Assembly: GCF_032362555.1 (NCBI RefSeq)
Contig: NC_083525.1
Coordinates: 6,247,501-6,311,500, forward strand
Source of the DNA: Amyelois transitella
Lineage: Eukaryota > Arthropoda > Insecta > Lepidoptera > Pyralidae
Direction: 5' to 3'
Length of the DNA: 64,000 bases
Of the stretch, positions 1-64,000 are shown piece after piece. The notes under the pieces were generated by a model that had not been told where the DNA came from, made no database searches, and was given only the letters and a program-made list of their open reading frames with translations. How positions within the stretch are numbered: the first letter of the stretch is position 1; every line of letters starts with the position of its first letter. The position numbers and the translations under genes were made by a program.

Positions 1-268
1 ATATATGTTATTCAGATAACTATTACTAAGTTGTATTAAATCAGTCAGACAGTTTGTAATGACCAAACACCCCTTAAACACAAGAATTACTCAGCCTCGA
101 GTATGAGCGCGATAGCACAATGCGCATGCGCGTCAGAGTAAAATATCTAATATTTGAAAAGTACTTACTGTTTTCAATTTCATATTTTTGCATATCTATT
201 CAAATACGATGAAATTTATAATTAAAATAATAATTAATCATTTTTAAAATAATATAATATATTGCATA

Positions 269-842
269 CTAGCTGTTGCCCGCGACGTCGTCCGCGTAAA
301 GTTCGAGTTGAATCTTAATCATACAGTCTGATACAGACAGACAGACAAAAAATGTAAAAAAAAATTCTCTATTTGTTTCAGTCAAAATATTAAATGTACA
401 GACAAAATATTTTTACCGTATGATTACATGTAATATTTTGATTTTCAGTTTTTTTTAATAAATACTCAAACAACACAAAAAAATAAACATTTTTAATAAA
501 AATTAATATATACATATCTTGTTATTGTTGGGACTCGAACTCGGACCGCCAACTTCACAGTCTCACGCGCTAACCACTGGACCATTGAAGCCGTTGGGGT
601 GGTATCGAAATTAAAGTAGACTACATACATATGGTCACGTCTATATCCCTTGCGGGGTAGACAGAGCCAACAGTCTTGAAAAGACTAAATGGCCACGTTC
701 AGCTATTTGGCTTAATGATAGAATTGAGATTCAAATAGTGATGTGAGGTTGCTCGCCCATCGCCTAAAAAAGAATCCCAAGTTTGTAAGCCTATTTGTAA
801 GGCCTTAGTCGCCTTTCACTTATATTTATATGTTATAGGTTT
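269..842 (-). mobile_element. Helitron-like copy with embedded SINE
   Basis: On the minus strand this ends in ...GCGGGCAACAGCTAG directly before T, the Helitron 3' signature (CTRR, here CTAG at 269-272). Upstream of that end it matches the Helitron at 1883-6789 in inverted orientation. Both carry the same SINE plus tRNA-like block at the same internal place (about 530-840 here). Homology to the larger copy stops near 842, so this copy is probably 5'-truncated. Confidence 0.65.
530..838 (-). mobile_element. SINE body joined to a tRNA-like segment
   Basis: Read on the minus strand, a SINE body (GGCGACTAAGG to CCCGCAAGGGATATAGACGTG) is followed by a tRNA-like stretch. That stretch has an A-box-like TGGTCCAGTGG and a B-box-like GGTCCGAGTTCGAGTCCC. 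The same composite occurs on the plus strand at 3540-3838 inside the larger Helitron, so it was part of the Helitron before the two copies separated. The tRNA-like part is not a functional tRNA gene. Confidence 0.7.
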
Positions 843-880
843 ACTATTACTATACTATTTTTTAATTGTTTATGATTTTA

Positions 881-1023
881 TTTTTACGGAAAATTCTGCC
901 AGCAACGACAATCTAACTGATGATGAGGACGATGACTTGAGTGGACAGTATAGAGATTTAATAAATGATGAAAATTCAAATGATTATTTTGATGATGAAG
1001 ATGATAAAGAGACAATAAAATAA
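881..1023 (+). pseudogene. Acidic C-terminal remnant, possibly of a transposase
   Basis: A short frame ending in TAA at 1021-1023 encodes a strongly acidic tail with runs such as TDDEDDDLSG and YFDDEDDKETIK. It has no start codon of its own in a convincing context. It lies between the nested Helitron copy and the right inverted repeat of the element at 1-1424. The likeliest reading is the last ~45 codons of that transposon's protein, the rest having been lost. No domain is recognised. Confidence 0.35.
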
Positions 1024-1424
1024 TTATTCAATTGATTAATCATAATTAATTATTTTTTTATTGAAATTATTATAATAGATATATTTTTTTAAATAAAATA
1101 AAAATCATTCTTTTTGAAAGGCTATTGCTACAAAAAAATTCATTTTCCCCTATTTATATGCAATATATTATATTATTTTAAAAATGATTAATTATTATTT
1201 TAATTATAAATTTCATCGTATTTGAATAGATATGCAAAAATATTAAATTGAAAACTGTAAGTACTTTTCAAATATTAGATATTTTACTCTGACGCGCATG
1301 CGCATTGTGCTATCGCGCTCATACTCGAGGCCGAGTAATTCTTGTATTTAAGGGGTGTTTGGTCATTACAAACTGTCTGACTGATTTAATACAACTTTGT
1401 AATAGTTATCTGAATAACATATAT

Positions 1425-1882
1425 AAAAGTCAGACATTTAAAAATAAATTAAGTTAATTTTTTTTTATAAAGCTTTAAAGCGTCTGACAAAAGTTTTGGC
1501 GCATGGAAAGCGTCTGACTTCTCTGATATGACTTCAGAGTAATATTCTATAAAATATATATAAAAATCAGTCATAAAAATTTAAGTTAAGTAACTGTGAT
1601 TTTTAGTTACCTTTCTCGCCTGGTACCTGCGCAGGTGTCACCGGGCAAGTCTCACAAACATGCAGGTATTAAAAGTACATGAAAGACTACTGAGAATCGA
1701 AAGATCCATTCTTTAGAAAATAAGTTGTGTCTTACGGCTCTGGGATCTTGCTCTAGCGGGGAGTCACTGTCAAAATATCACATTGCTGATTGCATGCATC
1801 AAGTCCGTACGTGTATTGAAACGAGTGTTTTTGTAAGAAATCAAATCATTATTTTTACCAGTAGGTAAATCACAAACTTTTA
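1425..1882. mobile_element. Left part of a (CCGAAG)-repeat transposon split by a Helitron
   Basis: From about 1740 to 1882 this matches, in inverted orientation, bases 6078-6390 inside the element at 3864-6559. Its continuation is found at 6790-7053, beyond the Helitron. Joining 1882 to 6790 restores the sequence seen in the related element, so the Helitron split it. Between 1425 and 1740 it has unique sequence, including short repeats of GCGTCTGAC, and no coding potential was recognised. Confidence 0.6.
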
Positions 1883-1897
1883 TCTATACATATAATA

Positions 1898-3172
1898 CAT
1901 ACATACATACATAAACTCACGCCTCTTTCCCGGAGGGGTAGGCAGAGACTACCTCTTTCCACTTGCCACGATCCCTGCATACTTCCTTTGCTTCATCCAC
2001 ATTCATAACTCTCCTCATGCAAGCTCGGCGGTTTCGGGCACTTTTGACCTGACCCTTCACCAGGACATCCTTAATTTGATCAAGATATGTTCGTCTAGGT
2101 CTTCCCAGCCCGACCTTTCCCTCCACACTCTCCTTGTATATCTGCTTAGTCAACCTGTTTTCATTCATCCTCTCCACATGACCGAACCATCTCAACATAC
2201 CCTTTTCTATTCCTGTAACTACATCTTCTTTCACATCACAACACTCCCTTATCACGCTGTTCCTTATCCGGTCACTCAATTTCACACCCAACATACTCCT
2301 TAACGCTCTCATTTCCACTGCATTTATTCTGCTTTCGTGCTTCTTTTGCCATACCCAACTTTCACTCCCATACATTAATGTCGGGACCAACACGCCCCTG
2401 TGCACAGCCAGTCGGGCCTTTTTGGATAGTTTCTGACTGCTCATAAAGGCATGCAAAGCTCCATTCACCATGTTCCCCGCGTTCACTCTCCTTTCAATAT
2501 CACTATCACACTTGCCATCTGATGTAAACTTTGATCCTAGATATACAAACTCTTTCACTTGCTCAACTTTTTCTCCTCCAATCAAAATATTACATGCTGT
2601 CATTTCTTTCTCCATTTCAAAAACCAGTGTTTTAGTTTTACTTACGTTCACTTTCATTCCTTTCTCTTTTAAAGCTTCATGCATACAGTTTACCATCTCC
2701 TGTAACTCCTCCGCTGATGACGCCAGTATAACCTGATCGTCGGCATAGAGCAGACATTTGACGAGTAATTCATTCATCCTTAATCCACTTTCAGACTCTT
2801 TCAAATCTGTCAAACAACTATCCATAAATAGGTTGAACAGCCACGGTGACGCAACACATCCCTGCCTAACACCTTTCTCAATCTTAAACCACTCAGTGTG
2901 CGCTCCGTTTATCCTGACACAAGCACTCGAATCCTCATATAAGGAATTCAGTGCTCGTATCAAGAGACTGCTCACCCCATGCATAGAAAGTGCTGACCAC
3001 AATTCATTCCTCTCAACTCTGTCATAGGCCTTTTCCAAATCCACGAAAGTGCAATAGACTTTTTGACTCTTGGCCAAAAACTTTTCGGCTATGCACCGCA
3101 AAGAAAAGACCTGATCAGCACATCCCATTCCCTTTCGAAATCCCGCTTGAGCATCCCATATTTTGTCATCAG
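1898..3172 (-). mobile_element. 5'-truncated LINE, copy 1 (reverse transcriptase ORF open)
   Basis: Flanked by an 11-bp target duplication TACATATAATA (1887-1897 and 3173-3183). On the minus strand an uninterrupted frame runs from the truncation point to TGA at 1917. It contains reverse transcriptase blocks: FVDLEKAYDRV, GVRQGCVASPWLF, the catalytic LLYADD and, near the end, LRWFGHVERM. The 5' part (endonuclease and N-terminal RT) is absent. The 3' end is a short UTR with TATG repeats. The style resembles RTE/CR1-like APE-type LINEs of insects; the clade is not certain. Confidence 0.9.
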
Positions 3173-3539
3173 TACATATAATAAAACAGTAAAAATATTT
3201 TGTCTGTAGGTACATTTAGTATTTTCGACTGAAATGGATAGAGGGACACTTAGAATGAATAATAGAAAGCAAAAATATTTTTTTTTTAATTTCTTGTCTG
3301 TCTGTCTGTATGTATGATCACGATTATCTCCGAAAGTACTAAACCGATTTACTTCAAACTTTCACCAATTGCTTTGTTTTAACTCAGAATAACATTTAAA
3401 GTTTGTTTCATCAAAATCGGTTCACAAAAAAAAAGTTATCGACATTTGAATGAACTCAAGGCATCAGTATGCCTGCAAATAAGTTGCGAAATTAAAAATT
3501 CAAAGTCATTTATCATTATACGACGGCATTATACCTATA

Positions 3540-3838
3540 ACATATATATATAAGTGAAAGGCGACTAAGGGATGGGCTTACAAACTTGGGATTCTTTTTT
3601 AGGCGATGGGCGAGCAACCTATCACTTTTTGAATCTCAATTCTATCATTAAGTCAAATAGCTGAACGTGGCCATTCAGACTTTTCAAGTCTGTTGGCTCT
3701 GTCTACCCCGCAAGGGATAAAGACGTGACCATATGTATGTAGTCTACTTTAATTTCTACACCAACGCAACGGCTTCGATGGTCCAGTGGTTAGCCCGTGA
3801 GACTGTGAAGTTGGCGGTCCAAGTTCGAATCCCAACAA
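3540..3838 (+). mobile_element. SINE body joined to a tRNA-like segment
   Basis: Same composite as at 530-838 but on the plus strand. The body runs from GGCGACTAAGGG through AGCTGAACGTGGCCATTC to CCCGCAAGGGATAAAGACGTG, then TATG repeats. A tRNA-like block follows with ATGGTCCAGTGGTTAG and GGTCCAAGTTCGAATCCC. It sits inside the Helitron at 1883-6789. Confidence 0.75.
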
Positions 3839-4132
3839 TTACAAGATATTTTTTATTATTAATAGTGTCCGACCGAAGGTCTATTTTTGGCCGAAGCCGA
3901 AGCCGAAGCCGATTAATCGGCTCTCGCCACAACCTTCGGCCGAAGCCGAAGCCGAAGCCGAAGGTTTATATTCTCTCAGCACTCAGTAATTAATTTTGTT
4001 CAATATTGTCTACAAGCTACAATTAATATTAAAATTATTTCAAAACCTCAATATTGAAGGTTTATATATTGACTGTCTCATATAAAAGTTGATATATCAT
4101 AGAGATGGTTGGTTTAGAGATAAATAAAAGTT

Positions 4133-6076
4133 AACCAGAGAGCTGACTAGGATCAGATGCCAGGATGGTAGCGTTGTGAAAGGAGAAGAATGTGTGCTAA
4201 AGATATGGAAGGACTATTTTGAGAGTTTATTTAAAAAAAATAAGAAAGAGTTCTGCTATAGCGAAGAAAAAGAGAATGAGATGGAAGGCGAAATTGAAAT
4301 GTTCTAAATTGTGGAAGCACTTAAGAGTATGAAAGCGGGTAAGGCTGCTGGGTATGATAGAGTGTCGGTCGAGATACTAAAAGCAGGAAAAGGCGTCGTA
4401 GCTAGACAGTTGTACTGCCTTTTCAATTTGTGTTGGAGAAGCGGCCGAGTACCAAAAGATTGGTGTAAGGCGGTTATCGTGCCACTTTATAAAGGAAAAG
4501 GGTCACAACTGGACTGCAAAAATTATCGTGGTATAAGCCTGCTTAGCGTTGTCGGCAAATTGTATGCTAAGGTATTGATTCAAAAAAGAATAGGACCACT
4601 CCATCTCTTTCCCATGGATGTCGTAAAAGGCGACTAAGGGATAGGCTTACAAACTTGGGATTCTTTTTTAGGCGATGGGCTAGCAACCTGTCACTAGTTG
4701 AATCTCAATTCTATCGTTAAGCCAAATAGCTGAACGTGGCCATTCAGTCTTTTCAAGACTGTTGGCTCTGTCTACCCCGCAAGGGATATAGACGTGACGG
4801 TATGTATGTATGTATGTAGGTATTGATTAATAGAGTCAGGAATGAAACTGATGACAAAATATGGGATGCTCAAGCGGGATTTCGAAAGGGAATGGGATGT
4901 ACTGATCAGGTCTTTTCTTTGCGGTGCATAGCCGAAAAGTTTTTGGCCAAGAGTCAAAAAGTCTACTGCACGTTCGTGGATTTGGAAAAGGCCTATGACA
5001 GAGTTGAGAGGATTGAATTGTGGTCAGCACTTTCTATGCATGGGGTGAGCAGTCTCTTAATACGAGCACTGAAATCCTTATATGAGGATTAGAGTGCTTG
5101 TGTCAGGATAAACGGAGCGCACACTGAGTGGTTTAAGATTGAGAAAGGCGTTAGGCAAGGATGTGTTGCGTCACCGTGGCTGTTCAACCTATTTATGGAT
5201 ATTTGTTTGACAGATTTGAAAGAGTCTGAAAGTGGATTAAGGATGAATGAGTTACTCGTCAAATGTTTGCTCAGCGGAGGAGTTACAGGAGATGGTAAAC
5301 TGTATGCATGAAGCTTTAAAAGAGAAAGGAATGAAAGTGAACGTAAGTAAAACTAAAACACTGGTTTTTGAAATGGAGAAAGAAATGACAGCATGTAATA
5401 TTTTGATTGGAGGAGAAAAAGTTGAGCAAGTGAAAGAGTTTGTTTATCTAGGATCAAAGTTTACATCAGATGGCAAGTGTGATAGTGATATTGAAAGGAG
5501 AGTGAACGCGGGGAACATGGTGAATGGAGCTTTGCATGCCTTTATGCGCAGTCAGAAACTATCCAAAAAGGCTCGACTGGCTGTGCACAGGGGCGTGTTG
5601 GTCCTGTATGGGAGTGAAAGTTGGGTATGGCAAAAGAAGCATGAACAGAATAAGTGCAGTGGAAATGAGAGCGTTAAGGAGTATGATGGGTGTGAAATTC
5701 AGTGACAGGATAAGGAACAGCGTGATAAGGGAATGTTGTGATGTGAAAGAAGATGTAGTTACAGGAATAGAAAAGGGTATGTTAAGATGGTTCGGTCATG
5801 TGGAGAGGATGAATGAAAGCAGGTTGACTAAGCCGATATACAAGGAGAGTGTGGAGGGAAAGGTCGGAGTGGGAAGACCTAGACGAACGTATCTTGATCA
5901 AATTAAGGACGTCCTGGTTAAGGGTCAGGTCAAAAGTACCCGAAACCGCCGAGCTTGTATCAAGAGAGTTATGAATGTGGATGAAGCGAAGGAAGTATGC
6001 AGAGATCGTGGCAAGTGGAAAGAGGTAGTCTCTGCCTACCCCTCCGGGAAAGAGGCGTGATTTTGTGTATGTATGT
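4133..6076 (+). mobile_element. 5'-truncated LINE, copy 2 (degenerate)
   Basis: Flanked by the 9-bp duplication ATAAAAGTT (4124-4132 and 6077-6085). It is the same LINE family as 1898-3172 and 47064-48877. Compared with the third copy it has an early stop (TTCTAA near 4303), a SINE insertion at 4581-4817, and a stop near 5090. A deletion near 5270 removes the catalytic YADD motif, and another near 5610 removes about nine bases. The C-terminal part (5524-6060) is still open. It cannot encode an active enzyme. Confidence 0.9.
4581..4817 (+). mobile_element. SINE inserted in LINE copy 2
   Basis: A 237-bp SINE flanked by the exact 11-bp duplication AGGTATTGATT (4570-4580 and 4818-4828). The uninterrupted site is seen in LINE copy 3 at about 47572-47582. 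It starts in AAGAATAGGACCACTCC, carries the internal GGCGACTAAGGG and AGCTGAACGTGGCC, and ends CCCGCAAGGGATATAGACGTGAC followed by TATG repeats. This is a precise definition of the SINE's ends in this genome. Confidence 0.93.
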
Positions 6077-6399
6077 ATAAAAGTTTGATTTTGTGATTTA
6101 CCTACTGGTAAAAAATAATGATTTGATTTCTTAATTATGTAATTGAATTACAGTAATTCACAAATTACAATTAGACCAATCAGTCTTTGTTTTACTCGAC
6201 TAGACCAAAACTAGACTAATAAATAAAATAAACAAACACTAACTTCTTACTAAATAATTAATTGTTGGAGTGTTTTGTTTGAATGTGATAAACACAAATT
6301 CAAAACAAAACACTCGTTTAAATACACGTACGGACTTGTTTTGATGCATGCAATCAGCAATGTGATATTTTGACAGTGACTCCCCGCCGCCTCATGACT

Positions 6400-6559
6400 T
6401 TCGTAACAGTTCGTTCAATCTCGACGGTCGCTCGGACCTTCGGCGAAACCTTCGGCTTCGGTCGGGTTTTGGGCCGAAGCCGAATGCTTCGCCGAAGGTG
6501 GATTTTTTGGCCGAAGGTGGCCGAAGCCGAAGCCGAAGCCGAAGCTTCGGTCGGACACT
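6400..6559 (+). repeat. CTTCGG/CCGAAG-rich subterminal repeat
   Basis: A dense run of CCGAAG and its complement in both orientations, capable of extensive self-pairing. It forms the right end of the transposon at 3864-6559. Related runs are at 3880-3965 and 6950-7045. A few units also occur at 46010-46032, directly against a truncated LINE. Confidence 0.8.
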
Positions 6560-6789
6560 AATTATTAAAAATATATTTTTTTTGTATTGTTTGAGTATTT
6601 TATGTAAAAAAACTGAAAATCAAAATACTACATACAATAAAACGGTAAAAATATTTTTTCTGTACATTTAATATTTTGACTGAAACGGATAGAGAATTTT
6701 TTTTTTACATTTTTTGTCTGTCTGTATCTGACTGTATGATTAAAATTCAACTCGAAATTTACGCGGACGAAGTCGCGGGCAACAGCTAG

Positions 6790-7053
6790 TTTATCTCTAA
6801 ACCAACCACCTCTATGATATATCATCAACTTCTATATGAGACAGTCAATATATAAACCTTCAATATTGAGGTTTTGAAATGATTTTAATATTAATTGTAG
6901 CTTGTAGACAATATTGAACAAAATTAAGTACTGAGTGCTGAGAGAATATAAACCTTCGGCTTCGGCTTCGGCTTCGGCCGAAGGTTGTGGCGATAGCCGA
7001 TTAATCGGCTTCGGCTTCGGCTTCGGCCAAAAATAGACCTTCGGTCGGACACT
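6790..7053 (-). mobile_element. Right part of the split (CCGAAG)-repeat transposon
   Basis: An inverted copy of 3864-4126: it carries the same CCGAAG runs and the same AT-rich stretch after them, and ends in CGGACACT at 7053. Its continuation is at 1740-1882 on the other side of the Helitron. Together with 3864-4126 it forms a ~260-bp inverted pair about 2.7 kb apart, able to fold as a large stem. Confidence 0.75.
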
Positions 7054-7254
7054 ATTAAAATGTTAGAATTTTATAGTATGATTGACTATCGTTAGAGGGA
7101 TTATCGTCACGCCATGAAGTCTTAAATATAAATAAATAACTTGTTAGTAAGCCCTGTTTATAACCAGAATTACATGGAATGGAAGCAAAATCTACCTACA
7201 ATATAGTTAACTAAAAACATGTATTCTCAAAAATGTCTTATATAAATTCTAATG

Positions 7255-7376
7255 AAGTAGGTATTCGAATCGCAATTCCATCGTTAAGCCATTCGGCTGA
7301 ACGCGGACTTTCGGTCTTTTCAAGACTGATGGCTCTGTCAACCCTACAAGCGATATCGCCGTGACTATATGTATGT
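7255..7376 (+). mobile_element. SINE 3' fragment
   Basis: 3' half of the family at 4581-4817: the CAATTCCATCGTTAAGCC block, a diverged CTGTCAACCCTACAAGCG in place of CTGTCTACCCCGCAAGGG, then GTGACTATATGTATGTAT. It lies just past the third exon of Pgam5. Confidence 0.75.
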
Positions 7377-7489
7377 ATCAATAGAAGTAGGTATTTCTAC
7401 AGCTTTAATTTAATATAAAATTTGTTACACACTATCAAACAAAATGATTACAATAATAAAGGGTTTGTATAAATTTTCCAAATACTTAC

Positions 7490-10078
7490 TTTCGCCTCCG
7501 GCCGCCAATGCCCCACGGGGGGTTCAGGGGGGACCGGAGCCCCCTCCTCTATCAACTGGCAGTCTTTGACCTCTATGTTCTTGTCTAAGTGTTTGGCGAT
7601 GATGGCAGCGGTCTCCTGCGCCCTCGTCATCGTGGACCGCACCAGTAAGTCCCATTTGATGTCTAGGCACGCTAACCTCTGGCCTGTAAGGTCTGCTTGC
7701 TTTCTACCTGAAATGATTAGGTTTTATTTATAGTGGCAATACTATTGGAATTTTTTGTAAGTAATTTTCTAAACTGATTGACACGAAAAAACTATACATT
7801 TCTCTTGTAAATTACATTAAGCTGTTTAATCATTTTATATCTGATTCCAAATGGATGTAAGTAATCCCAGTGGCTAGGTTCAGATAAATTTACCTAAAAG
7901 TATCTATTCAGTTCTTGAGTTTTTCAAAATTAACTTACCAATAATACATTCAACATTAAATTCATTCAAAGACTGACACACCTGTTTAAATAAAAAATTC
8001 AAACAGATATTTAAATAATTACTTTTTTGTTTGCAGTTTGACTACAATGTCTGACAAATATTAATAGGGATTTAATTATATTAAATAACAAAAACAACAT
8101 ACTTATTATTTTCTTTTGATATATTTACTTATATTAATCTTAATTTTATCCTATAGCTTCTCTAGAAATCTTAGATATAGACTTAAACTAATCATGATGG
8201 ACAAAAACAAAGTTTTGCTTAGGTGACCGAGACTTTGACCAAAAATATATCGGGTCTTTATCCTATAAAGGGTAGACAGAACAAACTAAGATATAGATAG
8301 TTCATAAGCCTTTCTCTTGATTGATATCTATTACACACTACTCTGGAAGCATCTGGCATACACTATGTTTTTCGTTTGCTTACAGACCAGCAAGTGAGCT
8401 ACTATGAAGAATTCTGTAGGAGTTTGTACATACACTTAAATTATCACATATATATTCCTTGCAGGGTTGACAAAGACTAAAAGGTCACATTGAAATGGAA
8501 CTGAACACATGGAATTAGTGACAGGATGCTAGCCTATTGCCTACAAGAAGAATCCCAAGTTTAAAAGCCTATCCCTTAGTCGCCTTTCAGACATCCATGG
8601 GAAAGTTATGAAGTTGTCCTATTCTGTGTGGTGTGAGGTGTGTGTGATGTGGTCCTTTTCTTTATTGCCAGGAACCACACGGCACTCCTTGGAATGCATA
8701 AAATTGTATTCTTACCTAATTCAGTGAGTATTCTTTCTTTATCTGTAGCACCTTCTAAGTTATACTGTCCGTGTCTAATTAGAAAAATATGTCGCACAGC
8801 TTTACTCTTCGACTTTTCCAACTGTTCGTTGTAACGGTTCTCATCATCTGGCTTGTTTGCTCTCTCTGGCCTTACAATTGATTCTGGCTCACGACTAAAA
8901 AGATAAAATCATAGTTTATCATGTGATGATATTGTTGACTACGTACTTATTAACCCCTGCCTTAAGGAAGAAACTGGTAATGTAATGTGTTAAAATATTA
9001 CACAAATCTATTATTAGGGTGGATAAATAATATAGATAGATAGATAAAACTCTTTATTGCACCATAAGAGTAAAACATACAAAACAACACAAAGCAGATA
9101 TAACAGTTTACTGGCTTCCACATGTAGTTTTGCTTGCATACCAAGATTTTTTTATGACATGCATAGATACATATAGTCACATCTATATCCCTTGCAGGGT
9201 AGACAGAGTCAACAGTCTTGAAAAGATTACGAGGCCAGTTCAGCTGTATGGCTTTATGATGGAATTGGGATTCAAATAGTGACAGGTAGCAAGCCCATTG
9301 CTTACTAGTGGAATCCCAAGTTTATGAGCCTATCCCTTAGTCGCCTTTGACGACATCCATGAAAAAAAAAAAGGTTTGGTTCATTTCTAAAGTTTTGGAA
9401 ATAACAAAGCACATTTTAAATAATGAATCTCCAAGACTCCAAGAAATATTAGTAGTAAATATGTTACCCTACACAGTCATTTAGTTTTCCTGTGTGTGAA
9501 ATTTCTAGTTCATAGTAAGGCATTCTTGATAGATCTCATTTTAGAATTTGTAACATAATGTGATATTGATTTATGCTAAGAAATATAACACTGAGATAGT
9601 ATGACCTACATGATATTTGACCAGAATCACAGACATACTTGATGTAATTGTTGACTTATTACAAGTAGGTCATAACCATCCTGTTTATGAATGGCATTCA
9701 TTTATTGTCATAGGTACTTTTAAATAAATACTCTCAAATAGTCATCATCATTAGGCAATTAACTAGTTTTACCTATAATTCCCAGAAATTCATACCTAGT
9801 AAGGAAGGCATATTTAATGAGAAATATAATTATGAATAATATTGAGAGATATAAATACTTATCACAAAATACACATGGTGTCCTAATTAAGGATATTGCA
9901 CTTACTGGTCCCAATTCTTCACCCATTTTACGCTGGGAGTGTAATTGGTAGTCCATGAATTAAATACTTCGAATTTCCCCTTTTTCTTGTCACTATTTAC
10001 ATGGTAATATGCTAAACCACCGCCAACAGCACCCAAACTTAATAATGCTAATTTTTGCAAACGTGAAAATGAAGTCAT
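7490..10078 (-). CDS. Pgam5: PGAM5-like mitochondrial serine/threonine phosphatase, 5' part
   Basis: Three exons, 10078-9906, 8894-8716 and 7707-7490, join in phase to give 190 codons. The N-terminus has a short hydrophobic segment rich in glycine (about residues 9-25), as expected for the PGAM5 membrane anchor. Then come the conserved NWDHREP segment (55-61) and the phosphohistidine motif LIRHG with catalytic His99. VRSTMTRAQE and EGAPVPPEPPVGHWRPEA follow. The family dephosphorylates Ser/Thr or His residues at mitochondrial membranes and acts in mitophagy, fission and cell death. The last exon ends at a GTAAGT donor. The C-terminal ~90-100 residues, with the second catalytic histidine, are not in this window, so that intron is at least 7.4 kb. 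The fit to insect Pgam5 is close throughout. Confidence 0.95.
8445..8612 (-). mobile_element. SINE copy, diverged
   Basis: Minus-strand copy in Pgam5 intron 2. CCTTGCAGGGTTGACAAAGAC, CCCTTAGTCGCC and ACATCCATGGGAAAG are recognisable. It is diverged and lacks clear target duplications. Confidence 0.7.
9150..9362 (-). mobile_element. SINE copy
   Basis: Minus-strand copy in Pgam5 intron 1. It begins with TATG-type repeats, then the CTATATCCCTTGCAGGGTAG block, and ends near GACGACATCCATG. Confidence 0.8.
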
Positions 10079-11417
10079 TTTTATTTCTTAAAAATATAGT
10101 TTTAACGTATGAATAAGAATAATATGCTGGTATTTGATTTACAAATGAATTTATGTTGTTTTACGATTTCAGTTTAAAAATAACCTCACAAAGAATCCAG
10201 TAGCCGAAGGAAAAACATTTGACTGACTTTTGGTGGGTGGCTCAGTGTTACCACACTTAATTAAATATTCCATTATCTTTACCTAAATTTCCACAGAAAT
10301 AAAAACGAATACGTCCGCCGACCACGTAAGTACGTAACTAGTATCGGTTAATCGGGAAAAAGAAACGCTTCAGAAAGAGAAAGTTAAGTTTTTTTTTCAG
10401 TTGCATTTTCGCAGAATCAATCCAATAAAACTTTTACGTAGCCATATCAAAGGAAATATCATCCTTTATGTCTGGAGAACTGCAGCTCCGGCAACGTTGA
10501 GTAGGTGCGTTATGAAGTTGTTTTAAAATATTTGCTCATAGAAACTTGACTTCCGTGATTTGGCGTAGGTATCTATCTCTCTACGTTTTTTGAGGTTGCC
10601 TTGGTATAGGTGTTATTTGCTCGTAAAAATCCCTTTACCTAGAATAAAATAAATAAACAATGGTCCCGCCCGACAAATATCATTCTTTACATAAGTACAT
10701 GAAAGTTCCTGAATTTTTGGCCAAAATTCTTAAGTTGGTAAGTTTCTGCTAACTTGTTTGTCAAAACATGAATGACGTTGACAATGACATGTAAAGGTAA
10801 TTTTTATTTGATAAAGGACATGCATCAAGAGATGAGCCTTAGGGAATTTCAATGAAAAAATCCATGGGTACGAACGTTTTAGTGGTTGACACTAAACACG
10901 AGAAGGGGGAAGATGAGCAAGGATAAATAAATTTTGAGGAGTTTCTCAAGGCGGTAGTCGTGGCCAGTTGTATTGATGATTATTCAAACGAAACCCGCAA
11001 AAAGAGATCAAATAAGTGATTTTCTAATTGCTTCTGATTCATAATAGATATTGAGCTATTAACTTTCACCAGAACAGTAACATTTGTGTTGTTGTAATAC
11101 CTATATTTAAAAATGTTGTCACGTATATACTAAGTACCAGTATCTATATCTAGGTACTTACAAACTTAATATTCTTAATACCTCATCCTCATCACCTCTT
11201 TGAACAGAAGCCCAGGATGCAACTTTGACTTTTATTCTGGATTGGGTATGGTATATTTTACACGAACTTTCATTCTTCGAAACCATTGCAGGGTACCTAA
11301 CCCGCATTGTACCTTAAAACTGTTATACCTAGGTTCAGTTATCTGAATGTACGGGAGTCCTAATGAGGTATTCTCTCACTGTAAGAGCATCAGATGTATA
11401 AATTTTACATTCATACT
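10079..11417. other. Intergenic, upstream of Pgam5
   Basis: No gene, tRNA or clear repeat recognised. The first ~300 bases should hold the Pgam5 promoter and 5' UTR; no TATA box is obvious. Confidence 0.5.
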
Positions 11418-11578
11418 TAACTCAATTCCTGTAAAATGGCACGCGCGACGTTTTTATCGCGCGAAAAGCTATCGCTGTTTCGGTTTTTATTATGACGTGA
11501 AACGGGACGGCGATAAGTAAGTACGTATTTGAGCGATATAAATGGCTTCGCGCGTGTCATTTTACGGGAGCTGAGTTA
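11418..11578. mobile_element. Small MITE with 28-bp inverted ends
   Basis: About 155 bp bounded by CTCAATTCCTGTAAAATGGC at the left and a near-perfect complement ending in TTTTACGGGAGCTGAG at the right. The arms continue into GCGCGCGA-type sequence. The outermost bases TAA/TTA may be part of the arms or a TA/TTA target duplication. It has no coding capacity. Confidence 0.7.
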
Positions 11579-11875
11579 TGGGACGTAGGACAAATTACGG
11601 GGACAAAGAACATTTGAAACTGTGCCTCCACGCGCATCACGTATTTCGATTCGATCACCGAAACTCAAAGACCGTTGACTTCACCACGGAGACGAAGTTA
11701 CCGAAGACAATAGAAGTTAACAACTGCTTATTTTTGCATATGATTAAAATACATACCGTGTTAAAAAATGTATAGGGCGTAAATATAAGGTACCAACCTA
11801 TATATATTTTTCAATATGTACGCTAAGGCTGGCTGAAAACTATGTAACAGAAAAGAAGTATGTAATCATATAATC

Positions 11876-12135
11876 GACGGCCTCTGTGGCGCAGCGGTAG
11901 TACGCTTGTCTGTGACACCGGAGGTCCCGGGTTCGAATCCCGGCCAGGGCATAATGAGAAAAGAACTTTCTCTGATTGGCCTGGGTCTTGGATGTTTATC
12001 TATATAAGTATTTATTATAAAATATAGTATCGTTGAGTTAGTATCTCGTAACACAAGTCTCGAACTTACTTCGAGGCTAACTCAATCAGTGTAATTTATC
12101 CCGTATATATTTATATTTATATATTTATTTATTTA
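11876..12135 (+). mobile_element. tRNA-derived SINE (family 2)
   Basis: The head is tRNA-like, with A box TGGCGCAGCGG and B box GGTTCGAATCCCGG. A conserved body follows with TGGCCTGGGTCTTGGATG and ACTTACTTCGAGGCTAACTC, then an AT-rich TATTTAT tail. Two more good copies are at 16643 and 23831. It is not a tRNA gene: the fold is incomplete and the body follows directly. Confidence 0.9.
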
Positions 12136-13676
12136 TAACTTTGATCACCTTAGATCATATTCTTTGTGTAGGTAGTTATAATTAAATACCTTTTTAAATA
12201 AATGTCTTATCGATTGTCTGCCAAATTACTTACTAGTTATGTTGTAACTAGGTAGGTATATGGTAGGTACCTAAGTGTTCCCAGAAAAGCAACTTCTCTA
12301 AAAATAACATGCCACTGTTATAATGGACAATACGACAAAATAAGTAGGTGAATATCTATAAAATTAAATAAAGCTTTTGTAGGTACTTATAGATTATATC
12401 CTGTAGACTCCCGGAAAAATAATTAAAATTTTAGTCCTGTCTGATACGCTTTCACATCCAACGACTGGATCAATTTTGATGAAATTTTGATTATAGTGTT
12501 CAACTACCCTAACTTTCATAACATAAAAGTCGTTGAATGACGATGACGAAACATCAGCGCTAAGAGTGTATGTCATGACCCGCGTTCTAAAAACTGTTAT
12601 GGAAATTAAAAATTCAAATAACAGAATGTTAGTTAAGCAGGATAATGGATTTTTTTCTCTTCTCCACTTAAAATACAAATTTTGTTTGTCATTTGTGTCT
12701 CGGTCTGCTTAGTGTCAACAGTCTCTGGAGAAGGACTTTGTTCATGTAAGTACTTGCCTATGTTGATTGAGTTATGGAGGGAAAATTCCAAAACGCCTCT
12801 TTAAACATTTAAACAATTGAATCGTAAATGTTTTACACGAATATCGTAAATGTCGGTTAAGGGACTGTATAGATTTTTAATAAATCCGTAAAAGCGTTAG
12901 GAACTTGTGCCAAACACCTTTTTTTTATCGAAGGGGAAATCCTTTTACGGACAACCCCCCGGGTCTTCCCCCGGGAGAGTGTGGGACTCCTGGCACCTAG
13001 TATACCAGCCTACCCACTAAAACCCCTCCGTTCGCCCTTCTTGCCATTTTGAGGGCATCATAACAACATTACGGTATTCACACTATGAATACACTATGTT
13101 TCAGTTGATAACAAAGCCTCTTTGCCTAGTTAAGTAGTTTGTAATCGTACTTATTACTTATAGCTACAACCATAACAAAAAGGTGTCGTGGATTATTTGA
13201 ACACCCGGCTGCCTGTCCAATTTTTAAAGAATCCATGTGGCTTATTTTTAATGCTATTCTCTTTTAGCAGACTCTACGCCATTAATAATAAGATGATAAA
13301 GTACTAATAAAGTAATTCTTTTCTCCAAAAACTGTATTGCTAAAATCTTTTATGTCCTATTGAGAAGTAATAAACCATGGAATTTGGACATTGAACTGAA
13401 TAAGATTACTGAGGCGGTATCTATACTTCTTAAAAGCTTATAAATGAAAGATTTTTTATAATCACATGTATTAGGTATTAATTTATTCTTTGTCACCACA
13501 ATATACAGGATAAAAAAGTACAATAAATACTTATTTAAAGCTAAAGGTTTATTTGTAACTAGGTACTATATGCAGATATATCTATGTTTAAATTGTTACT
13601 AGGCGGTAACTTAATTTCTTTTTATGAGGTTCTTTGTGTTCGCTAATACATTTCTTCATAAATGACATTATTATTT
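12136..13676. other. Intergenic, 3' of P450 gene 1
   Basis: AT-rich with no gene recognised. Bases 12905-13060 include a GC-rich block (ACAACCCCCCGGGTCTTCCC) of the kind found near the 3' end of lepidopteran LINEs; this is only a weak suggestion of a transposon remnant. Confidence 0.45.
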
Positions 13677-13682
13677 TTTATT
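13677..13682 (-). promoter_or_regulatory. Polyadenylation signal of P450 gene 1
   Basis: AATAAA on the minus strand, about 60 bases past the stop codon at 13740-13742. Confidence 0.6.
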
Positions 13683-13739
13683 TTCAATGCAACCAAGAAG
13701 TATCTAATTCAACCACAAACCTTCCTTCCCCATTTCTTT

Positions 13740-16700
13740 TTAAACCATTTGTCTCTTTTTGAAAATAACCGGGTAACCGTTGAGGGAGACCACTGATATG
13801 CAGATGGCTACCTTCAGGTCCTGGTAGGTCTGGGGAGAGGACACTTCAAATTCCCGGAGCACCCGAGTGCATATGGTTTTTATTAGCTTGGTCCCGAAGT
13901 ATCGACCTGAAAAAGAACAGAGTTTTAAATAAAATCTAGACTTTTCCCGCCGTTAAGCTCACGCATATTAGTTATCTAGCATAATTAACTTAAAAATAAA
14001 AATGCATAAAAAGTTTTATCACAGATTACATCGCGTAACTAATCTTTGTTTTTGCAAAAGACTTCATATCTAGGCTATAATCCTGCTGAGTATAAAAGCT
14101 CTAGGCTACTACATTGAGATTAATGTGGAATCGGTCGAGAAGGAGGATCTATTCACATCCATACTAAATGATATACAAAAGTCTGTCTGTCCGTAACGCT
14201 TAAATTTTTTTGCAAAAAATCTTTACTATAGCGGGAAAATCGGGGACTTAGTTTGACGCCGGCGATGTTTGGCAGTATACTTGTAATTCATTCGCTACCA
14301 ACTTACCTAAACAGTCCATCGGACCCAAACTGAATGGTAAATAGCAGTTAGGGTGACGTAGCTTAGTGTTCTCCGGGTTGAACCTCTCGGGGTCAAAGTC
14401 CTCAGGGTTCTCCCAGTAGCGGGGGTCCCGGTGGAGGTGGTAGATCGGGACAACCAGCGAACAACCGCCTGGTAACACGCCGGATTCTGGAAGTATACAG
14501 GAACAGCTATTTATTTATTTAAACTTTATTGCACAAAAAACAAAAATGTACAAAAGGCGGACTTAATGCCGTTTGGCATTCTCTACCAGTCAACCAGCTG
14601 ACCAAACAGAAAAAACTTTAAGTTGGTGGTGCGATAAAGTGCACATGCATACTAACAAAATACATACATTACAATATAAAAATTGCGTAAATACATACAA
14701 GATACATAATATACACTATAAATATATATACATACATAAGCTATAATACTAATGGAAACATAACTTTTCAACTAAACATTAAAATTTAAGCTAAACCCTT
14801 ATTCTGTGTTAATTTACCCCGTCATACAATAGGTTCCCATTAGAGACATAATATGTATGTATTAAGTATTCCTGAAAAAAAACTTTGTTTAAAAATATTC
14901 GAACAGGCTTTATCCGAGTGTAATTGTCTACATTACACGTAGGTACATTTTTTTTAAACTTCACCTAGTTTACTACTTATAAGTCAAAAACCTACTTATG
15001 ACGGTATCTTGTGCCACAGTCCTCTGCAAGAGGGCTCCAATAGGGAACAGCCTGATGGTTTCCTTAAAGACCATCTCCAAGTACGGCATATTCTTCAAAT
15101 CTTCGCCTGTCACTGGTCGGTCGGCGTCTCCTATAACTTGCTTTATTTCCTTGTATAATTTCTCCTGAAATTTTAAAAGTTTAAATGAAGTGTAATTACT
15201 CAAAGGGCGTAGGCTACGCGAGGGTTGAAAGGTTTTTTCAGATTCCATTGGCCTGCGTCTGAACCACAAGTTCACGGGCGTGATTTATGTGAAGAAAATG
15301 CGTTACTTTTAATTGGTCTTTGCCTAGGTTATTTTATCTTAATCCATCATCTTTAGTCTTCTTCAACCATTCTGGTGTGGACTACACCAGAATGGATGAA
15401 AACTTCCTTCAATCTTGGATCAATTTATATTAAAATATGGCATTTTTTTTATGAATAGTGGATGCGTCAGGACAACAACGACAGGTAGTGTTCTCTCACT
15501 CCCCTCTTGAAACCTTTATTAAGTTTGTATTCCATACATACATACATATGGTCATGTCCATATCCCTTGTGGGGTAGACAGAGCCAACAGTCTGGAAAAG
15601 ACTGAATGGCCACGTTCAGCGATTTTTATTCCATAACACGGGTTTTAAACTTATACATAAAAATAAACTTCAGTTGTGAACATTACCTGACAATCGGGAT
15701 GATACGCCATCATCAAAATAACGTAAGAAGCTATTTTCGCAGACGCCTCTTGACTCTGAAAAAAAATTATGAATAATTTCAATTTACTTTTACAAAAACT
15801 TGTAGTTTTAGGCAATGTCTTCTGTATGTAAATTGAAGATATTTAAATATGTAGTTGAATAATTTAGTACATTACCAATTCTACCTACTGTATAGTTAAT
15901 CCAGACAGATTTACTCCCGCAATTAAATACCTATCTTCCAATGTATTTTTATATAGTGCGCATTTTAGTCACTAAAATCTAATTTAATCTCTAAAAGTAA
16001 CTTACTGAAGTAAAAATTGTAAAGGTCTCCTTAAATAGTTCATAGTCGTTCAGCTCCTGCGATAGAATAAATCTATCGATAACACTTAAAGTCGTGTTTA
16101 TCGACTCGTCCTCCTCACTATTCATCAGCTGTTCAGTGTGACCTGCAGTTTTCAGTTTCTCTCTGCGATGTTTTACGATGACTTTTGAGAATTCCGTCAG
16201 CATGTGTATGAAGTCCTGCAATTCCTTATTGTTCCCGGACAACCAAAAGACTGGATCGATTTGGAAGTACCATTTCGTCATCCTTCCGTAAACTATGTCG
16301 TACATTCTGGAAAACAAAGATTTTTTTTATCGGCACTCGAGATGTGATAGTCAGCCAAATGAAATTCATTTTTGGTAGTATTTCAAAGATACGTTACGTA
16401 TATGTTTTTTTTCTTTACTTAGACTTCTTACTCTTAGAGTTACTTAATTCCGGCTACATCCTCCCATCTTTGAAGAAGAGCCCAGAGTGCGTTTTTGACT
16501 ATGGTCCAGGAATGGGTAATTCAGGTTGTTACATGAAACGACACCCGTCTGACCTTCGCCACGTTTCTCAATAAAAAGACCTTACCCATATTGGATCATG
16601 GTAAAAGTTGTATGTACATATTCCTTTAGCCTCATTTTTTTGACGGCCTCTGTGGCGCAGCGGTAGTACGCTTGTCTGTGACACCCGATACCCTCGGTTC

Positions 16701-19700
16701 GGATCCCGGCCAGGGCATGATGACAAAAGAACTTTTTCTGATTGGCCTGGGTCTTGGATGTTTATTTATATAAGTATTTATTATATAAAAAATATAGTAT
16801 CGTTGAGTTAGTATCTCGTAACACAAGTCTCGAACTTACTTCGAGGCTAACTCAATCTGTGTAATTTGTCCCGTATATATATATTTATTTATATTCATTT
16901 TAAAACATCCAAAGTACCGAGAACCACACGGCACGATAACTACTAGTGTGTGGGAAAAGGAATGTATTAGGTATGTATATATTACCTGGGCGACTTATCT
17001 ATAATGCTTTGTAAATATGGTAAACACATCGTCTGCTCCTTTGTTAATCCCATAAGCGTTTCTGAAAGACAACAAAAAAAGTTGGACAAGGTAAATACAC
17101 AAAGTACCAAAATAAAAATTAAGTATCTAACACTTTATTATTTTTTTACGGGTTAAGCCAAGATCAACTGTTTTGGCGCCAAATTACGAGGAGGGTCGAA
17201 CCGAAATAGAGAACAGGCACGGAAAAAGAAATTTACGGGTACTGAGTACAAAGTAATTAAAAAAAAAACTAAAACGACTAAACCTTTCGACAAAAGGTAG
17301 GTAGTGCCCTCAGATAATTGAATACATATACCTACAGTTAGTTTAAATCTAATAGTAAAATTTCCGAAATGCTCGCGGAAACAGAAATTTGCAGGATTTA
17401 TCGTTTTAGCCTCTGGCCCTACTCAAGATATAAGTCAAAGATAAATTGTAGATAGAGGTCAGTGACTTACGGCAGACAGAGTAACTGGTACACTGTACAA
17501 TATAAGGGTAGACGTCGAAGGTCCGTCCTGGACAGGAACGGAACTTCTTCATCAGGATGTCCACCTCCTTGTTGAATGTAATCTCGTAACCTTCTATAGC
17601 TCGCTTGCCGTAATTAGGGGTCGCTATCTTGCGGTGTTTCCGCCATGTTGGACCTTTAAAAAATACATACATACATAAATAAAATTACGCCTCTTTCCCG
17701 GAGGGGTAGGCAGAGACTACCTCTTTCCACTTGCCACGATATCTGCATACTACCTTCGCTTCATCCACATTCATAACTCTCTTCATGCAAGCTCAGCGAT
17801 TTCGGGTACTTTTGACCTTTAAAAAATGTGGATAGGAAATGGAAATACCTATATTATAAGATGATATGTGGCAGTCCAAGCATAAAGGTACCACTTGGGT
17901 GGTATTGAGTTAAGGCCATATTTGGATAGTTAAATAGTTGGTTGATCATATGTAATAAAAAAAAAATTAATCATAATAACATTTAGCGGAATAAAAAATT
18001 TTCAAAGTTCACACTTACAAAAATCAAATTGTTGGGAAACAGGCATTGAAAGTTTAAGCTGTATTATCTAAAGATCTAGTTGTCAGTTACATAGATTATT
18101 ATTTATTATTATAGAGCAATATGTTTAGTATAAAATCAATTAGTTAATGTTATGGAAACATTTTCGAATAAAAAAATAGAAGCTTAAAACTAACTTTATA
18201 ATAAGTTTAGTAAAAGGGCCCAGTTGAATACAATAAAATTTTAAATTGTAATAGCTAGAGATCAAGATGTCAGTTACATAGATTCTTATTTATAATAATA
18301 GAGAAATATATTAAGTATAAAATCGACTAGTTTTTATTATGGCAACACTATCGAATAAAAAAATAAAAACTTAAAACTAATTGGTAGTTAGTTATGTTAA
18401 GTTTAGGAAATGGGTCGAGTTGACCGAAATTAGGTTATATTTCGCGTACATTCTAACACAATTTTATTAAGAATAAACTACTCGTAGGACATTATACAAA
18501 AACAGATTAAATTTACGTCAAAAGAATAAAAATTAATGAATTAAAAGTCATTAATACGACACATTACAAAAAAAAAGAATTAACCTATTACAGGTTTCAA
18601 AAGTCAGAATTAAATCTCAAATATTTTCTGACCTGCGCTTTGGACAAAAATATGACCCGTTTCTTACTTGATTCCTATGACCGACTTCCTTGCAGTATGA
18701 ACAAGTTGGCGTTTTTCTAACACTCTTAGCAATTTTATTGGATGATGTATTAGAAGTAGAAGTAGTTGTTCCTTCTACTACACTACATTGACTAGGAGTG
18801 GATATGTCGTCTAAGACTATTGGTTTGGGACACAAAATATCTTTAGATTCTTCTTCGACAAATTCACGTATTTTGTTATACAAATACCATTGCCTTTCTA
18901 TAGTCATACCTGACGGGAATATTTCTGTTGGAAGTTGGTCATATACTTTATTTGGATTTAAAACTTTTGCCACGACCGATGGTAGCATTTCAGAAATATT
19001 TTTGTAGCAAAGCATGTGCCCTTTGTTATTTGCGTTAGATTCAAAATGGGAAAATGTTAATAGCTGGCTTATGGTAGAAGCATCTGATTGAAAAAATTTT
19101 GCCCAGTCATACATTTTTATAAAAGTATCACCTTTCTCATTACCTGTGAGAACAGCTGTAATTGCGTTAGTTTTTGGACAAGCCTGAACTGCGGCTACAA
19201 CCAAATCCATTATTTTATTAGATTCTCTATTTCTAAAACTTTTTTTAAAAAGTCCAAAGTACATGTCTGGGGCGAACTTGGTATGCCCTACGGGAAGGAA
19301 TGACATGCGAAATGACCGATGCCTACCTGTAACAACTCGCCACGTAGCATACTGCATAACATAGTTATTTTATTTTGCCCAGCACAGTTATCAGCGTGGC
19401 ACACAACATCGGTTTCACCTAATCCGAAATTTGCAAAAAAATGATGCAGCAATGAAATGATTACGTTAGCCCCTTTACCTGTATGACATGATTCAGGGAT
19501 AATATATAAGACAAATTTCTTTAATGGCTCTACAGAAACACCAAATAAACTGACTTTGAACCCTGTCAAAAAATATAATGGCCCTATCTGTTGAGAGCTA
19601 TGTGGTAAATGAACTTGCTGAGCAAAATCAAAAGAGTAAGAAAGATTCAGAGAATGAATCCCTTACACATCTGATTATATCACTGTAATATTTTCTTTCA

Positions 19701-22700
19701 TTTTGTACTAGGTCTAAATGTTGCTTTGATTTAATTATGAGATTTAATTTTTCTTCTTCACTCAAAGCGTTCATTTTTCGTAATGTTGTTACATTCTTTT
19801 GACAAACTGCGCGAAGGTCAGTTTTCGGTTTCTGCACAACAACATTTTGGGCAAAATGTTTCCCAGAGGTCGTACCAAGAACTCCTACCAACAGGAATTT
19901 TATTCAGTGAAATTAGTGGATCACAATATGTTTTATAAACGTATGATTTGGTCATACTGCAAGGAAGTATTACTAGATCAGAATTATATCGGTGACCTGG
20001 TAGTCGGCCAGGTAAAACTAAACCATTATCATTGGAGTACTGTTTTATATAATTAACTGCATCAGCTCTGGTTTGTAAATTATAACAATTGTAAGGAGCT
20101 TTTCGTGACTTATGGACATTTGGCGCGACACCGTTAGTCAAAAAATCTTTTTTTATATTTTTTAACTTTTTGTTTCCAATAAAAATAATATTATATACTG
20201 TGTTCTGTCAAGTTTCTTATTTTTTGGTTTTATAATAGTAGCATTGGTTCGTGTGAGAGCATTCATAGCTCCTTTCAACAATATATTATGATGATTGACA
20301 CCATCATCACATCGTGAATTTAATTCTATACAATCTAATCGACTACTTAATATTACATCTTTGTCAATTTTTTGTACACAATTATCGTTACATCCACAAC
20401 CAGTCTCCAGAAATGAATCTTTATTTAAACTATCAAGTAAGAAATCGCTAGTTGTTATGGTATTATCAGCAAATAAAACATCACCTGAATCTGCAGCTTC
20501 GCCACATGACGCAAATTCGATTTCACATGTTAAAGTGGTGTCTCCAGGAGTTACATACTGATTTCTGGGGATTTCCCGTCTAATTAAATTACGAAATGTA
20601 CCTATCTAAGTAAAAATCCCTACTACTCGCCTAAATAAATGCCGGGGAAATCCTCTATTATAAAATATCGCTGTTGACAGTAGATGTCTTTGTGGTTGGT
20701 TAAACATCGACATTAGTTGTTATTTAACTCATTATCATTATAGAATTCAATTTCAATCATTCAATTTAAAGAGTGTTGATAACTGGTCCCTTTTCACTAA
20801 ACATATAATTGCAATTTTCTCACGTTGTGTTCGTTATTTACAGACGATTATTATACGAAAATGTAGCCTATTGCATGTTGCATTAAAATCCATTAAAATC
20901 GCATAATGCCAATTTTCCACCTTTTTTCACAAAATCTCAAATATCTCGGAAACTAGAAAGTGCTCAGTGGGCCCTTTTCGCTTGGACGGCCACATATTAA
21001 TAAACAACCATGTAACTATTTGTTTACCTAATAAAGATAAATAAATAAATAATATTTTTTATAAGAAATACCACAAATAAAATGAGCTTCAAACTATGAT
21101 ATAATATTTTGTTTTTGAGATCAAAAATCTGATAAAAAAAAATACAATACGAAATATTTGTGTTGAAAAAGAGTTGTAATTCTGTAAGTAATTGTTAAAA
21201 TAATAGATAGGTACTAAATACGTTAAGAATTATTTAAAAGTAAGAAAGGGTTTTCATCCTACGGAAGCGGAATAAAAAAATTAAAATATAATAATATATA
21301 AGTACCTGATCCACTTAGAATCCCTCCCCCGAGCACCTCATACATATACTTATACTGAGGACCTTTTATACTGATTTTTGAGTTGGTGAGTAAGGCCTGA
21401 AATAAAATAATAATAGCATATGAAACCTTCAGCTACAAATAAATCAGGGAATAAGCACTGATATGAAAGTGTAAAACTTGAAAAAAGCTTATAAAATTTT
21501 GTTTATCCATATACCACGAAAAAGATATCAACGCGTCAAATAAACAAAAATAAATAATTAAAGATCGACTTATGCATAAAAAATGATTAAATATTTCCAA
21601 ACAAGGCTTACTATTTCATAAGATACCTATAAAATCTCTATAGTCTCCCATCTTTGCGTGTTCCCAGGTGGAACCGTCTGGGGGCCGTTGTAAAAGGCTA
21701 TTTAAATCTATTATACATAGAAAATTTTAAATATCACCCTTTTTAAATATGGCCGTAACAATATACGTAAACGTAACAAAATAACAATAAAAAACCGATG
21801 TGAGAAAATGTCAGATGGTTACAGTAAAGTGTTAATTGGCAATTCGCACTAACCTTGAGGTCATCGGGGTCAGTCAGGATCACACACAGGTCAGGTCCCA
21901 GCCAAAACCTGAGGAAGTCTCCGTACAGTCTTATGAGATCCTTAATTATCACCACTTGCGCTGAAACGAAACTTAAATATATAAATAAGAAACATTAGAT
22001 GAACAAATTTAGGATTTAGGAATTGAGGAATACTACTTATATCAGAAACTAATGACAACAAATTTGAGAAAATAATGATAATATCATTCCAACATTAGCT
22101 TTTTTGTTAAATATTTTTGGTAAGTGTGCAGAAAACAATAAAAAAAAATATATTTTTATTTTGCAGGCATCAAGTAGAGAGACTTGTAGAACAGAAGATG
22201 CCAGTGAGAAGATCAACTGTTTTACTCACAGTTTACCTCAGAATCTTCGGTAAACGATTACCGACAGCAGGTCCTTTGCCGAAGGTTCTGAGGTACCCTG
22301 TGCGTATGCTTGCTCCGTTGTCTATCAAGAATCATGAAGACGTATTATTCAAGATTTTTCTTATTGAGACGACGTATCCTCCTGCTTGCGCATTGAGGGA
22401 TTTCTTTGAAGAACATTTATAACATCACGCCTGTTTCCCATTGGGATAGGCAGTGACTATGAATTTCCACTTGCTACTCTTTACACACACTCAATACTCT
22501 ATTCATACATTCTTGACCATTACGGGTAGTTACTACTAACATCTCCCTTTTAAGACGTTCACAATTGGTTCTTTCGTAACTCTCTATGACCGAAAACAAC
22601 AATTTTATTGGTTGAAAGATTTGACTTACGGCACTTTTTTTTTGACTATGGTGATCGTAGTCATACGTTTCCTTTAACCAAATTAACGTGGCAAATTTTT

Positions 22701-23779
22701 ACTTTCTTCGAACTTTCTACGTCTTTGCTTTGCGTTGTTTAGTCAGTCAGTCAGGTTATAATTTTATGTAGTAGTGTTATATATAAATTACACTGGTAGG
22801 TCTACGATATAGTCGCATAGGTACTTTGTGATACGGGTTTGTGGATCATGCCTATTTTTTTAATCTTCATATTTTTTTTTCTTTTATGTAGATTATGTAT
22901 ATGGGTGGTTATTAAATACCTGTACCCACTGATCAAACGATTCGTTTCATTTTCCTGATTCCTAACGTTTAATCGTTCGTAATTGATGTAATGTGCAGCT
23001 ACGGTCACTTACAACTGACCTGCATGTTGTATCCTTACACCTCCTCATAATTATTAGACTGTGATAAAGGTAAACTTGTTATACATATTGATTATATGTC
23101 TACGGCCTATGTATAAAGAATCAAACACACCAAACCGACAATGCAGACTTTTACGAGTTATGTACCTACATTAGTTTAATTGTTAACCGATGACCGCTGA
23201 GGCCAGTGACTGCATAATTGATAAAACAAATTATCTTTTTATGGATAACCATGTGCTAATAAAGGTGCCTATTGAATTTGAAACGAAATTTGAGTGACAG
23301 GAACAAAATGTTTTATAGGCGTCATACAGACTTATCTTAAGAGGACAAATAAAAGCAGGATAATGATTATATTACATTGTTTTTGGTACAGAAGGCAGGT
23401 CAATATCATTCATACTTACATACATAAAATCACGCCTCTTTCCCGGAGGGGTAGGCAGAGACTACATCTTACCACTTGCCACGACCTCTGCATACTTCCC
23501 TCTCTTCATCCAGTTCGCAGGTCAGTTACTTCCAACAAATTTAATTTTTTTTAATGTCTTATTATGTACTACAAAAAATTTGTTATGTGCAATAAAATAT
23601 TTATAGAAAAAAAACTTACTTTCACCATCGCACATGAACATGACGGCGTTCCCCAACCAGGGCAGGGTCGGGGGGCCAGGAATCTTCTTCGCCATGGCCA
23701 GCAGTTTGCGGTTCTTGTACCGCCACCGTAGCCAGAACGACGCCACCGATCCTAGGAAGGCCAGTACTAGCCAGATCAT
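13740..23779 (-). CDS. Cytochrome P450, CYP4-clan type, gene 1 (complete, 500 aa)
   Basis: Ten coding exons: 23779-23620, 21960-21854, 21396-21306, 17653-17471, 17061-16986, 16306-16006, 15755-15687, 15164-14996, 14486-14307 and 13906-13740. All junctions are GT-AG and the sum is 1503 nt, exactly 501 codons with TAA. The product is a membrane-anchored microsomal heme monooxygenase: N-terminal hydrophobic anchor (~3-18), hinge KIPGPP, C-helix WRKHRK (123-128), K-helix ETIR (364-367), PERF (418-421), and heme loop FSLGPMDCLG with thiolate Cys444. Two usual residues are changed: the I-helix threonine is Ala310 (SSQEAS) and the heme-loop arginine is Met442. The start MIW at 23779 is chosen because a splice acceptor lies 2 bases upstream; an upstream in-frame ATG would fall in that intron. 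Substrate unknown; likely detoxification, odorant or lipid oxidation. Family within the clan not assigned. Confidence 0.96.
14508..14620 (-). repeat. Probable LINE 3' end remnant
   Basis: TTTAAACTTTATTGCAC followed by a stretch with GCCGTTTGGCATTCTC resembles a common lepidopteran retrotransposon 3' region, judged from memory. It lies in the intron before the P450 heme exon. A shorter similar piece (CTCTTTATTGCACC) is at 9048. Confidence 0.4.
15535..15630 (-). mobile_element. SINE 3' fragment
   Basis: Starts with (CATA)n, then ATATCCCTTGTGGGGTAGAC and GAATGGCCACGTTCAGC. It is truncated, and lies in a P450 gene 1 intron. Confidence 0.8.
16447..16601 (+). repeat. Dispersed repeat, family 3
   Basis: Recognised by the order GAAGAGCCCAGAGTGCG, GACTATGGTCCAGG, GACCTTCGCCACG and ATATTGGATCATGGT. 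At least ten copies of varying decay occur in this window; the longest is at 61570-61830. Class unknown. Confidence 0.7.
16643..16893 (+). mobile_element. tRNA-derived SINE (family 2)
   Basis: Close copy of 11876-12135, antisense within an intron of P450 gene 1. The A box is intact, the B box is slightly changed (GGTTCGGATCCCGG), and the body and TATTTAT tail are present. Confidence 0.9.
17665..17814 (-). mobile_element. LINE 3' tail inserted at a P450 splice acceptor
   Basis: 150 bp of the LINE 3' end (the KEVCRDRGKW...SGKEA coding end plus UTR), flanked by the 13-bp duplication ACCTTTAAAAAAT at 17652-17664 and 17815-17827. The left copy overlaps the acceptor of the P450 exon ending at 17653, so the AG acceptor now exists in two copies. 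Confidence 0.92.
17867..20994 (-). mobile_element. 3.1-kb DNA transposon in P450 gene 1 intron
   Basis: The ends are imperfect inverted repeats: TGTGGCAGTCCAAGC at 17867 and the complement of TGTGGCCGTCCAAGC ending at 20994. A TA dinucleotide flanks both sides (17865-17866 and 20995-20996), a possible target duplication. It carries one broken transposase-like gene on the minus strand. Confidence 0.7.
18617..20570 (-). pseudogene. Transposase-like protein with HADNC-GQNK signature, frameshifted
   Basis: Minus-strand fragments in different frames (about 20570-20170, 20141-19818, 19891-19628, 19569-19288, 19357-18617) follow one another in order, so one gene is broken by at least three frameshifts. 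The N-terminal part is cysteine-rich (GCGCNDNCVQK). The middle has FDFAQQVHLPHSSQQIGPLY, TGKGAN and HADNCAGQNK, then GHTKFAPD. The C-terminus has a putative zinc-binding CSYCKEVGH...YFC. From memory this matches proteins abundant in insect and cnidarian genomes annotated with DUF7869, a transposon-derived family. It sits inside inverted repeats (17867-20994). The chemistry of the family is not assumed. Confidence 0.75.
22150..22422 (+). other. Unrecognised open frame after a splice-acceptor-like site
   Basis: About 90 codons open to TAA at 22420-22422, preceded by a pyrimidine-rich tract and TTTTGCAG. They encode a basic, leucine-rich peptide (RRSTVLLTVYLRIFGKRLP). It is antisense within intron 1 of P450 gene 1 and is followed at once by a decayed LINE tail. 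No homologue recognised. It may be part of a transposon or a chance frame; low confidence as a gene. Confidence 0.2.
22425..22600 (-). mobile_element. Decayed LINE 3' tail
   Basis: CACGCCTGTTTCCC and GATAGGCAGTGACTATG correspond to the LINE end CACGCCTCTTTCCCGGAGGG, with many changes. Confidence 0.6.
23406..23522 (-). mobile_element. LINE 3' tail
   Basis: About 115 bp: ACATAAAATCACGCCTC, GGAGGGGTAGGCAGAGAC and CACTTGCCACGACCTC. It lies in intron 1 of P450 gene 1, about 100 bases from the donor of exon 1. Confidence 0.85.
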
Positions 23780-23830
23780 TCTGAAAAGGATCATCATTAG
23801 ATATTATAAAGTCCCCCTATTTTTTTTTGT

Positions 23831-24072
23831 CGGCCTCAGTGGTGTAGTGGCAGTACGCACGCTCGTCTGTGACACCGTAGGTCCCGGGTTCGAATCGATG
23901 GGCATGATGAGAAATGGAACTTTCTTTGATTGACCTGGATCTTGGATGTTTATCTATATAGGTAATATTTATTACAAAACATAGTATCGCTGAGTTAGTA
24001 TCTCGTAACAGATGTCTGGAACTTACTTCGAGGCTAACTGAATCTGTGTATACGTCCCGTATATATTTATTT
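23831..24072 (+). mobile_element. tRNA-derived SINE (family 2)
   Basis: Third good copy. CGGCCTCAGTGGTGTAGTGG and GGTCCCGGGTTCGAATCG are followed by the usual body and TATTTAT tail. It lies just upstream of the first coding exon of P450 gene 1. Confidence 0.88.
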
Positions 24073-24558
24073 ATTTCTGTCTGTATATGTATCTGCTAAT
24101 AACGGAAAGTTATGGACGGTTTTTGTTCCTGTTTGAAATGTAGGAAAGCGGGGTTTATTGAGAAAGGTTTATAATAATAATTCTTTTCCCACGTGCCCCG
24201 TGCTGGACCACAGTGTCATCTTTGCGGTTTAAGCGAGGTATTAGTTTTAAACAGCATATACTTAATTATCCGTAATTGTCTCCATTATAGCATTATCTAT
24301 TTACATACCTACCGACTATGTACAATTATTACACATAATTACTTCGTAATAGCAATTAATAACGCACCTTTGCCTTTGGTCATTCTTTGGTTACTTGGAA
24401 TTGTAACTGATAAAGTATAAATACAATAACAATTTTATTTTTTCAGTTTTAAATATTACAGAAATTTATTTAGCAACACTTGCTACAATACAATTAACAG
24501 TTAGGGGTGTAATAAATAAAATAACTTTTAATAAAAAAATATCTTTAAAGTCGGGAAC

Positions 24559-24562
<4 letters not shown>

Positions 24563-24592
<30 letters not shown>
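24563..24592. repeat. (CA)15 microsatellite
   Basis: Fifteen uninterrupted CA units. Confidence 0.95.
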
Positions 24593-24595
<3 letters not shown>

Positions 24596-26324
24596 TCATT
24601 CCATAAAGTAATTATGAGTTTATTCTAATTCATGCTCAATGTTTCATTCTTCCCACAAAATTAATAACTAGGTTATACCCAAAAACTAGCAAAATATTAT
24701 GAACTTCCAATAAAAATACACTCATTCGTAAAAAAGACCAAAAAACTAGTTTTTGTTTATTTACCCGCTTGAGTGGCAATCAAAATCAAGAACCCCACGT
24801 AACTAACTGGAGAGTCAAAACTATACTAATGTTGTCACTTTATTTTGAACTTCAAAGACTTCATACAATTGCAACATAATACTCTGTATGTAAATAAACT
24901 GCTCAGATTCTACTAGACCATATGATAAACAAAAAAAGTTATACGAGCATTACGTTGTTAGATTATAAATGTTCTTAAATTTATTGTTACATACGTGACT
25001 GTGGTAACAATTTCTTAACCTCCATTCATAAGGACACAAGACATGTTAATTTGGTTGGTAAGACACAGGGATTCCCAGATTTTGGGGTTCGTATTAGACT
25101 GTAGTTGATTTATATACCTAACTAGTAATCAGTTTTGTATTCGACGACGTTTCGAATTTATATGAGGTTATCGTTATTCTAAACCAATTGCTTCCGGATA
25201 TTTTAAGACACATTTATTTATTTATTTATTAAAAAAAACTCAGCCTTTAAATAAGCATTCTCTATGTTTATAAACATAACAATTCAAACTGAGAAATTAA
25301 GTTTTCATTATCGCATTATATATAATTTTAATTTTAAACTAAGTAAGCTACCTTTAATACAGTTTTAAATATAAATAAAAGCAATTAAAAAATAAATAGA
25401 GTTCATGTACACGGAAAAATCCCACAAATTAATGGATATAAAGTAAGATTGATGGTTGTGTTATGGGATACTAACTCCACAATAAATTTATATGTCTGCT
25501 TATGCACGATATTTAATTAAAAAAACACAATAGCCAAATTTACAAAACTTGTGCATTTTGGGAAATAACTTTCTCGAGGATAAAATCTCCAAAGTCCTAT
25601 TCACATTGGAAGCCTTAGAAATTGTCCTTAATCTAAAAACAAAATCAATGAATGTGTCATTGATTTACGTTTTTTTTTGTTACAGGCGTGTAATACAATT
25701 TCAAAATAGTTTAAAACTTCATAAAAGTTCAGATAATAAATAAAAGTTTTATTTTTTTGTAAAAATAAAACTTTTATTTGAAATTCTTACCTTTAAAATG
25801 AAACGGGTAGAGCACAACAATTCGCCAACAGATCTCACTATCAACTACGTAAGGAAAATAAGTTGACACATTCTTATGTTAAGGAATGAATAAAAATGTA
25901 GCAACATTAAATTACAGCTTTTATGAGAGTGATTCAGTATTCAGATTATAACGCGGTGTGCATACTGTGGAATAAAGTGTTTTAAATTGCCCCTTACATA
26001 TGTACATACATACATACACACATAAAATCAGGCGTCCCAGAAGAAAGCAGAGACGGTTATCTATCTATAAGCATAAAATTTTGTGTCATAATTTTACATG
26101 GCATACCTTTGTTTAGCCTAATAAATTGTTACGCATAATATTATTTGGCATAACTTTTTAGGCATATTTCTTTAAGCGTACCTACTATTAGCATAAACTA
26201 TATTTATTCCTATTGAAATAGTATGCCAAAACCAATTATGGCAAAAAACTATTATGACAAAAGTAGTACTATGCGTAACGCGTTAAGCTAAACTAAAATA
26301 GGACAAAAAAAATTATTCGAATGA

Positions 26325-26462
26325 AAGGGATCCCGGCAGAGACCACATCTTTGCACTTGCCCGATCTCTGCATACTTACTTCTTACGCTTCATTCACTGG
26401 TTTCGGGTAGGTACTCTTGACCTGACCTAGTCAGGACGTCCTTAATTTGGTCAAGGTCCTCG
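26325..26462 (-). mobile_element. Decayed LINE 3' tail
   Basis: Matches the LINE end in order: GGCAGAGACCACATCTTTGC, TTTCGGGTAGG and GACCTGACCTAG, then GACGTCCTTAATTTGGTCAA. It is diverged. Confidence 0.7.
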
Positions 26463-27387
26463 TAGGTATGAAAAAAGATACCTTGAAGGTAGATGGAACT
26501 TAACCCAGCTTGGATCATGGTTTGGTTATATACACATCAAGCTGACTGAAAGTGCAGGTTTCTTCATGGTATTTTTCTTTTGCCGTAAGAGAATCCGTTG
26601 ATGATGTAACTAATATATGTATAAAATTAAAAAAAGTATCAGTGGTTGCGGTAAGAGGGATAGGAAAGTTTGTAATTCAAATCTCTGTGTACCTTGAACT
26701 GGGACGCTTTTCAAAGTCGCATGTTTCAACCACTCGACCACCGATGCTCCTTAGATTAAAAGGTTAACTGCTGGTAACGTTGTGACAAAGATCTGTTTTT
26801 TGTTGTTAATAATTTGTAAAGTACGTTAATAACCAAATAAAAAATACTTTCATTTTTACAAACATTTCAAAACAAATTTCGCAAGTTTAATAAATCGTAA
26901 AACAAGATGAAATCCCAAAGTAATTGCAGCTATTTCATGTGAAATTTCTTATTTATCGTACTTAATGGAACTCACGACAAATTATGTGACAGTGTACAGG
27001 TGTTGCATTTTATACGATGTCCATTTAAAGACAGGCCGTATATCTTTTGTAGATGTTTAAATCTTAAAAATATTATGATCAGATGAATTTGCGAAAGTTT
27101 TAAAAGAGGAGCCTGCGCAAAAATAATACGATTAGATGTAGGTTAATCTTAATTTTGATTCACCTTTAGTCCATGTCGTATTTTCTGATGTATCTCAACA
27201 TTCTTATGAATTCATGCTTTCCCATAGAGAATTGTAGTCAAAGTGTATCTATCTCAAGGAGTTTCTTCACAAACTTTGAAAAGGCATTATGTCTTACGGG
27301 GTATCGCTTTCAATAAAGTATCTTACGGGGTTCCCAGAGCCATCAGTTTCGAAGATTGAAAGGCCAGGTTCAATTGAGACATTTGTG

Positions 27388-27560
27388 CCATGTGGTTACC
27401 GGCACTTTAAAATAAAACCATATCTTTCACATGGATGTCATTAAAGGCGACTAAGAAGCTTATAAACTTGTGATTTCTCGTGAAGGTAATGGGCTAGCAA
27501 CCTGACACTGTTTAAATCTAAATTTCATCATAAAGCCATACAGCTGAATGTGCACTATAG
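27388..27560 (+). mobile_element. SINE copy, diverged
   Basis: GTGCCATGTGGTTACCGGCAC is the SINE head. AAAGGCGACTAAGAAGC and GGGCTAGCAACCTGACACTG follow; the 3' end is missing. Confidence 0.75.
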
Positions 27561-28229
27561 AAATTTATGTGAATATATGCATATGTATTAATGTATTGTT
27601 TTAATTCATGCCTTGGTTGGTGGTGAGATGATAAGTGACAGTACAAATTGGAGGAGTTCTCACCTCTCTGGAAAGAAGCCCGGGGTTTGTATATGTCCAC
27701 GATCTTGTAGTAATGGCAATGCATTAATTCGTCTTTGTAGTAAGTATTTGAAACACTAGTCTTTTCATTAAAATAATACAAATAAAACTGATTTGTATGT
27801 TTCTTTTGATGTAATGGCTTCTACTTTAAAAGGAGATTTAATAAATCAAATACACAGTACTGTATTGACAATTTAATTAACAATAGAATTAGCATTTGAA
27901 ATTACTTGACTCCAATGATACAATCAAAAAAATTAACAAACTTTAACAGCGGCAATACTCGTTTTAATACCTACTTACATGAAAATAGCCTATAATTTAT
28001 CACAAAATTTCAGTAATAAGTTCTTAGTATAATATAAAATGTATCTGTAAACTTGATACAAATGACCTAATACATTGCATTTAAACAACCTTCCAGTGTT
28101 ATTGAAAAGGACATAAAAAATATAGGTAGGTACATTTGACATTGGTTATGAAAAAATAACAATTTAATACAATAAAACTTAATTTAGGGCTTACTCAATG
28201 TACACTCATCTTAATATGCCAGTTAATAT

Positions 28230-31200
28230 CTACAAGCTCCTATGCACGCCATTGCTAAGTCTCCTAGAGCGGGTCTTCATGCGGTAGCCCTTCGCAGGCT
28301 TCACAGATATAGCCACATGGAGTTCCAGATCGTCCAGGCTTCCAGAACCTTCCAGCTTCACCTGCCTCAGAATGCGGACCACGAGGATTTTGATCAGAGC
28401 TGTGGCGTACACCCGACCTGAAATAATTGTCAGAAGTTTGGATATATATATGTACATATATCTTAGGTAGTGTCTCGATTTAAATAGATCATATATACCT
28501 AGTCAGTATTTGTGTAAAAGAAAAGAGTAACTGTCATAAAATTTCCACTGGTGTGAAGTCCTGGGCGATACTAAATTTCCTCTGGTGTATTTTGAACCAA
28601 AGTCTAGTCTGATAAGGGAGCCACTTTAATATGATTTACCCAATTCTGGTCTTTCTAAGAGGTGGACCTTCTTTCGATAAAGATCAAGACGCAACGCCTA
28701 AAACCAGGAGGATAATTATGGTGCAAGGCATTTAAGTTAGTTTTCTGACGCTGTTAGAAAAAGAAAAATTAACAGCAAAGAAATGGCCCCTGGCTAAAGA
28801 AAACTTACCCAAACAGTCCATAGCACCCAAGCTAAACGGCACAAAGGCATTTGGGTCCCTTCTCTTGATGTTTTCTGGTAGGAACCGCTCTGGCTTCACC
28901 TTCAGTGGTTCGTCCCAATACTGAGGGTCCCGGTGGATCTCATGGATGGGGATAACCAGGGATGTTCCCGCTGGTAACGTTATTTTCCCTGGAAAGATAC
29001 CAGAAGAGAATAAAAACCTAGTCACCCTAATTAAATTTGATTATGAATATCACTCCGTCCGCGTAAAATGAAAAGTTTTATTTACTTCCTGTTCCAGTGA
29101 GAATTTCAGAATAATTTTTCTAAGAGCATCCCTACTCTACCAGAGGAACATACCTACCAAATTTTAGCTTCCGAAGCCGAGAAGATTCGTCATTTTTCTA
29201 AATTTTCAATCTGCATGTAAACTAAGTATGTATTTTACGTAATGTGTTTTAACCTTATGTTTTGGTCTAAAAACGACTAGTAGAGGAAGCCATTTTTATA
29301 CATTTTTATGTGCAGCAAAGTTAAAAAAAATTTACAGGTATAGATCACACACCGTCATTCACTGCAATTTCCTCCTCCACTGTCCTCTGTGTCATGGCTG
29401 CGATGGAGAAGAACCTCAGGGTCTCTTTGAACACCATGTCTAGGTATTGCAGCTCCTTCACCTGCTTCTCGGTAACCGGCTCGTCGTCAGGTCCTAACAG
29501 TTCTACTATTTCGTTGTAGACTTTATCCTGAAAAAGACGATAATATAAAAAATTCTGAGATGGTTTTAGTAAGAGGTGACACTCTGATATTTTATCCCAG
29601 CTTTGATATTTCCAAAGCCAGCAAATAAGAAAGAGAGCTCTAGACTTTAGGTAACAAGTAGAATTCCTGCCTATCTATTCCTGTATATCTTCATGTAGGA
29701 AGCGCAGTGAAAAACCAGTGTAACTGGTTTAAAGAATAAATAATAAGTTTAAATTACCTGCCATTCAGGGAGGTGAGCCAAAAATAGTAAAACTCCGCTC
29801 GCTATTTTGGCAGACGCTTCTTGACTCTGAAAAATAAAAAAACAACAACATTTACTTAAATGTGATGTAACCTTCTTAGTATGCCTCGCTTCGAGATTTA
29901 ATATTCCACCGTAAAACACATCTTGTGAGTATTTCATAGTGCGTCTTGTTATAATATCGATCTTAAAACACAAATATCGAACCAACTTTAGGGCTAGCAT
30001 AATATAAATTGCTTATTTTCCTCGTATACTTACATTTATTTGTCTTATTATTTCCTACTTAAAACAAACGCCGAACCCAATAAACACTCATAAAACCCAA
30101 TAAATTAAAAGTAAGTACTTACAGTAGTAAACAATGTGAAGGTCTCCCATTTAATCTCCTGATCCGTCAACTCTCCACTGAGGATGTACCTATCTACAAT
30201 ACCCATGACATCTTCATCTACATCCTCGACTTTCAGAGCCCTGCGTCTTTTCTCCAGGATATCTGACGTAAATCCGTCTAACATCTTTATAATATCCATT
30301 TCTCTTTTCCGCGTGCCTGTCAACCAGTTTATAAGTGGTATTTGCAACCACCAACGAGTCATCTTTTTGAAGAGCACGTCGTAGATTCTGGAAGGATTAT
30401 AAAAGTATTATATGTAGCTGAATTGTGCCGTGTGGTTCCCGGCACCAAAACAAAAAGAATAGGACTAAGGGATAGGCTTATAAAATTGCGATCCTTTTTT
30501 TAGGCGATGGGCTAGCAACCTGTCGCTATTTGGATCTCAATTTCATCATCAAGCCGAGCAGCTGAACGTGGTCATTCAGTCTTTTCGGGACTGTTGACTC
30601 TGTCTACCCCGTATGGGATATAGACGTGACTATTTGTATGTATGTATGCAGCTGAAATGTTAAGGCCATGCCACCAGGGGAACTGTATATTGCGTTAAAC
30701 TACTAAGCGCAAAAAGATTTTTTTCTAAATATTTACCAAAGATTCGTAATAACGGAATCATTCCTAAAGACATGCATGTGACTTACCCTTGAGTATCACG
30801 AACAACATCATCCATCAGAAAAACGTTTTGTGAATCTTCTTTCGATAATCCCATCAATGTCTCTGGTGAAAAATTATATTTATGTAGCTTTTAACTTAAA
30901 TAAATACTTTGTATTATTAGCTAATTATACACTTATTATTTTTAGCTTTTCCACTTCTGAATCGGGAACCTAATTCCTAGGTTTCCATAAACTATTTTTT
31001 TACTAATGTCATCATCCTCTGGACGGTAGTAGTTTGCGTAAAGTCCTCACTTCTGTGGAGAGGAGCCCAGAGTGCGCCTTTGACAATGATCCTGCTTTAG
31101 GTGAGTCAGGTTTTTACACGAAGCGACTTCCATCTGACCTCAGCAACCAGCAACATTGCCAGGGGAACTTTTCCCATATTTGATTATAAGTATATTTGTA

Positions 31201-34200
31201 AGTATTTATGTATGGTATAGAAAATATATCTACAAGTTTCATTAAGAGGTGATAAAACTTTCAAAGATCAGAAGCAGTCGACGAACAAGTTTTTAATCTA
31301 AATCTGAGTTATGTGCATACAATTAAGTAACACTTACGACAGACACATTGCGTTGTACATTTCACCATATCGAAATACAAGTCAAACGTGACACTTGGAT
31401 CTTTGCTCAGTAAAACCTGTAAATCAATAGAAAATGTATCTATAGTCTTCCTATGATTAATAAGAAAAATCTTTGACTAAAGTACCTATCACCCTATAAA
31501 GATCTTTTGAATTCATTATGAATCTCAATTGCACTATTAAGAAATCTACCTGGTCGTGGCCTTTAAGTTTTTTCGAGGCTGTTGGTACTGTCTACCCCGC
31601 AAGGGAAAATGACGTGATTAAATATATATGTGTGTATGCATTTATAATGAAGAAGGATAAAATCATCGTTTCACTGACATATCATCACTCAGCCCATACC
31701 GCTCAGTCTAGGGAGTTGAAATTACATGTAGGTTTCTCATGTGGTTCAAAAGTGCACTAAAATACCGCGGGAATGTATATAAGCGAATTTTTTCAATTAC
31801 ATTTTGGACCAAACCTTGACTAAGTCTGTCGCTTCCCGGTTGAAAACCGCCGTGAAATGTTGGACTGCTTTTTTGTTGTATGACGGATTCGCAATCTTCC
31901 TGTGATTTCGCCAGGTGGCACCTGCCATATAAACTAGTATTACACAAATATATAACACAGGAGGGGTAGGCAGAGACTACATCTTTCCTCATGCCACGAT
32001 CCTTGCATTCTTCTCTCTCTTCATCAACATTCGTAAATCTATGGTCACTCTTTGTCCGAAACTACCTACTGACCTTTTGCCAAGTCGTCCAATGAACTAG
32101 TAATAAATACTAAGTATTACTTATACAAACTAGCATTTGCTTTTGCTCTGCTCCCCTGGGAATTTCCAGATATTAGCACCTTTTGAAGGTTTGTTTATTT
32201 CTGTGCCAAATATCATTAACATTTATCCATTTTGTATTTTTTTTTATTATTAATGACTTCATTGTACTTCATACCTCCTGTTAGGATCCCTTCACCAATG
32301 AAAGGCTTCATAAAGTTGTAAAGGGGACCTTTGTGGTTCACTTTATTACTTGTGAGCAGCAACTGAAAACCAGAAACAAGAAAAATATGAAATAACTTTT
32401 TCTGTCAATTGTCAGGATCTTTGGCCAGCACTGTATTGGAGTCGGAGACTTGAATACATAAAATCACGCCTGTTTCCCATAAGGGTAGGCAGAGACTATA
32501 TGAATTTGCACTTGCTGCGATCTCTACAGATTTTACACTCATTACCTACTCTTTTCATAAGGGACGTGTGTTTAATCACTTATTTTCATGGTATCAAGAT
32601 ACGATTTTATGACTTTCTAACTGTTCCCCGCGACTGCGTCCGCCATAAAATGAAATATGTTTAAAGCTAACCCCCTGTATTGGCCCTTTAGAGGGGTTGG
32701 GGGAGAAATCTTTGTCAGTTTTTATGTTCAAGCAAAACGCATTTGAGAAAACCTCATTCAATTAGACGAAAAGTTTTCGCGTGATGCAAGTACAAACATA
32801 CAAACAGACTGAAATTCTAAAAACACATTTCCGCTTTTGTTGATTTTACAGAAATCGATATTTGTTTCAATTTTATAATAAGTATGGTTTATATTGATGG
32901 ATGTGGATAAAAAGAGCCTTATTACGACGTATACTTTTTGTGTGTAACTCATTTTCGCAATCATATCCGTACAACTTTTATTATTTTATCTTATAAGTAT
33001 GATACTTTTAACTAAGTCATAAATAGTTTTTATCTTAAGGCGATTAGTTTTACACCGTTTTCAATTCTGCATTAAATCACTCGTAATACTTACTCTGACA
33101 TCAGCAGGATTCTTCACCACGATATTGAGATCTGGCCCCAGCCATACCCTTGTGTACTGCCCGTACAAGTCCAAAAGAGCAGCGATCTTCTTCAGTTGTT
33201 CTAGAAACAAGACAGATTAAGTGCCGTGTGGTTCTCGGCACCAATAGCAAAAACAAAGGGACCATTCAATCTGTTTTCCATGGATGTCGGAAAAAGTGAC
33301 TAATGGATAGGCTTGGGATTCTTCTCTTAGCTGATGGGCTAGCAACCTGTCACTATTTAAATCTCAATTCCATCATTAATTCAAACAGCTAAACGTGGCC
33401 TATCGGGGTTTTCAAGACTATTTTCAAGGCTCTGTCTACCCCGCAAGGGTCCGCATTAGTCCCACTTACATCTTCATCTCACTGGAGAAGGTCCCGGGGG
33501 ACGGCTATGACTTCTATCTTGGAATGGGTAAGTCAAGTTTTTACACGAAGTGACTCCCATTTTGTTTTTACAACCTATGCAGGGGAAATATGTTGTACAA
33601 ATATCCCTAAGAATGTTCAATATACATACTTTACCAAAAACAAAATATAGTTTTGTGTACATAAAAAAATAAATAAAAAGAAGAAAAAAATACAATTTAT
33701 GTTTGATAAAAACCAGAAGGCTAGATAAAAAAAAAACAAAAACAATACTTAGGCCAAAAAAAAAATTTAACTGAAAAAAGTAAACTCATTTCGAATCATG
33801 GTTACACACACATCCTGAATATACGTCCCCCATCGTCTTTAAAAACATAACTCATGAATCATTTGTAAATGGCCGCGTTAGGATTTGAACCTGTGCCTAT
33901 GTATTATTCTTTTTCCTTGAGGCAGATGAAGTAAATACAGCCATAAAATACCAAAATCACGTTTGCATTTGCGTGATAAAAATACATAATCATTGTTGAC
34001 TTTTTTTTAAATAATGTACCGCTTTACTTTTTAAGGCAAAATTTACAAAACTTTATAGCAACACCTTTGACACTTGTTTATTTTATTATGTTCATACCAA
34101 AGTAACTAGGTATTTATTTTTAATTTACTGCATTTTTATTTTTGTGTTAAGTTTTGCTTTATTGTGTAGTGTACCTACTCATATAGTTATAACAGGTTTT

Positions 34201-36366
34201 AATACACTTCTGGGATATAAAAGGTGTAAATTACTTAATGTTTCTTACAAAACTTACTACGAGTACCTATAGCAATTTTAAAGGATGCTTTTGATAGTTA
34301 ACCATTTTAAGGGTTTCCTCATGGATGATCTTACGGTGAGTGATAACATAAGCCTGCACATTGAAGTAACTGGATATGTAACCATGTTCAAATATTGGTG
34401 AGGTTCCCCTTCAAAGGTTGCAGAGGATAGACTGGACTCGCGTCGTGTTAAAACCTGCCTAACCAAATCTAAGGTCGTGGTAAAACATCAGGCTTTTACA
34501 CGAAGCGACTCCTGTCTAACCTCCACAACCTTTGCATGGGAATCTAAACCATATCGGATCATTAGTAACAGCATAAGTATGTGACGTGGCCCTTTGAAAC
34601 GAAACTATGTACTTATATGCAACGGTTTCTTACAAAATAATCTCTAACCCTTGACCGACATTTTCGATCTACCTTTTAATAACTTAGTTAATTTTCATCT
34701 TACACAATTTATCTTATTCTTCGCTCTCAGCCGTTTGGAAAGAATCATCACTTTTAACCGTTAAAAGTTCATTTTTAAAAATTCAAGTCATGTAAGCATG
34801 AGGAAAGCTCGAAGGATAATAATGTGTGCGCAAAGAATGTGAATGAAATATACTATGAATGAGTTAAGTATTTAACGAGCAGGTATATTCCGTAAAATGA
34901 GCGATTACTTTACACTGTAACGCATAAACGACGGTAAAGACGATTATAGTCAGTTACGATCCAGAATTACCATAATAAGAACCAAACTGAGAATGTAAAG
35001 AAACGTTGGAGTTGTAAGAGCTATTAGACGCACGTACGTTGATCAAAACAGAGAAGTTCTGACAACAGGTCAAGTCAAGAGTACTCGATACCTACGAACT
35101 TGTATGAAACGGCTTATAAAGCGAAATAAATATGGAGGGATCATGGCAAGTGGAAATATATAGTCTCTACCTACTCCTCCAGGAAAGAGGCGTGATTAAT
35201 GGGTGGATGTATGTATGTTTATATGTAGGTTAACCAAATTACTTATATGTCTGTCAAATATCTGTCAATTTATTGAACAAACATGAGTAAAAGAGTAAAC
35301 ATGACCATGGTAGAATCACCAATATCAAAGAAGAGTACCTACAAGCAATAACATTCGCACAAACTAAACTTCGGAAGTGATTTTATTGTCATCATAAATC
35401 GGCCATAATTAAATATAATTATAAATAATTAAAAATGCATAATAAATAAATCATATAAATAAGTTTTGCATAAAGTAACGTCGTTGCTACATCGCGATAT
35501 ACAGAATAAACATGCGGAACTGTTTCTACGTCTAAACAGAATTCCATGGGACATGCCCCGGTTAAATAACTAGCGAATCATTATGTCTGAGTGCCACAAC
35601 TACCAACTACCTGATATAGATAATAGTTGTATTTATCTATAACCAAGCTAATCATCTTAGGTCGGCGACTTAGGAAGTCTATGTGACATGACACATAAGA
35701 TGTTTAGGTAGGTATACTGATTATGTGATACCGGGTAACCTAAATTACCATACTCAAACCTCGAACAAATTATTTTTCACCATCGTGGACCATATTACAG
35801 AAACCGTAATCCTATTTTTTATAAAAAGAAAATCATCTTTACCTTATAATATAACCACTTATGACTATATCATTTCAGCAATTTAGTGAAATATAACTTT
35901 ATAATTGAGTCAACAATGTAGATTCCTGATATTTATGGCTATTATTTTGGAAAAATTAGCTTAGAAACCTTAATGTTTTTTAAAATCGGCCCACCGACCA
36001 AGAAGATTGTCCTCTGCGTTGCTCCGTTTATAGATTTACTAGCTGTTACCCGCGACTTCGTCCGCCTTAAATCGCAATAAATTTTAACTTATTCTGTAAT
36101 TTCAATGTCTAAGCTATATTCCACTCAGTACTGAAAGAGTAACAGACACATTCTTACGACATTTGTAATTATTGTGTTACCTTACCTTCAGGCCGTGTCA
36201 TGAAAATCAGAGCATTGCCGATTATAGGGAAAGCTGGAGGTCCTGGCACCAACTTGGCCAATTCCAGCATTCGCCTGTGGGTCCATCGCCAGTACAGCCA
36301 GTAGATGAACACCGGCAAACTTACTGCTACTGCTGTTATCGCTGGCAGGATTTCTTCAGACATCAT
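28230..36366 (-). CDS. Cytochrome P450, CYP4-clan type, gene 2 (complete, 504 aa)
   Basis: Eleven coding exons: 36366-36186, 33200-33094, 32362-32275, 31921-31815, 31416-31338, 30862-30787, 30387-30123, 29826-29758, 29527-29353, 28988-28809 and 28417-28230. All are GT-AG; total 1515 nt, 505 codons with TAG. It is a paralogue of the gene at 13740-23779: most intron positions and several exon lengths (107, 76, 69 and 180 nt) agree. Features: N-terminal anchor (~8-25), LVPGPP hinge, C-helix WRNHRK (129-134), ETLR (359-362), PERF, and heme loop FSLGAMDCLG with Cys441. It shares the unusual Ala (305) in the I-helix and Met (439) in the heme loop. It has one extra intron, splitting the exon that is single in gene 1. 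The residue after ExxR is Phe-Phe-Ser, so the usual Pro is missing. The start could be either of two adjacent ATGs (36366 or 36363). Substrate unknown. Confidence 0.96.
30419..30648 (+). mobile_element. SINE copy, nearly full length
   Basis: The head GTGCCGTGTGGTTCCCGGCA is followed by an internal deletion of the CCATCTCTTTCCC block, the body, and the tail GGGATATAGACGTGAC plus TATG repeats. It lies in a P450 gene 2 intron, antisense to the gene. Confidence 0.9.
31045..31187 (+). repeat. Dispersed repeat, family 3
   Basis: GAGGAGCCCAGAGTGCGCC, GGTGAGTCAGGTTTTTACAC and GAAGCGACTTCCATCTGACC, as in the copy at 61570. Confidence 0.7.
31505..31625 (+). mobile_element. SINE 3' fragment
   Basis: GAATCTCAATTGCACTATT, then CTGTCTACCCCGCAAGGG and GACGTGATT. 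It is diverged, and lies in a P450 gene 2 intron. Confidence 0.75.
31958..32100 (-). mobile_element. Decayed LINE 3' tail near a P450 acceptor
   Basis: GGAGGGGTAGGCAGAGACTA, CATGCCACGATCC and CTTCATCAACATTCGTAA follow the LINE end in order. It starts about 37 bases from the acceptor of the exon ending at 31921. Confidence 0.75.
32457..32572 (-). mobile_element. Decayed LINE 3' tail
   Basis: ACATAAAATCACGCCTGTTT and AGGGTAGGCAGAGACTATAT resemble the LINE end. It shares some variants with the copy at 22425, so both may come from one subfamily. Confidence 0.7.
33223..33452 (+). mobile_element. SINE copy, nearly full length
   Basis: The head GTGCCGTGTGGTTCTCGGCA, body and end CTGTCTACCCCGCAAGGG are present; the TATG tail is lost. 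It is followed by a partial family 3 repeat (33465-33600). Confidence 0.85.
35020..35215 (+). mobile_element. Decayed LINE 3' tail, plus strand
   Basis: The order CGTACGTTGATCAAAA, GGTCAAGTCAAGAGTACTCG, ATCATGGCAAGTGGAAAT and GAAAGAGGCGTGATT follows the LINE end. It is diverged, and lies in intron 1 of P450 gene 2. Confidence 0.75.
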
Positions 36367-39300
36367 TTTTTCTGAAAAATAAATTATGTATTAAAAATGG
36401 AAATGTACGTTAAAATTATTTACCTACTTTCAAGAATGTGGTAGCTCACCCAACGATAAAAATATAAATTTCAATTTGATGACAATAAGGTTCAAAATTA
36501 AACAACCAAACCATGATAAATCTTTTCTGAAGTATCAAAGCTTTACGCCGATTTGTCTTAATTTTTACCGCTTTATTGTTACAAAGTTATAATATGTAAC
36601 AAAGTTAACGTGCAAGCATAATCTGCGGATTTTATATTAAAAATAAAACATTATTCAACAGTCCACCTTTGTGGTTTGAAGAAGATAAACCACCCTTAAA
36701 TATATCTCTACTTAAATAAAATGATAGGTTTAAAAAGTTAATAAAAATACCTAAACCGTGTTTATTTATTAATTGTGTCTTATAAATATATCCTACGTTT
36801 ACCCGAAGTACTTTTGGCAGCAACTTTTTATTTTTATTCAACGTCCATATAAGGTAATTCGTATATTCGTTTACACACACTTGAACACACACGATTCGTT
36901 CACCACTGGATACTCGGAGCAACTCACTGCGTGTGGAACCTCATGGTTCAACATTCCACCATTCCGTTGCATATGGTTATGTAAGATTTTTCTGGACCGA
37001 AGATAAAATCGTTTATTACGCAGGTTTATGTTATGTCCACCGAAAAAAATAATTGTCGCATTTAATTTTGTAAGTACCTACTATATAGAAACAAGGTTTC
37101 ATCAGGTAGGTTCATCTACAAAATATACAGTAAATAACTAGTCTTGCTTGCTCGAGGTCTGAATCGCTTCAAAAAAGGTTAGTAAGTATAGCTAGACTTG
37201 GGAAACAAAAGTAATTAATATTTAGTAATTAGTAATTTTTAATAAGTAGGTAATTATAGTCGGACAGCACCACGAAAAAAGAAAAGGACCACACTTCGTC
37301 GCTTTCTGTGGATTTAGAAGAAAAAAATGTGCTAACAATGGTACTTGTAACTTTAGTGGATCTAAAATTCCTACGCTAATAAAACTTCTACCAAACTTTT
37401 CAGTTTTTTAATCTCTTTACTGTTTATTATAAATAAGCGGAAGACAATAAATTATAGACTTGGGAATTTCTTGGTTCATAAATATTTTTTTTCTCGTATA
37501 AAATTTTAGTTACTTGCACCTGAAAAGCTCCTTCGATAAGTTGATAAGTTAGTACTAGTTCGAGGTAAGTAATGATAACTTGTCTGTAATGAAAGTAATT
37601 CTGCATATTTCGTAACCTCGCTTAGGGGTGACATAGTCATTGCATGAAAAACCCCTTTCTAATATTATATAATAAAAAAAAAACATATTTTTCAATAAAA
37701 AAATTTGTGTGTGAGATTAATTCTTAATTGAAACAGGATTCTTCTTTTTTATAGATATCCATGTATTTTTTTAGTGTATCATAGGGACAATAGTGTCTGA
37801 TTTGATTATGCACACGAAATTAATTCGGGCCCAACGTAGTGATAACTCCAAAATCAGAGTTAATTTTTTCCGAGGTATCATTGAGTTTATGTTCAAGCCC
37901 TCTTCTTGTTCACCGATCCCAGCTTACATAATAAATTAGGACTTTTGATAAATTGGGGTCGAGACAGAGATAATTACTATCACTTCACCCTTTACACTTT
38001 TTATCGATCTCACTAGATACTTACTTCCTAATTATGTTCCCTTTTTTTGTGACTCTTTAAAATATTTACCTATCAGTCAAAGAAATGTAGATGGATTTAT
38101 AGGTACGATAAAGTTATTTTAAGGTCCGGGTGTTTTCTTGAGATAAAAAGGAATAATACTTTGATTTAATATGGTAGGTATATACCTATTCTTTGCTGTG
38201 GTCGCGTTGACAATGTTAATAATACCTATAAAGTGTAACTAAAATAATATCGCCGAATTTTAAAGAAATGTGTACGAAAGTATACTAGTACCTTCTATAT
38301 TTAAAATTCGCGACTGGTCAAAAACAAAAACGAAATGAGACATAACAGACATTATGTTCGTGGTGACAACAATGTGCGTTAATATTTTAAAATGTATGTA
38401 CCGTAACTACCGAAGTCAGTAAAATAAGTAAACCGACGATGTGAGATTGCGGTCAGCTATCTGCAAGGATTTTCCTCTAAGTGGTCTACATTACATTATT
38501 ATGCTGCGATCTCTTGAACCACACACGCGATGTACAAAATATGGAGAAAAAGGAAGTATTTATGTACTTAAATAATCGATTCTTACAACCCGCGTGGCAA
38601 ATACTAGAGAGATCATTTCTTCTTCAATCACTTTAGACTTTAGGATGTAAACGAGACTTGTGAAAATAACGCTAGTAGGAAGAAGAGGAAATTAGATATA
38701 AGTAGTATCCCAAGTGACAAGAGTTGGTACTATAAAAGAGTTAAGAATGTTTTAGAACGTGCTTTGCCATAGCTTAAAATAGAAGATGCAACATAATCAC
38801 GAAGAAAATATAAATTAACCGCGGTTCATCAATTTTTTTAAGAAAACTGCTTAAATTTTATAGTCTCTCCCCGCATCTCTGTTCCCCGATACCCACAACG
38901 TAGAACCAACTAAGGAGCAACGTAAGAGAAATAAATATGTAGGCTTTACTTGGGCTTGCATGCACTTGTCCATCTGACAAATTTATAAATAGGAGCTTTT
39001 GATGAGCGATATATATTCCAGGATATACATTCATTATATTTTCATATGAAAATATATTGCAGGGTATACTCTGGATCATATCAATCTGCCAAAGACACAT
39101 TAAGAAATTGTCAACTTACTTTAGGACGATGTTCATTTAAGTACATGCATTTTCTATAGACTTAGTATCACAAGGTCATGTACCTATATGCGAGAGAAAG
39201 TGTTTGACATTAATTTTACGAAACCAGTTCCGCTTAAGTTAAACACATATAAGAACCTTATCAAAGTAGTAATCTTTTAAATTTTCGCACTAATCCACCA

Positions 39301-39975
39301 CCACCACGCCTCCTCACCAGAAAGTCGAGGGCGCAACCGGTATTAACGCTCTAAGGATGATAATCTCCCAAAAAGTAGAGAGTACCACCTACTGCTACAG
39401 GCAGTTGAGTTGTTTGTCCTCTCGATAATTTGATGCGCTTGATTTTTTTTTTATGTGATGTTGCAATGTAACGCGTTGAAAGTACAAAATAAACGAAAAC
39501 CCTTGAAAATTCTCCGCTTTCTAAAGTACGTAACGTAAAGAATTTGAATTGTGCAATTTAGTAACTAATGGCAATGATACAGCAACAATTGCCATGTAAT
39601 ATGCCAGTTGGTTCCCGAAATCCTAAAACTTATGTCAGGATTTGCCAAATCGTGACCATAGGGACGCAACCGGAACGAAACCGCGGTTAACGAGCGATGA
39701 TGAAATCTATAGAGTGTGTTTCCCTTGTGTCCAGGCCAAAAAGTGTCTAATGAACGAAGCACATATCTAATTTGTTACACATCGGTCCACAAGGATGGTA
39801 TATTTGTCACTTTCTATAGGTTTCTTCTTGGTGTGATGGAGAATAAAGTGTTCTTATGAAAGGTTCGTGGCTTGATGTATTTCTTTCTTCTTTCTTTCTT
39901 ATCCAGTATTCAGGGATGTTTGCTGTTTCATAGGTACCACAAAAATGATAATAAAAATGAAAGATAAAAAATAAA
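36367..39975. other. Intergenic between P450 gene 2 and the adenylate-forming gene
   Basis: No gene recognised in 3.6 kb. A splice-acceptor-like TTTTTCAG lies directly upstream of the P450 start, so a noncoding first exon is expected in this stretch. A short TTTC-rich run is at 39882-39900. The rest is AT-rich unique sequence. Confidence 0.55.
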
Positions 39976-39981
39976 TTTATT
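39976..39981 (-). promoter_or_regulatory. Polyadenylation signal of the adenylate-forming gene
   Basis: AATAAA on the minus strand, about 62 bases after the stop codon at 40043-40045. Confidence 0.6.
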
Positions 39982-40042
39982 TAAAACATAGAGAGGATAT
40001 TTACATTATTGCTGGGAACTATAATTATAACACCGATATGTT

Positions 40043-43000
40043 TTATAGTCTCTCACAATCGAGCACGAGCTTGCGCAGCGCGGCGCGCGCCAGCTTGCCG
40101 GTGGAGGTGAGCGGCAGCTCCCGCAGGAACACCACGCCGCCGCGCAGCTGCTTGCTCTCCGACAGCTTGTCTGCAATTATACCAGTCATTAGTGAACGTC
40201 CCGTCTCTTTTACGCTACAGATATCGTTCAATCTGAAAAAGCCGCACTTACCAGCGACTAGAGTGTGTATCTGCTGAGCAGTGACGTGGCTGCCGGGGCG
40301 GGTCACCACGCAAGCCACGGGATGCTCCCCGTCTTGCTCCGAGGGGATGCTGGTTACGCCCACGTCGAACACGTCTGCGTGCGAGCGGATCACTTCTTCC
40401 AGTTCTACTGGTAGCACCTACAGTAACAAAATAATATATGTGTAAGCAGAAATCTACACTAATATTATAAAGCTGAAGAGTTTGTTTGTTGGAACACGCT
40501 AATCTCAGGAACTACTGGTTTGAATTGAAAAATTCTGTTTGTGTTGAATAGTCCATATATCAACGAAGGCTTTAGAAATAATGGAAAATGTGAAAAAACG
40601 GGAAAAATTATTCTCCCTTGAGGGCTTTAATGATGTCCAAAATAACTATTCCACGCGGACGGAGTCGCGGGCACAGCTAGTTAAATGATAAGGCAGTTGC
40701 CATAGAAGCTCCTACGATTATTATTCTCCTAGCGCGAGTGCTTATTGCGTCCTCATCTTATATAGGCGCTTGTTGTTACGTTCCTAGGTTGGTAAGTCAG
40801 GTTTTTACAAAGCAAACCCGTCTGACCTTCGCAAAATTTGCAGGAGAACTTAACACATAGTTTTATTGGATCATAGTCCTTTACACATCCAATTGGCTGA
40901 TATAAAGGTATCCTCTCGATTTTTCCCTCACCTTAAGATCATATCATAAGTAGGTAAGCACTCAATCTAATGTAGATAACTAAGAAAAGCGTCATTGTTC
41001 CCAGTCAGACATTAACTTATTGACAGCCAAAATGGTTAAAAAGTGAACATACATGTTGATTCCTATACTTGATGAGCATCTTGAGCCTCTCGACAAAGAA
41101 ATAGTAGTTATTGTCGTCTCTATACAGGATGTCCCCGGTCTTGTACCAGCCGTCTTCTGTGAACGCCTGCGCAGTCTCTTCTGGTGAGTTGTAGTATTCC
41201 TGAAAAGGAGTTATTAAATCACAGAAAACTGCATGTTATGAAGTTAGAAGTAAAATCTCTATAATATCACCATAAGCAGAGCGTTGTAATAAAAAAACCT
41301 GATTCATCCAATCCATGGTCAAGGGTGTACCCCGGGGTCCCTTTCAGAATGTTGAGGATGTAACCGGAACTATAGCCAGGAGTAAGAAGAGGTAGAACTC
41401 CAAGCAGATTATAAGAAAATCAATAGTCCTTAAAAGAATACATTTTAGCTACTTACTGTGAAACTTGGTCCCTTAGTCCACAGCTCGCCTGGAGTGTTCG
41501 GTTCTGTTATGTCCTTCCCTGTTTCTGGGTCTACCAGCTGAAAACATTAAACATTTGCCGTAATAATTGCTCATACAGAGGAGACTTCTGAAGGTTTACA
41601 CTCTATCTATGTCTTTGCCAATTTTCAACCAAAATCGTAATGTTTTGAGCTATTTTTTACAAACAAAAATACAAAAAATTGCCTATTATCTGTAGGAATA
41701 ATGAGTATCTAATAAAAACCTTAAAAAAGTATATTTCCATTTATTTCCCGTGGACGTTGCAAAAGGTGATTAAGAGAAACTTCACCATGATCATAAATAG
41801 GCCTAGCGGCGTGATCTCTTTCTCGGTGGTCGATAGTCTCGATTGAAGAGATTCATTACACACTCGACATCTAGTTTGTTAAAGAGATTCTTAAGTCCTA
41901 CATATGCGACTAACCTGACTTGCAAAATGCAAACAGCCTAGTGATGAGAAATAATAAAAAATTGCTGGGTATGTAAACCTACCCTCAACTGGACGTTAGC
42001 CATAGGTTGGCCGCAGTTGCCGAGAGGGCCGAATGGTAGCGGGGTCAGACAGTGGCACAAAGTCTCCGTTTGCGCGTAAGCCACAAATATCAATGTTTCT
42101 TCTCTCACACGTTGCTGAAAAAATAAGTAATATTTATTACAAATTGTTCATTTACGTACCGTTTTCCCAGAGGAAGCAGGTCATCTTTCCACTTGCTACA
42201 ATTCCTAAATACTTTTTTCTTTTTCGATAAACATATTTCATTGGTAGCGTGTTGTAGGCTTATTGTTAGGCCACATCGTTCTTAAACTTATTAAGAATGA
42301 TGTGGCCTAACAATAAGCCTATTGTTACTTAACAAGCAATGCCTAATATGCTATATTTTTATGTACTTTTATGAATAAATGAATGAATAATTAAAGTTTT
42401 TATTTTAATGAGATACTTTTTTATGACAGAAGATTTTGTTGCAGTTTTCACTATCAGATAATATTGATCCACATGATATATCTATAGGTATTTATTTGTT
42501 GTATTTATAATGTAAAAACACAGATAATTCTTTTATTATCGTAGATTGTCGTAATCCTAAAAGAAAGGAAATTTTATGCATTTTTATTAATCCCTTGTCT
42601 CCACAAGATGCAGACGCGGATAATGATATACTAAAGCTATAGAGATAATATAATATAAATAGAATACCTTAATAAACAATGCACCCAGCGAATGCGTCGA
42701 TTCATTAAAAAATTTGACTAACCTCACGCACAATAAACGCACCTCGATGGGGTGAGAACGCAACCAGGGACCTTAGTTAGGATGATGATGATGCAATAAA
42801 TACGCTTCGTAAGCGAGAGATTCACTTAAATACTTTTGACCCAATGACTCTCTTATATTTTAAATTTTAATTTTAGCCCAGACTCCAATGGTGTAGGAAA
42901 AAAGAAATCAAGTCTTTTTCCTCTAAGGGAAGCCAAGTCACTACAGCCAGCGAAGTCTAAATCGCGCAAGCAAAGATTTCACAAATAGGACACACAGGGT

Positions 43001-46000
43001 TGGAGCACATAAACAACTATCGCTCCCGCTACATCTAGTACAAGCAATTTTCTTACCTTCAATCTAACTAGTATATCTTTGTACACCTGTCCCCCGGTCA
43101 AAGTTATTACAGTGAAGCAACTGAAGTCACATGGCTTCTCGTGGTTGAGTATTGACGTCATCAGAGATGGCCCCATCAGCACGGAGGTGGGCTGAAAGTA
43201 AAATTTGGATGTTAACAGCAATAACAAAGTCGCATCGGTTCGAAAACTAATTGAAAACAATTTCAATAAGTTGCGATGCGATGTAAATATTTCAATTTTT
43301 TCTCTGATATGCGTTGATGCTTGGATATGCGTTGAATAGTTGTTCATTCTTTAGATGTGGATCAAACAATTTCTTTCGAAACTCCATGGTTCCCAGCTGC
43401 ATTTATCCTAAGCCATACATACCTATACTTAGTTTTTTCTACATTCTTCTGGAAGGCCGCTGTTTAACGATAAGTGGCTTTGTCCTAAAGACTTGAAATT
43501 GTATGTGGGTTCCTTATGAAGCCTTTGGGTGTAGCAATAAGAGACTATTCCCCGAAATTCCTGTGGAAACGGGAATTAATGGGATTTTCCGTTATATCAT
43601 ATGATGATGACGGGCAGTCTATTACCTTATATTCATTAATGACATCAATGACATGCTCAGCAGTTTGTTCGGCTGAGGTCTGCAGTTTGCATTGTCCGGT
43701 TATAGCCATGGCGATCGGGTTGAAGAAGCCGGACACCCAGTGTATCGGAGACAGGTTTAATGAGAGGTTCTCCGCCCAGCTCGGTTGTTTGCTGCTGAAA
43801 AAATGATGATTATTTTTTCATTAGGAGCCTTTTTTGCAGATGCCGGCAGAGGAACATGACCTTTTCATCTAAACAAAACTAAAGCCAGTCATGTGATCAA
43901 GGAGGAATGATGCAAGAATAGTCGGCATAATAAATATTGAATTTCGGGTGTCTACTTAACTAAAACAGTCGTAAGTTTACTAACAGTATGACACTGGTCA
44001 CTTAATTACTTGGAATAAATAACTTTTATTTATAATTAAGTTTTTAAAGGGTGGCTGTACCTACTCGTACAATTTTTTTATACGTTTACGTACTACGTTT
44101 TTAATAGTAAAGAGTTCTAGGTTTTGTTAAAAAATTGTTGGTTAACGGTTTTTAAGCTTCGAAGCAAAGTCAGCGCCTGGGTAATATTTGATATCAACCA
44201 AATAGCCACACATTGATAGTGAGAAATAAAGAAAGAGAGAGTGAGAGAAAATGTCAATAAATTTCAACAAAACCAAAAAAAATTAAAAAAAAATTATCCG
44301 CTCACTAGGTACTCGGAATTTTAATAGAAAGCTTGTAAGTGATTTCAATAGAGAATGCTTAGGTGGGAACGTAATACTACCTATACAATTATTATGCGTT
44401 GATAAATACGTCAGTTACTTCTTGTTAGAAGGTTTACCTACCTTACTGCTTTTTGTAGCTTCATCTGAAGCAGTCTGACCATTTGGTAGTACTGCACAGT
44501 CTTCTCCACCCAGGGCCGATGTTTGAAGGCTGCTATCTTAAACCCTCCCGTGGTGCCGCCTGTGCCAATCAGCCACAAGTATACTTTTTCCAGGTCGAAA
44601 CTGGCTGGTCTGGAAATATAATAATAGTTACTCGTATTAGGTAGTAGGTATGTAATGTATTCACAATACTTAAAATTTAAACTAATACAAAAGAAAATTA
44701 ATTTACGATTCTATCACCAGTGATAAAATATCCATCCATACATTATATTTATGTAAACACGTCTATATCCCTTGCGGGCCAGATAGAGACAACAGTCCCG
44801 AAAAGACATATAGGCCACGTTTAGGGTCTAGCACCCTAAACGTGGCCTATCAGTTCTTCGCCAAAAAGAAGAATCCCAAGAATTAAAGAAGAATTAAAAC
44901 TTACGCAAATCCGTCCAAAGATCCATCTTCATTATAGGAATCAAGAAACTTATCCATTGTGCAATTGCCTTTGTCAAAAGTTACAATTTTTGTGGTTAAA
45001 TTTAGTGCTTTCGCGGCTCTCTCAAAAATTTCAGACATTTCATAATGACAAAACGCTATTTTTGGCGCAGTCCGTTTAAAAAGCTCGTAAACTTCATCTG
45101 TCGGCAAAATAAAATGTTGCGTTTAGGTAATATTCTAATATAATATATAATAACTATATAAATAATCTTTCTACAGAATACTCTTCCGTAACAGAGTGAC
45201 GGATAAGGCGCAGCACACACTGCTTGCTCAGAAATTGGAAATAAGGCATGTAGGTTCCTTAGGTGGTCTAGGGGTGCACAAGAGGGTTGCCCGAAATACT
45301 CTTGTCCGTACATTATGACATAGGCATTCTACTCGTACGTAAGATCTTTAATTTAACAACTACTTTAAGGGAAATCTTTTTTGTCCGAAAAATGTCAGGT
45401 ACTTAATCAGATTGAATAAGTACCCTATAAACCTACGAATGACTTTTCCTGATATAAGTTATTAAGTAAATTGTGGTCAGGGAAAACATTGTAAGGAAAG
45501 CTGTACATTTCTTTCAATGTTTTATAACTGTAATCCAATATGAGTTAGTTATTCCCCTGCAAAGGTTCGTTTCGTGTTAGAAACTTATCAAATCTAGGAT
45601 CTGCCGATCCGCGCTCTTTTCTCCAGAGAGGTGAGGTAGGTACCTACTAACTAAAGACCAGCTATATGATTAAAAATTGTTAAGTTAACATGTCACTTAC
45701 CATATTTAAACGTACGATCGGCGCCAACTAAGGGTAATCCGTTAAGCATAGCGGCATAGTATGGAATGTGTATATTGATATGATTCGGACCGCTCAAGGC
45801 CACGACATCCCCAGGCTGTAGGCCCAGTCTTCGCAGGCATTTGGCCAAGCGAACAGACCTACTTAGTACCGATGCGTTCGTCTCTTTCTGTCCTGTGGCG
45901 GCGTCTATCTGTAAATTAATTAGATCAATATTTTATACTAATTACAGCATTTTCGCGTTTCAATTTATTATATTGTCATAAACATAATACTCTTGTCATT

Positions 46001-46833
46001 GTCTCGGTTACCTTCGGTTTCGGCTTCGGCTAAGGTCGGAGTGGGAAGGCCTAGACGAACGTATCTTGATTAAATTAAGGACGTCCTGGCAAAGGGTCAG
46101 GTCAAGAGTACCCGAAACCGCCGAGCATGTATGAAGAGAGTTACGAATGTGGATGAAGCGAAGGAAGCATGCAGAGATCGTGGCAAGTGGAAAGATGTAG
46201 TCCCTGCCTACCCCTCCGGGAAAAAGACGTGATTTTATGTATGTTTGTACCTTCAGCTATTAACGAGGATTAATTTATGCCTGTGTGACAGCCTGGCAAA
46301 ACGATCACTAAGCCACAAATAGTTTGTACTTATTTAACTTTATACTAGGGCTCCTCACGTAAAAAACCATTTGTCCTTCTCCGTACTCCATACTATATGT
46401 ATGCAAAGTTTTATGCAGATCGGTTTAGTAGTTTTGTTGTAAAAGACGGACAAACACACTTTCACATTTATAATATTAGTATGGATATTTATCACCACAT
46501 TGGAACGGGCAGGCCTAGCCTAGATGACAATCGAATCGGGAACATTATTGTGAAATTTCAAGTCAACCTTAATAGACGAGCATGAATAAAAAGATTGATG
46601 AATGTGGATGAAGCAAAAGTTTGCAGGAAGATATAGTCTCTGTCTCACCCTTCGGGCAAGTGACGGGATCATTTAAATAATAAAAAAGAACAAAAACTAA
46701 TACCTAAGTTCTTAGTTATCTAGTTACGAACCTGATTGAGTTCATCTGGACTCTTCTTCATAATCGACAAAAACAAATGTCCAAGATGGAATCCTTCCGA
46801 CTTGGACGCCACAACAATATCACTGTCCACCAT
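40043..46833 (-). CDS. Adenylate-forming enzyme (acyl-CoA synthetase / luciferase-like), complete
   Basis: Eleven exons: 46833-46732, 45908-45701, 45097-44905, 44609-44442, 43794-43626, 43191-43057, 42114-41983, 41537-41457, 41199-41053, 40417-40252 and 40170-40043. The sum is 1629 nt: 542 residues and TAA. ANL-superfamily motifs are in order: the phosphate-binding loop GTGGTTGGFK (183-192), YAQTE (338-342), the hinge-region KTGD (416-419) with VERLK and Arg434, and the C-terminal TSTGK with catalytic Lys526. Such enzymes activate a carboxylic acid with ATP and usually transfer it to CoA. Insect relatives are named 4-coumarate-CoA ligase-like or luciferin monooxygenase-like. The C-terminus is ERL, not a standard peroxisomal SKL. 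The fourth donor is the second of two overlapping candidates, chosen because only it keeps the frame. Its paralogue is at 62163. The substrate cannot be read from the sequence. Confidence 0.95.
40453..40680 (+). mobile_element. Short Helitron-like element
   Basis: Starts TCTACACTAATATTATAAAG after A and ends GTCGCGGGCACAGCTAG before T. A hairpin-forming CGCGGAC...GTCGCG precedes the end. 228 bp, non-coding, in an intron of the adenylate-forming gene. It is the same family as 51551-52450 and 52560-52828. Confidence 0.85.
42255..42321. repeat. 31-bp near-perfect hairpin with 5-nt loop
   Basis: Arms 42255-42285 and 42291-42321 are inverted copies with one mismatch; the loop is ACTTA. It lies in an intron of the adenylate-forming gene. 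Confidence 0.95.
44755..44885 (-). mobile_element. SINE fragment containing a new palindrome
   Basis: CGTCTATATCCCTTGCGGGC and GGCCACGTT are SINE sequence. The normal continuation is replaced by an inverted copy of 44810-44827 at 44833-44850, then SINE sequence (AGAATCCCAAG) resumes. Confidence 0.8.
46010..46245 (+). mobile_element. LINE 3' tail with adjoining CTTCGG units
   Basis: LINE end from AAGGTCGGAGTGGGAAGGCC to AAAAAGACGTGATTTTATG, close to copies 2 and 3. A few CTTCGG units (46010-46030) directly precede it, as if truncation had occurred next to a CCGAAG-type element. It lies in intron 1 of the adenylate-forming gene. Confidence 0.85.
46350..46492 (+). repeat. Retrotransposon 3'-end remnant
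   Basis: GATCGGTTTAGTAG and CACTTTCACATTTATAATAT followed by TAGTATGGAT form a block common in lepidopteran genomes, judged from memory. A second copy is at 57225-57432. Confidence 0.6.
46562..46672 (+). mobile_element. Decayed LINE 3' tail
   Basis: GAATGTGGATGAAGCAAAAG, then GATATAGTCTCTGTC and CCCTTCGGGCAAG follow the LINE end with deletions. Confidence 0.6.
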
Positions 46834-46924
46834 TTTTCTAGTTATTTATGTTTAATAAATTAAATTTTATAAATAAATAAAAAAAATACAGTACGTAAAA
46901 CCAAAACAGTTCTCGCGCACGAAA

Positions 46925-47010
46925 CGACTGCCCGACTAAATATATCGTTCATCAATGACAAGATATACATGTGTTACCTATATTTATCTATGATAATTAT
47001 CTGCACTAGG
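46925..47010 (-). promoter_or_regulatory. Proximal promoter shared with the paralogue
   Basis: On the minus strand: AGATAATTATCATAGATAAA, then TATCTTGTCATTGATGAACG, then GGGCAGTCG. The same order with small changes is found upstream of the paralogue (62010-62100). AGATAA/TTATC words resemble GATA-factor sites. GGGCAGTCG resembles an initiator about 90 bases before the ATG. Confidence 0.65.
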
Positions 47011-47063
47011 TACTAGTTAAATACGTTTAAAAATAAAAAGTTATTGTTCGGGAAAGTTTAGTG

Positions 47064-48877
47064 AGACTTTCAGTCAAATCTGAAAGTATTCTGGAAATCC
47101 GTAAGGTCAGCCCGAGGAAATACTATAACCAGAGAGCTGACTAGGATCAGATGCCAGGATGGTAGCGTTGTGAAAGGAGAAGAATGTGTACTAAAGATAT
47201 GGAAGGACTATTTTGAAAGTTTATTTGAAAAAAAGGAAGGAAATAAGAAAGATTTCTGCTATAGCGAAGAAAAAGAGAATGAGATGGAAGGCGAAATTGA
47301 AATGTTCGAAATTGTGGAAGCACTTAAGAGTATGAAAGCGGGAAAGGCTGCTGGGTGTGATAGAGTGTCGGTCGAGATGCTTAAAGCAGGAAAAGGCGTA
47401 GTAGCTAGTCAGTTGTACTGCCTTTTCAATTTGTGTTGGAGAAGCGGCCGAGTACCAAAAGATTGGTGTAAGGCTGTTATCGTGCCACTTTACAAAGGAA
47501 AAGGGTCACAGCTGGACTGCAAAAATTATCGTGGTATAAGCCTGCTTAGCGTCGTCGGCAAATTGTATGCTAAGGTATTGATTAATAGAGTCAGGAATGA
47601 AACTGATGACAAAATATGGGATGCTCAAGCGGGATTTCGAAAGGGAATGGGATGTACTGATCAGGTCTTTTCCTTGCGGTGCATAGCCGAAAAGTTTTTG
47701 GCCAAGAGTCAAAAGTCTATTGCACATTCGTAGATCTGGAAAAGGCCTATGACAGAGTTGAGAGGAATGAATTGTGGTCAGCACTTTCTATGCATGGGGT
47801 GAGCAGTCTCTTAATACGAGCACTGAAATCCTTATATGAGGATTCGAGTGCTTGTGTCAGGATAAACGGAGCGCACACTGAGTGGTTTAAGATTGAGAAA
47901 GGCGTTAGGCAAGGATGTGTTGCGTCACCGTGGCTGTTCAACCTATTTATGGATAGCTGTTTGACAGATTTGAAAGAGTCTAAAAGTGGATTAAGGATGA
48001 ATGAGTTACTCGTCAAATGTCTGCTCTATGCCGACGATCAGGTTATACTGGCGTCATCAGCGGAGGAGTTACAGGAGATGGTAAACTGTATGCATGAAGC
48101 TTTAAAAGAGAAAGGAATGAAAGTGAACGTAAGTAAAACTAAAACACTGGTTTTTGAAATGGAGAAAGAAATGACAGCATGTAATATTTTGATTGGAGGA
48201 GAAAAAGTGGAGCAAGTGAAAGAGTTTGTATATCTAGGATCAAAGTTTACATCAGATGGCAAGTATGATAGTGATATTGAAAGGAGAGTGAACGCGGGGA
48301 ACATGGTGAATGGAGCTTTGCATGCCTTTATGAGCAGTCAGAAACTATCCAAAAAGGCTCGACTGGCTGTGCACAGGGGCGTGTTGGTCCCGACATTAAT
48401 GTATGGGAGTGAAAGTTGGGTATGGCAAAAGAAGCATGAAAGCAGAATAAATGCAGTGGAAATGAGAGCGTTAAGGAGTATGATGGGTGTGAAATTGAGT
48501 GACAGGATAAGGAACAGCGTGATAAGGGAATGTTGTGATGTGAAAGAAGATGTAGTTACAGGAATAGAAAAGGGTATGTTAAGATGGTTCGGTCATGTGG
48601 AGAGGATGAATGAAAGCAGGTTGACTAAGCAGATATACAAGGAGAGTGTGGAGGGAAAGGTCGGAGTGGGAAGACCTAGACGAACGTATCTTGATCAAAT
48701 TAAGGACGTCCTGGTAAAGGGTCAGGTCAAAAGTACCCGAAACCGCCGAGCTTGTATGAAGAGAGTTATGAATGTGGACGAAGCGAAAGAAGTATGCAGA
48801 GATCGTGGCAAGTGGAAAGAGGTAGTCTCTGCCTACCCCTCCGGGAAAGAGGCGTGATTTTATGTATGTATGTATGT
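47064..48877 (+). mobile_element. 5'-truncated LINE, copy 3 (longest; one frameshift)
   Basis: Flanked by the 10-bp duplication AAGTTTAGTG (47054-47063 and 48878-48887). Coding sequence runs from the first bases (frame at 47065) to TGA at 48857. It is broken only by loss of one A in a run near 47713, which splits it into 47065-47733 and 47679-48857. Together they cover the linker before RT, LYKGKGSQLDCKNYRGISLL, the RT fingers and palm with LLYADD, and the C-terminal LRWFGHVERM. The endonuclease is missing. This copy is the best reference for the family here. Confidence 0.93.
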
Positions 48878-48887
48878 AAGTTTAGTG

Positions 48888-51550
48888 TGAAGGTACCGGG
48901 CAACCTTGTGGTTACCAACCAACCAACAAATAAGTTGATATAAGTACATCCTTTAAAACATCAGACTACAAGCGTTTGTCGCGATTACGTTCTTTCTGGG
49001 GACGAGCCTAGGGTTCCCTTTTGAGAAGGATACAGAGTTCTGTTGGTAAAGAGAGTAATTAAATGGAGCTAATACCGTGTGACCACTGTGACTTTTTTAC
49101 AATGGAACCTAACTTAGCATGGATCATGATCGCTTCGGCCGCGTAGGAACGACAAGTAAATTCTACTTAATTCAAAATTTTCATTCATCATTATGGAATA
49201 TTTCAAACATCACATAATAATTGTCATATCTTTGTTTTCACAACATTGGTTGACATCAAATAAATAATTTATTTTAAACTAAGTTTACTGCCGCTCCCAA
49301 AGCGTTAAAGCAGTAGGTAGAAACGGCAACAAACTGCACTACTGCGTTTTCTTCAATAACTTCAACTTTACAATTATCCAAACTTAAAATATTATAAAAT
49401 ACTCTCGTCCGGAGCCAAAGAAGAGCCTTTGCCCAACTCCCAGGATTGGATAAGTCAATAACTTACCCTATCCAGCCTGACTTCGCAAAATTTGCAGAGT
49501 GATTACACTGCAAGGTTGACGAGGTCAGGTAGAGCTCATAATATGGTTACACATCTTTACACACGCTAGTTGTCTCACAGGTGTCCACACCGGTGTGTTT
49601 TTTACTGTCCTTAATGAGGTGTTTGATACCAAAACGTGTAAAAATAATAAAGAAGAAGAAATTGATAAAATGTAGGTAGGTATGTATGAAAGTACTTTAT
49701 TGTACCTTTTTCCCGTAGGAAAGTCCTTAATTCTAGTTTACCGGTCATTTGATGTACTAGTTGTTAACGACGACTTAATATAATGTGCTAAAACCCTGCA
49801 GACGTCTAGAAATTCCTCTCGCTCAATCTCAACTTAAGACTTAAAGTAAACCAATATATATTTGTAAAGTACATGAGGTATCTCTCTCTTCGAGACGAAA
49901 AGCATCCACTGTGTAATAGAAGCAGTATAAGAATAATAAAAGTATCTTTTATAGTGCAATAGAAGCTCTTCTTCTTCTCCTGACTTTAGTCCAGGTTGCA
50001 TCCTCACCACTTTGAAGAGGAGCCCTTGGAATGCTTTCTGATCGTAGAGCCTGTATTGGGTGAGTCAGGTAAACCAAAGTGTACATAGTAACAGGAAAAC
50101 CATTGAAATTTGAATACCTAATAGTTTTGCGAAGACAAAAAGTCCAAAGTACTTATTTAATTACACTTCAATTGATAGTAATGCCGATAACATCACGTGG
50201 TTGTACCAAAAACAGTAATCGAACTTTGCACTTTGTACAATCTTTTTACAAAAACATCATATATTTTTCCATCGATTTTCCTGTTAGTATTTTTCATTAA
50301 GCAGCCATTCATCTACATGTGTGGATGTCGTAGGACGTCGTTGTCGTAAGGGGCGATTGAAGAAAACATGAACATCAAAAATTTTCAAGATTCGGGTTTG
50401 GGACTTGAGAATTTAAAGACTTTATGTCTTTGATAAAGACTGGTCTTGATGGCCATTTTTTCGTGGACTTCTGCCATAACGCAAGCTTCTCGACTTATTC
50501 CAATAACTTTTGGTAAGATAATTTCATTTTCTTTTACTTCTAGGGATACCTGAAGGTCAAGCGCTGGTGCATACATCGAATATAAAATGTACCAAATGGC
50601 GGCAATCTGTGTCGAAGCAAGATTTCAATATTGTCGTAGCGATAGCGAAGGTATACAAGAGTACCATCATTTTTGTTAATTAAAGAAATTTAAAACAGGT
50701 TAAATACTGGTTAATCAGCTTATTGTTCTTAGTATGGAAAAGTAATTGCTTTTTCGCTTCAATACGGAATTGTCCACCCCTATTAGTTATATAGGGATAA
50801 CCACTCTCTCTGTGGCCTCATCAACCATTTTGAATAGTAATATAACTGTGAAAATCGATGCTTTTACGGCGAGGGAAAACATCATAAAAAAACCTGCATA
50901 TTCAGGTAACTGGATGTGTAAACATGATCCAATCTTTTTTTTATTTATTTTATTTGTTTTGCTAATACCTACATATTTTGAATTTGATGAATCTACGCAT
51001 AAGGTTGGCTTTCTGGCTTTTTTTTTCCATGGCCAAAATATACATAGGTACATCTTATTTTTTTTATGTATTATGTTCCCCTGCAAATGTTGGGGACGTC
51101 TGATGGGAGTGGGTTCGTGTAAAAATCAGACTCACCCTAACCACGGATCATGGTCAAAGGCGCATCCCGGGCTCCTCTCCAGAGAAGTAAAGATTAACCA
51201 GGACTAACGCCAGGAAGAACAAGAACTTTCTGTAATAGAAGTGGTAGCCGCTGCTTCGAATTCTAAACCTTTACAAGCTTTCAAATATTTCAAAACATCG
51301 AGACATAGTCCCGGATGTTTAAAAACACATAGGACGTAAATATCCATTGCGTCATGTTTTTTTTGTTAACTAATAACAGTCCGTGTACCTTGGACTTTGA
51401 TCTCATACATTAAACTTGGACTTTAGACCATCGCTATTTATGCGTACTTTGAACCTGTACTTTGGACTTGGCGATAAAAACAGATCACGTTTTTATCACT
51501 CGGTACAAAATACAGCTTAACAACATTAATAAACATTCATTATCATGTCA
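48888..51550. other. Repeat-rich intergenic region
   Basis: No gene recognised. Family 3 repeat copies lie at about 49010-49135, 49420-49560 and 50000-50060 (plus) and 51065-51195 (minus). A 63-codon frame at 50385-50576 (minus) has no recognisable relative. 51395-51480 is repeated in inverted form at 61105-61195. Confidence 0.5.
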
Positions 51551-52450
51551 TCTATACTAATATTATAAAGCTGAAGAGTTTGTTTTGTTTGTTTATTTGT
51601 TTGTTTATTTGTTTGTTTGTTTGTTTGTTTAAACGCGCTAATCTCAGAAACTACTGAACCGATTTGAATAATTCTTTCACTGTTAGATAGTCTATTTATC
51701 GAGGAAGGCTATAGGCTACATTTTATCCCGGATTTCCTACGGGAAACGTCAACAATGCAGGTGAAAGTTGAATGAGTCGGCCATCTGCGAGCTTTCCACG
51801 CGAACGCTGCGCAAACCAACAAAGATATAGTAAAACAATGTACTAAAGATGTGAAGTACTCATGTTTTGCCACAAAAAAGTCCGCGAGAGCATATATCTA
51901 TCTCTTAAGGTTTACTTACAATAACCACTTTTATGTTCATTTTTTAAGATTTTTTTTTCATTATAAACATGAGTTATTTTGAAACCAATTTTCTTTAATT
52001 CAGTATTAATCCTTATCCAAATAAATATGTTTATTACTTTTGGCTTTTCATGTAGACTAAAATTGCCATTTACAGTATATAAATTAGACGAATAGGTTTT
52101 GAGATATAGTCGTTATAAGCAATTTGCAGCGAAACATTTAATACGGCGAACCAGCGTTCTTTCTAATACGCGTGACCGCGTCACCTTTTATTTATTAAAA
52201 TCGGACCAGTAGTTTTGGAGATATATGCTAACATTGGTTTGCACAAACAAACACACAAACGCACAACCTCTCACCCTAAACGCATATATACGGTCTCCGT
52301 TCGGTCGCGGGTAATGATGTGGGCCAAGTCGTCGCTAAGTCGCATAATAATTAGCAGCTATAATTGATAAAGCCGAGGAGGATGTTTGCAAAAATAAATA
52401 TGATGCCCAAAATAACTATTCCACGCGGACGAAGTCGCGGGCACAGCTAG
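51551..52450 (+). mobile_element. Helitron-like element, 900 bp
   Basis: Starts TCTATACTAATATTATAAAG after A51550 and ends AAGTCGCGGGCACAGCTAG before T52451. These are the 5' TC and 3' CTAG of Helitrons, and the A/T insertion site is kept. It includes a TTTG/TTTA-rich tract (51582-51630). Non-autonomous: no long frame. It is a longer relative of 40453-40680. Confidence 0.85.
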
Positions 52451-52559
52451 TCAAAATATACTTATTCACGTGAAATACATACGTGCATAGATATGTTTTA
52501 GCTAGATATGTTCCGCTAGTTCATCTTTACATGCATTTTAATCACGTCTTTATCTCTTA

Positions 52560-52828
52560 CTAGCTGTGCCTGTGATTTCGTCTGTGTGGAAAAGTTATTT
52601 TAGGCATCATTGAAGCCTTCAAAGATTAATAATTTTCCCAGTTTTTTTTTTCACATTTTCCATTATTTCTATGCTCCTAATAGTTGCACCGTGATGTTAT
52701 ATAGCCTTAAGCCTTCCTCGATAAATGGTCTATTCAACACAAAAATAATTTTTTAACTTGAATCAGTAGTTTCTGAGATTAGTGCGTTCAAACAAACAAA
52801 CTCTTCAGCTTTGTAATATTAGTATAGA
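52560..52828 (-). mobile_element. Short Helitron-like element
   Basis: On the minus strand it starts TCTATACTAATATTACAAAG at 52828 and ends GGCACAGCTAG at 52560. 269 bp, about 110 bases from the previous element and in the opposite orientation. Confidence 0.85.
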
Positions 52829-53219
52829 TAGTGCTAGATAGAGCATAAAATACTGACCATTCAGTTATGTCTCAAGGATGGAACATGGATGGATGAAAAA
52901 AATGGATGAATGGTTTTCCAACCCTAAAAGTAGAATGACAAGTTTTTAGCCTTTTCCTTGACTGTCTTTTACAATAATTGAAGTGGTTTTTTTTTATTTA
53001 TTTATTTTTTTGAACCTTTTTAGTGTGAGTAAATTTCAGTAGTTGATTATCTCTTTGTCTTTAATAGCTTTTTTAAGTATCTAAGCTTAATAGTAGGTAC
53101 TACGCTGCTGACTGTTCTAGTCACTTAGGTAGGTATATACTCGTATAGATAAATGAGAATAATGCCTTCTCGAAGTGAAAAAATGCCTTTAGATACCAAA
53201 TACAGATACACCATTATAT

Positions 53220-53484
53220 CTACATACATACATACATATGGTCACGTCTATATCCCTTGCGGGGTAGACAGAGCCAACAGCCTTGAAAAGCCTGAATGGC
53301 CACGTTCAGCTATTTAGCTTAATGATATAATTGATATTCATATAGCGACAGGTTGCTAACCCATCGCCTAAAAAAGAATCCCAAGTTTGTAAGCCTATCC
53401 CTTAGTCGCCTTTTACGACATCCATGGAAAAGAGATGGAGTGGTCCTATTCTTTTTTGTATTGGTGCCAGGAACCACACGGCAC
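53220..53484 (-). mobile_element. Full-length SINE copy
   Basis: On the minus strand: head GTGCCGTGTGGTTCCTGGCA, CACTCCATCTCTTTTCCATG, GGCGACTAAGGG, AGCTGAACGTGGCCATTC, CCCGCAAGGGATATAGACGTGAC and TATG repeats. About 265 bp. A good reference copy. Confidence 0.93.
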
Positions 53485-53524
53485 AATCCGATTTGAAAAA
53501 TTATTTATTAATTATAATTAATTA

Positions 53525-53675
53525 TAGTAACCTGTCACTATTTGAATCTCAATTCTATCATTAAGCCCAACAGCTGAACGTGGCCTTCAGTTTTTCGAAA
53601 CTGTTGGCTCTGTTTACCCAAGTCCACGTCCAAGTCTACGCAAGGGATAGAGACGTGACTATATGTATGTAATAC
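53525..53675 (+). mobile_element. SINE 3' half with internal duplication
   Basis: CCTGTCACTATTTGAATCTC to ATAGACGTGACTATATG. A short insertion of CAAGTCCACGTCCAAGTC interrupts the CTACCCC-GCAAGGG block. It lies 40 bases from the full-length copy, in the opposite orientation. Confidence 0.8.
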
Positions 53676-54085
53676 GGACAAAATTCAATCCGCGTTTATT
53701 ACCACAAAACACATGAGATATCTCGTAACAATTTCGTAAATTGTTAAACTTTGTTCAACTTACTTACTAAACACCAAAAAGCCACTCGCACTTATTCCGT
53801 TTATTATCAGATGTCACTGTCAAAAAAATTTATATCTCAAAGTCTGAAAGTGTAAGTAACGACATCAGTCAGTTTGGTTTTGAAATTTTAAAAGAGATCG
53901 TCGAACGAAACCAAAACGAATATTTCAACTTTTATTTAAAATTGTTTTTTACGTTCATACTTATATGCGTTAATAGTTGTATAATAAAAATAGAAGTGTT
54001 GAAAAGGTAACTTCAATTTGGATTCACCTGTAACATTTTATGTGAATTATATTTTCTCAAAGCACTTCTTACTGTTTATTCCCAG

Positions 54086-57000
54086 ATGCCTTCATTGTAT
54101 ACGTTTTCGCGGAGTGATAGTGAGATCCTTCAGGAGCTGCTACGGGTATTCAGCTCTGGAAGAGGAACCGCTCGTGAGCAATGGACCCTGCAAGCTGAGG
54201 TATTGGTAGAACCAGTCGGGTGGGATGCGTTATGGAAACTGTCCAAAGATTTTTGCAAGAAGTTTGGTAAGTAATTATATACACATCTTTTGTTCGCTGC
54301 GGTTGGGACCAGCCTTTTCACACTGATTAGAACTTTCTTGACATTTGATTTTAATTGTTATATCCCATTATTTGATAGTGTTTGCAACTGCTTACAACAT
54401 GGTCAAAATAAAAAATGTTAGTGTCAGCATGTCAAGCAGTAAAATTGATAAAATTCAATTAACAGTAGGTTTTCATTTGCTTGAATAACACTTTTCATAC
54501 AATTCTGTCATAGGTTTTCCGAACCCCTCACCAATATAATAAACACCAGGGGAATATTTTTTTTTTTCAGAAGTGAGATTCCCCTGCATTGCCTGCGTAA
54601 CCGTCACTTCGGTTGACTTTGAAGCTCTATCAGCCTGTGTTGAGGTCCTGAGTGTTCAGCACGAAGCAGTGTCCCTTCCAGAGACGGTTGAAGATGTTCC
54701 GCTTATTGAACTGTGGCCAACTACTAAACAGCGGGAGCAGTGTATAAATGCTGCTACAACAGCAGAGTTTATAGATCTGTTGAGGTTTGTAATTTCAATT
54801 TTTTCATTTTAAATTTAACTGACTTACCCACCTTTGTAAGGGATTTTATAGTTACAATCATAGGTAGACTTAGATCTACCAGAGATGATGTTGATAGAAA
54901 GAAGAGGTTGAATATTTAATTAACATTAACAGAATATGAATTATATATGGTTAACTATACTCAAAACTCAAACAAATCAACCTACACTCAAACCTATTTA
55001 CTTTCAAACTACCTGCCCATCTACTACTGAATTTATTTCTGTGTCATGTTACAGGTTTTATTATGACGAAATATGGATGCCGTGGGATGACCAAGACGAA
55101 AAGGTGCTCCTTCCGAACACCATAGAGGACCGCATGAAGCTCTGGTCGGAGCTCCACAACGGCAGCATACCACACTGTGTAGCGAGATCAATAACCTTAC
55201 TGAGGAGTAGTGCTATACATGCTCATGAGAAACTGAAGGAGCTGGACTCCTCACTGTGTGAGATGAATATTGCTGATGAAGATGGTAACTCAAATAGATC
55301 TATCAATTTCTACACTCCATTCTGTGATGTTTTCTCTATGTTGCACTCAAGCAGCCAATCACAGCGGAGTATCATTAACTCTGAATCAACTGCCCATTTA
55401 AAAAATATAATAATTTGTACTCAAGCTATATTGAGAAGTGTCAAATATGAAATTCTTATACCAAGCATTTTGGTAATTTTCAATGCACTAGTAATATAAG
55501 TGCTTAATCTTAGTGCTCTGTTAATGGTCTGTTTCAACTTTATCAGGAATTATAAACTTTAAGCAGAGAATCACTTGCTGGTCATCTTAACAACTTTAAA
55601 AAAATGAATCTTTTTTGTTTTAGATTCACTCTTACCTCCAAATTACATATCACTCTGTGCGGAAATGAATGCGCGGTTAGATGGAATCATGTCTAAGTGG
55701 ACCCTTTATGAGAACCCACTTATCAGGGAACAATATCTAGCGAAAACCAGGAATAAATATCAGAAGAATAAAAGCAAAAGACATGTAAGTAATATCAGTA
55801 TTTCTATTTAGAGTTTTTCATATGATTATTACTCATATGTTGATTCAGAGATGGAGAGATCTAGCCAAGAAAAAAGATGGTGCCATAGATAAAATATAAT
55901 TAAAGCCTTTATATATATGAAGATAGAAATTTGACCCCTATGAGTAAATATTTCCCGGTCTCTATTTGATTCTTAATTCTATCATTAAGCCAAATAGCAA
56001 AACTTTTGAACTGTTGACTTTGCCTACTCTGCAAGGGACATAGACGTGATTATATATATGTATGTATGTTTGTATGATAAGTCGTTAGGTCAAAAAGATT
56101 TATTCAAAAAGCAAAAGATTAATTTCAAAATGTGTTTTTGAATAAAATTAAACTAACTATTATTTACAGGTAGTAGCACTCTGGCAAGGCGGCTCGCCAT
56201 CAGAATACAAGCAGATCTCAAATTTCCTCCTGTCCCGTCTTACCAATGAACACACCCTGACCATGATGACGTCAGCTGATGATGCCCTCGCCCTGGAGCC
56301 AGAAGATGTTGTTGTGTGCAGCGACAACTATGAGATTCCCGAGATGCCGCTATCACAAGTGTCCATATGCAGTTTTAATGGTAAGAGGCATCAACTGTCA
56401 GATAGGGATGTTGCGCCACCTTGACCATTCAACCTATTCATATAAAATTTCTATACATTAATGTAGGAATCCTGATGCTTCACTCTCTTTATTTTTAGAA
56501 ATTCCTGAGACGCCACTGTCGCAAGTTTCTATAAGCAGTTTTTATGGTAAAAGGTTACTGTTAAAATATTCCGTGTGGTTCTCGGCACTTGAAAATTGGA
56601 CAACTCCATCTCTTTCCCATGAATGCCGTAAAAGACCAATAAGGGGAAAGGCATATCCATCATTTCTGCAGCGTTTACCCTCACAGCAATGGTAAACTAC
56701 TTGATACTTATTTTGATAATATTGCAGGTTCAACCCTAAAGGCAACAGATATGAGATCATGCCTTCTAATGCTCAGCGAAGAATGCCGACTGCAAGACCT
56801 AACCCTTCACTGCTCGCAAGTAAATACTATAGTGGTCATGCGAAGTGGAAACTTACATATTAGCAAGTGTTCATTTTTGGATGATTCCGAAAGCTCTCAG
56901 GTTAGTTTCTATTAAAGTTAAATCTTTTTATAGCTTTTTTAAACACATCCTTGTTAGAATATAGAGAAATACTCGTGAACTCCTTAATTCTTCAAATAAT

Positions 57001-59339
57001 CAATTTTCCAAATGTCAGCTGCCTAGTTTTCGAATGTGCGTTAATCGATTTTATAATTTATACCATAAATTTATATTGAAGGTAGTCAATTTACAATAAT
57101 CTTTTTTTCGTATCAGAATCTTATTTTCAAGTCCCAAAGTTTTGCGAATTGTAGGTAAATACTAGTTGTACTTGTAATAGAAATAACTAGAATTGAACAT
57201 ATTTTCATTCTGTAATAGAGGCCGCACGCGCCTTCGTCCGATTCGAAACCCTATCAATCCCGCGGGAACTCCGGCATAAAAAGTAGCCTATATGTTATTC
57301 TGGGTCTTCAGCTACGTACATACCAAATTTCATCGTAATCGGTTTAGTAGTTTTTGCGTGAAAGAGTAACAAACATCCATACTGTCATCCTGACATACTC
57401 ACAAACTTTCGCATTTATAATATTAGTAGGATCATCGAATTGTTTTTTTTTCCAGAGTGATTTTGCCCAGGGTATAGTGGCAATGGCCGGCGCCAAGATA
57501 TCGATTGAAGATTGTACATTTGAAAACTTTTACTCTGGCATAGTGGTGCATAAAGGAGCCCAGGTCAGTGGCTCATCCATACTATGTAACATAATTATAT
57601 ATTCCCGATGACACCCTCACTATTCTGAAGAGGAGCCCGGAGTCCACTCTTGAGCATGGATCCTGGATTGGGTGAGTCAGGTTTTTACAAGTAGCGACTC
57701 CCATCTGAACTCCGCAACCTTTGTAAGGGGATCCTTAACCCTTGTATGTATTATGTTTTCCCTCACTGTAAGAGCATCGGTTAGTATTCAAACTAATGTA
57801 CATAACTTTCGAATGTGCTTTGACCGGGCACCTAATCCATTCGCTCGTTGTATGTAATAATAATAATTATATAAAAAAGTAATGTATGAAAAGATTTTTT
57901 ATTTTTAGTTCATCTTATTTTTATTACCGCGAAAGAATTAATAAAGGACTGAATTTTATTTAAAAAAGTAGACAGTGTTACCCTGAATATTCAAAATAGC
58001 CTACTTTCTTCCACTCTCAAAAGTCTATATAAAATGTTTGATGATTGATTTTTATATTCAGGTGGAGTTAAGGAACTGCATAATAAAACGGTGTGGCGTT
58101 GGTGTCCAAATGTACTCCGGTTCTCGAGTCACACTGAACGGCACTAACATATCGGGATGTTCGGAGCAGAGCATTAGATGCGAAGTGGACAGAGAGCATA
58201 GTGGGAAACGTGGAGAGTGAGTACCTAGTTGTACATTATTTGCCTTAGAACGAAATAAAGAAAGTAATATGTTAAACTATATAGGTGTAATCGGATTGTG
58301 GCAAGTGGTAGTGATGTGGTTTTGCTATACACTATCATGAACATACATACTTTATTATAACGTCTATATCCCTTGCGGGGTAGACAGAGCCAACAGTCAG
58401 TTGAAAAGATCAAAAGGCCATGTTTAGCTGTACGGCTTTATATTTACATAATGATATTAAGATTCAAATGGTTACAGATTGCTAGCTTATCGCATACAAG
58501 AATTCCAATTTATAGGGGAGGGATAGGCCACTATCCCTTAGTCGCCTTTCACGACATCCATGGGAAAGAGATGGAGTGGTCCTATTCTTTAGTGCCGGAA
58601 ACCAAACGGCATATTATCATGAAGCCTGAACTATTATCCACAGACTTATCATATAGCCTTAACCATTGTTATCATGTTTTCCTTCTGATGTCAGTCCCAT
58701 TAACATCGTCATCTCTCTGAAGAGAAGCCTGAGGTGCACCTATGTCTATGATCTTGGATTGGGCTTTTACATGAAGCAACTCCCATCTGACCTCCATAAC
58801 GTTTACAGTGTAACCTAACCCATATTAGATCATGGTGATACAACCGTGCCGTGTGGTTCCCGGTACCAATATAAAAAAGAATAGGACCTCTCTATATCTT
58901 TCCCATGGATATCGTAAAAGGCGATTAAGGGATAGGCATATACACTTGGGATTCTTCTTATAGGCGATGGGCTAGCTACCTGTCAGTATTTGAATCTCAA
59001 TTCTATCATTAAGGCTAACAGCTGAATGTGGCCTGTCAGTCTTTCAAAACTGCTGGCTCTGTCTACCTCCAAGGGATATAGACGTGATTATATGAATGGA
59101 TGGATGATACAACCGTATGCCTGAATGGGCAAATCATTTTAACCTTTCTGAAAATAAAGCAATTAAATTAATAGATTGAAACAACTTAAAAATATTGAAG
59201 ACGAGGAATAAGCATAAGTTAATGAGCATTGTTTATTTTTTATTTTAGGATGGATGGACTACAAGTGATGGGCAACTGCGTCATTGGATCCGGTAATATG
59301 AAAAAGGAGATTCTCATAGTTCAACAAGACGAAATTTAG
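54086..59339 (+). CDS. Shcbp1: SHCBP1 / nessun dorma homologue (complete, 507 aa)
   Basis: Nine exons: 54086-54266, 54571-54784, 55055-55284, 55624-55784, 56170-56380, 56728-56900, 57456-57563, 58062-58216 and 59249-59339. All are GT-AG; total 1524 nt, 507 codons plus TAG. The N-terminal half matches the remembered SHCBP1 pattern: VLVEPVGWDALW, VTSVDFEAL, PLIELW and RFYYDEIWMPWDDQDE. The C-terminal half (about 330-480) has short repeated hydrophobic turns with glycine and asparagine (RSGNLHISKCSF, MAGAKISIEDCTF, HKGAQVELRNCIIKRCGVG). That is the pattern of a right-handed parallel beta-helix. In flies and mammals this protein binds the centralspindlin complex and is needed for cytokinesis and intercellular bridges. 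The ATG follows a TTTATTCCCAG acceptor-like site, so a noncoding first exon upstream is likely. It is shorter than human SHCBP1 at both ends. Confidence 0.87.
55940..56078 (+). mobile_element. SINE 3' fragment
   Basis: GATTCTTAATTCTATCATTA, CTCTGCAAGGGACATAGACG and TATG repeats. It lies in an intron of the SHCBP1 homologue. Confidence 0.75.
56565..56665 (+). mobile_element. SINE 5' fragment
   Basis: CCGTGTGGTTCTCGGCAC, then CAACTCCATCTCTTTCCCAT and a diverged continuation. Only the head is present. Confidence 0.7.
57225..57432 (+). repeat. Retrotransposon 3'-end remnant
   Basis: CGCCTTCGTCCGATTC, CCCGCGGGAACTCCGG, AAAAAGTAGCCTATATGTT, TTTCATCGTAATCGGTTTAG and CGCATTTATAATATTAGTAG are in the order usual for a lepidopteran transposon end. 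It lies directly before the acceptor of the exon at 57456. Confidence 0.65.
58335..58618 (-). mobile_element. SINE copy, nearly full length
   Basis: CGTCTATATCCCTTGCGGGG to CGGAAACCAAACGGCA, with a duplicated TATAGGGGAGGGATAGGCC stretch. It lies in an intron of the SHCBP1 homologue. Confidence 0.85.
58690..58835 (+). repeat. Dispersed repeat, family 3
   Basis: ACATCGTCATCTCTCTGAAG, GATCTTGGATTGGGC and GCAACTCCCATCTGACCTCC. It lies between two SINE copies. Confidence 0.65.
58847..59108 (+). mobile_element. Full-length SINE copy
   Basis: The head GTGCCGTGTGGTTCCCGGTA runs through to GGGATATAGACGTGATTATA and an ATGGATGGATG tail. It is in the opposite orientation to the copy at 58335 in the same intron. 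Confidence 0.9.
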
Positions 59340-59508
59340 CGAACACAATATATTCGGGTAGTTAGTATTACTAGTTAGTTTTGTATCCAAAGTAAATGCA
59401 AGTGTTTTTTTTTATGGAATTTGAGCAGTATAAACTTAATTCCTGTTCGATCCGCGAAGGTTATGTTAGGATGGTTTTGGTGATTATATATAAAGATTTG
59501 TTGCCAAC

Positions 59509-59514
59509 AATAAA
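59509..59514 (+). promoter_or_regulatory. Polyadenylation signal of the SHCBP1 homologue
   Basis: AATAAA about 170 bases after the stop codon. Confidence 0.65.
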
Positions 59515-59569
59515 GCATAAAAAATAATGTTATAAAATTAAGACTTTAAATTGTTATTTCTTAATTATT

Positions 59570-59705
59570 TATTTAATTTTATCGCTATTTGAATTTCAAT
59601 TCTATCATTAAGCTATTCAGTTTTGCGTGACTTTTCAGTCTTGTCGAAATCTTTGGCTCTTGTCTTCCCCGTAAGGGATAAAGACGTGATTATACTTATG
59701 TATCT
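59570..59705 (+). mobile_element. SINE 3' fragment
   Basis: GAATTTCAATTCTATCATTA, then CTTCCCCGTAAGGGATAAAG and ACGTGATTATAC. It lies just past the SHCBP1 homologue's 3' end. Confidence 0.75.
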
Positions 59706-61569
59706 CCAATGGCAACACGCCGCCAATTTTCTTTCTTGCTCGTTTGAAACATTCCGCAGCCAAAACGGTGTTGTCATTTATTATCTATATATTTTTTTTT
59801 TAAATTTAATATCTTTATTCAATTTGTGAGTGTTTTTGTTTTTTTTTTTTATTATTAGATATTTAAGTAGTTCTATTCCCTTTTTGGATCGGACAGGTTT
59901 TCTTTTACATATTCTATAGTATGCAGTATAAGCGTCTGTGGCTCAGTTGTCGTCCCCGCGTCATATAATTCTGAGTTTAAATGTCGTGAGATAAAAACGG
60001 ATCGATGATTTTATTATGATTGGCCTGGTGCATATATGTATTAATATTAATTATAAAATATAATTGAATAAGTACTCAAGGGAACTGGTAAATTATAAGT
60101 GACTTAGGGCGTAGTTCAATATAATTATGCGATTTATAATTATTTAAATGAAATAAACCAAATAATATGAGTCTCATATTCTCATTTTGGACGTCCATAT
60201 ATACATTGGCTAGGTCTTCCCTTAATATGGGTTTAAATAAATTGCGGTCTGGATATTAGGGTTATTAAAATTATTAAATACTATGACACGCACCGCTATT
60301 ATAGTAGGTACGTAATTATTGCAAAAGTACCTATGATATTAACAAAAATTCTATTTAAGTATGTGAAATCGGCGTTTTTATGAACTACCGTTTTTTACAA
60401 GTAAATGCAGTAGTGGGGCGTGTCGTTTTAGCGTAGACGAGTTCTTCCATGTTTCATATTTGTTACAAGATGCATGTATTTCTAACACGTTGTATTTTTA
60501 ATAAAAAATAGTATTATGAAATTAATGGTACCTATCCATCACAAAGCATCACTAAATGTCAGCTTTAAATAGTTATGTTTAAAGGTATAAGTGCCTTTTT
60601 TGTTGTTTTATCATAAGCTTTAAGATTCAAAACTAATGTGGCAATAATTACTTTTATATATTTTAATAAATTTGAAAAAAGAAGCTATTACTTTTATTTT
60701 TGAATTATTCCCCAATAAGTAAATTAGAATAGAAATCAACTAATTAATTAGAATGCTATTACATCAAAAGAAAAGTGACTTATGACGAAATAAAATTATT
60801 CTCCTGACGATAAACCTGGCTTCAACCTCATCTTTTTGGAGAGGAGCAAAGGGTGCCCGTATTGACCTGATCCTGCTAAAGTTGTAGGTATCTAACGTAA
60901 CAACAAAATCGGTACAAAAGTTTTCGAAACCTATGAACAAAATTCCAACAAAAGGCGGGAAGATTTTTTCGAACAGTATATATATAGATTTAATCTATGA
61001 ACAAGCCGAATTTACGCGCTAACTACTATGAGATCTTACTGATAATACGAAGACAAGATAAAAATTTTATTTTAATTTTAATATTGTTTATCAATAGGCT
61101 TTGTTTTTGTCATTGGGTTCAAAGTACGAATACGCAGCCGAGGTTCAAAGTACAATTTTAGTGTATGAGATCAAAGTACTTACATAAATACATATCAAGG
61201 ATTTTGATATAAACGATAGCCATACCTACATAAAGTTGTAACTGACTGAAAGATATATCCCTGCATTTGAAAGATATTGTTAAAATGTGTTTTAGAATTT
61301 GTATTCGTATTATATTGCTCAGACTTGAATGGATTCTCTCAGATGCGTTTAGCTTGGTTAAACTTGAAAACTGATAAAGCTAAAATTTTTTTTCGCAATC
61401 CTCTGGAGGAGTAGTGCTAGGAGAAAACTAGGGTATTAATATTTCCCCAAGTTCAGATACTGCATCTGAAAATAAACGATGATAGAAAGATTTTATTTTC
61501 AAGTCAATTATACGATTTAAGAACTCAAGGATAAACGCAGTCAATGCCCTTTCGTCTTGCACAAATTTC
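59706..61569. other. Intergenic upstream of the second adenylate-forming gene
   Basis: AT-rich, no gene recognised. A decayed family 2 SINE is likely at 59928-60130 (GTCTGTGGCTCAGTTG, TGATTGGCCTGGTGC). A family 3 fragment is at about 60810-60880. 61105-61195 is repeated in inverted form at 51395-51480. Confidence 0.45.
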
Positions 61570-61830
61570 TTCCTCCTGACGTAAGTCCCAATTACATCCT
61601 CACCTCCCTGGAGAGAGGAGCATGGAGTGCGCCTCTTTGACTATGATCCGGAATTGGGTGAACCAAGTTTTTACTTCCTCCCATCCGACCTCCGCAACTT
61701 TTGCAGGGGAACCTAACCAAAGAGTCATTGGTACATGGTCGAGGTGGATTTGAACCTGTGCCTCCACACGCAATGTATCAAACTTTTTTTAAATCGGGCA
61801 CCTTATCCATTCGACCACCGACGCGACGCT
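61570..61830 (+). repeat. Dispersed repeat, family 3 (longest copy)
   Basis: TCCTGACGTAAGTCCCAATT, GAGCATGGAGTGCGCC, GATCCGGAATTGGGTGA, CGACCTCCGCAACTTTTGCA and GGGGAACCTAACC are followed by CTCCACACGCAATGTATC and TTATCCATTCGACCACCGAC. Shorter copies are scattered through the window. It has no coding frame; class unknown. Confidence 0.7.
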
Positions 61831-61861
61831 CTCACCTAGTGCAATAGTGAATCCTTATGCA

Positions 61862-61937
61862 ATAGAGTGATTTTCGCCCTAGCCGGGATTCGAACCACTC
61901 AAAGGCAAGCACAATGCTGTTGCGTCACCGAGGCCAG
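61862..61937 (-). mobile_element. tRNA-like SINE head fragment
   Basis: On the minus strand: TCGGTGACGCAACAGC as A-box region and GGTTCGAATCCCGGC as B box. It resembles family 2 heads but only the head is present; not a tRNA gene. Confidence 0.65.
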
Positions 61938-62009
61938 TTTATAGTTGCCAAGTGCGTCCACATAGTAGTCACTACGCAATACCTCTTAAATTTTTCTAAA
62001 CATAATCGT

Positions 62010-62100
62010 ACAGATAATTACGACAGATAAATAAATAAAGGTAACCCATATGCTATTATCTTATCATTAACGAAACATATTCCACGGCGGGCAGTCGCGT
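62010..62100 (+). promoter_or_regulatory. Proximal promoter of the second adenylate-forming gene
   Basis: CAGATAATTACGACAGATAA, then TTATCTTATCATTAACGAA, then GGGCAGTCG. These match, in order and spacing, the block upstream of the paralogue (46925-47010, minus). The ATG is 63 bases beyond. Confidence 0.65.
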
Positions 62101-62162
62101 CTCTCGTGATAAATTTTAAAATTTTCCTTTAAGGTATTAGAAATATAAGAGTACCTACAAAT

Positions 62163-63849
62163 ATGGTGGATAGTGATATTGTTGAAGCGTCCAAAGCGGA
62201 GGACTATCATGTGGGACATTTATTTTTGGCGGTTATGAAGAAGAATCCGGATGGACTCAATCAGGTACCTACTTGAATTAGTAAAGGCGGGAAGGTTTTT
62301 TTCTGCTCTTCGATTATACTATGAAGTATTTATTGGAAATAAATTGGAAAAAATCAGTTATATTAATACCAGTGAAATAAGTTAGCCAGGACACCCAAGG
62401 ACCGAAGTTTGATCACAAAATCATTATTAAATAATACAATCACAGTCAAGGTAAGCTGGACAATGATCTTTGGATCGACCTTGGTCTTCAATGTTTATTT
62501 ATTCAAATAGTATTTTTGCGATCGTGTCATAATACAAGTTGTTTATGAATATTACGAATCGTTTTTTTTTCCCTTTGTGACTTTAGTTTTGCTATTAGGA
62601 TGAATCTGGGATGGCACAACTAGTTGTGCATATCTGTTGGTCCACGAGGAAAACGCGGTATCTACCAAATACTTACACAGTGGGGCAATCTTAGTCGTTG
62701 TGTGTTAGATATTTGTACCTTTTATTTACACCTATATTGTTCCTATGTATATATATGTATGTTGGTATGTATAAGGGGAAATATTGTCATTTTTAATTAT
62801 TATATGTCCAATTAATTTTCAGATAGACGCCGCCACAGGAGAGAAAGAGACAAACGCATCAGTACTCAGTAGGTCTGTTCGCTTGGCCAAATGCCTGCGA
62901 AGACTGGGCCTACAGCCTGGAGACGTCTTGGCTTTGGGCGGTCCCAATCATATCAATTTACACATTCCTTACTATGCGGCAATGCTTAACGGATTACCGC
63001 TGGTTGGGGCCGATCACACTTATAAATATGGTAGGTTGGATTTCAGCCAAATCTTCCTAGCTTATAAGTCCAGTCAAGTTTTTCTATTATTTGAAATCTA
63101 AGAGTTTAGTTTAAAATAGACATAATAACATTGTGTTGTCTACAGATGAAGTTCACGCACTTTTCAAACAGACTGAACCAAAAATAGCGTTTTGTCAATA
63201 TGAGAAGTCTGAAATTTTTGAGAGAGCCGCGAAAACTTTAAACTTAGACACAAAAATAGTAACTTTTGATAAAGGCAATTGCACAATGGAGAAATTCATG
63301 GATTCTTACGATGAAGATGGCTCTTTGGAAGGGTTTGAGTAAGTTTTGATTCTACCAATTACAACTTTTATTGAAAGATAAAGACGCCAAAAAATCTATA
63401 TGGCGGATGTATTTATGAGCAAGAGTTGAAAAAAAAACTCGCATCACGCATAAACTAAGTATTTCTCCAAATTGAGTGCTATTATCATGTGTGAGGTTAA
63501 GTGCAACTTAAAAACAATATTCTCTCCACATCAATTGTTATATTATTATTTTATTATACTCACATAGATTTCGACTTACGCGGCCAAACATTGACAATAG
63601 AAACGATGGAAAGACGTCTGCATTAAAACCTCTGTTTATTAACAATAGATTTTTTTCTAGGATACCATTTTAAATTTTCAGACCTGCCAGTTTCGACCTG
63701 GACAAAATATATTTGTGGCTGATAGGCACGGGCGGCACCACGGGGCGGTCCAAGATAGCAGCCTTCAAACATAGACCCTGGGTGGAGAAGGCCGTGCAGT
63801 ACTTGCAAATGGTCAGACTGCTTCAGGCGAAGCTTCAAAAACCAGAAAG
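62163..63849 (+). CDS. Adenylate-forming enzyme paralogue, 5' part
   Basis: Four exons, 62163-62264, 62823-63030, 63146-63338 and 63682-63849, with lengths 102, 208, 193 and 168 nt, exactly as in the gene at 40043-46833. They encode the first ~223 residues of an ANL-superfamily enzyme, close to the paralogue throughout (for example RLAKCLRRLGLQPGDV and ERAAK.LNL). The phosphate-binding loop is GTGGTTGRSK, nearer the family consensus than the paralogue's GGFK. The last donor (GTATAT) is followed by intron to the window end, so the C-terminal two thirds are outside. Role as for the paralogue: ATP-dependent activation of a carboxylic acid. Confidence 0.93.
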
Positions 63850-64000
63850 GTATATATCTACTGTGATCTGTAATATATAATTTAATGACTGTGATATTCA
63901 TCTGATTATTTGAAGGAAAATTTTTAGAGAAATCAACTTAATTAAGTAAGTACTTAACAAATCAGAGCCTTAATGTTCGAATGGATGAAAAATTTGACAA

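Follow-up and report, generated by a model that had tools for sequence, protein, structure and literature searches.

The nest at the start of the window

The window analysed is a stretch of 64,000 nucleotides (C21:6247501-6311500), and the genome searched comprises 327 Mb in 33 contigs. The types of Helitron and SINE present suggest that this genome is lepidopteran. A nest of transposons lies at the beginning of the window. It extends from C21:6246993, upstream of the window, to window position 7054, about 7.56 kb overall. The elements were recovered by comparison of the window with itself and by inspection of the sequence, and the target site duplications (TSDs) were found by exact search. 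In the following list, a composite is a CCGAAG-repeat element that holds the Helitron.

1-1755, no strand assigned: large-TIR transposon, right part, inserted in the left arm of element A; its start lies about 330 bp upstream of the window
269-843, minus strand: a second copy of the Helitron, within the large-TIR element; pieces 89.7% and 90.6% identical to the first Helitron
1756-1882, minus strand: left inner piece of A, bounded by the large-TIR insertion and the Helitron; agrees with each of seven genomic composites at 126 of 127 bases
1883-6789, plus strand: non-autonomous Helitron inside A, with TC...CTAG ends and A and T flanks; about 915 bp without its insertions
1898-3172, minus strand: LINE1; 11-bp TSD TACATATAATA at 1887-1897 and 3173-3183
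3863-6560, plus strand: inner CCGAAG element B, free of Helitron; 8-bp TSD ATTATTAA at 3855-3862 and 6561-6568
4133-6076, plus strand: LINE2 in B; 9-bp TSD ATAAAAGTT at 4124-4132 and 6077-6085
4581-4817, plus strand: SINE in LINE2; 11-bp TSD AGGTATTGATT at 4570-4580 and 4818-4828
6790-7054, minus strand: right arm of A, running to its terminal TAGTGTCCGACCG repeat; TSD copy TTAAAATG at 7055-7062
47126-48883: third LINE copy, with the SINE site empty and the reverse transcriptase split over two overlapping frames

The nest in the first ~7 kb had been described in a first-pass annotation and is genuine, with the element identities, the nesting and most junctions correctly given. The coordinates were nearly right: the right end of A moves from 7053 to 7054, and B from 3864-6559 to 3863-6560. 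The left piece of A, placed from 1740, actually starts at 1756, and positions 1740-1755 form the end of a different transposon. The separate target duplication claimed for each LINE and SINE step was borne out as exact duplications of 9-11 bp. The 8-bp duplication around B and the large-TIR element splitting A had been overlooked.

The left end of A lies in the upstream DNA, 508 bp ahead of the first window base (C21:6246993). Its flank TTAAAATG is the same as window 7055-7062, giving a matching 8-bp duplication. Truncation of A at 1740 was considered and ruled out on this located end and its TSD; A is complete and is split by the large-TIR element. The terminal inverted repeats of hAT transposons are of the TAGNG/CAGNG type, and TAGTGTCCGACCGAAG is present at both ends of the CCGAAG element. 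The 8-bp duplication characteristic of hAT elements is exact for A in the window, for B (ATTATTAA) and for 16 of 18 composites elsewhere whose two ends could be bounded. The element is accordingly called hAT-like, a label that refers to its end sequence and TSD length.

The large-TIR element spans C21:6247169 to window 1755, with inverted repeats of ~600 bp (595 bp at 98.8%) and an apparent 3-bp duplication GCG. The second Helitron copy within it has its 3' end CTAG at 269, and a search for its 5' end found none. A remnant of an acidic reading frame is seen in the large-TIR element at about 880-1023.

The Helitron inside A begins with TC at 1883 and terminates with CTAG at 6786-6789, in agreement with the 5' TC and 3' CTRR ends that define such elements. 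It lies between A and T without a target duplication, and its empty site is present in B, with the site sequence matched exactly at 17 places in the genome. The last 60 bases were checked for a 3' hairpin and fold with a z-score of -1.40. All open reading frames of at least 130 amino acids within 1883-6789 lie in or overlap LINE1 or LINE2, and the window copy is therefore non-autonomous. The Helitron also contains, at about 3530-3858, a SINE fragment and then a tRNA-like stretch with what we take to be A-box-like and B-box-like motifs; both are found in all seven composites compared. No match was obtained between the last 221 bases of the Helitron and phage records, and the Helitron/CCGAAG junction occurred 0 times in viral contigs.

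LINE1 encodes a reverse transcriptase (RVT_1, E 2.4e-34) and is without the 5' part that LINE2 has. LINE2 belongs to the same family, with 96.99% identity to LINE1 and 98.13% to the third copy (47.1-48.9 kb) over about 1.2 kb. The 3' end of the SINE (4766-4818) resembles the 3' end of the LINE (1896-1947) over 53 bp at 81%, and both end in ATGT repeats. This likeness is as expected if the enzyme of the LINE family copied the SINE.

Elsewhere in the window, open reading frames matching Pfam DUF7869 and SHCBP_N are located at 18617-19369 (minus strand) and 54930-55499 (plus strand), and a tRNA-His gene or copy lies at 11880-11951.

The Helitron/CCGAAG composite across the genome

Of 160 candidates for window 1740-1882, 40 were scored as matches, and eight loci were taken, the window and seven others. 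The same Helitron is present at the same base in all seven. With LINE1 and B removed, the host in the window is 98.1-99.2% identical to these composites. The joined flanks match uninterrupted copies elsewhere, as the first-pass annotation had predicted. The 31-base junction formed by the 3' end of the Helitron and the CCGAAG arm was found at 115 places, the window included (up to 2 mismatches; 55 forward, 60 reverse), while the reversed-pattern control gave 0. Among the 100 of these places that were listed, the junction is spread over 30 of the 33 contigs. Twelve more composites were taken as the first twelve junction places listed, all on contigs 1-3. This gave 19 fetched composites beyond the window, of which 18 were bounded; one (L012) was dropped because no left end could be located in the stretch taken. 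The junction places beyond these 19 copies and the window were seen only as 31-base matches.

Exact 8-bp duplications lie immediately outside the CCGAAG ends, at different places in the genome, in 16 of the 18 bounded composites. The two others are L015, which has no plain 8-bp TSD, and L008, which has no plain TSD, a duplicated right end, and a left flank CTGATGAG that recurs 3 bp inside the outer right end. The 8-bp duplication of L018, CGGTCGGA, resembles the terminal repeat of the same CCGAAG family, and this copy may sit in the end of a sister copy. The two marks of a composite are both seen: the outer ends make the TSD, and dispersed copies share the inner junction. Spreading of the composite with the Helitron as cargo is shown for these 16 of 18 copies, and the junction is found at the 115 places.

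The most telling sign of movement as a unit is a 21-bp deletion over the hAT/Helitron junction that is common to L015, L016 and L021 (3 of 18). As aligned, it takes 17 arm bases and the first 4 Helitron bases including TC, with a placement ambiguous by ~2 bp. The 5' Helitron junction is intact in the other 15. L016 and L021, two of the three carriers, have their own exact duplications. The movement of these copies came later than the loss of the Helitron 5' end.

Linkage across the junction is further evidence of movement as a unit. Variants found in only two of 19 rows fall on both sides of the junction in the window with L006, and likewise in L007 with L014. In the four-gamete test, 57 of 60 arm-Helitron pairs of informative sites are compatible and 3 of 60 are incompatible; failures amount to 15 of 105 pairs within the Helitron and 0 of 6 within the arms. 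The pairwise distances of arm and Helitron hardly correlate (r 0.07) and give no support by themselves, though the arms have only 4 informative sites. This, the 3 incompatible pairs and the lack of a plain TSD in L008 and L015 count against movement as a unit. All 18 bounded copies have one Helitron orientation and family, with a mean divergence of 1.5% for the Helitron and 0.8% for the arms.

These data bear on the possibility that Helitrons entered many CCGAAG elements repeatedly and independently at one identical position, through a strong target preference. The site lies between A and T, the usual Helitron target, and flanking AT dinucleotides are mentioned for Helitrons (PMC4344730). However, variants shared among copies lie on either side of the junction and a shared deletion spans it, and the single orientation and family argue in the same direction. 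Independent insertion was rejected on the two-sided variants and the deletion, and we regard it as very improbable. Segmental duplication or an assembly artefact as the source of the copies is the least probable of the explanations weighed and was rejected, as 16 of 18 copies have different flanks with exact 8-bp duplications and the listed junction places are dispersed over nearly all contigs.

Order of the insertions

Because the junction recurs at 115 places and the unit shows evidence of having been copied, the outer step did not take place at the window locus. The first-pass annotation had the Helitron splitting a CCGAAG transposon resident here, and this part of the history has to be abandoned. 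In contrast, the sites of LINE1 and of B are empty in all 18 bounded composites, and so is the site of the large-TIR element. On this ground the three insertions look local to the window copy.

Every empty site had also been said to be visible in the window. This holds for the SINE, whose site is unoccupied in the third LINE copy (47560-47610), and for the Helitron, whose empty site is in B at about 4111-4132. The LINE2 site is seen only in part, in A at 1873-1882. No clean unoccupied site for LINE1 or B was found within the window, where the related Helitron pieces are 80-91% alike.

The position of LINE2 in B deserves separate attention. The Helitron-free CCGAAG site has 30 matches, the window's own included, when as many as 3 mismatches are allowed, all read as site sequences: 17 are exact, 4 have one mismatch, 7 have two and 2 have three. 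At 5 of these 30, the window among them, ..TAAAAGTTAA stands in place of ..TAAAAGTTTG, and a sixth match ends like the five with one more difference. The resulting read ..AAAAGTTAA, as at the LINE2 junction, occurs in the window and at C2:9511962, C9:1003287, C10:11256259 and C22:1764102, and its AA is where LINE2 begins in B. The five identical junction reads suggest that LINE2 entered the element of B before B landed and was copied with it, so that B would have carried LINE2 from an earlier insertion. Alternatively, the read may reflect a variant sequence of the CCGAAG element. The nesting by itself fits an entry of LINE2 either before or after the landing of B, and we lean towards before. 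The entry of LINE2 into the element of B preceded that of the SINE into LINE2, unless the LINE brought the SINE along.

Taken together, these observations allow us to propose the following history. The Helitron would have inserted, elsewhere in the genome, between A and T of a non-autonomous hAT-like transposon with TAGTGTCCGACCG ends, CCGAAG repeats and an 8-bp TSD. The composite then multiplied through the outer hAT-like ends, as 16 of the 18 bounded copies show, with the Helitron, its SINE fragment and its tRNA-like stretch as passive cargo. An autonomous relative presumably provided the transposase in trans. One composite landed at the window locus with the duplication TTAAAATG. LINE1, the Helitron-free sister B and the large-TIR element inserted into this copy, presumably after landing. 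B holds LINE2, which holds the SINE, and probably brought LINE2 along. We assign a probability of about 0.93 to the main reading, that the composite spread by its hAT-like ends, landed here and then received LINE1, B and the large-TIR element.

The alternative next in probability is a series of stepwise local insertions, beginning with the Helitron in a resident CCGAAG element. The nesting and the TSDs on which it was built are real, and the three sites empty in the other copies agree with it. However, it is opposed by the recurrent Helitron junction with its shared variants and shared deletion, and also by the LINE2-junction read at five places, and we consider it very unlikely. The complete relative chronology that had been read from this one stretch is likewise not retained: the outer step is not local, and the nest does not give the order of LINE1, B and the large-TIR element.

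A broader proposal is that the hAT-like family repeatedly recruits and multiplies cargo. It would comprise a Helitron branch (115 places) and a branch with the LINE, with or without the SINE (5 places including the window), the branches inserting into each other. We would give this proposal even odds. If it is true, nests of this kind would be built by the docking of pre-loaded units and not by single insertions.

Comparison with known systems

The order of nesting is used for ranking transposon families by age. The TinT analysis is one such case (PMC4016481). At the present locus, a nest of five levels looks clean but yields a false local history, since the two outer layers had moved together. 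The composite hidden in the nest is exposed by a count of junction copies across the genome. The case also presents a rolling-circle element whose own end was already gone while its host transposon kept spreading it.

The Helitron resembles the Hel-2 Helitrons of Lepidoptera (PMC4344730) in the 5' TC, the 3' CTAG, the A and T flanks and the CTGT repeat, which reads TTGTCTGTCTGTCTG in the window. The likeness is one of ends and repeat, and the Helitron described here differs in that it rides in an element of the cut-and-paste type. No description of a Helitron carried by a hAT element was found in the titles and abstract openings of the papers listed, in a search that was light on subscription journals.

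Cargo nesting as such has published precedent in two reports (PMC4016481, PMC6887750). Subfamilies 3 and 4 of the Metulj SINE of Heliconius are cases of a transposable element inside another active element that kept mobilising, and the repeat around subfamily 4 has a Helitron-like element in it as well (PMC4016481). In those cases a SINE is carried by a Mariner or by an unidentified repeat, while here the cargo is a Helitron and its carrier is a hAT-like element whose ends and TSDs are defined. The MER6 MITE with a V-SINE domain (PMC6887750) is similar in that a DNA transposon amplified an embedded foreign element. However, MER6 is a Mariner of mammals that is no longer active, while the copies described here are about 1% apart.
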